The position numbers and the translations under genes are program-made. From positions 1 to 47,775 of the forward strand of contig JAJXTV010000029.1 of assembly GCA_021783515.1 (NCBI GenBank): a stretch of DNA of 47,775 nucleotides. Direction: 5' to 3'. Source of the stretch: Nitrospirota bacterium (GTDB lineage Bacteria; Nitrospirota; Thermodesulfovibrionia; Thermodesulfovibrionales; UBA6898). Below, one piece after another: positions 1-47,775 of this stretch (its first letter is position 1; every line of letters begins with the position of its first letter). The notes beneath the pieces were generated by a model. That model was not told where the DNA came from and ran no database searches. It saw only the letters and a program-made list of their open reading frames with translations.

Positions 1-535
1 GGTGTAGCTGTTGACGGCTCAGGGAATGTTTATGTGGCTGATACAGGCAATGAGCGCATCCAGAAGTTCGATGCTGCGGGAGCATATGCCGGCACGTTCG
101 GAGAAACGGGCGTTCAGGGAACAGACAGCAGCCATTTCAATTCTCCACAGGGTGTAGCTGTTGACGGCTCAGGGAATGTTTATGTGGCTGATACAGGCAA
201 TGAACGCATCCAGAAGTTCGATGCTGCGGGAGCATATGCCGGCACGCTCGGAGAAACGGGCGTTCCGGGAACAGACAGCAGCCATTTCAATTCTCCACAG
301 GGTGTAGCTGTTGACGGCCCGGGGAACGTGTATGTGGCCGATACAGGCAATGAGCGCATCCAGAAGTTCGATGCTGCGGGAGCATATGCCGGCACGCTCG
401 GAGAAACGGGCGTTCCGGGAACAGACAACAGCCATTTCAATTCTCCGCAAGGGGTGGCGGTTGACGACCCGGGCAATCTCTATGTCGTTGATACATATAA
501 CCATCGCGTCCAGATGTATGACCGGATTGTGACTG
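1..535 (+). repeat. 150-bp tandem repeats encoding NHL blades
   Basis: Units begin at 1, 151, 301 and (diverged) 451. The first three differ at only a few bases, so near-identity holds at the DNA level and not just in protein. This suggests recent amplification, and it probably explains why the contig starts here. Confidence 0.9.
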
Positions 536-1521
536 TTACTGTCATAGGAGGGGGTGGCGGCTCTGCCGGAATCGTGACAGGGGGAAGCGGCGTAAGCTGC
601 AGCATAGAGGCAAGCGGGACAACATCGGGGATCTGCGCCGAGGATGACACCGCAGGGACTCCCATCTCATTGACGGCCTCTCCTCAGGCGGGCTCACATG
701 TCACCTGGACAGGATGCGTTACAAGTTCCGGCAATGTCTGCCATGTAACGCTCAATGCCGACACAACGGTGACCGCCACATTCATCCTGAATCAGCATAC
801 TCTGACCGTGGCCAAGACGGGCGCAGGAAGCGGCACAGTCGGCGGCGGCGGGACATATGATTACGGCTCGGTTCATGCGATAACAGCCACGGCTGATGCC
901 GGCTCGACCTTCGCGGGATGGACAGGCGACTGCTCGGGGACGGCGAACCCGCTGAATGTTACCATGCTGGACAGGGACATGTCCTGCACGGCGGCCTTTG
1001 CGCTTACTGCATTCACTATTTCAGCCTCTGTGACGACCGGTGGGGGAACGATTTTATGCGACCCTTCCAGTGTCGGTTATGGCGGCAGTTTCCAGTGCAG
1101 CGTTGTCCCTGCATCCGGCTATCACCTGACGGGCCTTGCCGATAACTTGGCAGACGTGACGGCGTTGGTCTCCGGCAATGTGTATTCCGTTGAGAACGTG
1201 ACTTCGGATCATGATATCAGGGCCGAGTTTGTGCAGAATTCGGCAGTGGTAAGCCTCTCGGGAGCGGCCGAGCCCTATGTTGAGTCCTGGTACTCATCGA
1301 TTCATGACGCCTTTGCGGCGGCTTCGGCCGACACCCATGATATCCTGCTGCAGACTGCAGACTTCTATGAAGAGCCGGACTTCGACCACAGTGATGCCTC
1401 GATCCTTCTTGCGGGAGGGCGCAATGCTGACTTCACTGCCGTTGCCGGAGTTACCGTCCTGCATGGTTTCTTGACTATCAGCAGGGGGACGGTCACGCTG
1501 GAGAACCTGGTTATACAATAG
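1..1521 (+). CDS. Secreted NHL-repeat / InlB-like repeat protein, 5' end missing
   Basis: The frame is open from base 1, so the N-terminus lies outside the window. About 3.5 NHL repeats of 50 residues come first (core GVAVDGSGNVYVADTGNERI), which normally form blades of a beta-propeller. A Gly-rich linker follows, then three InlB-B-like modules with paired cysteines (residues about 200-410). The last ~80 residues resemble the end of a right-handed beta-helix and stop at TVTLENLVIQ. The same C-terminal module ends the protease at 24510-27554. NHL and InlB-like repeats typically mediate binding at the cell surface or outside the cell. No catalytic motif is visible. Family assignment is good; the ligand and exact role are unknown. 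It stands alone, with tRNA-Val downstream on the other strand. Confidence 0.85.
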   Translation, partial: GVAVDGSGNVYVADTGNERIQKFDAAGAYAGTFGETGVQGTDSSHFNSPQGVAVDGSGNVYVADTGNERIQKFDAAGAYAGTLGETGVPGTDSSHFNSPQGVAVDGPGNVYVADTGNERIQKFDAAGAYAGTLGETGVPGTDNSHFNSPQGVAVDDPGNLYVVDTYNHRVQMYDRIVTVTVIGGGGGSAGIVTGGSGVSCSIEASGTTSGICAEDDTAGTPISLTASPQAGSHVTWTGCVTSSGNVCHVTLNADTTVTATFILNQHTLTVAKTGAGSGTVGGGGTYDYGSVHAITATADAGSTFAGWTGDCSGTANPLNVTMLDRDMSCTAAFALTAFTISASVTTGGGTILCDPSSVGYGGSFQCSVVPASGYHLTGLADNLADVTALVSGNVYSVENVTSDHDIRAEFVQNSAVVSLSGAAEPYVESWYSSIHDAFAAASADTHDILLQTADFYEEPDFDHSDASILLAGGRNADFTAVAGVTVLHGFLTISRGTVTLENLVIQ

Positions 1522-1651
1522 GCAGAACGATCTGCAACCTTCTCGGCAAGCGAATGTTTCGAGGGCAGGCCGCCGGGGTTCGAGGCTTGGCAGGAAGACC
1601 GGAAAGGGCTTATTCAGGCCATCTTGTAATTTATTGGAATCGAAGAGGAAA

Positions 1652-1726
1652 TGGTGGGCGATACTGGGATTGAACCAGTGACCCCTGCCGTGTGAAGGCA
1701 GTGCTCTCCCGCTGAGCTAATCGCCC
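1652..1726 (-). tRNA. tRNA-Val (anticodon CAC)
   Basis: The reverse complement folds as a 75-nt cloverleaf with acceptor GGGCGAT/ATCGCCC, D-arm TTAGCTCAGCGGGAGAGC, anticodon loop TTCACAC (anticodon CAC, codon GUG), T-loop TTCAATC and an encoded CCA end. The rest of the gap (1522-1651 and 1727-1875) shows no gene that I can support. Confidence 0.93.
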
Positions 1727-1875
1727 TTCAAACTGATAAAAAGTGAAGGTAATCAATAGTAAAAGAAACAGCCCCGAAACGTCAACTCTCACTACCGCGA
1801 AAAAGGGAAAAGGCGAAAAGCACAGGAAGAAGCAGGAAGTGGAAAAGGCTGCTCTCCGCCTGTCACCTGTAATTA

Positions 1876-3195
1876 TTAAGGGTTAACCGTCCACTGCCTT
1901 CCAACGCTCACGTACTCAAACCCCAGCTTCTTCATCTTCTCAGGCTCATAGATATTCCTCAGGTCGAAAAAGAAAGGGGCTTTCAGCGCCTTCCTGACCT
2001 TTAAAAGGTCCAGGTTTCTGAATTCGTTCCATTCGGTCACGATCACAACCGCGTCGGCGCCTTTCGCGCATTCGTAAGGGCCGGGGGAGTATTTTACCCG
2101 TTTCTGAAAGACCGCCCGCGCGTCGTCCATCGCAACGGGGTCGAAGACCCTCACCGAGGCCTTTTCCCTGAGGAGGCTCTCTATGATAAAGATCGAGGGG
2201 GCTTCACGCATGTCGTTTGTGTTGGGCTTGAAGGAAAGGCCGAGCACGCCGATAGTCTTTCCGCTTATCGCGCCCATCGTCTGCCTGATCTTTTCGACCA
2301 TATGCGCCTTCTGTTTCTCGTTCGCCTCCACCGCGGACCGCACGATGCCGAGCTGAAGGCCGTTTCCTTCCGCGAGCGCCAGAAGGGCCCTCGTGTCTTT
2401 CGGGAAGCAGGAACCGCCGAAGCCCGGTCCCGTATGGAGGAACTTCGCCCCGATTCGCTGGTCGAGCCCCATGCCTTTTGCGACTGTCTGCACGTTTGCG
2501 CCGACCGTTTCACAGAGCCTCGAGAGCTCGTTGATGAACGATATCTTTACGGCGAGGAACGAATTCGACGCATACTTGATCAGCTCCGCGGTCTCTATGT
2601 TTGTGATTACGAACGGCGTTTCGATGAGATAGAGAGGCCTGTAGAGGTCCTTCAGTATCGCCACCGCCTGCTGGCTGGAGGCGCCGACGATTACCCTGTT
2701 GGGCCTCATGAAGTCCTCGATCGCCGACCCTTCCCTCAGAAACTCCGGGTTCGAGACGATGTCGAAATCGACCCGTTCAGTCAGCTTCTTCGAGATGATC
2801 TTGCGGAGCCGGGCCCCTGTGCCTACCGGGACCGTGCTCTTGGTGACGATCACCTTATATCCCTTGATCTCGCCCGCGATCTCACCGGCCACTTTCTCGA
2901 CATAGCTCATGTCTGCCGACCCGTCGCCCCTGGGAGGCGTGCCGACCGCGATGAAGACGACGAGCGAAGACTCCACCGCATCGCGGACCTTCGTCGAGAA
3001 GCTGAGCCGGCCGTTTTTCAGGTTCTTCTTCACCAGCTCGTCGAGCCCCGGCTCGTAGAAGGGGACGATGCCTTTTCTGAGCGCCTTTACCTTCTTTTCG
3101 TCCTTGTCCACGCAGGTGACAAAAACGCCGAATTCGGCAAAGCATGCGCCCGTGACGAGCCCCACGTATCCTGTCCCGATTATTCCTATATGCAT
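1876..3195 (-). CDS. ugd: UDP-glucose 6-dehydrogenase
   Basis: This 439-residue cytoplasmic enzyme should oxidise UDP-glucose twice with NAD+ to give UDP-glucuronate, a sugar donor for LPS or capsule. The N-terminal Rossmann motif GIIGTGYVGLVTG is at residues 4-16. The GTPPRGDGSAD loop is near 85-95. The catalytic cysteine is C263 in GPGFGGSCFPKD, and the C-terminal UDP-binding domain carries GLSFKPNTNDMREAPS. The length is normal for the family. The start has a GGAG Shine-Dalgarno and a TATAAT box just upstream, so it can be transcribed separately from the glycosyltransferases upstream of it. A GDP-mannose or UDP-ManNAc dehydrogenase is a less likely alternative. Confidence 0.93.
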   Translation of the reverse strand: MHIGIIGTGYVGLVTGACFAEFGVFVTCVDKDEKKVKALRKGIVPFYEPGLDELVKKNLKNGRLSFSTKVRDAVESSLVVFIAVGTPPRGDGSADMSYVEKVAGEIAGEIKGYKVIVTKSTVPVGTGARLRKIISKKLTERVDFDIVSNPEFLREGSAIEDFMRPNRVIVGASSQQAVAILKDLYRPLYLIETPFVITNIETAELIKYASNSFLAVKISFINELSRLCETVGANVQTVAKGMGLDQRIGAKFLHTGPGFGGSCFPKDTRALLALAEGNGLQLGIVRSAVEANEKQKAHMVEKIRQTMGAISGKTIGVLGLSFKPNTNDMREAPSIFIIESLLREKASVRVFDPVAMDDARAVFQKRVKYSPGPYECAKGADAVVIVTEWNEFRNLDLLKVRKALKAPFFFDLRNIYEPEKMKKLGFEYVSVGRQWTVNP

Positions 3196-3212
3196 ATGAT
3201 CTCCGAAGAAAT

Positions 3213-3218
3213 ATTATA
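3213..3218 (-). promoter_or_regulatory. Putative -10 box for ugd
   Basis: The minus strand reads TATAAT 18 bases ahead of the ugd start codon, with GGAG between them. No good -35 hexamer is present at 16-18 bp, so this is only a partial promoter match. Confidence 0.45.
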
Positions 3219-3336
3219 CAGGATCAGTGCCGTGCGTTGCATAGACATTTCGCCCGCCATCCATTCAGCGCAGGGGGAGCCCGCCCCAATAGCGTTCTGC
3301 CGCAGGCGCTTTCCGCGCCGGAATGCCAGGTCGGCC

Positions 3337-4476
3337 TTACATGCGGCCCGGCATCAGTCCGGAGAAGACCTTTTCCGTCTCTTCGACCGTCTGCTCGATA
3401 TCGAAGCGCTCCTTCACTTTCCTTTTTGCGTTTTTTACGAAGAGGTCCCTTTTATTTTTGTCATCCCTGACGATGCGGATCTTTTCGGAGAGTTCCCGGC
3501 TGTCGCCGTGCCTGAAGAGCAGACCGTCTACCCCGTCAGTGATGATCTCCCTAATCCCTCCGCTGTCAGCCCCGATACAGGGTACGCCGGCGGCCATCGC
3601 CTCGATCAGGGCGAGTCCGAGCCCTTCATTTTTCGACGGCAGCACGTTGAGGTCCATGATCTGATAAAAGGGCGCGATCTCCTTCTGGTAATTGCAGAAG
3701 GTGAGGCGGCCTGCCGGGAGTCCGCAGTATTCCGCGACCTGTCCGAGGTCCCGGATATCTTCGTCGCCCCAGACGCCGAGCACGAGGACCTGAAAGTCAT
3801 CCCCCATCCCCGAAAGCGCCCGGAAGAGAAACTCGTGTCCTTTCATGGACGGATTCTCCGGACTGAATTTCCTGCCGCCCGTATACCGCCCGACGATCCC
3901 CACCGTAAACGCCCCCTCGCGGCGGTATGTGCGGCGTATGCGGTCGACTTCTTCGCCGGCCGGGCTGCTGAATCTGGGGATATCGATGCCGCCGTACACC
4001 ACCGCCGCCTTGCTCCGCCATACGCCGCCCCGCAGGAGGCTGTCTCCCACGGCCCTGCTAACGGCGATGTTCATATCCATAAGGTTGTAGTAGAACGTCC
4101 CGACATAGGGCATCCCGGAAAGGATGCAGTGCCGCGTAAAGACGGTCTTCGTCCTGAGGCCGCGGATACGGGCGGTGAGGAGCAGATGTCTGTCTTTGGA
4201 GTGGTGGGAATTGATGATGTCGATGCCCTCCCGATCGCACAACCGCATGAAATGCCTGACGCCCGTACCGCCCTGCGCATCGGGAGAATCAGGGGCAAGG
4301 AGTTCGAGCCCGGCTGCGGCGGCTTCCTCATTCAGCTCGCAGAAGGCGGGCGCTCCCCATATGACCCTGTGGCCGCGCTGCTTCAGGCCTTTTGACACAT
4401 CGAGGGCGAGTCTGTCGGAGCCGCCCCGTCCGTTGCCCGATATGAGGTTCAGGATGGTGAGCCTCCTATTTTCCAT
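3337..4476 (-). CDS. Glycosyltransferase family 4 (GT-B fold)
   Basis: This is a 379-residue GT4 enzyme, expected to transfer a sugar from an activated donor onto a lipid-linked or LPS-core acceptor at the inner membrane face. The N-terminal acceptor-side motif is SGNGRGGSDRLALDVS. The C-terminal donor-binding region has PSKNEGLGLALIEAMAAGVP with the conserved E-x7-E arrangement. I place the start at the ATG at 4476. It overlaps the upstream PIG-L stop by 11 bases (ATGGAAAATAG), and reading further upstream gives only low-complexity out-of-frame sequence. Acceptor and sugar cannot be told from sequence. Overlap with the deacetylase suggests that the two act on the same glycan. Confidence 0.87.
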   Translation of the reverse strand: MENRRLTILNLISGNGRGGSDRLALDVSKGLKQRGHRVIWGAPAFCELNEEAAAAGLELLAPDSPDAQGGTGVRHFMRLCDREGIDIINSHHSKDRHLLLTARIRGLRTKTVFTRHCILSGMPYVGTFYYNLMDMNIAVSRAVGDSLLRGGVWRSKAAVVYGGIDIPRFSSPAGEEVDRIRRTYRREGAFTVGIVGRYTGGRKFSPENPSMKGHEFLFRALSGMGDDFQVLVLGVWGDEDIRDLGQVAEYCGLPAGRLTFCNYQKEIAPFYQIMDLNVLPSKNEGLGLALIEAMAAGVPCIGADSGGIREIITDGVDGLLFRHGDSRELSEKIRIVRDDKNKRDLFVKNAKRKVKERFDIEQTVEETEKVFSGLMPGRM

Positions 4477-5188
4477 AGACCGCCTTCCAGAGGGCGTAAT
4501 ACTCCCCCGCTGAGTACCGCATGAACCCCTCGGCATAGGCTCCTGCCCCCGACGTGACGCCGCGGTAGCGGTTGAGGGATATGGCGGCGTCGAGCCAGTC
4601 GTTGGACGCAAGTTGGCTCCCGTACCGGGTGAGGGCCTCCTTCTTCGCGCCGACCGTATCGGTGATGTCGACCACGAGGTTCGGCACGAGCGCGGTCCAG
4701 ACCTCGTATGCGCAGACCGTAAATGCGTAGTCGTGCTTCTTCTGGAGCGCGGCAAGGTGGTGGTTCACCGCCAGGTGATCGTTGTGCCGGTCGAAGAGAG
4801 AGGGGAGATAGACGAAGTCCGGCGCGGCGTCACGGATAATCCCGTCGAGCCTCGAGGGGATCTCTGTGTTTTGAAGAAGCCGTTTCGAATCATAGCCGAG
4901 GAACTCCAGATTGACGAAGCCGATCACGTCCGCCGCCTCTTCCGCCTCTGCAATGCGCGCCTCGCTGCAGTCCGCAAGATAAACGACCTTCACGTAGTCC
5001 CCGGCAAGGACGTGCTTTCTGAGACAGCCTCCCGCCCCTATGACGTCGTCGTCGATATGAGGGGCCAGCACGAGGACCCTGCCGCTTTCCGGTCTGTCCA
5101 TCTTGAGGGGGGAGGCCTTCAGTAAGGGCGCAAGTCTTTCATAAAGCCGGCTGACGTGCCGCCACTTTATCCGTGCGGAGGGTTTCAT
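4466..5188 (-). CDS. PIG-L family (LmbE-like) N-deacetylase
   Basis: This is a 240-residue zinc-dependent deacetylase of the PIG-L/LmbE superfamily, which removes acetyl groups from GlcNAc-type sugars. The metal motif APHIDDDVIGAGG lies near residues 42-54, and the second metal/catalytic block FDRHNDHLAVNHH is near 142-154. It is soluble with no signal peptide. It is the first gene of a two-gene unit with the GT4 downstream. The 281-bp gap upstream (5189-5469) shows nothing I can support as a gene or a clear promoter. Confidence 0.85.
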   Translation of the reverse strand: MKPSARIKWRHVSRLYERLAPLLKASPLKMDRPESGRVLVLAPHIDDDVIGAGGCLRKHVLAGDYVKVVYLADCSEARIAEAEEAADVIGFVNLEFLGYDSKRLLQNTEIPSRLDGIIRDAAPDFVYLPSLFDRHNDHLAVNHHLAALQKKHDYAFTVCAYEVWTALVPNLVVDITDTVGAKKEALTRYGSQLASNDWLDAAISLNRYRGVTSGAGAYAEGFMRYSAGEYYALWKAVYGK

Positions 5189-5469
5189 GCCTCTTTCCGC
5201 AAGGGGCGCGGGACTGTCTTATTAGATGGAGAGCGCTGCATGATCAGGCCTTTATTATCCCAGATTGTCCGCATTTTCCGCGACAATTTTTCGATCCTAT
5301 GACACGCCATCGTATTTGATGCTGCGAGAGGTCCTATCCTTTTTGGCCATCTCTATCTCCTTACCGTCTCTGAGCTTCCGACAATTCACCTCGACGGTGC
5401 AAAAAATATCACCACGGACGCTCTCTCCGCCGGGTTGCACCGTGAGGGCCCACCATTCACTGTCTATCC

Positions 5470-6543
5470 TTACAGCGACGCCAGGAGTCTTTCGAACCCC
5501 CTTCCGAGCGCCGCCTCGGAGAAGGTATCTTCCGCTGTCTTTCTTCCGGCCCGCGCAATCCTCCCCGCATATTCCGCATTGCCGAGCAAAGAGACGAGGG
5601 CGCTGCGGAGGGCGGCCGCATCGGCCGGCGGGACGAGAAGCCCGTTTTCCCCCGGACAGATGAGCTCGGGGATCCCTCCGACAAGGGTGGCCACGACCGG
5701 CTTTGCCATCGCCATCGCCTCGATGATGACCATGCCGAACGCTTCGTCGCAGGTGGAGGCCAGGACAAAGACGTCCATGGCCGCATACATTCTCTCGACG
5801 TCGCGCCGTATGCCGGTGATGACGACCCGCTCCGCAAGACCCAGCCTGTCCGCCTCCCGCCGTATTCCTTCTTTTTCGGGGCCGTCCCCGACGAACAGCA
5901 GGGTTAACGGCGTTCCCTCCGCAATACCGGCCCCTGCGCGGAGCAGTTCATAGACCCCTTTGCCCTCGTGGAGCTTCCCGACGGTCCCGATGACGATGTC
6001 ATCTGCGCCGATCCCGAGCTCGCGGCGGACCGCGGCGCGGTCGATGCGCGAAGGGTCGAACCTGTCCAGGGAGACGCCGTTATGGATTACCGTAATTTTT
6101 TCTTCGTCAATCCCGCTTCCGAGAAGCGCCTTTCGCACCGCGCCGCTTACGGCGACGACGCGGTCTATGCGGCTGTTGATGAGCAGGCGCGTGGTTGTTC
6201 TGATGCGGTCGGTCTGGTGCCGGACGAAGACGATCTTTTTCCCGAGAAGCGCCGCCGCGACCGCTGCGGGCCAGTACTCCTTTCCCGAATTCGCGAGGAC
6301 TACCTCGATCCCCTCTCTTCGGATGATGCCCGCGAGTCTGCAGATTGCCGGCAGGTCTCCGGCATTTACCACCTCCAGATCGGCCACGGGCAGGGCGGCA
6401 TCCAGATTCGCCCTGACATTGCCTCCGGGCGTGCAGGCGACGATCACTTTGTGGCCCCTTCCGGCAAGGTCTGACGCCAGCACGACGGAGTGCGATTCGA
6501 TCCCCCCCCACCCCCTGCCGGCGTTGACGATGAGGACGTTCAT
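5470..6543 (-). CDS. Glycosyltransferase family 4
   Basis: This 357-residue GT-B enzyme starts MNVLIVNAGRGWGGIESH, which matches the N-terminal GT4 fold of LPS heptosyl- and glucosyl-transferases. The donor domain shows GTVGKLHEGKGVYELL and the STCDEAFGMVIIEAMAMAKP signature with its two glutamates. The start codon immediately follows the stop of the upstream deacetylase gene (TGAATG), so translational coupling is likely. It is the last gene of the 11938-to-5470 run. Specific sugar and acceptor are unknown. Confidence 0.87.
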   Translation of the reverse strand: MNVLIVNAGRGWGGIESHSVVLASDLAGRGHKVIVACTPGGNVRANLDAALPVADLEVVNAGDLPAICRLAGIIRREGIEVVLANSGKEYWPAAVAAALLGKKIVFVRHQTDRIRTTTRLLINSRIDRVVAVSGAVRKALLGSGIDEEKITVIHNGVSLDRFDPSRIDRAAVRRELGIGADDIVIGTVGKLHEGKGVYELLRAGAGIAEGTPLTLLFVGDGPEKEGIRREADRLGLAERVVITGIRRDVERMYAAMDVFVLASTCDEAFGMVIIEAMAMAKPVVATLVGGIPELICPGENGLLVPPADAAALRSALVSLLGNAEYAGRIARAGRKTAEDTFSEAALGRGFERLLASL

Positions 6544-7263
6544 TCAGCCCCCGCGCTTCCGGTCTTCATAGCCCGAATGCAGCCGGAGGAGATACAAAAA
6601 GGGATTGGTCTGCGCCCTGATGAAAGAGCGGCGCACCTGCAGCGGGTCGTCCCCTGCGCGCACCCGTCCCCTCTTCGTGGTTACGGCGAGCCTGTATCCG
6701 GCCTGCTTCGCCGCCGCGACCGTGGCGGAATCGTAATCGCCGTAGGGGTAACAGAAGAAATCCACAGGGAGCCGCAGCCGGTCTTCCAGATACGCCTTTG
6801 AGCCGGTCAACTCGGCCCTGAGCCGATCGGCCGGGAGCCTGCTCAGGAAGGGATGTGTCATCGTGTGGGAACCGAAGGTCACCCCTTCTTCCTTAAGCTC
6901 AGTGATGGCGTCCCAATCCATCAGTCTCGTCCGGTCCTCCGCCTCCCAGCTGTTCTCTCTGCCGATGAGGTCTGTGACGAGAAAAACGGTCGACGGAAAG
7001 CGATATTTGCGCAGTACCGGAAAGGCGTTATCGAAGAAGTCCTGATACCCGTCGTCGAAGGTGAGCGAGACCATTCGTTTCCCTCCGGACCTTCCCGCGG
7101 CGAAATCCGCAATTTCAGCCAACGGGACGACCGTGAACCCCGCCGTCTTCAGGTGCCACATCTGAAAACGGAACATGCCGGGCGAGACGTACAACCCGAG
7201 GGGGTCCCCTCCCCGCGGAGGGCTCCCGACATGGTGATACATGAGGACGATTGCCCGGCTCAT
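6544..7263 (-). CDS. Polysaccharide deacetylase (NodB-type, carbohydrate esterase 4)
   Basis: The 239-residue protein has the NodB homology domain: motif 1 SLTFDDGYQDFF with the metal-binding Asp pair, motif 2 GSHTMTHPFLSRL (H-x3-H), and motif 3 FCYPYGDYD. Such enzymes remove N- or O-acetyl groups from polysaccharide using a bound divalent metal. I chose the ATG at 7263. It overlaps the upstream GT2 stop in an ATGA and gives the family start MSRAIVLMYHHVG. The longer open frame upstream is an out-of-frame shadow of the GT2 gene. The context indicates LPS or O-antigen modification. There is no signal peptide, which suggests a cytoplasmic substrate such as a lipid-linked glycan. Confidence 0.87.
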   Translation of the reverse strand: MSRAIVLMYHHVGSPPRGGDPLGLYVSPGMFRFQMWHLKTAGFTVVPLAEIADFAAGRSGGKRMVSLTFDDGYQDFFDNAFPVLRKYRFPSTVFLVTDLIGRENSWEAEDRTRLMDWDAITELKEEGVTFGSHTMTHPFLSRLPADRLRAELTGSKAYLEDRLRLPVDFFCYPYGDYDSATVAAAKQAGYRLAVTTKRGRVRAGDDPLQVRRSFIRAQTNPFLYLLRLHSGYEDRKRGG

Positions 7264-8018
7264 TCCGGTCTCCGGGCCTGGATCTCCCGGAGCTTCGCGT
7301 ATTTGAAGAAGGAGCCGCCCGCCTTTGTCAGCGCAGTCGCGAGCCCGTCGAGTCCGTCGAGGAACCCGAGCCTGAGGAAATAGATCGTGAGAAACATGCC
7401 GACGCCGTGGCTTACGGGAGAGAGGGGCCCCGCTCTTCGTCCCGATGAATGGAGCTCTTCCGCGATTACGGACGAATACTCGTTGAGGGTCTTCAGCATA
7501 TCGGCGTATCCCGAAAAAGCGTAATGATCGATATGGGCGTCGAGGTCGGCCACCGCGCCCCTGGTGGCCCATTGTTCGTGGATCGTGCCGCGGAAGGAGC
7601 CGAACTTCCCGCGGACCAGCCGCACCTGTCTGTCCGGCCAGTACCCTGAATGCCTCATCCATCTGCCGTGCAGATAGTTCTTCCGCCTGAAACTGTAGGC
7701 GTCCGCCGCCGGCTGTTTCAGAATCTCCGCGATCGCCTTCGCCGTCTCCGCCGGCAGTCGCTCGTCCGCGTCCAGAAGCAGCACCCATTCGTTGCGGCAT
7801 TTTTCGACCGCGCTGTTTTTCTGGGGGCCGTATCCCCTCCATTCCTCGGAAAAGACCCGGCAGCAGAAATTTTCCGCGATCTCGACGGTCCGGTCGGTGC
7901 TCCCGGAATCGACGACGACGATGTCGTCGGCAAACGAGACGCTGTCGAGAAGGGCAGGAATGTTTTCCTCTTCGTCCTTTGTGATGATCGCCACCGAGAG
8001 GGCGAGTTTCCCGGTCAT
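7260..8018 (-). CDS. LPS core glycosyltransferase family 2 (WaaE/KdtX-like)
   Basis: This 252-residue GT-A enzyme resembles WaaE, which adds beta-1,4-glucose to the inner-core heptose. It starts with LSVAIITKDEEENIP, then VVVDSGSTDRTVEIA (nucleotide binding) and VLLLDADERLP (the DxD metal motif). A membrane-associated C-terminal segment follows the characteristic HYAFSGYADML region. It overlaps the O-antigen ligase gene upstream by 4 bases. The exact sugar is inferred from family similarity only. Confidence 0.87.
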   Translation of the reverse strand: MTGKLALSVAIITKDEEENIPALLDSVSFADDIVVVDSGSTDRTVEIAENFCCRVFSEEWRGYGPQKNSAVEKCRNEWVLLLDADERLPAETAKAIAEILKQPAADAYSFRRKNYLHGRWMRHSGYWPDRQVRLVRGKFGSFRGTIHEQWATRGAVADLDAHIDHYAFSGYADMLKTLNEYSSVIAEELHSSGRRAGPLSPVSHGVGMFLTIYFLRLGFLDGLDGLATALTKAGGSFFKYAKLREIQARRPE

Positions 8019-9292
8019 GATGCGCTCCCTTTACCATGACCTTCCGTCCGCAGGGAAGGGCCGTCGGCGACAAAGAGTGCGAGGGCCGCTACGAAGCAGA
8101 TGAGCATGACTATCAGGAGCGTCCAGAAATTATTTTCGAACAGCCCCCCGATAAACAGGTTTACGATCGCGAAGGCGGAGCCGCTCGTCAGTGCCCGTGT
8201 GAAGCTGCCGTCTTCCGCAGAGGCGGAGGCGCGGAGAAGGAGGACCAGGAGAGAGACCCAGAACGCGAGGAAGAGGGCGAGTCCCACGAGCCCGGTCTCG
8301 GCTGCGACATGAAGGTATACATTGTGAGCATGATGAAAAGAGGCGTCGGAGAATTTCCATTCCGAGGCGTATTTCCCCGTGTACTGCGAAATCCTGTCAC
8401 CCCAATGGCGGTATCCTATCCCCGCCACCGGACTCGTCTCGATCATGTCTCTGGCCACCCTCCAGAGATAGAGCCGCTCCACATTGCTCGGGTTCTTCCT
8501 GAGATCGAGAATGCTCGCCACCCTCGTCTTTACCGGAGGAAGGGACACGATCGATGCCGCGATGATCACCGCCATCGCCGCGGTGCCCGCTGCTGCGGTC
8601 CTGACATTTTTCTTGAAGAAGATCAGGGGGAGCGTGATGCAGAGGGAAACAAAATATGTCCTCGACATGCTCAGAAGGGAACCCGAAAGGAGCAGAAGGA
8701 ACATTATCCCGAAGAATGCCTTCTGCCGCCGCGACGACTTCCAGAAGAGGAAGAGGCAGCCCGAGATAACCGCAAGGGTACTGAAAAAACCTCCGGCCGG
8801 AATATGGTGGGAGAAGAGCCCCAGGAGTGTTCCGTCGGTGAAGGGCTGGACCGGGAGGGGGTAGACGATCCCCGTTACGGCCTGGACCATGCCGAGCACT
8901 ATGATAAATGCAGTGAGGGATGTCAGTACATACAGGGAGGCCAGCGCCGCCCTTTCCTTCCATCCCCTGTCGCACGCCAGACCGGCCAGGAGAAAGACAG
9001 GAAGATAATCCAGCGCCCTCGCGAAGGGGGCCGCCGAGGGCGCCTCGCCGTTTGCCAGGAGAGTGATGCATTGCCAGAGCGCAAAGAGGAGCCAGATCGC
9101 GGCAAGCCTGACGACCCCGGCGGGCATACGGAGTTTCCCGCCTGGCGAAACACGGAGCCCCAGGCCGAAGACCGCCGACGCGAATAGGGGAATGTATGTC
9201 GCGCTTTTGGATATCGGCAGGCAGAGTGCCCAGAACACGAGCGAGGCGGCAAGGGCGTGGCGCAGAGCGCGTTCCCTTCCCCCGGGGGTCAT
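8015..9292 (-). CDS. waaL: O-antigen ligase / O-antigen polymerase-like membrane protein
   Basis: This 425-residue protein has about ten to twelve hydrophobic segments and a large periplasmic loop carrying RLYLWRVARDMIETSPVAGIG and AHNVYLHVAAETG. That His-rich loop is the hallmark of the Wzy/WaaL superfamily. WaaL joins undecaprenyl-linked O-antigen to lipid A-core in the periplasm. The position between core glycosyltransferases, with 4-base overlaps on both sides, favours ligase over Wzy polymerase. The gene symbol is therefore probable rather than proven. Confidence 0.78.
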   Translation of the reverse strand: MTPGGRERALRHALAASLVFWALCLPISKSATYIPLFASAVFGLGLRVSPGGKLRMPAGVVRLAAIWLLFALWQCITLLANGEAPSAAPFARALDYLPVFLLAGLACDRGWKERAALASLYVLTSLTAFIIVLGMVQAVTGIVYPLPVQPFTDGTLLGLFSHHIPAGGFFSTLAVISGCLFLFWKSSRRQKAFFGIMFLLLLSGSLLSMSRTYFVSLCITLPLIFFKKNVRTAAAGTAAMAVIIAASIVSLPPVKTRVASILDLRKNPSNVERLYLWRVARDMIETSPVAGIGYRHWGDRISQYTGKYASEWKFSDASFHHAHNVYLHVAAETGLVGLALFLAFWVSLLVLLLRASASAEDGSFTRALTSGSAFAIVNLFIGGLFENNFWTLLIVMLICFVAALALFVADGPSLRTEGHGKGSAS

Positions 9293-10116
9293 CCTTCGGC
9301 CGCCTCTGAGTCGGGCAGGTCTTTGACGAGACCGTTCCTGCAGAAATATTCTCCCGACGATTCCGCGGCCGACAGCAGCAGTCTGTTGCAGTGCGTGACG
9401 ATCTTGTTCGTCGGGTGCCAGAGATGAAAGCAGACGACCATGAAGGGGTGGACTTTCTTGAAGAGTCCGTATGTGAAAAATCTGCAGGCGAGTTCTGAGT
9501 CTTCATTCCCCCAGCCCTCGAAATCTTCGTTGAAGCCGTTTACCGCAAGGATATCAGTCCTGAAGAAACTCATGTTGCATGACTTGATGCCCTTCAGTTT
9601 TCTGTTCTTGAGCCCCGGGTAATAGGGCAGGCGTATCAGATGATGGGAATTCGAGATCCTGCGGGCCAGCGCCATTCCGAGCAGCGCAAACGGCGAATCC
9701 GCGTCGTCGGGTTCGAACGAGGCGACCGCCTTTTTGTTGACATGGATCCTCTTGCCCTGGATAAAGCACCCTTTCTCTGCCAGTCCCGAGTGGTCCGCGA
9801 TGAAATGCCTGTTCATGACACAGTCGCCGTCGAGGAGGATGATGTAGTCGCCCGAGGATTGTGTGATCGCCTTGTTCCGTATCTTCGCCGCCCTGAACCC
9901 CCTGTCCTCCTGCCAGATATGGAAGACGGGAAACGGAGCCCGCAGAGCAAAGCTCCTGACGACCGAGGCGGTCTCTTCTCCCGAGCCGTCGTCTGCGATC
10001 AGGACTTCGTCGGGGAATCGCGTCTGCCGGAGCGCGCTTCCGGCCACTTTTCTGAGAGAGGCCGCGTTATTGTATGTCGTAATGATGAGAGATACCTTCA
10101 CAATTTCACCGTGCAC
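9289..10116 (-). CDS. Glycosyltransferase family 2 with galactosyltransferase-like C-terminus
   Basis: This 275-residue GT-A enzyme has an N-terminal donor fold with SLIITTYNNAASLRKVAGSA and ILLDGDCVMNRHF (a DxD-like DGD). The C-terminal FEGWGNEDSELACRFF resembles the chondroitin-polymerase/galactosyltransferase type of acceptor domain (W-G-x-E-D). It is the first gene of the overlapping glycan run, 73 bp downstream of msbA. Donor and acceptor are unknown. Confidence 0.85.
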   Translation of the reverse strand: MHGEIVKVSLIITTYNNAASLRKVAGSALRQTRFPDEVLIADDGSGEETASVVRSFALRAPFPVFHIWQEDRGFRAAKIRNKAITQSSGDYIILLDGDCVMNRHFIADHSGLAEKGCFIQGKRIHVNKKAVASFEPDDADSPFALLGMALARRISNSHHLIRLPYYPGLKNRKLKGIKSCNMSFFRTDILAVNGFNEDFEGWGNEDSELACRFFTYGLFKKVHPFMVVCFHLWHPTNKIVTHCNRLLLSAAESSGEYFCRNGLVKDLPDSEAAEG

Positions 10117-10189
10117 ATATGCCCTTTATTTTACAGGAAAAACAGGACAAAAAAGAAGTGAGGGGCAAGGTGCGAGGCCCTGCCCGCCG

Positions 10190-11938
10190 TTATTCAGCGA
10201 CGGGGCGCGTCCAGGCAGTCTCCTGCGCGCTGAACTGAAGGTCGTACAGCCTTTTGTATCGTCCGCCCTTTGCGTAGAGCTCCTCGTGGGAGCCCGACTC
10301 CTCGATCCTGCCCTTGTCCAGTACGAGGATCCGGTCGGCCTTCTTCACGGTAGAGAGCCGGTGGGCGATCACGAAGGTGGTCCTGTTGGACATCAGGTTT
10401 TCGAGCGCCTTCTGGACCATCATTTCAGAGGCGGTGTCGAGCGACGACGTCGCCTCGTCGAGAATGAGGATCGGGGGGTTTTTGAGGATCGCACGGGCGA
10501 TCGACAGTCTCTGCCGCTGGCCGCCGGAAAGCCTCATCCCCCGCTCTCCGATTACCGTCTCGTACCCCTGGGGGAGCTCGACGATGAAATCGTGGGCGTA
10601 CGCCGCCCTGGCGGCGGCCACGATCTCTTTCTGCTCCGCCCCCGGTTTTGCGTAAGCGATATTGGCGGCGATTGAGTCGTTGAAGAGGATCACCTCCTGG
10701 GTGACGATGCCGAACTGTCCCCTGAGGGAGGCGAAGGTTGCGCTCGATATGTCAACGCCGTCGATGCTGATCCTGCCTTCCGTCGGCAGATAAAATCTCG
10801 GAAGCAGGTTTGCCAGGGTCGTCTTGCCGCCTCCGCTCTTTCCGACGATCGCGACGATCTCCCCCTTGGACACCTTCAGGTCGATGCCGTGCAGCGCCTT
10901 CTGTCCGGCAGAAGGATAGCTGAACGACACGTCCGTGAATTCGATGTCCCGCGAGATCGGCGGCAGGTCGACGGCGCCGTCCTTCTCCCCTTCTTCTGCT
11001 AGCAGTTTCTGGACCCGCTCAAGCGGGGGCCTCGCCTGCTGGATGCCGATGTTTATCTGGGCGAGCCTCTTGGCGGGGGTGTAGACGAGGAAAATCGCCG
11101 TCAGAAAAGAGGTGAAATCACCCGCGGTCATGGCGCCGCTGATGATCAGCCTCCCCCCGTACCATATGACGAAGGCGATCCCGAGCCCGCCTACCGCTTC
11201 CATGATCAGCGCCGCAAATTGAGATACCCGCGTGGCCCTCATGTTCTCGCGATAGTACTCCCGCGTGATCTCCTCGAAGCGGCCGGCCTCGGCGCTCTGC
11301 CGGCAGAAGGCCTTGATGATCTTGACCCCCGCATAGCTCTCGTTCAGGAATTCGGTGATAAGGGATATCTTTTCCTGCGCCCTTTTGCTGATGCGGCGCA
11401 TCCTCTTGCCGAGCGTGCCGACGCTGTAGAGCGCCAGAGGGAGCACGGTGATCGAGATGAGGGTGAGGTCCCATCTCCGCCAGAGCGCCACCCCCAGCAG
11501 GGCCAGGGCGGTCGCGCTCTCCTTGAAGAGGTCCTTGACGGTATATATCAGAAGGTTCTGCAGCGCCGTCACGTCGTTGATCACCTTCGATATCATCTCA
11601 CCGCTGGAGTTTTTCCCGAAGTATCCCATCGGCAGTTCGAGGCTGCGGGAGTAGAGGCCGTTTCTGAGATGCATCACCAGCTTCTGGCTTGCCGACTGCA
11701 TCAGGTATTCCTGGCAATAGGTGAATATTCCCCTGCCGAGGAAGATGAGGAATAGCGCCAGCGGCAGGAGGATCAGCAGCCTCGCGTCCTTCTTTATGAG
11801 GACGTCGTCCATCGCGGGCTTCGCCAGCCAGGCCAGAGAGGCATTAAGCCCGGAGACCACGAGCCCTGCCGCGATGGCGATGACCACCCTCGGCCAGTAT
11901 GGCAGGACGAGCCGGAATATTTTACGATATTCTTCCAT
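10190..11938 (-). CDS. msbA: Lipid A export ABC transporter MsbA
   Basis: This 582-residue half-transporter has six transmembrane helices in residues about 15-310, then a nucleotide-binding domain. Walker A is GKSGGGKTT near residue 380, the ABC signature LSGGQRQRLSIARA is near 480, Walker B is ILILDEATSSLD, and the switch His is in VIAHRLSTV. A homodimer would flip lipid A-core across the inner membrane. Position at the head of an LPS core gene cluster supports MsbA over a general multidrug exporter of the same family. Confidence 0.9.
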   Translation of the reverse strand: MEEYRKIFRLVLPYWPRVVIAIAAGLVVSGLNASLAWLAKPAMDDVLIKKDARLLILLPLALFLIFLGRGIFTYCQEYLMQSASQKLVMHLRNGLYSRSLELPMGYFGKNSSGEMISKVINDVTALQNLLIYTVKDLFKESATALALLGVALWRRWDLTLISITVLPLALYSVGTLGKRMRRISKRAQEKISLITEFLNESYAGVKIIKAFCRQSAEAGRFEEITREYYRENMRATRVSQFAALIMEAVGGLGIAFVIWYGGRLIISGAMTAGDFTSFLTAIFLVYTPAKRLAQINIGIQQARPPLERVQKLLAEEGEKDGAVDLPPISRDIEFTDVSFSYPSAGQKALHGIDLKVSKGEIVAIVGKSGGGKTTLANLLPRFYLPTEGRISIDGVDISSATFASLRGQFGIVTQEVILFNDSIAANIAYAKPGAEQKEIVAAARAAYAHDFIVELPQGYETVIGERGMRLSGGQRQRLSIARAILKNPPILILDEATSSLDTASEMMVQKALENLMSNRTTFVIAHRLSTVKKADRILVLDKGRIEESGSHEELYAKGGRYKRLYDLQFSAQETAWTRPVAE

Positions 11939-12018
11939 TGGGTCCCTTCTGCGGTATCGATACGGCGCTGTGCCGGCAGCGCCCGGACAAAGACCATTAT
12001 AATCGAACGGCGGCTTTT

Positions 12019-12561
12019 CTATAAACCTTTTCTGCGTCGCCGTGGCGCATAGTGTTTCGCCAGTTGGACCGCGTCCCAGGGCCTGCAGTCTTTCTTTGAA
12101 AAACCGAGCAGCCCGGCGAGGACGTGGACCGTCCCGACATCCGGGCCTTCTATTTCGAGGAATTCAGGGATATATCCGTATTCGCCGCCGTACTTGTCGA
12201 ACTCGAACCGGCCATTCTGAAGCGAATAGGAGGTCCTGTGCTTCTTCATCTCCAGCCAGACCGAAAAGCCTAATGCTTCGATTATCCATCTGGTCTGATC
12301 GAAGCTCGAAACCCTCACCTCGGTTTCCTCCCTCACCTTCGCCCCCAGGTCCCCCACGTGTCCCTTATACGTCAGGACGGCCTTCTTCCCTTCCCTCCTG
12401 AGCCTCAGCGCCCCCTTTCGCTTTCCGACCGATCCTGCGGCGTCATCGTAATAGAGCGCGTGGATCTCTCCGTCGAAGACCTTCTTCGCCCCGAGGGACC
12501 GAAGCTTCGATTCGACTTCCCCCCTTTTTATATCCAGTATCTTGACTTCCGCTTCCCGCAT
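12019..12561 (-). CDS. CYTH-domain protein (class IV adenylate cyclase-like)
   Basis: This 180-residue protein has the CYTH signature ExExK at the very start (EAEVKILD) and the later charged strands RLRREGKKAVLTYKG and TEVRVSSFDQTRWIIEALG, which line the triphosphate tunnel. Members act as class IV adenylate cyclases, thiamine triphosphatases or inorganic triphosphatases; the sequence alone does not separate these. I chose the ATG at 12561 because it puts ExExK at the usual place. The longer frame would begin with TTG at 12600 and adds unconserved residues. It ends 80 bp before msbA, so it could be the first gene of that transcript. Confidence 0.8.
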   Translation of the reverse strand: MREAEVKILDIKRGEVESKLRSLGAKKVFDGEIHALYYDDAAGSVGKRKGALRLRREGKKAVLTYKGHVGDLGAKVREETEVRVSSFDQTRWIIEALGFSVWLEMKKHRTSYSLQNGRFEFDKYGGEYGYIPEFLEIEGPDVGTVHVLAGLLGFSKKDCRPWDAVQLAKHYAPRRRRKGL

Positions 12562-12861
12562 ATTGTTTGCAGATACATTATAGCCCACAACCCCCCTCAA
12601 AATTGAATCTTCCCCGGTAAGCTGCGATGCCTGCGGAGGCCGGTGACCCGCAGGGCGAACTCCTTACCGGGGCCGCGCGTGAGGCGGGGCATTTATTGTC
12701 GCCTGCGTATCTGCTAAGAGACCAATCCATAACGAAAAGAGGGGCCCCGCGGTCATCTCCCGCGGACCCTGTTCTCAATCTGCAGTTTCAGACATGGTTA
12801 AAGATACTGCTTGGGGGCAGACCTGCTCTCATTTTGCGGGCCGAAAAGCATTCTTTTGGGC
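12562..12861. other. Intergenic region without a supported gene
   Basis: This lies between the divergent CYTH and HU genes. I see no coding sequence with a credible ribosome-binding site and no clear RNA motif. The only clear signal is the HU promoter at its right edge. Confidence 0.6.
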
Positions 12862-12890
12862 TTGACAAAAAAGAGAGATCTTGCTAGTGT
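12862..12890 (+). promoter_or_regulatory. Promoter of the HU gene
   Basis: A perfect TTGACA sits at 12862-12867, followed after 17 bp by TAGTGT, a weak -10. Transcription would begin about 45 bases before the HU start codon. Confidence 0.55.
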
Positions 12891-12940
12891 GTACTTCAGA
12901 TTATTTGTGGGCATTATAACAATAGAAAGGGGGGAAGGGC

Positions 12941-13216
12941 ATGACAAAGACAGAGCTTATCGACAAGATAGCATCGGGTGCAGGGCTGAGCAAGGCCGAC
13001 GCAACGCGGGCATTTGACTCGACTCTTGATGCGGTCAAGGCTGCGCTGAAGAAAGGGCAGAAGGTTACCATCGTCGGTTTCGGGACCTTTTCGGTCTCGA
13101 AGAGGAAAGCCAGAAAAGGGCGCAACCCGAGGACCGGTCAGGTCATCAATATACCTGCCGCCAAGACTCCGAAGTTCACCGCCGGAAAGGCGCTGAAAGA
13201 CGCGGTAAAGAAATAG
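12941..13216 (+). CDS. hup: DNA-binding protein HU
   Basis: This 91-residue histone-like protein starts [21 protein letters not shown]. It shows the HU fold: two helices, [14 protein letters not shown], then the DNA-binding arm [16 protein letters not shown] with the intercalating Pro, ending KAGKALKD-type helix residues. The length equals the family standard. A strong GGGGG-rich Shine-Dalgarno precedes it, and a strong terminator follows 20 bp after the stop, so it is a single-gene unit. HU bends and compacts DNA. IHF is excluded by the lack of IHF-specific arm residues, though the distinction is approximate. Confidence 0.95.
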
Positions 13217-13235
13217 GCGTTATCCGGACCAGACA

Positions 13236-13276
13236 AAATGAAGGGACAAACGACGGTTTGTCCCTTCATTTTTTGT
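13236..13276 (+). terminator. Rho-independent terminator after HU
   Basis: A long perfect stem (AATGAAGGGACAAAC against GTTTGTCCCTTCATT, loop GACG) runs into TTTTTTG. This is one of the clearest terminators in the window. Confidence 0.9.
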
Positions 13277-13300
13277 GCGGTATCTGATATGCTTTCCCTG

Positions 13301-13318
13301 TATAATCCGGATGGAGGT
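13301..13318 (+). promoter_or_regulatory. -10 box and Shine-Dalgarno of the tandem Usp gene
   Basis: TATAAT occurs at 13301-13306 and GGAGGT at 13313-13318. If transcription starts just after the -10 box, the ATG at 13311 is too early, which favours the GTG at 13332 as the start. No good -35 hexamer is visible. Confidence 0.5.
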
Positions 13319-13331
13319 TGGTAAAACGTCA

Positions 13332-14207
13332 GTGAATAACGCGCAGCGTCGTATTGTCGCAGGCGTGGATCTCGGGCCGGAGACGGAAGCGGTCGTTTCC
13401 TATGCGGTCTGTTTGGCGGCCGCGCGGAGGGCCGGTGTCCACCTTCTCTATGTCATCGATTATCTGCTCACCCCCCCCTCCTACCTTTCCGAGTATGTCG
13501 AAGAGGAAAAGAAGAGGGATGAGGCGGAGATGCGTTCCTGGAAGCTCCGGATCGAACGGCAGGGGATTGAAGCCGAATGCGGAGTGGTGCTCGGCCGTCT
13601 CCATCAGTCCTTTGTGAAGACGATGGAGGAGACCGCCCCGGAGCTTCTCGTGGTCGGTTTCAAGTCCCACCTGATGCGGCCGAGCAGTTCGGAGCGGCTC
13701 ATCAAGTCCCTCAAGACGCCCATCCTGGCGGTGAGAGGGAAGAAGGCCTCGGGCGCATCGATCGGGTCCGTCGGGATACGGAAGATCCTCTGCCCGGTGG
13801 ATTTCTCCGACGGCTCGCGAAAGGCGGCCGCAGCCGCCGCAGAGTACGCGTCTCTTTTTTCCGCCCGGCTCGACCTGCTCCACGTCGTCCCCTCGCATGT
13901 CATCAAGGGAAAATGGTCCTCATGGGAAAGGCTCGGACAGGACGAGAAGTCGAGATTCGAAGAGGCGGCCCGCGCCGAAGCGGCAGATCGGCTGGGTTCG
14001 TTCCTGGGCGGGATGCGTATCGAGGCGAAGGGAGAGGTCCGTCAGGGGTGCCCGGCGGAGTCGATCGCCGGGTTCGCCGAAGAAGGAGGATACGACCTGG
14101 TCGTCATCGGCGCAAGGGGTCTCTCCTACGTCGAGAGCGTCCTTCTCGGCGGGACGACCGAGGCGGTGCTCAGGTCATCCCCCTGTCCGCTCCTTATTAT
14201 CCATTGA
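13332..14207 (+). CDS. Tandem universal stress protein (two UspA domains)
   Basis: This protein of about 291 residues has two UspA domains. Domain one starts RRIVAGVDLGPETEAVV and ends at TPILAVRGKK. Domain two starts IRKILCPVDFSDGSRKAA and ends SSPCPLLIIH. Domain two has the ATP-loop type sequence GARGLSYVESVLLGGTTE. Domain one is degenerate there, so only the second half may bind nucleotide. Usp proteins respond to stress by unclear mechanisms. The start is taken as GTG with GGAGGT 13 bases upstream; an ATG at 13311 is an alternative. It overlaps the antiporter gene by one base (TGATG), so the two are co-translated. Confidence 0.85.
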   Translation: MNNAQRRIVAGVDLGPETEAVVSYAVCLAAARRAGVHLLYVIDYLLTPPSYLSEYVEEEKKRDEAEMRSWKLRIERQGIEAECGVVLGRLHQSFVKTMEETAPELLVVGFKSHLMRPSSSERLIKSLKTPILAVRGKKASGASIGSVGIRKILCPVDFSDGSRKAAAAAAEYASLFSARLDLLHVVPSHVIKGKWSSWERLGQDEKSRFEEAARAEAADRLGSFLGGMRIEAKGEVRQGCPAESIAGFAEEGGYDLVVIGARGLSYVESVLLGGTTEAVLRSSPCPLLIIH

Positions 14208-15226
14208 TGGTCATCCAGATCGCGCTACTCCTTTTCGGGCTCACCATGATACTTGCCGCTGCCGAGTTCTTTACGAACGGCATCGAGGAGATAGGCAGAA
14301 AGTTCTCGTTTTCGCAGGCGGTGGTGGGCAGCATCTTCGCGGCGGTCGGCACTGCTCTTCCCGAGACGATCCTGCCGATGGTGGCGATATTTCTCTACGG
14401 CGGTCATTCGTCGAAGGAGATCGGAGTCGGGGCGATCTTGGGGGCCCCGTTCATGCTTTCGACGCTCGCCTTCTTCCTGGTGGGGGCGACCTCCTCGCTC
14501 GCGGCGCTCAAAGGGAAGCGGCGGTTTGAACTCCGCATCGAGGTCCGGTCCGTCAGGCGGGACATGGTGTTCTTCGTGGCGATGTACTCTTCCGCGGTCG
14601 CCCTGCCGATCTTCCTCGGAGAAGCGGTCCAGGTCCCTCTTGCGATTGCGCTGGTTTTCGGATACGCATTCTATGCCTGGCTCACCTTCCGGGGCGAGAG
14701 CGCCGGGATCGAGCATGCCGGCGATATGTACTTCTGGAAGGCGGCGGGAAGACTCGGCGTCCCGACAGACGGCAAGGCGCCTCCGCTCCTTCTCATCCTC
14801 CTGCAGGTCGGCATCTCCCTCGGGCTGATGATCGGGGGCGCCCATACCTTCGTCAGCAGTCTCGAGCAGGTGTCGGCGAGGTTCGGCATGGACCCCCTTC
14901 TCTTTGCGCTTCTGCTTGCGCCGATCGCGACGGAACTGCCCGAGAAATTCAACAGCGTCACCTGGACCTGGAAGGGGAGGGACACGCTCGCGGTCGGCAA
15001 TATCACCGGCGCGATGGTCTTTCAGTCCACCTTCCCGGTGTCGGTCGGGCTTGTCTTTACGGAATGGAAGCTGACCGGCATGGCCCTCTTTTCGGCCCTG
15101 ATCGCGATCACGTCGTCCGTCATCCTGCTCGGGACGGTTCTGCTGAAGAAGAGGATTTCGCCGTTGACGATGCTCTTTTGCGGCTGCCTCTATCTCCTCT
15201 ACGCGATCGTGCTGGTAGTGAGGTAG
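14207..15226 (+). CDS. Ca2+/cation antiporter (CaCA superfamily) membrane protein
   Basis: This 339-residue inner-membrane protein has about ten helices and the two alpha-repeats of sodium/calcium exchangers: VGTALPETILPM in the first half and LAPIATELPEKFNSV in the second, each with the conserved ion-binding Glu. It should exchange Ca2+ or a similar cation for Na+ or H+. I set the start at the ATG at 14207, which overlaps the Usp stop; the longer open frame upstream is a shadow of the Usp gene. Coupling to a Usp suggests stress-linked ion control. Ion specificity is not readable. Confidence 0.83.
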   Translation: MVIQIALLLFGLTMILAAAEFFTNGIEEIGRKFSFSQAVVGSIFAAVGTALPETILPMVAIFLYGGHSSKEIGVGAILGAPFMLSTLAFFLVGATSSLAALKGKRRFELRIEVRSVRRDMVFFVAMYSSAVALPIFLGEAVQVPLAIALVFGYAFYAWLTFRGESAGIEHAGDMYFWKAAGRLGVPTDGKAPPLLLILLQVGISLGLMIGGAHTFVSSLEQVSARFGMDPLLFALLLAPIATELPEKFNSVTWTWKGRDTLAVGNITGAMVFQSTFPVSVGLVFTEWKLTGMALFSALIAITSSVILLGTVLLKKRISPLTMLFCGCLYLLYAIVLVVR

Positions 15227-15249
15227 GGGGCGCGGCATGCCGCGCCCCC
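15226..15249. terminator. Perfect palindrome between convergent genes
   Basis: The 24-bp sequence GGGGGCGCGGCA followed by its reverse complement separates the antiporter gene and the minus-strand zinc-ribbon gene. It lacks a long T run, but it is placed to act as a two-way terminator. Confidence 0.6.
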
Positions 15250-15251
15250 TA

Positions 15252-15536
15252 TTATTTCTTGAAAAGATCGTCCAGCTTTTTGAGTGCGTCGGCCTTTGAT
15301 GAGGCTGAAGAAGAGGACCTTCCCTCGGCGAATACAAAATAATCGCAGAAGTTCGCCTTGTCCCTGCTTCTTTGATGCTCCGCCTTCGGTTCAAGGCATT
15401 TGTTGTGCGCAGTCTCGGAATAGAACCTGCAGTTCAGGCAGATATGCAGGTCGCCTCCGCATGCGGGACAGACCGACTTTCGTGAGAAGTACTTGTCTGC
15501 CCCGACTTCTTTCCCGCAGAGTGCACAGATCTTCAT
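15252..15536 (-). CDS. Small zinc-ribbon protein of unknown function
   Basis: This 94-residue protein has an N-terminal block of four CxxC-type pairs: CALC (4-7), CPAC (23-26), CLNC (33-36), and C47 with C64 near the middle. That pattern suggests one or two structural zinc ribbons. The C-terminal tail is Ser/Ala-rich, then helical (KADALKKLDDLFKK). There is no signal peptide. I do not recognise a named family. The Shine-Dalgarno AGGAGG ahead of the ATG is good, so the gene is real. Function is unknown. Confidence 0.75.
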   Translation of the reverse strand: MKICALCGKEVGADKYFSRKSVCPACGGDLHICLNCRFYSETAHNKCLEPKAEHQRSRDKANFCDYFVFAEGRSSSSASSKADALKKLDDLFKK

Positions 15537-15608
15537 GACGTCCTCCTGCCGTGAACGGTAATGGGATTATGATAACAGGAAGGAGAGGTTTTGAGGGTAA
15601 ATTCCCCA

Positions 15609-15637
15609 TTGACAGCGGGTGCGGCGCGTGTTATTTT
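15609..15637 (+). promoter_or_regulatory. Promoter of the 26-codon gene
   Basis: Perfect TTGACA (15609-15614), 17-bp spacer, then TATTTT (15632-15637). The downstream ATG is at 15670 with AGGAGG between. Confidence 0.75.
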
Positions 15638-15669
15638 GATAAATGAAATCTCAAATGAGGAGGTTCGGT

Positions 15670-15750
15670 ATGGCCTGCAAATCGAAGGGCACCTGCGGCA
15701 GCACGAAAAAGACGGCTGCGAAGACCCCGAAGAAGACGACGAAGAAATAG
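15670..15750 (+). CDS. 26-residue Lys/Thr-rich basic peptide gene
   Basis: The peptide is MACKSKGTCGSTKK followed by TAAKTPKKTTKK. It has nine lysines, no acidic residue, and two cysteines five residues apart (C3, C9). The gene is short enough to be missed by most gene callers, but it has every sign of a real transcription unit: a near-consensus sigma-70-type promoter, AGGAGG 7 bases before the ATG, and a hairpin-T8 terminator 27 bp after the stop. The tail resembles lysine-rich tails of histone-like proteins, so nucleic-acid binding is possible, but that is inference. No relative is known to me. Confidence 0.7.
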   Translation: MACKSKGTCGSTKKTAAKTPKKTTKK

Positions 15751-15776
15751 GGGGCTGTGTCTTCTCCTGATTACGA

Positions 15777-15802
15777 GGATGGCTCCGGCCATCCTTTTTT
15801 TT
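15777..15802 (+). terminator. Terminator of the 26-codon gene
   Basis: GGATGGC-TCCG-GCCATCC forms a 7-bp stem with a tetraloop, followed directly by eight T residues. Confidence 0.88.
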
Positions 15803-15861
15803 CCTTTTCAGGTCGTGATTTCCTTCCTTGACTCTCCCGTTGACATACATATCGTCACGGT

Positions 15862-16031
15862 GACGGGGAGAGCGGCCCGAAAATACTTTCGTAGCGATTC
15901 CTTAGCGCATCGGAAGCCACATCCAAAGACCCTTATCGGGACATGCCTTTTTGTGAAGGCCTGTATTCCCGCCGCCATGCTCTGTTAAATCCTATCGCAT
16001 CAGAAAGGATGTGAGGGACGCTCTCCCCGCC
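15862..16031 (+). mobile_element. MITE-like repeat, copy 1
   Basis: This 170-bp sequence matches the reverse complement of 20064-20232 at roughly 85% by eye. The ends are inverted: GACGGGGAGAGCGGCCC on the left and the complement of GGCGGGGAGAGCGTCCC on the right (15 of 17 match), with weaker inverted similarity continuing inward (CTTTC...GCGAT). There is no transposase inside. It sits just upstream of bioF. Target duplications are not obvious. Confidence 0.8.
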
Positions 16032-16090
16032 CCATACAACGATAGTGTGAAGTCTCTCAACGGAGGTTGCCCCTGTGGTAATATGTAGCC

Positions 16091-17236
16091 ATGTTCGAAG
16101 AGGAGCTGAGAGAACTCGAAGAAAACGGCCTTCTCCGCCGGCTGCTCCCGAGGAATTCTCCCCAGGGGCCGGTGATCACCGTCGGCGGGAAGGAATATCT
16201 CAATTTTGCCTCGAATGATTATCTTGGGCTCGCGGGGCGCCAGGAGCTGCTGCGGGCGGCCGGCGCGGCGGGGAGGAAGTTCGGCTTCGGCGCCGGCGCG
16301 TCGAGGCTGCTGGCAGGCGGCAGCCCCCTTCATGAAGAACTGGAAAAGGCGGTTGCCGCTTTCAAAATGACCGACGCGGCGCTGCTCTTCAACTCCGGAT
16401 ATACCGCCAACACCGCCTCCATTGCGGCGCTGGCGGCAGAGGGCAGCACGATCTTCAGCGATGAGCTGAACCATGCGAGCATCATCGACGGCTGCAGGCT
16501 GAGCCGGGCGAGGGTCGTCATCTACCGCCACCGGGACGCCGGGCATCTCGAAGATCTCATGAGGCGGGAGCGGACGGACAGGAAGGTAGTGGTGACGGAT
16601 TCTGTCTTCAGCATGGACGGCGACATCGCACCGCTGCCGGAGATATATGCGCTCTGCCGCAGGCACGATGCGGTCCTCTATCTCGACGAGGCCCATGCGA
16701 CCGGCGTGCTCGGAGGAGGGAGGGGGGCCCTTGCCCATTTTGGACTGGCCCCCCATCCGCGGACGATCCAGATGGGGACGTTTTCGAAGGCGCTTGGTTC
16801 TTTCGGAGCTTTCGTTGCGGGAGACCGCGACGTGATCGGCTGGCTGACGAATACGGCGAGGGGCTTTATGTTCTCCACGGCGCTTCCCGCACCCGTTGCC
16901 GCCGCGTCGCTCGCCTCGCTTTCGCTGCTCGGGAAAAGGCCCGGGCTGGTGCGGAGGCTTTGGGCGAACACGCAAAAGACAGCAGAAGGGCTCAGGGAGA
17001 TCGGCTATGATCCGGGGCCCGCTGAAACGCCGATCCTGACGATCAGAAGACGCAGCCAGGGCGATGTCCTTACCCTCTCGGCTTTTTTGTGGGGACAGGG
17101 GATCTATGCTCCGGCGATCAGGCCGCCGACGGTGAGGGAGCCGAGGATAAGGCTCACCCTTACGGCGGCGCATACGGCTGGTCAGATACGCGCGCTCATA
17201 AAGGCGATGGGGGAATACGGCCGCGAAGCGAGGTGA
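16091..17236 (+). CDS. bioF: 8-amino-7-oxononanoate synthase (alpha-oxoamine synthase)
   Basis: This 381-residue PLP enzyme condenses pimeloyl thioester with L-alanine in biotin synthesis. Visible motifs are NFASNDYLGLAG near residue 38, the PLP-stacking and Asp region LYLDEAHATGVLGGGRG, and the Schiff-base lysine in TFSKALGSFG. The length fits BioF. Glycine C-acetyltransferase (Kbl) and other oxoamine synthases share these motifs, and no other bio gene is adjacent, so the assignment to BioF is likely but not certain. The start ATG at 16091 has GGAGG about 25 bases upstream, which is farther than usual. Confidence 0.82.
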   Translation: MFEEELRELEENGLLRRLLPRNSPQGPVITVGGKEYLNFASNDYLGLAGRQELLRAAGAAGRKFGFGAGASRLLAGGSPLHEELEKAVAAFKMTDAALLFNSGYTANTASIAALAAEGSTIFSDELNHASIIDGCRLSRARVVIYRHRDAGHLEDLMRRERTDRKVVVTDSVFSMDGDIAPLPEIYALCRRHDAVLYLDEAHATGVLGGGRGALAHFGLAPHPRTIQMGTFSKALGSFGAFVAGDRDVIGWLTNTARGFMFSTALPAPVAAASLASLSLLGKRPGLVRRLWANTQKTAEGLREIGYDPGPAETPILTIRRRSQGDVLTLSAFLWGQGIYAPAIRPPTVREPRIRLTLTAAHTAGQIRALIKAMGEYGREAR

Positions 17237-17272
17237 GGACAGCGTGAGCCCCGATGCAGCAGGGGACCGTTG

Positions 17273-17288
17273 CAAAAAGCCCTTCGGG
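17273..17288 (-). terminator. Weak terminator after the SufR-like gene
   Basis: On the minus strand GCCC-GAAG-GGGC-type pairing is followed by TTTTT, about 48 bp past the stop at 17336. The stem is short. Bases 17277-17301 also resemble one end of the MITE-like element (19 of 25). Confidence 0.35.
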
Positions 17289-17335
17289 CCGCACTTCCCG
17301 CTTTCGTGGATATTTAAATTTATGCGGCCGGAGTG

Positions 17336-17968
17336 TCAGTTCTTCGGGATGAGGTAGACGCAGGACTGTGCGCCTTCCGCTACGGACTGTTCCCTCGATA
17401 TGTTCCGGTGGATGAGCTCGCGGTACATCTGGAGTTCGTATTTGCAGGCGTCGTGAAATTCCCTGGCCACTTTGTTGATCGGGCAGTGGAACTGCTTCAG
17501 GTGGTAGTGGGCCGAGTTCTTGCTGATCTCCACGAGATGACCGTCCGCCTCCAGCATGTCTTTCAGTGCGTTCAGTGTGGCCTCGATTCCGGCCTTTCCC
17601 GCAAGCGCCTCTTTCCGTGAATTGACCAGCCTCTCCCGCCGCCAGTTGAAGATCTTGTCTATCTTTTCATCGCCTTCGTGCTCCCTGATATCCCTCAGGA
17701 GGTCGACGGCGAATTTATCGTAGGCCTTGGGGAAAAGGTCGTTTGCGGCGTCGGTCAGCATATAGATGAACCCGGGCCTGCCGATGCCCCGTCTCCTCGA
17801 GACATAGGAGACGATGCCTTTCTTCTCGAGGGCCAGCAGATGCTGCCGAATCCCCATCGGTGTGATCTCGATCACCTTGCTCAGGTCCTCGATCGACATC
17901 CCGCCGTTCTTTTTGAGAAGGAGGATGATATTTTTCCTCGTCGAATTCTCGTCGATGAATATATCCAT
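17336..17968 (-). CDS. SufR-like iron-sulfur-sensing transcription regulator
   Basis: This 210-residue regulator has an N-terminal winged helix-turn-helix (STRKNIILLLKKNGGMSIED, then ITPMGIRQHLLALEKKGIV and RRGIGRPGFIYMLT). The C-terminal half carries cysteines in the order C-x12-C-x27-C (HCPINKVA, ACKYEL, SCVYLI). As I recall, this is the spacing of the [4Fe-4S] ligands in SufR, the repressor of suf cluster-assembly genes. So it probably senses Fe-S status. It is divergent from a ferritin-like/fumarase operon rather than sufBCD. The start could also be the ATG at 17986; neither has a clear Shine-Dalgarno. Confidence 0.8.
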   Translation of the reverse strand: MDIFIDENSTRKNIILLLKKNGGMSIEDLSKVIEITPMGIRQHLLALEKKGIVSYVSRRRGIGRPGFIYMLTDAANDLFPKAYDKFAVDLLRDIREHEGDEKIDKIFNWRRERLVNSRKEALAGKAGIEATLNALKDMLEADGHLVEISKNSAHYHLKQFHCPINKVAREFHDACKYELQMYRELIHRNISREQSVAEGAQSCVYLIPKN

Positions 17969-18077
17969 ACTGCAAGAAAATAGCATAAAAAAAAGTTTTT
18001 GTAAATAAAAAAGTTAATAAACTGTGCAAAGAATGATGCTATATCGTTTCCTGCCTATATATGATAATATTGCTTGG

Positions 18078-18102
18078 ATTGAAGGGCCGAATCCCTTACA
18101 AT
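18078..18102 (+). promoter_or_regulatory. Inverted repeat in the leader of the ferritin-fumarase operon
   Basis: ATTGAAGGG-CCGAAT-CCCTTACAAT is a near-perfect inverted repeat with one extra base on one arm. It lies after an AT-rich TGATAAT region and before the Shine-Dalgarno of the ferritin-like gene, in the intergenic region shared with the divergent SufR-like gene. It is a candidate operator for that regulator, by position only. Confidence 0.4.
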
Positions 18103-18126
18103 ATTCAAAAAAAAAGGAGATGGCGT

Positions 18127-18621
18127 ATGGTTACAGGCAAGGAAGATCTCTTACGGTCCCTTATCGAGGCTTTCCTTATGGAAAAAGGGACGCACGAGTT
18201 TTACGAGATGGCCGCGACAAAGGCGGTCAGCGAGGACGCCAGAAACACCTTCAGGGAACTTACCGGCTGGGAAGAGAAGCATATGGAGTATATCCAGTTT
18301 CTCTACCTTTCGATCCAGGACGACCGGGACCTGGAGCGCTTCGAGGCGTTCAAGAATAAGGCCGATGCGCCGGTCGTCGAGGGCGGCATTCCGGTTGCGG
18401 ACCTCGAAGCGAAGGTCGAAGAATCGGTTTTCCTGGACGACATGGGCGCGCTCATCCTGGCGCTCGAGATAGAGGGCAAGGCCTACAACCTTTACCGGAA
18501 CCTCTCCCAAAAGGCCGCTGACCAGAATGCGCGGGTCGTCTTCAAGGAGATGATGGATATGGAACTGAGCCATATCGATTATCTCAAGAAGTTGAGGAAC
18601 AATCTTGCTGAGACTTCGTGA
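18127..18621 (+). CDS. Ferritin-like (rubrerythrin-type) diiron protein
   Basis: The 164-residue, mainly helical protein has two E...ExxH-type repeats: MEKGTHEFYEMAA and GWEEKHMEY in the first half, and LEIEGKAYNLYRN and MDMELSHIDYL in the second. These give the Glu/His ligands of a carboxylate-bridged diiron site in a four-helix bundle. There is no C-terminal rubredoxin domain, so it is an erythrin-like form. Such proteins handle peroxide or iron. AAAGGAGA lies 6 bases before the ATG at 18127. Its 3' end overlaps the fumarase alpha gene by 17 bases. Confidence 0.82.
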   Translation: MVTGKEDLLRSLIEAFLMEKGTHEFYEMAATKAVSEDARNTFRELTGWEEKHMEYIQFLYLSIQDDRDLERFEAFKNKADAPVVEGGIPVADLEAKVEESVFLDDMGALILALEIEGKAYNLYRNLSQKAADQNARVVFKEMMDMELSHIDYLKKLRNNLAETS

Positions 18622-19450
18622 CGGCGTCGTAGAGCTGTACAAGAAGGTGGCCACCTCCCTTCCGCCGGACGTCGAGGAGGCGCTCCGCAGCGCGCGTACG
18701 GCAGAGGAGGAAGGTTCCGCCGCCGCGTCTTCGCTTTCGGTTATGCTCGAAAACGTCCGCATGGCGAGGGAGAACGTGAAGCCGATCTGCCAGGACACCG
18801 GTGTGCCCGTATTTTTTGTGAAGGTCCCCGCCGGGCTGAGCCAGCTTGACCTCCGGGAGACGATTTTCGATGCGACCCGGATCGCCACCGCGAAGGTGCC
18901 GCTCAGGCCGAATGCGGTAGATTCGGTGACCGAGAAGAACTCGGGTGACAATACCGGCGCGGGCTTCCCGATCGTTTATATGGAGGAGACACGAAGCGGG
19001 ACCCTCTCGATTGACCTGATGCTGAAGGGCGGCGGGTGCGAAAATATCGGCCAGCTTTATAAGCTTCCGATCGAGGAACTCGGCGCACAGAGGGACCTGG
19101 ACGGCGTGCGGCGGTGCGTTCTCGATGCCATCCAGAAGGCGCAGGGCAGGGGCTGCCCTCCCTATGTCGTCGGCGTCGGCATCGGCGCGGCGAAAGACCA
19201 GGTGACGAGGCTGGCGAAAGACCAGCTTATGCGCAAACTCACCGACGTCAGCCCGAACGAAGCCCTCGCCGCACTCGAAAAAAGGCTACTCGCCGAGATC
19301 AACGCGCTCGGTATCGGGCCCCAGGGGCTGGGCGGGAAGACGACCGCCCTCGGGGTGAAGATAGGGGTCAACCACCGCCATCCCGCCTCCTACTTTGTGG
19401 ACGTATCGGTGAGCTGTTGGGCCCACAGAAGGGGGAGGCTGATCTGGTGA
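18605..19450 (+). CDS. fumA: Fumarate hydratase class I, alpha subunit
   Basis: This 281-residue protein corresponds to the N-terminal half of class I fumarase/tartrate dehydratase, which hydrates fumarate to malate using a [4Fe-4S] cluster. Cluster-type cysteines are seen in PICQDTGVPVFF, GGGCENIGQ and SVSCWAHRR, spread as in the family. The start is TTG at 18605, inside the previous gene, with GAGGAA upstream. No ATG or GTG is available near the expected N-terminus. It overlaps the beta-subunit start by 4 bases. The split alpha/beta form is common in anaerobes. L(+)-tartrate dehydratase is an alternative. The symbol follows common annotation only. Confidence 0.87.
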   Translation: MLRLRDGVVELYKKVATSLPPDVEEALRSARTAEEEGSAAASSLSVMLENVRMARENVKPICQDTGVPVFFVKVPAGLSQLDLRETIFDATRIATAKVPLRPNAVDSVTEKNSGDNTGAGFPIVYMEETRSGTLSIDLMLKGGGCENIGQLYKLPIEELGAQRDLDGVRRCVLDAIQKAQGRGCPPYVVGVGIGAAKDQVTRLAKDQLMRKLTDVSPNEALAALEKRLLAEINALGIGPQGLGGKTTALGVKIGVNHRHPASYFVDVSVSCWAHRRGRLIW

Positions 19451-20034
19451 AACCGATCGTGCTCACTCTGCCCCTTTCGGAGTCCGATGCGCGGGGGCTG
19501 AAGGCCGGAGACGCCGTTTCCCTGGACGGCCTGCTCGTTACGGGGCGGGACAGGGTCCATAAGTATCTGTCCGAAAGGCCGCGGAAGGGAGATGTCCCGT
19601 TCGATCTGGCCGGGACCGTCCTGTACCATTGCGGACCCGTGGTGGAGAAGACCGAAGAGGGGTTCAGGGTCATTGCGGCCGGGCCGACGACGAGCATGCG
19701 CGTCGAGATGTACGAGGCGTCGGTCGTCCGCGAATATCGCATAAGAGGGGTCATGGGGAAGGGCGGCATGGGAGAGGCGACACGTGCCGCGTTGAGAGAA
19801 GAAGGATGTGTGTATCTCCATACCACGGGCGGGGCTGCGGTGTATCTGGCGGGCAGGATCAAAAAGGCGGCGGACGTCTGGATGCTCGAGGAGTTCGGGC
19901 CGACCGAGGCGATGTGGCTTTTCGAGGTGGAGGGGTTTCCGGCAATCGTGACGATGGACTCGCATGGAAACGACATTCATGCCGAGGTGGAGGCGGCGTC
20001 CTTTCAGAGATTTTCGGAACTTATCAATAAATAG
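19447..20034 (+). CDS. fumB: Fumarate hydratase class I, beta subunit
   Basis: This 195-residue protein is the C-terminal half of class I fumarase. Motifs are LDGLLVTGRDRVHKYL, LYHCGPVV, AAGPTTSMRVEMYE, and GVMGKGGMG near residue 105, which contribute to substrate binding with the alpha subunit. The start is the GTG in GTGA shared with the alpha stop, with GGAGGC 9 bases upstream; the longer frame beginning at 19114 is a shadow of the alpha gene. A MITE-like copy begins 29 bp past the stop, so nothing else seems to follow in the operon. Confidence 0.87.
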   Translation: MKPIVLTLPLSESDARGLKAGDAVSLDGLLVTGRDRVHKYLSERPRKGDVPFDLAGTVLYHCGPVVEKTEEGFRVIAAGPTTSMRVEMYEASVVREYRIRGVMGKGGMGEATRAALREEGCVYLHTTGGAAVYLAGRIKKAADVWMLEEFGPTEAMWLFEVEGFPAIVTMDSHGNDIHAEVEAASFQRFSELINK

Positions 20035-20063
20035 TGAATTAAGGAACCCTGTCGTTTCATGCC

Positions 20064-20232
20064 GGCGGGGAGAGCGTCCCTCAAATCTTTCTGATGCGAT
20101 AGGATTTGACAGAGCATGGCGTCGAGAATAGAGGACTTCGCGAAGAGTGATGTCCCGATCAGGGCCTTCGGACGGGGCTTCCGATGCGCTGAGGAATCGC
20201 TACGAAAGGCTTTTCGGGCCACACTCCCCGCC
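20064..20232 (-). mobile_element. MITE-like repeat, copy 2 (inverted)
   Basis: This is the second copy of the ~170-bp element, in opposite orientation to the copy at 15862. Strictly shared blocks include CGTAGCGATTCCT, AGCGCATCGGAAGCC, ATCGGGACAT, GCCATGCTCTGT and AAATCCTATCGCATCAGAAA. The terminal inverted repeats are GGCGGGGAG... at both ends. The rest of the gap to 20404 has no recognisable gene. Confidence 0.8.
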
Positions 20233-20404
20233 TGTGAGGCGCTTTGTATGCAGCGGGAGAGTGAACAGAGAGAAGCGGATAGTAATCGGCAAACTGTCTG
20301 CCGCCTGTTTGCGATTGCCGGTTCTCCGGTCCGGGCTCTAGTCCAAGGCTATCGATTCACCATTCACTTCTTGCTACGCACTGCTTTCTTTCGGAGGTGA
20401 TGTC

Positions 20405-21295
20405 ATGATCTTTATTGCCGGGGCGACGGGGTTTGTCGGTGGGCATCTGGTGGAGCACCTGCGGTCAAAAGGGTTGGGGATGAAGTGTCTCGTCCGCTCG
20501 GAAGCAAAGGCGAAGTCTCTCGCCGCGCAGGGCATCGAAGTCGTCCGCGGGGACGTCACCGATGGGTCGTCAATCAGGGGCGTGCTCGGGCCGGATGATC
20601 TTGTCGTCCATCTCGTCGGGATCATAGAGGAGAAAAAAGGGGCGACCTTCCAGGGCGTGCACGTCGAAGGGACCGCAAACCTCGTGGCCGAGGCGAAGCG
20701 GGCCGGGGTGCGGCATTTTTTTTATCAGTCGGCCCTCGGCGCGGACGGCGGCTCCTGGTCGGGCTATCTCAGGACGAAGGCCGAGGCGGAGGAGATAGTC
20801 CTCAGCAGCGGCCTCGAATATACGATATTCAGGCCGTCTCTGATCATCGGCCCGTGGGACGGCTTCACCAGAAAGATGCTCGATATGCTGCGGCTCTCCC
20901 CTGTCATCCCGATCCCCGGGGAGGGAAAGGCGAAGTTCCAGCCGATCTATATCATGGACTGGCTCCGGTGCATCGACAAGGTGATCGAAGACCCGAAGTC
21001 ATACTGCTCACGGTTCGAACTCGGCGGGCCGGAGCAGCTTTCCTACCGGGAGATCGTCGGGATGCTTGCCGAGGCGGCAGGCCTGAAGAAGCCGGTCTTC
21101 AACGTGCCGATGGGGTTGATGAGGCTCTCGGCGGCATTTCTCGGAGCGGTGCTTTCTTCTCCTCCGGTCACCTCTGACCAGTTGAGGCTTCTCGAGTCGG
21201 ACAACGTCTGCGCCCCGGATGCGGTAGAGAGAAATTTCGGCTTCAGGCCGACGACGCTCCGGGAGGCGCTGAAGGAATTCATCAACAAATCATGA
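20405..21295 (+). CDS. Atypical short-chain dehydrogenase (NmrA/NDUFA9-like)
   Basis: This 296-residue NAD(P)-binding protein opens with MIFIAGATGFVGGHLVEHL (GxxGxxG). The family-typical middle segment VHLVGIIEEKKGATFQGVH is followed by a YxxxK active pair (GYLRTKAEAE) and IFRPSLIIGPWDGF. It most resembles the NDUFA9/complex I-associated subgroup of atypical SDRs, whose substrates are mostly unknown. GGAGGTGATGTC precedes the ATG. It is a single gene ending at a two-way terminator. Confidence 0.8.
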   Translation: MIFIAGATGFVGGHLVEHLRSKGLGMKCLVRSEAKAKSLAAQGIEVVRGDVTDGSSIRGVLGPDDLVVHLVGIIEEKKGATFQGVHVEGTANLVAEAKRAGVRHFFYQSALGADGGSWSGYLRTKAEAEEIVLSSGLEYTIFRPSLIIGPWDGFTRKMLDMLRLSPVIPIPGEGKAKFQPIYIMDWLRCIDKVIEDPKSYCSRFELGGPEQLSYREIVGMLAEAAGLKKPVFNVPMGLMRLSAAFLGAVLSSPPVTSDQLRLLESDNVCAPDAVERNFGFRPTTLREALKEFINKS

Positions 21296-21316
21296 CGCTG
21301 TAACGCTACGTCGTGG

Positions 21317-21340
21317 AGGGGCGAAAAACTTTTCGCCCCT
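21317..21340. terminator. Two-way terminator between convergent genes
   Basis: AGGGGCGAAA and TTTCGCCCCT form a 10-bp stem with A and T runs on the two sides. It separates the SDR from the minus-strand Usp gene, whose stop it overlaps. Confidence 0.8.
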
Positions 21341-21758
21341 ACTTCTTCACCACCAGCACGTCGCATTCTGCGTGGTCGACGACCTTCGACGAGACGCTGC
21401 CGAGGAGGAACCTCTGGGCGCCGTGCCTGCCGTGAGATCCGGTGACGATCACGTCCGCCTTCATCTTTGCCGCGGCCTCGAGGATCTCCTCTGCCGGGTT
21501 ACCCTGGCGAATGAGCGTCTTGAGGGACTTCACCTTCTTCGGCGCCTTCCTGATCTTCTCCATCATGCGTTTTGTTTCTTCGGTGAGCGTGTCGACGATC
21601 CTCGTCCTGTCCATTTCCATGAGTTCGGTGAGATAGAGCTCCGGGATGACGGAGATGATCGTCACCGAGGAATCGAAGGTCTCGGCGATCGCAAGAGCTT
21701 TTTTCAGCGCCTTTTCGGACGCCTTCGAACCGTCGTGTGCGACAAGTATTCTTTTCAT
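21339..21758 (-). CDS. Universal stress protein, single UspA domain
   Basis: This 139-residue protein starts KRILVAHDGSKASEKALKKA and ends CDVLVVKK, the full UspA fold. The ATP-binding signature G-x2-G-x9-G-S is complete (GSHGRHGAQRFLLGSVS), so it belongs to the nucleotide-binding class. It is cytoplasmic, probably a dimer, and induced by stress or starvation in relatives. It is transcribed alone, away from metK. Confidence 0.9.
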   Translation of the reverse strand: MKRILVAHDGSKASEKALKKALAIAETFDSSVTIISVIPELYLTELMEMDRTRIVDTLTEETKRMMEKIRKAPKKVKSLKTLIRQGNPAEEILEAAAKMKADVIVTGSHGRHGAQRFLLGSVSSKVVDHAECDVLVVKK

Positions 21759-21879
21759 AAAAATCTGCCCCCTTTTGCGAGTTTCAAAAATTTTACCAGA
21801 AGCCGGACCGTTTGTCTTTTATTTTATTGCCCAAAAAGATTAGAATTAAGGATTCGTTTTGCCCGAAAGGAGAGGTATC

Positions 21880-23031
21880 ATGGCAAGGAAAGATTACTAT
21901 TTCACGTCGGAGTCGGTTACCGAAGGCCATCCCGACAAAATCGCCGACCAGATTTCGGACGCCATTTTGGACGCGATCATCGGCCAGGACCCTATCGCCC
22001 GCGTGGCCTGCGAGACCCTGGTGACGACCGGTCTGGCATTTGTGGCGGGTGAGATCTCGACCACCTGTTATGTTCATATCCCCGATATCGTGAGAGAGAC
22101 GATCAGGAACATCGGATATACCAGGGCGAAGTACGGGTTCGACTACGAGACCTGTTCGGTCATCACCTCGATCGACCAGCAGTCTTCCGACATTGCCATG
22201 GGGGTCGATACCGGGGGAGCGGGGGACCAGGGGCTGATGTTCGGCTTTGCCTGCAACGAGACCCAGGAACTGATGCCGCTTCCGATCATGCTGGCTCATA
22301 AGCTCTCGATGCGGCTTGCCGAAGTGAGGAAGAACGACGTGCTCGCCTACCTGCGGCCGGACGGGAAGTCGCAGGTGACGATTGAATACAGAGACGGCAA
22401 ACCTTTCAGGATCGACACCGTAGTCGTCTCGACGCAGCACAGCCCGGATGTCCACCTGAAGGACCTGAAGGAGGACATCATCGAGAAGGTGGTCAAGCCG
22501 ATCATCCCGAAGGACCTGCTCGACGAGGAAAAGATCAAGTATTACATCAACCCCACCGGCCGGTTCGTCGTCGGCGGGCCGATGGGAGACACCGGCCTGA
22601 CCGGCAGGAAGATTATCGTCGACAGCTATGGCGGAGTCGGCAGCCACGGCGGAGGCTGTTTTTCGGGCAAGGACCCGACGAAGGTGGACCGTTCCGGCGC
22701 ATACGTTGCGAGATACATTGCGAAAAATATCGTGGCGGCGGGAATCGCCGAGCGGGTCGAGGTCCAGTTGGCATACGCGATCGGCGTTCCCGAGCCGGTC
22801 TCGATACTGGTCGACACCTATGGTACCGGAAGGATCGACGAAGAGAAGATCGTGCCGCTGATCCGGAAGAACTTCGATCTCACACCGAAGGGGATCATCG
22901 AGAAGCTGAACCTGAGGCGGCCGATCTTCAAGAAGACCGCCGCTTACGGGCATTTCGGCAAGAACGATCCCGATTTCACCTGGGAGGCGACGGACAAGGC
23001 GGAGACTCTGAAGAAAGAAGCGGGGCTGTAA
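21880..23031 (+). CDS. metK: S-adenosylmethionine synthetase
   Basis: This 383-residue enzyme makes S-adenosylmethionine (SAM) from methionine and ATP. Motifs are [20 protein letters not shown] (methionine/ATP His), [12 protein letters not shown], and the P-loop-like [19 protein letters not shown]. The start is ATG at 21880 with AAGGAGAG 5 bases upstream, which gives the family start [13 protein letters not shown]. It is followed 65 bp later by ahcY, so production of SAM and removal of its product are linked. No SAM riboswitch fold is obvious upstream. Confidence 0.96.
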
Positions 23032-23096
23032 GGGCAAATAAAGTGCGGGGGGCGCGGTTGCTGCGCCCCTGCGGTTGCAAAATCGAAGGAGGATAA

Positions 23097-24356
<1,260 letters not shown>

Positions 24357-24384
24357 GCGCGGATTATTTCATCGCAGAAACGCG

Positions 24385-24411
24385 GGCGGGTCTTCGACCC
24401 GCCTTTTTTTT
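24385..24411 (+). terminator. Terminator of metK-ahcY
   Basis: GGCGGGTC-TTC-GACCCGCC is followed by eight T residues. Confidence 0.92.
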
Positions 24412-24436
24412 CTATAGTGGTCCGCGGCGGATGCAA

Positions 24437-24466
24437 TTGACAAAAGAAATTAATTAACTTTATTGT
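24437..24466 (+). promoter_or_regulatory. Promoter of the M4 protease gene
   Basis: TTGACA at 24437-24442, 18-bp AT-rich spacer, TATTGT at 24461-24466. It is in an AT-rich pocket of otherwise GC-rich DNA and 44 bp ahead of the start codon. Confidence 0.55.
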
Positions 24467-24509
24467 AAATAAATTCGACAATGTACAAATTGCTATCGAT
24501 AGGGTCCAT

Positions 24510-27500
24510 GTGAAACAGCGTATAACCGGAGCTCTTAAGTATTTCCTCAGGGTTGGACTTACCGCGGCGGCCTTTTCTCTGGTGTTCGCCGCGGCCGGGG
24601 CTCCCGCCCGGGCTTCCGAAACATCCGGTCCCCTGATTGACGAGCTGACCCGCTCGACGGGAGGAGAGCCGGACGTCTCTTACCAGGCTTCTTCCCCGCT
24701 CGTGCGCTTTCTCCGCCTGAAACAGCCGGAGCGGCGTGCACAGGTGCGCGGCCTTTCGGCAGGGGGGGGCGGCGAGGAGCCCGCGGCCAGGGATTTTCTC
24801 TCGCGGTACGGCGGCCTCTTCGGGCTGGGCGACCAGGCGAAGGAGCTTTCGGTCGAGAGGACGAAGACCGTGGAGGACGGCCGCTCATTCGTGAGGTTTC
24901 AGCAGAAGATCGGCGGCCTGCCGGTATTCGGAGGCGAGCTGATCGTCCAGACGGATTCGTCGGGGGATGTGGTGAGCGTAAACGGGAAGACCTCGTCCCA
25001 AAGCGGCGTCGATACGACGCCCTCTATCGACGGATCCGTCGCCGTCGAAAAGGCGCTTGGCCTCGTGAGCGGAAGGTACCGGTCCGACCGGTCCCTTCTG
25101 AGCGCTTCCGCTCCGGAATTGTATATTTATAACCCCTCGCTGCTCGACAGCGGACCCAACGTAAACAGGCTCGTCTGGCGGGTCGAGGTGACGGCGTCCG
25201 ATCTTCGGCCCATTGACGAAATCGTGCTTATCGATGCCCATGGCGGCGGCATCGCGCTCCATTTCAATCAGACCGGCTTTGCAAAGAGCAGGGTGATGTA
25301 CGATAACAATGAGGATTGGACGAAGGGTCTGCCCGGCAACGGCCCCGTCTGGATAGAGGGCAGCGTGCTGCCTCCGTCGTATAATTCCGATCCCGTCGGT
25401 TTGGCGGATATCATCGATGCCTATAACTACACCGGGTTGACCTACGATTTCTTTCACGACGTCCTCGGCAGAGACAGTATCGACAACGCAGGCATGCCGC
25501 TGATCAGTACGATCCGCTACTGCCCTTCTTCCGCTCAATGCCCAATGGCGGACGTATACTGGGACCCGACCCATGGGCAGATGGTCTTCGGGCAGGGATA
25601 CGCCTCCGCCCTCGACATCGTCGCCCATGAAATGACCCACGGGGTAACCCAGCATACGTCGAAGCTCTTCAATTATATGCAGTCCGGCGCGATCAGCGAA
25701 TCTCTGTCCGACGTCTTCGGAAAGCTTGTTGAGCTGACCAATGAGACCCCTTTGCATAGATGGTGGATCGGCCAGAACCTTCCGGATGGCCCTTACCGGG
25801 ACATGCAGAACGCCTGCGTTCTCACCGGCGCTCCGCCGGCCTGTGACCCTGCGAGCATCGTGCGCACGACCGACAGCGCCAATTACTCCTGCAATGCCGG
25901 CCAGGGGGTATATAACAATAAGAACAGCGCAATAAACAATATGGCTGCCTATCTCATGGTCGACGGCGGCACGCATCCCGATACGGGGATTAGCGTGACA
26001 GGCATCGGAATCAACAAGGTAGCCAGGATCTATTACGAGGCGGAGACGAACCTCCTCACCTCGGGAAGCGACTACCAGGACCTTTACGACGCGCTCCAGC
26101 TCGCCTGCCAAAACCTGGCCGGCGGACCTTCCGGTGTTGTGGCGTCCGATTGTCAGCAGGTGAAAAAGGCGCTCGATGCGGTCAAGATGTACGCGCCTCC
26201 CGCAAACTGCGGCGCGGAGGCTGCCGTCTGCGATAACACCGACCTGGTGCCGAGCGATCTCTTCTTCGACAACCTGGAAGGCGGAGGGGGCAAATGGACG
26301 ACGTCGTTCGTCACCGGCGCGAATGCCTGGACCGTTCCCGCGACGGGATATGCGACAAGCGGAGTCAACAGCATCTGGGGCCAGGACCTGGACCCCGTCT
26401 CCGAATCGTATGTCGCGATGAAGACGGGCGCCACCCTGCTGCCCGGGGCGTATCTTCATTTCAGCCATTCCTATGATTTCGAGGTCTTCGATCCCGACTA
26501 TCTCGACGGCGGCGTTCTCGAATATTCGGCCAACGGAGGGCCCTGGACGGACGTCGGGGCTTTGACCGCGATCAACGGGTATAACGGCAGTCTTTTGGCG
26601 CCGGGAAATCCCTTTGACGGCCGGGCTGCCTTTGTCGGCACGAGCTACGGCTATATCTCGAGCCGCTACGACCTGAGTACCCTGTCCGGAAAGAGCGTGA
26701 GGTTCAGGTTCGGCATCGGCACCGATAACGGCACATTTCCGGGGCCGATGGGATGGTATATCGACGACGTCCGCATCTACACCTGCGTTACTCCGGTAAC
26801 GATCACGATCGACAGCAATCCGGCAGGACTGAGGGTCCTCGTCGACGGCGTTTCGTATTCGACCCCCCATACGTTTTACTGGGCGTCGGGTTCGGGCCAT
26901 ACGCTGAATGCGGTGTCTCCCCAGGACGACGGGACGGGTGTTCAATACTCTTTTTCGTCATGGGACGGCGGCGGACCGCAGGGCCGTACGATCACCGCTT
27001 CTGCGGCGACGCCGACCTATACCGCAAACTATGCGGTGAGCGGCTACAAGCTGACTTCAACGGTGAGTCCGGCAGGAGCCGGCTTCGTAAGCCCCGACTG
27101 CTCTTCCGGCTGCTGGTATCCCGGCGGGGCGACTGCCACCCTGGCTGCCATCACCGGCGCGGGGATCGGCGGGAGCAGCGGATATATCTTCAGTTCCTGG
27201 GGCGGTGCCTGCAGCGGGGCAAACCCTGCAACGACCGTTTCGATGACCGTGGCGAAGAGCTGCACCGCCAATTTTGTTTCCTGCTCCGATACCGTGAAGA
27301 TCCCCGCGGGATTGCAGCCGTCTATCCAGACTGCGCTGAATAACGCCAATTCGGACGAGACCGTGATGGTTGCGGCGACGACCTTTTCGGAAACACTGAA
27401 TGTCGACCGCGCGATCCCTGCGGATCCGGTTACGCTGGAGGGCGGATACGACTGCGGCTGTGTCTCTGCCGATCCTTCCGCCTATTCGGCGGTCTTCGGG

Positions 27501-27554
27501 ACCCTCACTGTAACGAGTGGCCAGCTTACGGTAAAAAACCTGATCATCGAGTAG
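24510..27554 (+). CDS. Secreted M4 (thermolysin-like) metalloprotease with InlB-like repeats
   Basis: This 1014-residue protein has a signal peptide (KQR start, hydrophobic core, likely cut after ARA near residue 35). A propeptide of FTP/PepSY type covers about 100-230 and the M4 domain about 255-565. Zinc ligands are H373, H377 (HEMTH) and E397 (SGAISES), with the normal 20-residue spacing. The later catalytic-His region reads GVYNNKNSAINN, so the usual His of VHxNSG seems to be Tyr. A MAM/jelly-roll-like segment (about 590-760), two InlB-like modules with Cys pairs, and a C-terminal module shared with the protein at 1-1521 follow. The start is GTG. It is probably exported and surface-bound or released. 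Confidence 0.88.
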   Translation: MKQRITGALKYFLRVGLTAAAFSLVFAAAGAPARASETSGPLIDELTRSTGGEPDVSYQASSPLVRFLRLKQPERRAQVRGLSAGGGGEEPAARDFLSRYGGLFGLGDQAKELSVERTKTVEDGRSFVRFQQKIGGLPVFGGELIVQTDSSGDVVSVNGKTSSQSGVDTTPSIDGSVAVEKALGLVSGRYRSDRSLLSASAPELYIYNPSLLDSGPNVNRLVWRVEVTASDLRPIDEIVLIDAHGGGIALHFNQTGFAKSRVMYDNNEDWTKGLPGNGPVWIEGSVLPPSYNSDPVGLADIIDAYNYTGLTYDFFHDVLGRDSIDNAGMPLISTIRYCPSSAQCPMADVYWDPTHGQMVFGQGYASALDIVAHEMTHGVTQHTSKLFNYMQSGAISESLSDVFGKLVELTNETPLHRWWIGQNLPDGPYRDMQNACVLTGAPPACDPASIVRTTDSANYSCNAGQGVYNNKNSAINNMAAYLMVDGGTHPDTGISVTGIGINKVARIYYEAETNLLTSGSDYQDLYDALQLACQNLAGGPSGVVASDCQQVKKALDAVKMYAPPANCGAEAAVCDNTDLVPSDLFFDNLEGGGGKWTTSFVTGANAWTVPATGYATSGVNSIWGQDLDPVSESYVAMKTGATLLPGAYLHFSHSYDFEVFDPDYLDGGVLEYSANGGPWTDVGALTAINGYNGSLLAPGNPFDGRAAFVGTSYGYISSRYDLSTLSGKSVRFRFGIGTDNGTFPGPMGWYIDDVRIYTCVTPVTITIDSNPAGLRVLVDGVSYSTPHTFYWASGSGHTLNAVSPQDDGTGVQYSFSSWDGGGPQGRTITASAATPTYTANYAVSGYKLTSTVSPAGAGFVSPDCSSGCWYPGGATATLAAITGAGIGGSSGYIFSSWGGACSGANPATTVSMTVAKSCTANFVSCSDTVKIPAGLQPSIQTALNNANSDETVMVAATTFSETLNVDRAIPADPVTLEGGYDCGCVSADPSAYSAVFGTLTVTSGQLTVKNLIIE

Positions 27555-27600
27555 CGGAACTGCCGGCGGCCCCGGAGTCCGGGGCGCGCAGAATCGGCCC

Positions 27601-28341
27601 TCAGGCGTTGCGCTTCCTCTTCTCCGCGGCGATGCCTTTCACCGACATTCCGGCAAGCAGCGCGATCAGGATCATGAGCCCCCAGTGGTCAAGCGCGGGC
27701 ACCGAGACCGGCGGCGGGACGTCGCAGGCGCTGATCGGCGCTCCGCTGTCCTCGTATGCCCAGTCCTTGATGACGCTCGGCGCGGATGTCCCCTGGTACC
27801 TGATCCAGCCGTATCTCTGGCCGCCGGCCGTCTGGAAGCGGACCCCTATGCAGCCCGTGGCGTCAAGGAAGTTGCCGCCGGAATACGAGATCGAGCTGGT
27901 CCCGAGACGATATCTGATATCGAATCCCAGGGCACCCATAGCGTTGCCCCAGGAGTAGTTCAGCAGGGTATTGCCGACCTGATAGCCGGTCCCGAGCCTC
28001 GCGGGCGTAAATATCGGGATGACCGACCCCGCCCCTCCGATGACGCCGGTGCCTCCAAGGCCCCCTGTAGAAACCGGGGCGAAAAGGGACGCCTGAACGT
28101 CGAGGTAGATTGCCGTGCCGGCGGTCGTCTGCGTCGAATAGGCGACGAACCCGAAGTCGTCGGCGCCGTCGTTATTCAGGTCGACCATGACGGGCGGGCC
28201 GTTTGGAGTCAGCGGAATGTCTTTCGGCCCGCTGTATTGCACCGCAGCTTCGGCGGCCGGGGCCATTGCGAGAGCACCGACTGCGGTCGCCGCATAGGCC
28301 AGCAGCTTCTTTTCAATGCCATTTTTCTTCTTCCCCCTCAT
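27601..28341 (-). CDS. Secreted IPTL-CTERM-type sorting protein
   Basis: The 246-residue protein has a signal peptide (KKK, then LLAYAATAVGALAMAP, cut near AEA). The mature domain is rich in Gly, Tyr and Ser, with GADDFGFVAY and RYGWIRYQG. The C-terminus has the sorting signal VPALDHWGLMILIALLAG followed by a basic tail (AEKRKRNA). This matches the IPTLxxWG-CTERM type believed to be processed by an exosortase (XrtH class). The exosortase itself is not in the window. Function is unknown; such proteins are associated with surface or extracellular material. A good GAGGAGG lies before the ATG. Confidence 0.83.
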   Translation of the reverse strand: MRGKKKNGIEKKLLAYAATAVGALAMAPAAEAAVQYSGPKDIPLTPNGPPVMVDLNNDGADDFGFVAYSTQTTAGTAIYLDVQASLFAPVSTGGLGGTGVIGGAGSVIPIFTPARLGTGYQVGNTLLNYSWGNAMGALGFDIRYRLGTSSISYSGGNFLDATGCIGVRFQTAGGQRYGWIRYQGTSAPSVIKDWAYEDSGAPISACDVPPPVSVPALDHWGLMILIALLAGMSVKGIAAEKRKRNA

Positions 28342-28505
28342 ATCTTCTCCTCCCTCTCAAAGACAGAATTTACCCCCTGGCTGTATAACGGAAATAACTT
28401 TACCAAAACGGTTACCGGACCGTCAACTCCTAAATATCCTTTCAATATCGGGGAGATGAGATCTCCCGGGCCCGGCCAGGGGGCCGCAACGAAGGGACGC
28501 GGTCG

Positions 28506-28533
28506 TTGCGGGCGCACGGAAACCTGCTACAAT
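28506..28533 (+). promoter_or_regulatory. Putative promoter of the radical SAM gene
   Basis: TTGCGG, 16-bp spacer, TACAAT. The start codon of the radical SAM gene is 88 bp downstream. The rest of the 279-bp divergent gap (28342-28620) holds no gene I can support. Confidence 0.4.
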
Positions 28534-28620
28534 AAGAGATAATGAGCAGAAGATCAAGACGGTGCGCGTATCCGGCAGCAGTATCCGGTATATCCGAAGG
28601 GCAGACGGCAGGATAGTATC

Positions 28621-30105
28621 ATGAAGGCGCTCCTCGTATACCCTGAATTTCCCGATACCTTCTGGAGTTTCAGGCATGCCCTGAAATTCATCAACAGAAA
28701 GGCGAGCAGCCCGCCTCTGGGATTATTGACCATCGCCGCGATGCTTCCTGATGATTGGGAGAAGAAACTGGTCGACATGAATGTCGAGGCCCTGCGTGAC
28801 GATCACCTCGGCTGGGCCGATGTCGTCTTTGTGAGCGCCATGTCCGTGCAGAAGGAATCCGTAAAGGGAGTCATCGCCAGGTGCAGGACAGCCGGCGTCA
28901 GGATCGTCGCGGGCGGCCCCCTTTTCACGACCGAGCATGAGGCGTACGGGGAAGTGGACCATCTGGTGCTGAACGAGGCCGAAATCACCCTGCCTCGTTT
29001 TCTCGAAGACTTCCGAAACGGCGTTGCCGGTCATTTCTACGCCACCGACCAGTGGGCGGACCTGCGGACGACCCCCGTCCCGCTCTGGTGGCTCGTCAAC
29101 ATGAAGAAGTATGCCTCGATCAATATCCAGTATTCCCGGGGCTGTCCCTTCAACTGCGAGTTTTGCGATATCACCTTGTTGTGCGGCCGCGTACCCCGCA
29201 CGAAGGACCGCGATCAGATAGTCGGGGAGCTCGACAGCGTCTACGCGCGCGGCTTCAGGGGCCAGGTCTTCTTTGTCGACGACAATTTTATCGGGAACAA
29301 GAAGAAGCTGAGGGAAGAGATCCTGCCCGCCATCGCCGTATGGATGGAGAGGCGGAAACATCCCTTCTCGTTCAATACGCAGGCATCGATAGAGCTATCC
29401 GACCATGAAGACCTGATGCGGCTGATGGTGCAGGCCGGCTTCGACGTCGTCTTCGTCGGCATCGAGACACCCAATGAACAGAGCCTTGCGGAATGCAGCA
29501 AGTTCAATAACAGGGACCGCGACCTCCTGGCGAGCGTCAGGAAGATCCAGCAGGCCGGCCTCGAGGTGCAGGGCGGTTTCATCGTCGGGTTCGACAATGA
29601 CCCTGTCACGATTTTCGATACCCAGATCAGGTTTATCCAGAGAAGCGGGGTCGTCACCGCCATGGTCGGCGTTCTCATCGCCCTGCCGCGCACGCAGTTG
29701 TACGAAAGACTCAAGAAGGAGAAGCGGCTGCTGAAGGAGACCACCGGGAACAACACGGATTTCGCGACCAACTTTATTCCGAAGATGGACTACGACCTGC
29801 TCATCGACGGGTATAAGAGGGTCTTGAGGACGCTCTATTCTCCCGCACAGTACTATGAGAGGGTCAGGACCTTTCTGAAGGGCTTCATCCCGAAGCAGAA
29901 AAAGGTGTTTCACATCCGCGCCAACTACCTCGGCGCCTTCGCCAAGTCGATCCTCATCCTGGGGATCGTCGGAAAAGAGCGTTTTCAGTACTGGAGGCTT
30001 CTGATCTGGACCCTGTCCAGGCGTCCCCGCCTTCTCCCCCAGGCCGTCACGCTTGCGATCTACGGCTACCATTTCCGGAAGGTCTTCGAGAAGCGGTTCG
30101 GTTAA
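28621..30105 (+). CDS. B12-binding radical SAM protein (DUF4070-type)
   Basis: This 494-residue protein has an N-terminal cobalamin-binding-type Rossmann domain (residues about 1-145). The radical SAM core starts with the [4Fe-4S] motif SRGCPFNCEFCD (CxxxCxxC, near 178-185), and FVGIETPNEQSL and GGFIVGFDND lie further along the TIM barrel. The C-terminal third matches the DUF4070-type extension common beside such cores. Relatives include methylases of lipids (for example hopanoid HpnR) and other unassigned enzymes. Substrate is not identifiable, and no hopanoid gene is nearby. It is a single gene. Confidence 0.85.
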   Translation: MKALLVYPEFPDTFWSFRHALKFINRKASSPPLGLLTIAAMLPDDWEKKLVDMNVEALRDDHLGWADVVFVSAMSVQKESVKGVIARCRTAGVRIVAGGPLFTTEHEAYGEVDHLVLNEAEITLPRFLEDFRNGVAGHFYATDQWADLRTTPVPLWWLVNMKKYASINIQYSRGCPFNCEFCDITLLCGRVPRTKDRDQIVGELDSVYARGFRGQVFFVDDNFIGNKKKLREEILPAIAVWMERRKHPFSFNTQASIELSDHEDLMRLMVQAGFDVVFVGIETPNEQSLAECSKFNNRDRDLLASVRKIQQAGLEVQGGFIVGFDNDPVTIFDTQIRFIQRSGVVTAMVGVLIALPRTQLYERLKKEKRLLKETTGNNTDFATNFIPKMDYDLLIDGYKRVLRTLYSPAQYYERVRTFLKGFIPKQKKVFHIRANYLGAFAKSILILGIVGKERFQYWRLLIWTLSRRPRLLPQAVTLAIYGYHFRKVFEKRFG

Positions 30106-30184
30106 GCGCGTTGCGGCGAAAGAAATCTCAAGATTCTACCCTCCCCGCCTTTGGGTTTTTTTGCAACTGCGGGGTCTCCCCTCG

Positions 30185-31072
30185 TTAGTCGGCTTCGCTC
30201 CCCGGTGGTTCTATATGGACAACTACATCAACCTCCGCCTTTATGGCGCCCTTTATTTTTTGCTCTGCAAGGTGGGCTATCTCATGCCCGTCTGCAACGG
30301 ACAGCTCCGGCTTGACCGTGACATGTAAATCGATAAAGATATTGCTGTTCGTGCCCCGTGTTCGGATCCTGTGGCAGTCAACCACATTATCTATCCCGCA
30401 GACGATTTCCTTTATCTTCTGCGGATCGAGCTGTTTCCGGTCCGCAAGAACATCCGCTGCGTCCCTGAGAATCCTTATCCCGGCTTTCGCCACGAGTATT
30501 CCGACAAGCGCGCCGACAACGGTGTCAGCCCTTGCGAATCCCAGCCTCATAAAGATAAGTCCCGTGATGACCCCTATGGTTACGTAGATATCGCTTTTGG
30601 TATGCATCGCATCGGCAACAAGAAATTCGCTGCCGAGCTGCTTCCCCCTCCTCTTTTCATAGGTGGTGACGAAGATATTGACCCCAAGCGTTGCGACCAT
30701 GACGAGGAAGCTCTCAGCCGTAACGGTGACGCGCGGTTCGCTTTTGACGGAGTGATAGACCTGTTTGAATATCTCAAGGCAGGTCAGCGACATCATTACC
30801 CCGATGAATATGGTAAAGATGGTCTCTATTTTTCTGTGGCCGTAGGGATGGTCTTCGTCAGGAGGATGGGAGGCAAAATAGATCCCGATAAACCCCACTA
30901 TGTTCGACACCCCGTCAAACATGGAGTGATATCCGTCGGCCGTAATCGAGACGGAATGGGAGAAGTAGCCGTAAGCAACCTTGGCCCCTGAAACGCAGAT
31001 GTTACAGAAAAGGGTAAGCAGCAACACCTGTCTGATTGCCGCCGACCTGTCTGTTGTTTCTCCGTCCGTCAT
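30185..31072 (-). CDS. Cation diffusion facilitator (CDF) metal transporter
   Basis: This 295-residue protein has six transmembrane helices. The metal site is formed by ADGYHSMFDG in helix 2 and DAMHTKSD in helix 5, the expected Asp/His pairs. A cytoplasmic C-terminal domain follows (DCHRIRTRGTNSNIFIDLHV). It would export Zn2+, Fe2+ or Mn2+ in exchange for H+. The FieF/MamB-type subgroup is the closest by motif, but the metal cannot be read. It is the last clear core gene before the accessory region. Confidence 0.88.
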   Translation of the reverse strand: MTDGETTDRSAAIRQVLLLTLFCNICVSGAKVAYGYFSHSVSITADGYHSMFDGVSNIVGFIGIYFASHPPDEDHPYGHRKIETIFTIFIGVMMSLTCLEIFKQVYHSVKSEPRVTVTAESFLVMVATLGVNIFVTTYEKRRGKQLGSEFLVADAMHTKSDIYVTIGVITGLIFMRLGFARADTVVGALVGILVAKAGIRILRDAADVLADRKQLDPQKIKEIVCGIDNVVDCHRIRTRGTNSNIFIDLHVTVKPELSVADGHEIAHLAEQKIKGAIKAEVDVVVHIEPPGSEAD

Positions 31073-31382
31073 GGGGAAGAGCTGCCTGTCTTATCCTGGT
31101 CCGAGACAGCCTGCGGCGGCCGGGTTTGTCCGGACATGCGCACTACGACGCCTGCCTGTTGGTGAGAAAGCATATTCCAGTAAACATCATCTGGTGCCCC
31201 GCGGTCAAGACTTTAAGTATCCGGAGCATCGTGATGTTCTGCTCCGGTCTAAGCGATCTTCCAGCGCTACAGGGCGCGCCTTGACCGAAGCGCCGGATAT
31301 CCTTTATTGCCCCGGCCATCAAAAAAAGGCGCAGCCTGAATTGCGGGCAGATTTTCGAATGACGGCATGGCGGGCGGGAGGG
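31073..31382. other. Intergenic region without a supported gene
   Basis: This 310-bp stretch separates the CDF gene start from the end of the MobC-like gene. No frame with a credible start and ribosome-binding site was found, and no tRNA or repeat. Confidence 0.5.
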
Positions 31383-31763
31383 TCACGCCTTCCGTTTAAA
31401 TATCAGGACAAATTTCTCAGATTCAAATCTGACTGTTTCCCCGTCCTCTGCAAAGCTTACCCTTTCATCCGATAAGGAGCTGCCAATTTCCTTGAAAAGG
31501 TCACTCAGCCGCCTGACCAAAATTCTCCCGCCTATTTTTTCGGGTTCTTCCCTCGCTTCACCGAAAGAGCGGTCTGCCTGCTTCCGGACGAAATCCTGAG
31601 GCAGGAGTGACACTTCCCTCATGTATTCTGCGACGGTCATATGGTGTCGCTGCGCCCGATTTGCGATTTCAGCTTCTTCATCGGCATTCATCGAGATCGT
31701 TCGCCGGATAGTGCGTCCCTTGGCTGGATTCTTGTGCCTTATCATTCTTTCAGTCATATTCAA
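31383..31763 (-). CDS. Ribbon-helix-helix protein, MobC-like
   Basis: This 126-residue protein has a basic N-terminal half, RTIRRTISMNADEEAEIANR, then AQRHHMTVAEYMREVSLL, which matches the ribbon-helix-helix of plasmid mobilisation (MobC) accessory proteins. MobC helps a relaxase at oriT. No relaxase gene is present nearby, so it is either a relic or a regulator. The C-terminal half (ERVSFAEDGETVRFESEKFV) is not recognised. It marks the left side of the accessory region. Confidence 0.6.
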   Translation of the reverse strand: MNMTERMIRHKNPAKGRTIRRTISMNADEEAEIANRAQRHHMTVAEYMREVSLLPQDFVRKQADRSFGEAREEPEKIGGRILVRRLSDLFKEIGSSLSDERVSFAEDGETVRFESEKFVLIFKRKA

Positions 31764-32045
31764 GTCTATTCTAAGAGACCTCTCCCGCGCAAATATCTCA
31801 CTTTGGTGCTCGTGCCTGTTCCATGGGGCGGGAAATCAGAGAAGCAACAGAGCAGCCCTCTTTGGCAGAGCAAGAACACACGCGAGGAACGTTTATCATG
31901 ATCACTGCCGAAGGTAAGGACAATGCGATGTAAGGACAATTGGTGACCCCGCAAATTTGTTTCTGAGCCGGAAAGAATTGTTCAAAAAGAAGTCAAAAGG
32001 CCTGTCGATATGATTAAGGCGCAATAGTATCCCCCGCCGCTGATT

Positions 32046-32119
32046 GACCGAATCCCCGACTGAGAGTGGCGACAGTGCCCCTCTCGGTGTCCGGGGTTCA
32101 AATCCCTGCACCGCCACCA
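32046..32119 (+). pseudogene. 3' part of a class II tRNA (orphan fragment)
   Basis: A T-arm CGGGG-TTCAAAT-CCCTG, acceptor strand CACCGCC, discriminator A and CCA (32117-32119) are preceded by a long variable arm hairpin GAGAG...CTCTC. That is the shape of a Ser, Leu or Sec tRNA. The matching 5' acceptor GGCGGTG is absent from the preceding 130 bases, so only the 3' half is here. Such halves are usually attachment-site remnants left by tRNA-targeting integrases. The left limit is approximate. The rest of 31764-32352 holds no gene I can support. Confidence 0.6.
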
Positions 32120-32352
32120 ATTCTTTCAAAATCGGAATTGTTAAGTTTCAACAGGTTCCGATTTTCCTTTTTACTTAATCATGAAAAATTCCTTGTCTCT
32201 GGACTGTCTCCGGCTTTGTCGCGGTGGATGGCGCGGAATATCGGCTACGAAAGAATAATGAACAGGCAAGGCAATAACAGCCGGAAATTTGATTCCTAAC
32301 TTTTCTTGCACTATTCTATTTGCGTAGCATCAAGAAGGAGGATTGAAAGAAT

Positions 32353-32553
32353 ATGCCATATTACGTGGTTGCAATTCATACCGATTCAGAAGAGAACCGT
32401 CTTATGGATATATTTGATAACTTCCATGAGGCAAGGAAATTTGAAGACGAAATGAACGCCGCAAGAATTCCGGAGGATAATTATTTTGTGCGCTTAATTT
32501 ATGCTGATGATATAAGTCAATATCGAAAGAAGGTCGCGGACTTGCGGACATAA
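32353..32553 (+). CDS. Small protein of unknown function (66 residues)
   Basis: The protein starts MPYYVVAIHTDSEENRLMD and is acidic and soluble. AAGGAGGATTGAAAGAAT precedes the ATG, a strong Shine-Dalgarno at slightly long spacing. Composition is AT-rich, unlike the core genes. I do not recognise a family. Confidence 0.6.
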   Translation: MPYYVVAIHTDSEENRLMDIFDNFHEARKFEDEMNAARIPEDNYFVRLIYADDISQYRKKVADLRT

Positions 32554-32557
32554 ATAA

Positions 32558-32713
32558 AGGTACACAGAAATAATAATAGCAAGAAAACTCGGCGTAGCAG
32601 GCTTTAACATTTCCATTGAAACCATAGCCAACAATTCTGTATACTTTGCCGTAGGGGATATTAGATATGTCGTTACAGAAAACAAACTGTCCGATGTCGG
32701 CAGAATGCCCTAA
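32558..32713 (+). pseudogene. 51-codon open stretch without a start codon
   Basis: This frame is open from just after a TAA to a TAA at 32711 and reads like protein (IARKLGVAGFNISIE, then NNSVYFAVGDIRYVV). It has no ATG, GTG or TTG at its beginning, only ATA codons. It is probably the 3' end of a deleted gene. Its frame differs from the 66-residue gene just upstream. Confidence 0.3.
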
Positions 32714-32736
32714 CGTTTAACTTAGATGGAGGTTTT

Positions 32737-32931
32737 ATGTTCGGACTAGGATTGCCGGAGCTTGTTGTGTTAGCAATAATATTTGGTTGCGGTATACCTT
32801 TCTTTATTAACTATAGGCTTGTAAAATCACGCGGAAGACAGAAAGAAATGTGCCTTTGGATGTTCATCACGCTTTTGTTTTCCTGGCTAGCGACTTTTGT
32901 ATTACTTATTATGAAACCTAAAGAAACGTGA
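32737..32931 (+). CDS. Small two-helix membrane protein
   Basis: This 64-residue protein has two hydrophobic helices, LPELVVLAIIFGCGIPFFI and WMFITLLFSWLATFVLLI, joined by a short basic loop KSRGRQKE. The topology suggests that both ends face the periplasm or both the cytoplasm. GATGGAGG lies 5 bases before the ATG. It is followed 15 bp later by another membrane-protein gene, so co-transcription is likely. No family recognised. Confidence 0.6.
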   Translation: MFGLGLPELVVLAIIFGCGIPFFINYRLVKSRGRQKEMCLWMFITLLFSWLATFVLLIMKPKET

Positions 32932-32946
32932 AATTGGGGGATTGCC

Positions 32947-33774
32947 ATGCCAGCATTCAAGAACAAAGAAGAATATGAAAGATGGAAGGCAGAGAAAGCA
33001 AGGGGAGCAAAAGAAACGGGAACGGAAAAACAAATCAATCAAAGCAGGTCTACCCTGACGCTATCAACAAATATTATTGTTGTAATGGCTGTTATGCTTG
33101 TACTGATAACAGCAACAATAGTATATTTTGTTGTAAAACCAAGCCCACAAGCAGCGAAGAATGAGGAAGTTGCAAAGCCGTCTCCAAGTGTTTCAACTCC
33201 TGCTCCACTTCCAACTAAGACTGAAAATGTTGAAAAGAAAGTAGTTGATAGCATGGGTAAAATCTCTGGAAGCATCTTTGCAACCATGCAATCTGGTGAT
33301 GTTAAAAGAGCGGCAGGAACAGAAATTGTATTGATAAAGGAGGATGGGTCTCTTATAAGCAAATATGAACAACTACAGCGAGATTGTAGGACGGAGATTA
33401 ATCCCCTCTTTGAAAGTTATATGAAATCAAACAGGGAAGTCAGTGATGTTCTCACGCCAGGGCGATATAGTCAGGGTGCCTTTGCTTCAACACATGAAGA
33501 AAATATGAAACGTCAAAAGTTGTATGAGGATGCTACGGCAAGATGCTTTACTAACATTAGAGTGTTGTTATCAAATAACACGGTTCAAAGAGCCAACACT
33601 GATGTTAATGGTACTTTTCTTTTTTCAAATGTCCCATTCGGTAAATTTTATCTTTATTCGCAATTCGATGTCTTTAATAATAAATTAGAATGGTTAGAAC
33701 CTGTAGACCTTAGAGCAAATGAAATAAAGATTGATTTGTCAAACAACAACAAGCGTAAGGTGATAACTTATTAA
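32947..33774 (+). CDS. Membrane-anchored protein with carboxypeptidase-regulatory-like domain
   Basis: This 275-residue protein has a basic, charged N-terminus (KNKEEYERWKAEKARG), one transmembrane helix at about 40-65 (IIVVMAVMLVLITATIVYFV), a Pro/Ser/Thr linker, and an outer part. That part starts GKISGSIFATM and ends with TDVNGTFLFSNVPFGKFYLY, which resembles the beta-sandwich of carboxypeptidase-regulatory-like domains. A helical insert separates the two halves. AT-rich composition marks it as accessory. Function is unknown. Confidence 0.65.
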   Translation: MPAFKNKEEYERWKAEKARGAKETGTEKQINQSRSTLTLSTNIIVVMAVMLVLITATIVYFVVKPSPQAAKNEEVAKPSPSVSTPAPLPTKTENVEKKVVDSMGKISGSIFATMQSGDVKRAAGTEIVLIKEDGSLISKYEQLQRDCRTEINPLFESYMKSNREVSDVLTPGRYSQGAFASTHEENMKRQKLYEDATARCFTNIRVLLSNNTVQRANTDVNGTFLFSNVPFGKFYLYSQFDVFNNKLEWLEPVDLRANEIKIDLSNNNKRKVITY

Positions 33775-34030
33775 ACAGATTGAGGATAGCACATGCGGTG
33801 ATGCAGTCATCCTACAGGCGTAAGTAGTTTCCGTGAAAACCCTTACACTTTTTATCAGTAAGAATTATCAGTTAACCAAAGCCTGTGAAGGAGTTAACAG
33901 GTAAGATATATTACTGAATAATGGCATGAACAAACTTATATTCAATCCGTTCTTTTCTTATCAAGCAGAATCGGTTAACCTGCTATTTTCAGGACAGTTT
34001 CAAGAAAGTTTCCGTTAAGTATTTTTTATT
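33775..34030. other. AT-rich non-coding region with GTTAAC motifs
   Basis: No gene is supported here. GTTAAC occurs at 33871, 33893 and 33974, with related flanks (GGTTAACTG, AGTTAACAGG, GGTTAACCTG). These could be protein-binding sites for replication or excision, but that is a guess. Confidence 0.35.
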
Positions 34031-34252
34031 TTAGTTACTGTTTTTGGATAATAGACCCGTTCCCTTCCCTCTACCTTCAAAAGATTTCAGATACTGATAA
34101 AATCCCGATTCCTGCACACCTTTTCTGTGAAGCAGTCTGAACGGATTTGGAGGGGCAGGAAGTTTGACCCTGAATTTACCCGCCCTGATTAAAGCCCTTC
34201 TTTTCAAGACCCCTGCATTAATAACCGCTTTTGATACTGTTGCTACCGCCAT
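34031..34252 (-). CDS. Small basic protein of unknown function (73 residues)
   Basis: It starts MAVATVSKAVINAGVLKRRA and is strongly basic. A very strong Shine-Dalgarno (AAAGGGAGGT) lies 7 bases before the ATG, which supports a real gene. It is divergent from an RHH regulator 133 bp away. No family recognised. Confidence 0.5.
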   Translation of the reverse strand: MAVATVSKAVINAGVLKRRALIRAGKFRVKLPAPPNPFRLLHRKGVQESGFYQYLKSFEGRGKGTGLLSKNSN

Positions 34253-34341
34253 TTCTGATACCTCCCTTTATTAATAATTACCGTTTACAAGAATTTTTTT
34301 TAGTTTCGACAGGGAAACCTTTCTGTCAGGAGTATTTATTA

Positions 34342-34368
34342 ATGAGCTACAAAATTTACTTTGTTTGA
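34342..34368 (+). other. Eight-codon leader ORF ahead of the RHH gene
   Basis: MSYKIYFV, preceded by GTCAGGAGTATTTATTA, a near copy of the GACAGGAGGTATTTATAAC that precedes the RHH gene. Its TGA stop touches that second ribosome-binding site, so it may couple or attenuate translation. It could be simply a duplicated leader. Confidence 0.35.
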
Positions 34369-34385
34369 CAGGAGGTATTTATAAC

Positions 34386-34538
34386 ATGAAGGAAAACAAG
34401 CTGAAGGTTTTGGGTGTGCGTTTGACGGAATCACAGGTTTTGCAATTAAGGCAACAGGTAGAGGCAAGGCATATAACTCTTTCGACTTTAGAACGGATAC
34501 TTTTTGACAAGTTCCTGAAAGGGGAAGTGAGTATTTAA
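34386..34538 (+). CDS. Small ribbon-helix-helix (CopG/Arc-type) regulator
   Basis: This 50-residue protein has a short strand KVLGVRLTESQ, then two helices (VLQLRQQVEARH and STLERILFDKFL), the layout of MetJ/Arc repressors. AGGAGGTATTTATAAC gives a good ribosome-binding site. It would bind operator DNA as a dimer, possibly in the 133-bp divergent region. It is too short for most annotation cut-offs. Confidence 0.6.
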   Translation: MKENKLKVLGVRLTESQVLQLRQQVEARHITLSTLERILFDKFLKGEVSI

Positions 34539-34629
34539 GAACAAAGGGTCAGCGTTGTATAATAGAAGCCGGGAGGCTCCGGGACCCCTTAAACCCGCAT
34601 GAGTAGCCGTTCTACGCGATTTTTTTCGC

Positions 34630-34657
34630 TTGACAAATAGAATCAGTGAGCTATAAT
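34630..34657 (+). promoter_or_regulatory. Near-consensus promoter
   Basis: TTGACA (34630-34635), 16-bp spacer, TATAAT (34652-34657). Both hexamers are perfect. No good coding start follows in the next 30 bases. Confidence 0.75.
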
Positions 34658-34663
34658 AATAAT

Positions 34664-34795
34664 GTATCCGAATTGAATTACTGAAAGGGCGAAATGACGA
34701 CGAAACAGCATTTATTCTACTCGGCAAAACCGAGTACAAGACCCCGAAAGGTTATACCGCTCGTCACGGTGCCCGCCTTTCGGGGTTCTTTATTC
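34664..34795 (+). ncRNA. Candidate small RNA or leader RNA
   Basis: Transcription from the perfect promoter would give about 130 nt. The RNA has a small hairpin CTCGG-CAAAA-CCGAG (34720-34734) and a large terminator-like stem CCCCGAAAGG/CCTTTCGGGG (34742-34751 with 34776-34785) followed by TTCTTTATT. A 39-codon frame (34694-34813, MTTKQHLFYSAKPS) with a weak ribosome-binding site covers the same stretch, so a leader peptide is an alternative. It lies just upstream of the replication gene, where copy-control RNAs often are. Confidence 0.4.
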
Positions 34796-34857
34796 TCTAC
34801 GAAAGGGCGGTGAATGGCGAGATAAAAAAACCGTGACATAGTCGGGGGACGGCATGA

Positions 34858-34988
34858 GTGAGGGCCGTTCAAATCAAACTTTACCTTACGCCTTCGGGCG
34901 AGAGGGTGAACCCGCTTAAATATCAGCCCGTCCAGGAGTTCCCAGGCTCCCAGGTGTTTGAAACTGATACACAGTTCGCCGTGTATCA
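34858..34988 (+). pseudogene. Out-of-frame N-terminal part of the primase gene
   Basis: Starting at GTG with GGGGGA upstream, the frame reads VRAVQIKLYLTPSGERVN and continues to FETDTQFAVYQ, good protein-like sequence. At 34981-34996 the octamer GTGTATCA is present twice. Removing one copy joins this frame exactly to the primase frame (FAVYQDTNTHKT). The 5' part therefore looks like the true N-terminus, disconnected by an 8-bp duplication. Confidence 0.55.
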
Positions 34989-34996
34989 GTGTATCA
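34981..34996 (+). repeat. 8-bp tandem duplication GTGTATCA x2
   Basis: Two adjacent identical octamers. Eight is not a multiple of three, so the duplication shifts the frame between the two halves of the primase gene. Confidence 0.9.
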
Positions 34997-36125
34997 AGAC
35001 ACCAACACCCACAAGACACAGTATATATCACAGTTTCACCCATCGGAATATAGAAGCACTTTCTTTGTCGCTCAACGGGTTCTGTTGTATTCCACACCTG
35101 TCAAGGACTACACGGAATTTTTACCGCCAACCCGTTTCAGGAAATCGCTGAATATCGGAGACTATACTCACTTCACGCCTAACACTTATAACTGGAGAGC
35201 AAGGACCCACGCTATGGCGTTTCTTCGGGTTGTCCGGTTCCTTGTCGTAGATGTTGACACAGACGATAAGACAGGATATCTCCGGTTCCTTTCAGCCATA
35301 CTGCACGAGATAGGGATAATGCCGTCTCATATCACTGAGACCGTCAAGGGCTTTCATATAGTGTTCACTCTTTTGTATCCGTGCAAATCCGACAAGTTCG
35401 GCATGGCCGAAGAGACGCAGGCCCGGCTTATTGAATGTCTGGGTGGAGACCCATCCCAGCCACGGTTGAATATCCTAACTCGGTTGCCCGAAGAACCGAC
35501 GAACATATTCCATTCAGACCCGAACTTGAAAATCTCCTGCGGTGCCGTGCTGAAATCGTTAAAAAGAAAAACAGCATCATCCGGGCTCGCAGAACCACTC
35601 AGGTGCTCCGAACATGGCCCAGTCCTTATGAAGTCTATTGAGCCGTTTCAGAACGGGGTCCGCAACTGGTCTATCTATCATCTCTCTCGTATCTGTAAGC
35701 AATACCGGCGGGATATCTCCTGGAGCACAAACCTGATGGAGACCCTTTCACCTGACACGCCGTCCAGGGAACTGCAGGACACCGTCAGGAGTGCATACAG
35801 ATGCAAATACTATGTTTCAAATGCTACGATTCAGCGGTTCTGTCTCGGAAACTCTGTTAGCGACACAGCGAGGCGTTACGGCATCTCTCAGTTTAACCCC
35901 TATGAGAGAAAACTAACGGATGAGGAGCTGGACCAGCTCAGAAGAAAGAACCTTTTATCCCTGAACGACGGGAGGCAAACCCGGACCATGGAGATATTGA
36001 GACAGGCGGTCCGGGAGCTGGAGGAACAGGGGAGCCCGGTTACCAGGACCAAACTCCACAAAGTAACCGGTATCCATCATAAGACCATTGAGAAATATAG
36101 AGGCATCATATGGGATTTGGACTAA
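34989..36125 (+). CDS. Primase-like replication protein of the element
   Basis: This is a 378-residue protein in its present frame. The segment FLVVDVDTDD followed by ITETVKGFHIVFTL resembles the catalytic DxD and substrate strand of archaeo-eukaryotic-type primases found in plasmid and phage-satellite Rep proteins. The C-terminal EQGSPVTRTKLHKVTGIHHK is a winged helix-turn-helix, possibly for origin binding. The GTG at 34989 lies in the duplicated octamer and has no real Shine-Dalgarno, so the full-length form probably began at 34858 and was about 419 residues. Whether the present gene is expressed is uncertain. Confidence 0.6.
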   Translation: MYQDTNTHKTQYISQFHPSEYRSTFFVAQRVLLYSTPVKDYTEFLPPTRFRKSLNIGDYTHFTPNTYNWRARTHAMAFLRVVRFLVVDVDTDDKTGYLRFLSAILHEIGIMPSHITETVKGFHIVFTLLYPCKSDKFGMAEETQARLIECLGGDPSQPRLNILTRLPEEPTNIFHSDPNLKISCGAVLKSLKRKTASSGLAEPLRCSEHGPVLMKSIEPFQNGVRNWSIYHLSRICKQYRRDISWSTNLMETLSPDTPSRELQDTVRSAYRCKYYVSNATIQRFCLGNSVSDTARRYGISQFNPYERKLTDEELDQLRRKNLLSLNDGRQTRTMEILRQAVRELEEQGSPVTRTKLHKVTGIHHKTIEKYRGIIWDLD

Positions 36126-36433
36126 AAAAGGGGGAGTGCACACGGAATTTCTATTTAGCAGAATATGCACCCCTACGGGAGGCCTCCGAGCCCTGTCGGG
36201 AGCCTCGCCGGAGCCCAGGAGGAAAGTCTGCCAGCACCGAATCAGGACGGCTGCCGTGCTGGGGAATCTTTCTCCCCGTAACTCAAAGTTTTCTTGTCCG
36301 AGGGAGCCGGAGGCGACCGAGGAAAGGGGGGCGGGGGGGGAGGGAGAGCAGGACCCCGGCGGAATCACTTGCCGGGGAAACCTTCCCCATGCGTGGGAAG
36401 GCGAGAAAGAAAAAGGAGGAGGAACTAAAGAAG
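36126..36433 (+). other. G-rich structured non-coding region
   Basis: No gene is supported. CCAGCAC...GTGCTGG (7-bp stem), CCGGC...GCCGG, and a G-tract run G6-C-G8-A-G3 at 36326-36344 (potential G-quadruplex) are present. The purine-rich GAGGAAAG stretch recalls a conserved RNase P motif, but I see no full RNase P fold. Confidence 0.35.
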
Positions 36434-36535
36434 ATGGCAAGTTTGACACCTGAAAACTGTTGCGACTGCAAACTTGTTGTGCCTGCAAACGGCTATGTCC
36501 CGCAATGCGGACATGGCGAAAAGGGAGAGCAGTAA
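36434..36535 (+). CDS. 33-residue Cys-rich mini-protein
   Basis: MASLTPENCCDCKLVVPANG, then YVPQCGHGEKGEQ. Cysteines 9, 10 and 12 plus C26 and H28 could hold one zinc ion. AAAAGGAGGAGG lies upstream, a strong though slightly distant ribosome-binding site. The 3' end overlaps the excisionase-like gene. Longer in-frame extension upstream is open but low-complexity, so the short form is preferred. Confidence 0.45.
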   Translation: MASLTPENCCDCKLVVPANGYVPQCGHGEKGEQ

Positions 36536-36863
36536 AAGGGAGCAGGAGCCGACAACATGGCTGGCATACCAGATGGATTCCGGCGCAGTCGTAGACCAGG
36601 GGATACTCACACCGGCGGGGATTCAGCAGCTTTTGACGGCCGCCGAGATTGCGGCCATGCTCGGGGTGGCCGTCAAAACCGTCTTGAGCTGGGCCGAGCT
36701 TGGGAAAATTCCGCATTACAAATTTGGGGGCGGCCGCAAGGCTCCCGTCCGTTTTAGCCTTCCGGAAATTTCTGCATGGATGCAGACCTGGAAAAAAGGG
36801 CCGGAAAGTGGGTACCATACAACCGCTGAAACCGTTGCCGGTGCCCGGAAAGGGGGTAAGTAG
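36513..36863 (+). CDS. Excisionase-like DNA-binding protein (HTH_17 / MerR-type)
   Basis: The 116-residue protein has LLTAAEIAAMLGVAVKTVLS then WAELGKIPHYKFGGGRKAP and VRFSLPEISAWMQTW, the helix-turn-helix and wing of excisionase-type proteins that read 'x-Y-K-h-G'. Such proteins steer the integrase to excision. The integrase gene starts 2 bases after the stop, so both are translated together. The start is uncertain (36474, 36513 and 36573 are possible). Confidence 0.75.
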   Translation: MAKRESSKREQEPTTWLAYQMDSGAVVDQGILTPAGIQQLLTAAEIAAMLGVAVKTVLSWAELGKIPHYKFGGGRKAPVRFSLPEISAWMQTWKKGPESGYHTTAETVAGARKGGK

Positions 36864-36865
36864 AA

Positions 36866-37888
36866 ATGGGCATCTATTTAAAAGGCTATACCTATTGGAT
36901 GATAAAACAGTTTAAGGGGAAGCGCGTCGAGGAAAGTTTGCATACCAAGAAACGGCGGGAAGCGGAAGAGCGGTATTCAAAGCGTGTTGCCGACATAATC
37001 GACGGCTCTTTCTTCGAAAAACGGAAAGCGGCGACCAAAACATTCAGGGAAATGACGGAAAAATATTTAAAGAAGTATCACAGAATCCGGGACGAGCACA
37101 CAGTCAAGAAACTCTTGCCTAGTTTCGGAAAACTTACGCTTGCCGAAATTACGACGGAATTGATTTCTGATTACAAGGACGAGAGGGAACTAACCGTGAA
37201 ACCCGCTACCGTCTATCAGGAACTTTCCCTCATGCGTCGCATGTGGAATGTAGCCCGCAAGGAGTGGAAATGGACCCGCGATAATCCGGCTGCCGATTTA
37301 TCATTTTCTGTCGGTAACAGCAATGCCCGTGATAGGTGGTTGTCCGTCGAAGAGGAAAGGTCATTGCTGGAAAAGGCTACTAACCCGGCGTGGCTCCGGT
37401 CGTTGATTGTTACGGCGTTGCATACGGGAATGAGACGGGGGGAAATACTGGCACTGGAGTGGAAGGACATCGACTTTACACGCCGGTTGTTAACGGTCCA
37501 CCGTTCCAAAAACGGGGAAAAACGCTCGATACCGCTTTCACAAACGCTGACCGATACGCTCAGAGCTATTAAGGTCCGGAATATCTCAGGCAGAGTTTTC
37601 CCGCTTGCTCCTCGCAGTTTGCGGGTTGCTTTTGATGCGACCCTGGAAAAGGCGGATATTAAAGACTTTCATTTCCATGACCTCCGCCACACCTTCGCAA
37701 CCAGGCTTGTTCAGGCCGGCGTAGACCTGTATCGGGTCAAGGAACTCTTGGGGCATAAAACTATAGCAATGACGATGCGGTATGCGCACCACTACCCGGA
37801 GAGCTTGAGGACAAGTGTCGAGGTCCTGGACAAGAACTACGACAATTCTACGACAGCGGAGAAAATCGCGGGTGGACAAAAAGCGTAA
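36866..37888 (+). CDS. int: Tyrosine recombinase / integrase
   Basis: This 340-residue phage-type integrase has an N-terminal arm-binding part (residues 1-55), a SAM-like core-binding domain (about 55-145), and a catalytic domain with the complete set: R in TGMRRGEILAL, K in HRSKNGEKR, H-x-x-R in HDLRHTFA, H in LLGHKTIAM and Y in MRYAHHYPE. It ends 23 bp before tRNA-Leu, in the same direction, so tRNA-Leu is its likely target. The position on the 5' side of the tRNA is unusual, since integrases usually sit beyond the tRNA 3' end. Confidence 0.92.
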   Translation: MGIYLKGYTYWMIKQFKGKRVEESLHTKKRREAEERYSKRVADIIDGSFFEKRKAATKTFREMTEKYLKKYHRIRDEHTVKKLLPSFGKLTLAEITTELISDYKDERELTVKPATVYQELSLMRRMWNVARKEWKWTRDNPAADLSFSVGNSNARDRWLSVEEERSLLEKATNPAWLRSLIVTALHTGMRRGEILALEWKDIDFTRRLLTVHRSKNGEKRSIPLSQTLTDTLRAIKVRNISGRVFPLAPRSLRVAFDATLEKADIKDFHFHDLRHTFATRLVQAGVDLYRVKELLGHKTIAMTMRYAHHYPESLRTSVEVLDKNYDNSTTAEKIAGGQKA

Positions 37889-37902
37889 TTCTCTTTTATT
37901 AT
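37873..37902 (+). promoter_or_regulatory. Putative promoter of tRNA-Leu, inside the integrase gene end
   Basis: TGGACA (37873-37878), 18-bp spacer, TATTAT (37897-37902), about 10 bp before the tRNA. The -35 lies within the integrase coding sequence. Confidence 0.5.
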
Positions 37903-37911
37903 TAACAACAT

Positions 37912-37996
37912 GCGAGAGTGGCGGAACTGGCAGACGCGCTGGACTTAGGATCCAGTGGAGAAATCCGTAGGGGTTCAACTCCCCTCTCTCGCACCA
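37912..37996 (+). tRNA. tRNA-Leu (anticodon UAG)
   Basis: This is an 85-nt class II tRNA with acceptor GCGAGAG/CTCTCGC, anticodon loop CTTAGGA (UAG, codon CUA), variable arm TGGAGAAATCCGT, T-loop TTCAACT and encoded CCA. Its last 37 bases are repeated at 46535-46571. Confidence 0.96.
37960..37996 (+). repeat. Attachment site repeat, left copy (inside tRNA-Leu)
   Basis: A 37-bp perfect direct repeat, from GAAATCCGTAGG to CTCTCGCACCA, covering the variable arm, T-arm and 3' end of tRNA-Leu. Confidence 0.93.
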
Positions 37997-38100
37997 CTTT
38001 AAAATCAACAGGTTGCGAGTTTTCCGGCCCATGTGTCAATTCCTCAGTCTTGCTTCCGCAGCTTCCGTGGCGGTGTATAGCAGCAGTTGAACACCATCAT

Positions 38101-40524
38101 TCATGCCGACGCCTCCGGCTGATAGAGATACTTCTGAAATCCCGCAAAGACCTGTCCTATTTCTTCAGGCTTTCCGAGGTCGGCAACGGCGTCAGAAATT
38201 GAGTCATGATATTTAAGCCTCAATAGTTGAGTCAGTTTGCTCTGGTCCAGCTCCTCCACCCCAAGGTTAACGTAGTGAGCAAGAACAAAGCTCAAGAAAG
38301 TTTCCTGCTTTGTGTTGTAATTCTGAGAGATTACTGCAGCAGCTCTCTGTGCCCGTTCGCTGCGGGTTAACGGCGGCATTGCATAGGCAACGTAAGCCAA
38401 CACGTCGAAGAGGTCGCTTTTTTCGGCATCGATGATCTTCTGCATCTCGGCGAGTTGATCATGGCCGAACCCCTTTTCAGTAAGTCCCTCCAGCAGTTTC
38501 CTGCGGGTTTCCGGTCGGCTCCACAGGGTACGCAGTTCTTCTTCATCTTTGAAGAATTCCGGCAGCTTCCCAAACAGCAGTTCCATAAACTGCTGAGCCG
38601 ACATAGGGGTCCCGTCATGCCAGAAGGTCGTTACTACCATATGCTGAATTGTGCGTTCCTTGCCATCCGCCAGCTTTATCTTTGCCTTGCACTTGCAGGG
38701 GCGCTGAAAGCAGTAAGGACAGGGACACTCGCAGGGACGCTTCCCACATTCGGGACAGGTTTCCTTCTCACAGACGCACGGCAGCAGCCCGCATACCCTG
38801 CAGGGCCCCTTTTTGCATTCACAGGGATATGCGTTGCACTTTTTGCAGGGTTCAGGCTCCATCGGTTCACCGTCCCATTCGGAATCGCTGAAATGATGAT
38901 GCGCCTCCACGAAGTCATAGATGGTAAAGTAGGCCTTGCCTTCGTATAGCCTCGTACCCCTTCCGATGATCTGCTTGAACTCTATCATCGAGTTGATCGG
39001 CCTCAGCAGCACAACATTTCTTATATTGCGCGCGTCAACGCCCGTCGAGAGTTTCTGCGATGTTGTAAGCACTGTCGGGATCGTCTTTTCATTGTCCTGG
39101 AAATCACGCAGGTGCTGCTCGCCCAGGCCCCCGTCATCGGCAGTAACACGGTGGCAGTAATTCGGGTCGCTGCTTGATTTCATTTGATTGATCAGGTCCC
39201 TGATGACCAGCGCATGGGCCTGGTTGGCACAGAAGACCAGGGTTTTTTCTCTCTGGTCGAAGAGCGCCATGAAAATCTCTACCCTTTTCTTCTCCCTCTC
39301 CCCGATCTCGATGATTCTGTTGAAGTCCGGCTCTTCGTAGACCCTGCCTACTTCGATTCTGCCTTCTATGACCTTATCGTCGGGGGTGAATATATATTCA
39401 TCCAAAGTTGTAGAAATCTGCCTCACCCTAAACGGCGTCAGAAAGCCGTCATTGATGCCGTCTTTAAGGGAATAGATGTATACCGGCTCGCCGAAATACA
39501 GGTAAGTGTCGGCGTTGTCTTTCCGCTTAGGGGTTGCCGTTAGGCCGAGTTGGACAGCCGGTGAGAAGTAATCCATGATGGCGCGCCAGTTACTTTCGTC
39601 ATTGGCCCCGCCCCTGTGACATTCGTCGATGATGATGAAGTCAAAGAAGTCCGGGGGGTAGTCGCCAAAATAGGGAGTATCTCCATAGCCGCTCATGAAG
39701 GTCTGAAAGATCGTAAAGAAAATGCTGCCGTTAGTCGGCACTCTCCCCCTACGCCGTATTGAGTCTGGAGCGATCCGCACCATCGCATCTTCCGGGAAGG
39801 CGGAAAAGGCGTTATATGCCTGATCGGCAAGTATGTTGCGGTCTGCAAGAAACAAGATGCGCGGACGGCGCATTGGTTCACCATCCTTCTTCCAGTCGGC
39901 CAGGTTCCAGCGGCTGTGGAAGAGCTTCCATGCGATCTGAAAGGCTATGAAGGTCTTGCCGGTGCCTGTCGCCAGTGTCAGCAGGATGCGCGGCTTATTG
40001 TCGGCGATTGCCTCCAGGACGCGTTCAATTGCAATGTCCTGATAATAGCGGCCCTGAAAGTATCCGCCCCTGTCTTCGAAAGGAACTGTCGCGAAGCGGT
40101 CGCGCCAGATGTTTTTTTGGGGAAATGTGAGCGCCCAAAGTTCCTCAGGCGCAGGAAAACGAGGTATTTCTCCTTCGGGCGCACAGGAGGATTGGGAATC
40201 AGGGGACATATCGATTTGGTAGATGCCCTGCCCATTGGTTGCATAGGTGAAGCGGACTGCGAGTTTCCCGGCGTAGTTCTTCGCCTGTGCAACGCCCTCC
40301 GTCAGCTCTTCGTCCCAGGCCTTTGCTTCAATAATTGCAAGCTTTGTGTTGCGATACTCAAGAACATAATCGGCCGTCAGAGGTTTACCGCGCCTGCCGG
40401 AGCCTTCCAGCCTGCCGAGGGTTATGGGATACTCCCGCCTGATGCGGCTGCCTTCGACCACGCCCCAGCCTGCTACCCTCAGGGCGGGATCAATATGGTC
40501 GGCCCTGGTTTCGGCCTCGTTCAT
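38101..40524 (-). CDS. hsdR: Type I restriction enzyme, R (motor/nuclease) subunit
   Basis: The 807-residue subunit has an N-terminal PD-(D/E)xK nuclease (D52 and IIEAK, residues 64-68). The helicase motor follows with Walker A ATGTGKT (185-191), DECH (300-303) and QIIGRGTRL (518-526). Residues 560-612 hold four repeats of C-x2-C-x4-C-x-C (16 cysteines), probably zinc sites. A C-terminal domain of EcoEI type starts KIKLADGKERTIQH. It translocates DNA and cuts unmethylated invaders. The family norm is 780-1100, so this is a compact form. Its start overlaps the Fic gene (ATGA). The catalytic residues are intact. Confidence 0.92.
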   Translation of the reverse strand: MNEAETRADHIDPALRVAGWGVVEGSRIRREYPITLGRLEGSGRRGKPLTADYVLEYRNTKLAIIEAKAWDEELTEGVAQAKNYAGKLAVRFTYATNGQGIYQIDMSPDSQSSCAPEGEIPRFPAPEELWALTFPQKNIWRDRFATVPFEDRGGYFQGRYYQDIAIERVLEAIADNKPRILLTLATGTGKTFIAFQIAWKLFHSRWNLADWKKDGEPMRRPRILFLADRNILADQAYNAFSAFPEDAMVRIAPDSIRRRGRVPTNGSIFFTIFQTFMSGYGDTPYFGDYPPDFFDFIIIDECHRGGANDESNWRAIMDYFSPAVQLGLTATPKRKDNADTYLYFGEPVYIYSLKDGINDGFLTPFRVRQISTTLDEYIFTPDDKVIEGRIEVGRVYEEPDFNRIIEIGEREKKRVEIFMALFDQREKTLVFCANQAHALVIRDLINQMKSSSDPNYCHRVTADDGGLGEQHLRDFQDNEKTIPTVLTTSQKLSTGVDARNIRNVVLLRPINSMIEFKQIIGRGTRLYEGKAYFTIYDFVEAHHHFSDSEWDGEPMEPEPCKKCNAYPCECKKGPCRVCGLLPCVCEKETCPECGKRPCECPCPYCFQRPCKCKAKIKLADGKERTIQHMVVTTFWHDGTPMSAQQFMELLFGKLPEFFKDEEELRTLWSRPETRRKLLEGLTEKGFGHDQLAEMQKIIDAEKSDLFDVLAYVAYAMPPLTRSERAQRAAAVISQNYNTKQETFLSFVLAHYVNLGVEELDQSKLTQLLRLKYHDSISDAVADLGKPEEIGQVFAGFQKYLYQPEASA

Positions 40525-41534
40525 ACGTTGCCTCCGTGCGCCAGCATATTCATGATAAGACGGACCATCGTGCCTTTGTTCTCAGGCGCGGACTCTGCAA
40601 CCAGCAGGGCCAGCGCCGCAAGTCCGATGTCGTTTATAACCGTGTTGCCCGCAGCATCCAGCAGACGGCCGTTTCGGTTGAGGAAATCGACAAACAAAAA
40701 AGCGCCGCTTCGTTTGTTGCCGTCAGCAAAGGGGTGGTTCTTAATAACAAAATAGAGCAGGTGCGCTGCCTTGGCCTCTATACTCGGGTAGGCAGGTTCT
40801 CCAAATACAGTCTGATCCAGATTGCCGAGGATTGAGGAAAGTCCGTCTCCGCGAGATTGCGCAAACAGATCGGATGCCTCTCCGCGTGACATAAGGTCGG
40901 CCTTGAGTTGGGCAAGGGCCGCTTGAGCTTCGCGCAGGGTGGGCAGCATACCGCCTGCTGTTGTCTTGGGTTCTGTCAGCAGGCCCTCGTCATACCGCTG
41001 AAGCAGCAAAAAAGTCTGGGCATAGCGGGTGACGATGTCCACCAGTCCGCGGCCTGCATCCGTCTGCAATTCCGGGCTTTGCGCCGCCTTTTGCACCAGG
41101 AGCAACGCGGCTTCCAGTTCTCGGGCATTGGCCTCGAAGCGTTGGCGATTCAGGGTGTAGCCCTTGGTGAGATGTTCGCGCAGAATCCGGGTGGCCCATT
41201 GACGAAACTGCACGGCCCGCTTTGAACTGACCCGATACCCAACAGACAGGATCGCATCAAGATTGTAATGTTTAAGTGTTCTCTGTACCTTGCGTTGTCC
41301 CTCAGTTTGAACTGCTAAGAAATCCTTAGCAGTTGCCTCTTCTGTTAATTCCTCGTCTTTGAAGATATTTTTCAGGTGCATCAGCACGTTTTCCGGCGTA
41401 GTGCCAAACAGCAGACCGATCTGTTTTTGCGTAAGCCAGACTGTGTCTTTATACATCCTAACTTCCACACTGCCATCTTCAGACCGATAAATCGTAATCT
41501 CTATCATGTCATTTCCATTATTTTGTAAGTTCAT
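40521..41534 (-). CDS. RhuM-Fic fusion protein in the RM operon
   Basis: This 337-residue protein has an N-terminal RhuM-like domain (IEITIYRSEDGSVEVRMYKD, VWLTQKQIGLLFGTT, LKHYNLDAILSVGYRV) and a C-terminal Fic/Doc domain with the motif HPFADGNKRSGAF (H267-R275). Doc-like Fic proteins add phosphate or AMP to target proteins. The motif's Lys instead of Gly in GNxR is Doc-like. Such genes are often found between hsdS and hsdR, role unknown. Start overlaps the hsdS stop (ATGA). It may start at the ATG at 41507 instead. Confidence 0.88.
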   Translation of the reverse strand: MNLQNNGNDMIEITIYRSEDGSVEVRMYKDTVWLTQKQIGLLFGTTPENVLMHLKNIFKDEELTEEATAKDFLAVQTEGQRKVQRTLKHYNLDAILSVGYRVSSKRAVQFRQWATRILREHLTKGYTLNRQRFEANARELEAALLLVQKAAQSPELQTDAGRGLVDIVTRYAQTFLLLQRYDEGLLTEPKTTAGGMLPTLREAQAALAQLKADLMSRGEASDLFAQSRGDGLSSILGNLDQTVFGEPAYPSIEAKAAHLLYFVIKNHPFADGNKRSGAFLFVDFLNRNGRLLDAAGNTVINDIGLAALALLVAESAPENKGTMVRLIMNMLAHGGNV

Positions 41535-42760
41535 AATGCCCCCCGGAATGCATCGTGCAGCATAGATTTTTTCAGCTCATCCAGCGCGGCGAGCTTTTGC
41601 TTGTAGATGGATTCGAGGCGTTGGGTTTCGGTCTCGAGCTCTCTAACACTGGCTACTATTTCGCGTTGTTCCTCTAATGTATTTGGCACCCGGATTTCAA
41701 AATTAATGAGAGTTTTAATTGGCAATTGAGGTTGCGCAGCCCCAGATACATGACGGGCCATTTGACCCTTCATGATACCAGATCGAAAAACCTCAAAAAG
41801 AAATGCAGGTAAAAGTTTTCCTGTGTTTGGCCTAAAAATAAGCATTCCTGAATTGATACGAATGTTTTCAAATTCAATACGTTCATCGAAAAGCGCAACG
41901 TTGCCGATGGTGCCGCGTGTAGTAAGAATAACGTCCTGGCGCTGCAGCTTGCCCTTTCGCAAAACTTTATCTTTTTCCTCTGAAATGAACATTGTGGTGT
42001 CGAAATTGAACCCATCAGGACGTACATTTTTTGTGTTGAGGAAAAGACAATACCCAGCATCCGAAAACTCTTCTTTGCTGGGATAATTATTGCCTCTATC
42101 GCCGTCAATTATTTTTAAAATAGAAGTGTCGCCCAATTTCTTCTCCACCCACCCCGCACCCTTCTGAGTAAAGACGGCCTGCAGATGGCTTTCGAAGATG
42201 GCGCGGGCGTTTTGAAGGTTCTTTTCTGCGTTGGCTTTGGCGGTGGCGATGCCATCAAACGCTTCGTCGAGTATGCGGACTATGCGCTGTTGTTCGGGGA
42301 GAGGGGGAATTGGGATTTCTATGCCCTTTATTAGAATCATGTTTAGCCCGCGACGATCGTTGCCGCTATCACCAGTCAGTTGCCGAATTTCTTGATAGCG
42401 ACCGTGAAGGTTGGCGTAAAGAAATTCAGGCATCAATTTATCTGGATCGTTCGGGCAAATGCTGACCAAAGATTGATTGCATGTAGCCTGCGTTCGCAGC
42501 AGCGCAACCGTTCCGCGCGTCTTGCCTTGCCCGTTAAGTGCAATCATAACGGAATTGACTGGCAGAAATTTTGTGTTCGAATTTCTCATGCCATCCTTGG
42601 TGATGCGGCCTTCGCAGTCGAAAATTTCTCCTCGGTGAATATCGCCCGAAACTAGCCACTTGATTTCTCCACCAAAGTATTCGGGCTTTGATTTACTCGG
42701 CGTACCGCCAGTCATTAACTGGCATACGTCGCCAATTTTTCTCTTTGGCCACTCTTTCAT
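41531..42760 (-). CDS. hsdS: Type I restriction-modification specificity subunit
   Basis: The 409-residue subunit has two target recognition domains (about 1-150 and 205-360). Each is followed by a long conserved helix: IPPLPEQQRIVRILDEAFDG, then a coiled-coil to residue 195, and TLEEQREIVASVRELETETQ at the end. The two helices set the spacing of the bipartite target. Both halves seem intact. It is translationally coupled to hsdM. Target sequence cannot be predicted by eye. Confidence 0.92.
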   Translation of the reverse strand: MKEWPKRKIGDVCQLMTGGTPSKSKPEYFGGEIKWLVSGDIHRGEIFDCEGRITKDGMRNSNTKFLPVNSVMIALNGQGKTRGTVALLRTQATCNQSLVSICPNDPDKLMPEFLYANLHGRYQEIRQLTGDSGNDRRGLNMILIKGIEIPIPPLPEQQRIVRILDEAFDGIATAKANAEKNLQNARAIFESHLQAVFTQKGAGWVEKKLGDTSILKIIDGDRGNNYPSKEEFSDAGYCLFLNTKNVRPDGFNFDTTMFISEEKDKVLRKGKLQRQDVILTTRGTIGNVALFDERIEFENIRINSGMLIFRPNTGKLLPAFLFEVFRSGIMKGQMARHVSGAAQPQLPIKTLINFEIRVPNTLEEQREIVASVRELETETQRLESIYKQKLAALDELKKSMLHDAFRGAL

Positions 42761-44211
42761 ATAAGCGCCTTAATTTTCTCCAGCACCTTAGCGCTCTCCG
42801 CATCAAGCGCGGCTATCTCTTCCATAATCTCCTTCGGACTTCTGTGCTGCACTTCCTCGCCGCCGTTTGGGTTCTTCACAGAAAGGTCAAAGGTCGTCAG
42901 GTCGATGCTCTTGGCATCTACACTCCAACTTTTGGGGGAGTCGGCAAAGGTCTTTTGGAACTTCACGAACTCGGCAAGGTCATCGTCGTTGAGCGGGTTG
43001 GTCTTTCCGAGGCTTCGGCCTGGGTCGAGCTGGTAGTACCAGACCCTGCGAGTCGGCGCACCTTTCTCAAAGAAGAGCACTACAGTTTTTACCCCCGCAC
43101 CCTGGAAGGTTCCGCCGGGGCAGTCAAGCACTGTGTGAAGGTTGCAGCTTTCCAAAAGGAGCTTACGCAGACTTACCGAGGCATTGTCGGTGTTGGAGAG
43201 AAACGTGTTTTTGATGACCACGCCAGCCCTCCCCCCTGCCTTGAGCATCTTGATGAAGTGCTGCAGAAACAAAAAGGCGGTCTCGCCCGTGCGGATCGGA
43301 AAGTTTTGCTGAACTTCCTTTCTCTCTTTGCCGCCGAAGGGCGGATTTGCAAGGATCACGTCAAAGCGGTCCTTGTCCTGAATGTCGGCAAGGTTTTCGG
43401 TAAGGGTGTTTGTGTGAATGATGTTCGGCGCCTCGATGCCGTGAAGGATCATGTTCATGATCGCAATGACATAGGCAAGCGACTTCTTTTCCTTCCCGTA
43501 GAAGGTGCGGCCCTGGAGCGTGGATAGGTCCTTTGTGGTGAGGTTGCCCTTTGATTTCAGATAATCGAATGATTCGCAAAGAAAGCCCGCAGAGCCGCAA
43601 GCCCCGTCATAGATACGCTCTCCGATTTTGGGTTTGACGACCTTTACGATCGCCCGGATGAGCGGGCGGGGGGTGTAATATTCGCCGCCATTTCGACCGG
43701 CGTTGCCCATGTTTCTGATCTTTGCCTCGTAGAGATGCGAAAGCTCGTGCTTTTCAGTCTGCGAGCGAAAATGCAGCTCATCGATATTATCAATGATCTC
43801 TCTGAGATTGTAGCCGCTTTGGATCTTGTTTTTGATCTCCCCGAAGATCTCGCCGATCTTGTATTCAATGGTGTTGGGACCGCTGGCCCTCTGTTTAAAG
43901 CCGTGCAGATACGGGAAGAGCTTGCCGGTTACGAAGTCGCGCAGGTCATCGCCGGCCATGGCCTTGTTATGGTCGAGCTTGCCGTCAGGGCCTTTCGGCG
44001 CCGCCCAGCTTTCCCAGCGGTAGTCTTTGTCGAGGATAAAGGCGTATTTCTTGCCCTGAAGCTGGGCCTCGGTCTTTTTGTCCTGCTCCAGGTCGTCGAG
44101 ATATTTCAGAAACAGAAGCCACGAGGTCTGCTCGGTGTAGTCGAGCTCCGTAGTGCAACCTGCCTCCTTCCAGAGAACGTCGTCTATGTTTTTAAAGGCT
44201 TGTTCGAACAT
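42757..44211 (-). CDS. hsdM: Type I restriction-modification methyltransferase subunit
   Basis: This 484-residue N6-adenine methyltransferase has a helical HsdM N-terminal domain (LDDVLW-like start MFEQAFKNIDDVLWKEAGCT), a SAM-binding motif DGACGSAGF near residue 200, and the catalytic motif NPPFGGKER near 288. With HsdS it methylates the host sites. It is the first gene of the four-gene operon and has AGGGGA before the ATG. Confidence 0.93.
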   Translation of the reverse strand: MFEQAFKNIDDVLWKEAGCTTELDYTEQTSWLLFLKYLDDLEQDKKTEAQLQGKKYAFILDKDYRWESWAAPKGPDGKLDHNKAMAGDDLRDFVTGKLFPYLHGFKQRASGPNTIEYKIGEIFGEIKNKIQSGYNLREIIDNIDELHFRSQTEKHELSHLYEAKIRNMGNAGRNGGEYYTPRPLIRAIVKVVKPKIGERIYDGACGSAGFLCESFDYLKSKGNLTTKDLSTLQGRTFYGKEKKSLAYVIAIMNMILHGIEAPNIIHTNTLTENLADIQDKDRFDVILANPPFGGKERKEVQQNFPIRTGETAFLFLQHFIKMLKAGGRAGVVIKNTFLSNTDNASVSLRKLLLESCNLHTVLDCPGGTFQGAGVKTVVLFFEKGAPTRRVWYYQLDPGRSLGKTNPLNDDDLAEFVKFQKTFADSPKSWSVDAKSIDLTTFDLSVKNPNGGEEVQHRSPKEIMEEIAALDAESAKVLEKIKALI

Positions 44212-44380
44212 TTCGTCCCCTAATACGATACTATTTTTGCTCCTTGCTTATCGAGTCTTTTCCGCGGTGCTTTCGGAGTATGCGTAATAGAACCGTGCGC
44301 CCGGTGGGTGTTTTTTGAGATTGAGGTGGAAGATATGCTCCGCATCTTGCCTTATTCATGATGTCCTTGACAATGTTTAC

Positions 44381-44400
44381 TGTTTAGTATACACTAAACA
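44381..44400 (+). promoter_or_regulatory. Palindromic operator before the XRE gene
   Basis: TGTTTAGT-ATAC-ACTAAACA is a perfect 8-bp inverted repeat around a 4-bp centre, and itself fully palindromic except for the centre. It overlaps the -10 region of TTGACA (44367-44372) and ends 1 base before the XRE start. It is probably the binding site of the XRE protein itself. Confidence 0.75.
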
Positions 44401-44401
44401 T

Positions 44402-44758
44402 ATGGAAATGTTACTTGGTCAATTTCTCAGGGATCAGCGGGAGCACCTGCAAAAGAAAGACAAAAAGTACTCCCTGAGGCAGGTTGCCGCCCGCATGGGA
44501 ATCAATGCAGCCTATCTCAGCCGTATTGAAAGAGGAGAGCCCCTCCACCTTTCTGAGGAAAAGGCTATTGCTTTAGCCAGGGACCTATCGATTGATGCCG
44601 ATGTTATGCTTGCATTGAACGGAAAAATCTCCAAAGATGTCCAGGAGATCATAAAGAAGCGTCCTCAACTCTTTGCCGAACTGATAAGGAACCTGAAGGA
44701 GATGCCGGACAATGCGATACTCAGGATCGTCAGAGTGGAAAGAGACGGTAACTGGTAG
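44402..44758 (+). CDS. XRE-family transcriptional regulator
   Basis: This 118-residue protein has the Cro/C1 helix-turn-helix in residues about 5-60: KYSLRQVAARMGINAAYLSR and IERGEPLHLSEEKAI. The C-terminal helices (VQEIIKKRPQLFAELIRNLK) may dimerise. The start is the ATG at 44402, right after the operator. No Shine-Dalgarno fits, so it may be leaderless. Autoregulation is likely. It might also control the divergent hsdM, 190 bp away. Confidence 0.82.
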   Translation: MEMLLGQFLRDQREHLQKKDKKYSLRQVAARMGINAAYLSRIERGEPLHLSEEKAIALARDLSIDADVMLALNGKISKDVQEIIKKRPQLFAELIRNLKEMPDNAILRIVRVERDGNW

Positions 44759-44780
44759 CAAAAAGCTAAGGAGGGAAGCC

Positions 44781-45779
44781 ATGATTGAGTTACTCAATGA
44801 TTCGCTCGTATTTTCGTTTCCGGAAGTCCATCCTGATGCAGAACTAAGGATAGAGTTTCAAAGGACCTTGCGCATCCCAGACGACGCAAGGACTTATCCC
44901 CTACCTCCCGGTCTTGGGCCTTTCCCACTACGGCATATCGACGATTACGAAAAAAGAGTGCCAAAAAGCTGGGTAGAACATGGCGGGGTAATGTTAACCA
45001 TGTATCAGTCCGAGGCCCTCTGGCTCAATTTTAATTCGACTTTCACAGACAACAGGGCTCGATATCCATTTGCAGTCAAGATAGCAGCTGGCAAGATAAA
45101 TGCTATTAATGGCACTCAATGGGCTAATGGCCTGAAAAGAAAACCTCAAAACTATGCCGTTGTTCCTGTGCAACCGTGGCTGGATGGCTATTGTGTTGAC
45201 AAGGGGATCATAAGGCAATTTGTTGCAATGCCATTGGGAGAAGGATATTCGGCCGAGGAACAGCTAACCGGCAAAGCCGATCACGGCGGACTGCAGATAC
45301 AAGTTTACCCGATGAAGAGGGAGATATTCGAAAAATATTTCCCTAAAATCGAGCCGGTCGGTCACGTATCATTTCAGATAGGATTTAGTGTAAATGAACC
45401 TTCCATGGGGCTGGCACCGGGCGGCAGGATGAAACAGGAAATATACGAAGATCCCTACAAACCAACTGACTGGAATCTTGATCAGACAAGCCGGTGCTTC
45501 GTGCATATCGCAAATTCGATCCAATGGAAGGCAATTACCGGAGATTACCCGCCGCTGGAGCCGCCAACCGCAAAACAATATGCGGCGGCAGGCCTGCCAT
45601 GGTTTGATTACTACAGCGACGGGAAGGCTATTGCCGGCGCAAAAAAGCTCGCAGGGCTGAAGTCAATGGGGACGCTTTTCAAACAAAAGAAGAAGAAAGC
45701 GCTTCAGGACAATGAGACGATAGCGGTAGAAAAAATAATCAGGCTTGGGGAAAAGACAGTCCGAGAGGGCAACTTTTAG
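44781..45779 (+). CDS. Conserved protein of unknown function (332 residues)
   Basis: It starts at ATG with AAGGAGGG 7 bases upstream; 22 bases separate it from the XRE gene. Recognisable blocks are GGVMLTMYQSEALWLNF, VVPVQPWLDGYCVDKG, IRQFVAMPLGEGYSAEEQLT and GLPWFDYYSDGKAIAGAKKL. There is no signal peptide or membrane helix, and no known nuclease or ATPase motif. I believe similar proteins are scattered in other bacteria, but cannot name a family. Coupled to an XRE gene and followed by a phosphatase gene on a defence island, it may belong to an anti-phage or regulatory cassette. That is an inference. Confidence 0.65.
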   Translation: MIELLNDSLVFSFPEVHPDAELRIEFQRTLRIPDDARTYPLPPGLGPFPLRHIDDYEKRVPKSWVEHGGVMLTMYQSEALWLNFNSTFTDNRARYPFAVKIAAGKINAINGTQWANGLKRKPQNYAVVPVQPWLDGYCVDKGIIRQFVAMPLGEGYSAEEQLTGKADHGGLQIQVYPMKREIFEKYFPKIEPVGHVSFQIGFSVNEPSMGLAPGGRMKQEIYEDPYKPTDWNLDQTSRCFVHIANSIQWKAITGDYPPLEPPTAKQYAAAGLPWFDYYSDGKAIAGAKKLAGLKSMGTLFKQKKKKALQDNETIAVEKIIRLGEKTVREGNF

Positions 45780-45825
45780 CTATCTGAGCTATGTTATCTA
45801 TCATCTCTAAACGTGCTGGCGCTAA

Positions 45826-46533
45826 ATGAATAGAATGCTCGTAATAAGCGACATCCACGGTATGTACAATGAGCTGATGTTATTGCTGAAGGCCAGCTCA
45901 TACAATCCTGCAGAGGATAGACTGGCAGTCCTCGGCGACTACATAGATAGAGGGTATTATTCCAGAAACGTAATTGAGTTTTTTATGGACCTCAAAGGCA
46001 AGCATGGCCCACGAGTGACCCTCCTCAAGGGCAATCATGAGGATCTTTGTCTAAAGGCACATTTTGGAGATGAGCGGCACCGTCAAACCGCAGTGCGTCT
46101 GTGGATGGCAAACATGGGTGACAGAACGCTCGCGAGCTTCAATAATAAAATCCCAGATGAGGTTTTATCATTTCTCAAGAAGATGCGGGTTTATGCGGAG
46201 ACCGAGCAGTTCATTTTTGTTCATGCCGGCGTACACCCTTCGCTTCCTTTATCCAAAATGAGGCCGGCGGATCTTATGTGGAGTGGTTCCAGCGCCCCTC
46301 ATAGCAGCGGTAAGACGGTAGTCGTTGGCCATGTAATTCGCGACGAAGTGACTTATTATCCCGGAGAAAACACCCTTTATATCGACACGGGAGCATTCCA
46401 GGGGGTCCAGGGCAGAGTCGGCAAACTAAGCATGGTGGATCTTACCAACAGTGTCGTTCACTGGGTAAACACCGGGGGCAGCAATGATGGAACTTACGAG
46501 GTAAAAGGACTAACTCTTAATGGCGGAACGTAA
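45826..46533 (+). CDS. ApaH/PP-type metallophosphoesterase
   Basis: This 235-residue protein has all motifs of the calcineurin-like fold: ISDIHG (8-13), GDYIDRG near 37-43, GNHED near 69-73, a HAGVH block near 135, and GH in VVVGHVI. These bind two metal ions. Members hydrolyse dinucleoside polyphosphates, phosphoproteins or other phosphoesters. It comes 46 bp after the 332-residue protein gene and ends 1 base before the attachment repeat, as the last gene of the island. Confidence 0.87.
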   Translation: MNRMLVISDIHGMYNELMLLLKASSYNPAEDRLAVLGDYIDRGYYSRNVIEFFMDLKGKHGPRVTLLKGNHEDLCLKAHFGDERHRQTAVRLWMANMGDRTLASFNNKIPDEVLSFLKKMRVYAETEQFIFVHAGVHPSLPLSKMRPADLMWSGSSAPHSSGKTVVVGHVIRDEVTYYPGENTLYIDTGAFQGVQGRVGKLSMVDLTNSVVHWVNTGGSNDGTYEVKGLTLNGGT

Positions 46534-46534
46534 C

Positions 46535-46571
46535 GAAATCCGTAGGGGTTCAACTCCCCTCTCTCGCACCA
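46535..46571 (+). repeat. Attachment site repeat, right copy
   Basis: Perfect 37-bp copy of the tRNA-Leu 3' end. It begins 1 base past the stop codon of the metallophosphoesterase gene. It has no tRNA 5' half, so it is a remnant of the original target. Confidence 0.93.
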
Positions 46572-46590
46572 TCCCCTTTGCCCGGTAGTC

Positions 46591-46845
46591 TTATCCGTGG
46601 CGTATCTTCAGAACGAGGACCGTGCAGGCAAGGACGAGCGTGACGACGTTCGTGACAATGACCGGAAGCGAGTGGATGGCGATGCCGTAGAGGGTCCACA
46701 GGAAAAGGCCGACGCTCAGCGTGACGTACATGCCGACCGAGATATCGTGGGTCGATTTGGTTCTCCAAGTCTTGATCAGCTGCGGCAGAAACGAAAGGGT
46801 CGTGCAGGAGCCTGCCAGCAATCCAAGAAGTGTCGCGTTGTCCAT
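46591..46845 (-). CDS. SemiSWEET sugar transporter
   Basis: This 84-residue, three-helix protein has the PQ-loop signature SFLPQLIKTWRTKSTHDIS near residues 18-36 and a second helix LSVGLFLWTLYGIAI. SemiSWEETs dimerise to form a passive sugar transporter. There is no neighbouring sugar gene to hint at substrate. The stop codon lies 20 bp from the attachment repeat; this gene marks the resumption of core DNA. Confidence 0.88.
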   Translation of the reverse strand: MDNATLLGLLAGSCTTLSFLPQLIKTWRTKSTHDISVGMYVTLSVGLFLWTLYGIAIHSLPVIVTNVVTLVLACTVLVLKIRHG

Positions 46846-46926
46846 TGCCGGTTATTGTACCATTAGCCTCGGATGGATGGACAGGGGATTATCCGGTGCG
46901 GAGGAGGCGGAGCCCCGTCCCGGCCG

Positions 46927-47652
46927 TCAGCGGCCCTGGCCGTCTTTGTCGAGGAGGAAAATGAATTCTTTCAGCGAGGCTCTGTCGTCTTCGGGCATAT
47001 CGGCGAATTCGATGCCGATGTCGTACCGGGCCGGGTCCTCGTCGGCCACCTGGAAACAGGAGGCGATGCGCCCGACGAAATCGATTCGGCGCCCCCCGGG
47101 AAGGGCTATCTCCATCGGGAATCTCTCGTCTACCTCGAAGGGGTCGGCGCTCCGGATCAGCATCCCGCCGAGGCTGAGTTTCTTGACGGCATACCCTTCC
47201 GCCATGTCGAGGACCGCCTTCTTCGACCCCTGCACCGGGAACCGCATATTAAACCGGAGGCCGCTTAGCCGGTGCGCCTCCTCATGCGTAGAGTGGCTGA
47301 CGCGCTCGATGAAGCGGGCCAGGGAATCGGCCTTGTCTCCCCCGATGCTGCTGAACCTCATGCCGGCGGCATAAATCGGGATCACGTCGTCGCGCGATCC
47401 TTTTTTCGTCCCGCTGATCTTCGACCAGACGATCTCTCCCTTTATCGAGATCGACTGGTCGCCGTTGCCCATCTTGAGGGTATATTCGTTGCCGATATTG
47501 AGCCGTCTGTCGACCTTCAGCGAAACCCCGCCGACGCTGATATCGAGGATCTCCACCTCGTTTGCAAAGAGCATCTTGCCATTGATCCCCAGGATGTCGA
47601 CCGAGAACCTCCTGAACCTTCTCTTGTCTTCCCTCTCAACGACCACGGTCAC
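46927..47652 (-). CDS. Protein with two PilZ-type domains
   Basis: The 241-residue protein has two PilZ-like beta-barrels. The first has KRRFRRFSVD and LDISVGGVSL, matching the c-di-GMP binding motifs RxxxR and D/NxSxxG. The second has RFNMRFPVQ and KKLSLGGMLIR and appears degenerate. It is cytoplasmic, with probable c-di-GMP binding by the first domain. What it controls (motility, polysaccharide or others) is not known. Confidence 0.82.
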   Translation of the reverse strand: MTVVVEREDKRRFRRFSVDILGINGKMLFANEVEILDISVGGVSLKVDRRLNIGNEYTLKMGNGDQSISIKGEIVWSKISGTKKGSRDDVIPIYAAGMRFSSIGGDKADSLARFIERVSHSTHEEAHRLSGLRFNMRFPVQGSKKAVLDMAEGYAVKKLSLGGMLIRSADPFEVDERFPMEIALPGGRRIDFVGRIASCFQVADEDPARYDIGIEFADMPEDDRASLKEFIFLLDKDGQGR

Positions 47653-47775
47653 CGTCCCTGCACGTTATTTTCAGATTTAGCCGGAAAAAAGGCGCCCGGA
47701 CGACGCCCGCCCCGATTTTTACACTTTATCTTATTTGTTGCGGATTATCAAGCCCCCCCCCCCCCCCCCCCCCCC
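47653..47775. other. Contig end with a poly-C run
   Basis: No gene is visible. The sequence ends with 23 consecutive C (47753-47775). This is more likely an assembly or sequencing artefact than a natural tract. Confidence 0.7.

Follow-up and report, generated by a model that had tools for sequence, protein, structure and literature searches.

The window analyzed here, a stretch of 47,775 nucleotides from a Nitrospirota genome (contig JAJXTV010000029.1), contains two copies of a short element of ~215 bp each, which form an inverted pair. Copy 1 (15832-16047, +) is located ~43 nt upstream of bioF and has the left end CTCTCCCGTTGACATA and the right end CAACGATAGTG. Copy 2 (20047-20261, -) lies 12 nt past the stop codon of the fumarase beta gene and is flanked, in element orientation, by TTCA and TTCC. 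The bioF-like gene, an open reading frame at 16091-17236 (+), belongs to the host sequence between the copies and is syntenic in the sister genome G002, where the element is missing.

When all copies were aligned in one orientation, similarity extended ~30 nt past the earlier left boundary and 15 nt past the right one; the element thus measures ~215 bp and reaches from CTCTCCCGTTGCATA to TATGCAACGATAGGG. The initial annotation of this locus had recognized inverted repeats correctly, but the GGCGGGGAGAGCG arms that it took for the element ends proved to be an inner (subterminal) stem, and the true ends are inverted repeats of the type CYCTNNCGTTGCATA. In agreement with the initial annotation, neither copy contains a transposase, and the element appears to be non-coding, judging from the length of its apical part, which differs from copy to copy.

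The interior of the element is a hairpin of ~175 nt. With a covariance model (R2) that was partly built from these same two copies, the hairpin cores scored 147.8 bits (E = 7e-31) in copy 1 (15859-16035, +; P1 arms at ~15861-15874 and 16018-16031) and 143.3 bits (E = 7e-30) in copy 2 (20060-20235, -). A decayed partial third copy directly follows bioF (17251-17333, -; 67% over 83 bases, consensus positions 3-81, E = 6e-6) and has no covariance-model match. The partial end previously suspected at 17277-17301 is indeed element sequence, and it is a part of this decayed copy. A weak match at 5416-5448 (+; 82% over consensus positions 184-216, E = 0.002) is a possible right-end fragment.

An insertion site free of the element was found for copy 1, whose flanking sequence is present without the element in the genomes G002 and G003. 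At the site of copy 2 the relatives contain other sequence instead, hence there is no clean unoccupied site. At the orthologous place in G003 (L189), a short stretch in the same intergenic position resembles the window element, which suggests an old or repeated insertion at this site.

A MITE family and its putative transposase

Searches of the host genome assembly (48 contigs, 98.7% complete) returned at least 44 matches for copy 1 and at least 51 for the consensus, which merged into at least 48 places, 40 of them long. As the two window copies are 87% identical over the searched length and occupy two of these places, their resemblance is not due to chance, and the inverted pair described initially is real. 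The end motif had 49 matches in the host genome, compared to seven for a reversed control pattern, and some of these matches were short elements (41-59 bp) that lacked internal sequence and had duplications. When the bases on either side of 40 copies were compared, the permutation expectation was exceeded in the 4-bp register alone (~4/2000). Exact 4-bp duplications include TTAA, TAAA, and TCAA, and the duplications of both window copies are imperfect. One further copy (G000 C25:4526-4733) is flanked on either side by the same 10 bp, TCAGTCATGC, a match longer than the usual duplication.

Two other types of miniature inverted-repeat transposable elements (MITEs) carry the same ends as the window element. 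The second type, which contains GGGCAGACATGCTGAAAAAC, is represented by L215 (G000 C35:26742-26955), L214, and L236; related sequence occupies the site of copy 1 in G001 and that of copy 2 in G004. The third type, of ~237 bp (L231, L241, and L252 in G002 and G001), is abundant in G002 and found at many contig edges.

Transposases with matching ends, which the initial annotation had proposed to look for, were detected in other genomes of the order, where they belong to the IS1380 family, but not in the host genome. A decayed transposase in G002 (remnant L273) matches the IS1380 model NF033539 at 3e-9 and ends in CCCTAACGTTGCAT, and its relatives (83-88% identity), from three further genomes of the order, have long open frames of 441-477 amino acids and CCCTATCGTTGCATAAAA-type ends. 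Altogether, the IS1380-type elements L275-L277 and the remnant L273, all from other genomes of the order only, have the ends of the MITE. The sole autonomous element seen end to end (L276) measures 1521 bp, and its flanks show no duplication. An IS1380 element of G001 was rejected as partner, as its ends differ. Within the host genome, no transposase was found with the IS1380 model, and no matching ends were found near two other DDE_Tnp_1 proteins. Since the host genome yielded no IS1380 transposase, mobilization there is something that we infer from the shared ends: the window element would have been moved in trans by an IS1380-family transposase, which the host genome has presumably lost.

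Taken together, the terminal inverted repeats, the 4-bp duplication statistics, the presence of at least 48 copies, the empty site in relatives, and the transposases with the same ends elsewhere identify the window element as a member of a MITE family, in agreement with its initial description as MITE-like. The ends and targets also resemble those of piggyBac, for which TTAA-like variants and CCCT/CACT ends have been reported and to which IS1380 has served as the prokaryotic outgroup (PMC10813416); the likeness comprises the TTAA-like duplications, including TAAA and TCAA, and the CCCT/CACT ends. The division of contents is reversed between the partners: IS1380 elements carry a transposase and no hairpin (none was found in the autonomous IS1380-type elements by a covariance-model scan), whereas the window element carries the hairpin and no transposase.

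Bacterial repeats of a similar kind, such as ERIC, NEMIS, and RUP, have been reviewed (PMC2229807). The enterobacterial ERIC/IRU and the Correia/NEMIS repeats of Neisseria are likewise MITE-like intergenic repeats of 100-200 bp, and they form long stem-loops when transcribed (PMC2229807). Compared by description only, ERIC and NEMIS use TA, whereas the window element has IS1380-type ends and a TTAA-like target, and its hairpin differs from theirs in being phylum-wide with strong covariation in the stem. RUP of pneumococcus, also a MITE, shares its ends with an insertion sequence and is presumed to be mobilized in trans (PMC2229807), but its partner is IS630 and not IS1380. Literature searches in an open-access library found no MITE linked to IS1380 in Nitrospirota.

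A covarying and strand-biased hairpin

The hairpin begins with the outer stem P1, which a tandem GA/GA internal loop separates from stem P2 (AAAGCCUUUC/GAAAGGCUUU); beyond a small loop follow stem P3 (GCGAU/AUCGC) and an apical region with P4. Throughout the order, P2 and P3 are conserved in sequence and in their loops, as is the GA/GA loop. A covariance model detected the hairpin in 51 of 176 genomes of the order, and a refined model in 77 of 396 Nitrospirota genomes and in 50 of 170 genera; this range takes in further families of the class as well as one that lies outside it. Many Nitrospirota genomes have multiple copies, with copy numbers that are lower bounds in many of these genomes. Intergenic regions or their vicinity contain most of the copies, which often lie 10-40 nt downstream of a stop codon, and about a third to half of the copies overlap a gene call of the context analysis, which relied on simple open reading frames. 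No sense-strand bias of the neighboring genes was observed, and the gene on the 3' side was antisense in 50 of 76 cases; a function as a sense-strand 3' UTR was unsupported by this gene-orientation test.

RNAalifold applied to the host-genome copies alone revealed almost no shared structure, and P1 does not covary among these recent copies. The plain decay of a MITE, which the RNAalifold result had first suggested, was reversed as an explanation by copies from other genera. Copies in G013, which represents another genus, match chiefly the element interior, and their outer stem varies from copy to copy yet remains complementary (GGACATGGCGGCA/TGCCGCCATGTCC in one copy versus GACGGCGGCAGGC/GTCTGCCGCCGTC in another). 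Insertion into pre-existing palindromes, considered for this variable outer stem, was set aside as GGAC/GTCC recurs at the stem base. In 14 copies outside the host genome, left P1 arms were much more complementary to the right arm of the same copy than to those of other copies (0 of 20,000 permutations). In a plain MAFFT alignment, which was not fitted to the structure, 17 of 36 pairs were changed on both sides, compared to 7.4 in shuffled data. An order-wide model alignment of 41 sequences, which leans toward the structure, contained 31 covarying pairs out of 36 (score 0.54 versus 0.18). The predicted stem thus shows the compensatory changes that characterize structured RNA families. Rfam families are also structured RNAs with covariation, but an Rfam search of the window at the gathering score gave no match at the MITE copies, and the search of seven loci at E-values up to 5 produced only two weak matches, both outside the elements.

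Base pairing is also asymmetric between the strands. On the modeled strand of the remote copies, G.U pairs outnumbered A.C pairs by 47 to 8. An independently built reverse-complement model gave the same bias (46 to 11), so that it is not a fitting artefact. The modeled strand outscored the other one in 24 of 28 copies (Wilcoxon test; p = 4e-5). Wobble pairs in excess on one strand only are a further feature of structured RNAs. The bias favors RNA as the acting molecule, even though a single DNA strand would behave alike.

Conservation is uneven along the element. In the host genome, the stems and the core are 0.82-0.88 identical to the consensus, compared to 0.68 for the ends and the apical part. 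The hairpin is intact in G013 and in most of the remote copies, whose transposon ends are no better matched than by chance. The better conservation of the core, together with a hairpin that outlasts the ends in G013 and remote copies, suggests from sequence comparison that selection may act on the hairpin beyond transposition. Two genomes that belong to one genus have retained one copy in the same place, about as similar between them as its flanks are.

Explanations for the spread and maintenance of the hairpin

MITEs are usually regarded as inert transposon derivatives. Our preferred reading, to which we assign a probability of roughly 0.8, is that of a structured-RNA MITE family that is mobilized in trans by IS1380-type transposases and whose hairpin is itself under constraint. 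An IS1380-family transposase would recognize the CYCTNNCGTTGCATA ends in trans and insert the element at TTAA-like 4-bp targets, with the ~175-nt hairpin as cargo between the transposon ends. Across the Nitrospirota, one strand of the hairpin would be maintained in single-stranded form, most likely as RNA. As a guess, read-through transcripts might fold into the hairpin and then be processed or stabilized, as proposed for ERIC and NEMIS, and such transcripts might make insertions near the 3' ends of genes tolerable. Only tentatively do we extend this reading to a phylum-wide, uncatalogued mobile RNA, a strand-specific hairpin of ~175 nt that has its own function in the cell, hijacks IS1380-type ends, and outlasts their decay. 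The interior of this MITE is in any case a strongly covarying, strand-biased hairpin that occurs in 77 of the 396 sampled Nitrospirota genomes and is absent from Rfam in the stretches scanned; if it is a functional RNA, the family offers a clear case in which to test how structured RNAs acquire mobility and whether their hosts become dependent on them.

IS1380-type transposition may have spread all copies, with clear ends and a duplication in only ~7 copies outside the host genome (two copies of L294, as well as L295, L297, L312, and L313, and L298 by inspection). The hairpin could instead belong to a family of structured RNAs that disperses by a route of its own and gained IS1380-type ends in some lineages, including the host, without using them as its general vehicle. 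Most copies outside the host genome fit such a history, as they have a complete hairpin and no recognizable ends or duplication, but ends with duplications also occur in the distant lineages G130, G041, and G023, and a variant end, CCCGGAAAATGCAT, occurs with TTAA in two further lineages; we consider this route unlikely.

Our estimate is lower for an ordinary MITE, whose hairpin would be the symmetry of long terminal repeats with no role beyond transposition and whose covariation would stem from arm-to-arm copying (quasi-palindrome correction). Palindromic MITEs are frequent (PMC2229807), and the missing P1 covariation in recent copies is compatible with this explanation. However, arm copying is not expected to produce a G.U excess on one strand, nor does the explanation agree with the order-wide preservation of P2, P3, their loops, and the GA/GA loop, or with old copies in which the hairpin outlives recognizable ends.

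Less probable again is an element that works as a hairpin of single-stranded DNA, comparable to attC- or REP-like substrates. The covariation and the one-strand tolerance of G.T pairs would be just as compatible with a single strand of DNA, but inverted ends with a 4-bp duplication are of the DDE-transposase type and not a signature of single-strand transposition. Mainly from the strand bias, we infer that the hairpin of the structured-RNA MITE family acts as RNA rather than as single-stranded DNA.

A composite or invertible unit, in which the pair mobilizes or flips the enclosed 4 kb as the initial annotation had envisaged, has the inverted orientation and 87% identity of the copies in its favor and is nevertheless highly improbable, as the copies sit at many unrelated sites, the pair is bordered on the outside by TTGA and TGAA, which form no composite duplication, and G002, which lacks both copies, has the genes around both sites in the same order and orientation as the window. 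With these genes collinear and no flip seen in G002, the pair has neither inverted nor carried the block there.

Two other repeats were observed in the window. Three repeats of ~217 nt at the contig edge (1-517) have a spacing of 150 nt and are 87-96% identical. A tRNA gene (37912-37993) has a perfect 37-bp direct repeat of its 3' end 8.6 kb downstream (46535-46571), an arrangement that usually marks an integrated island.
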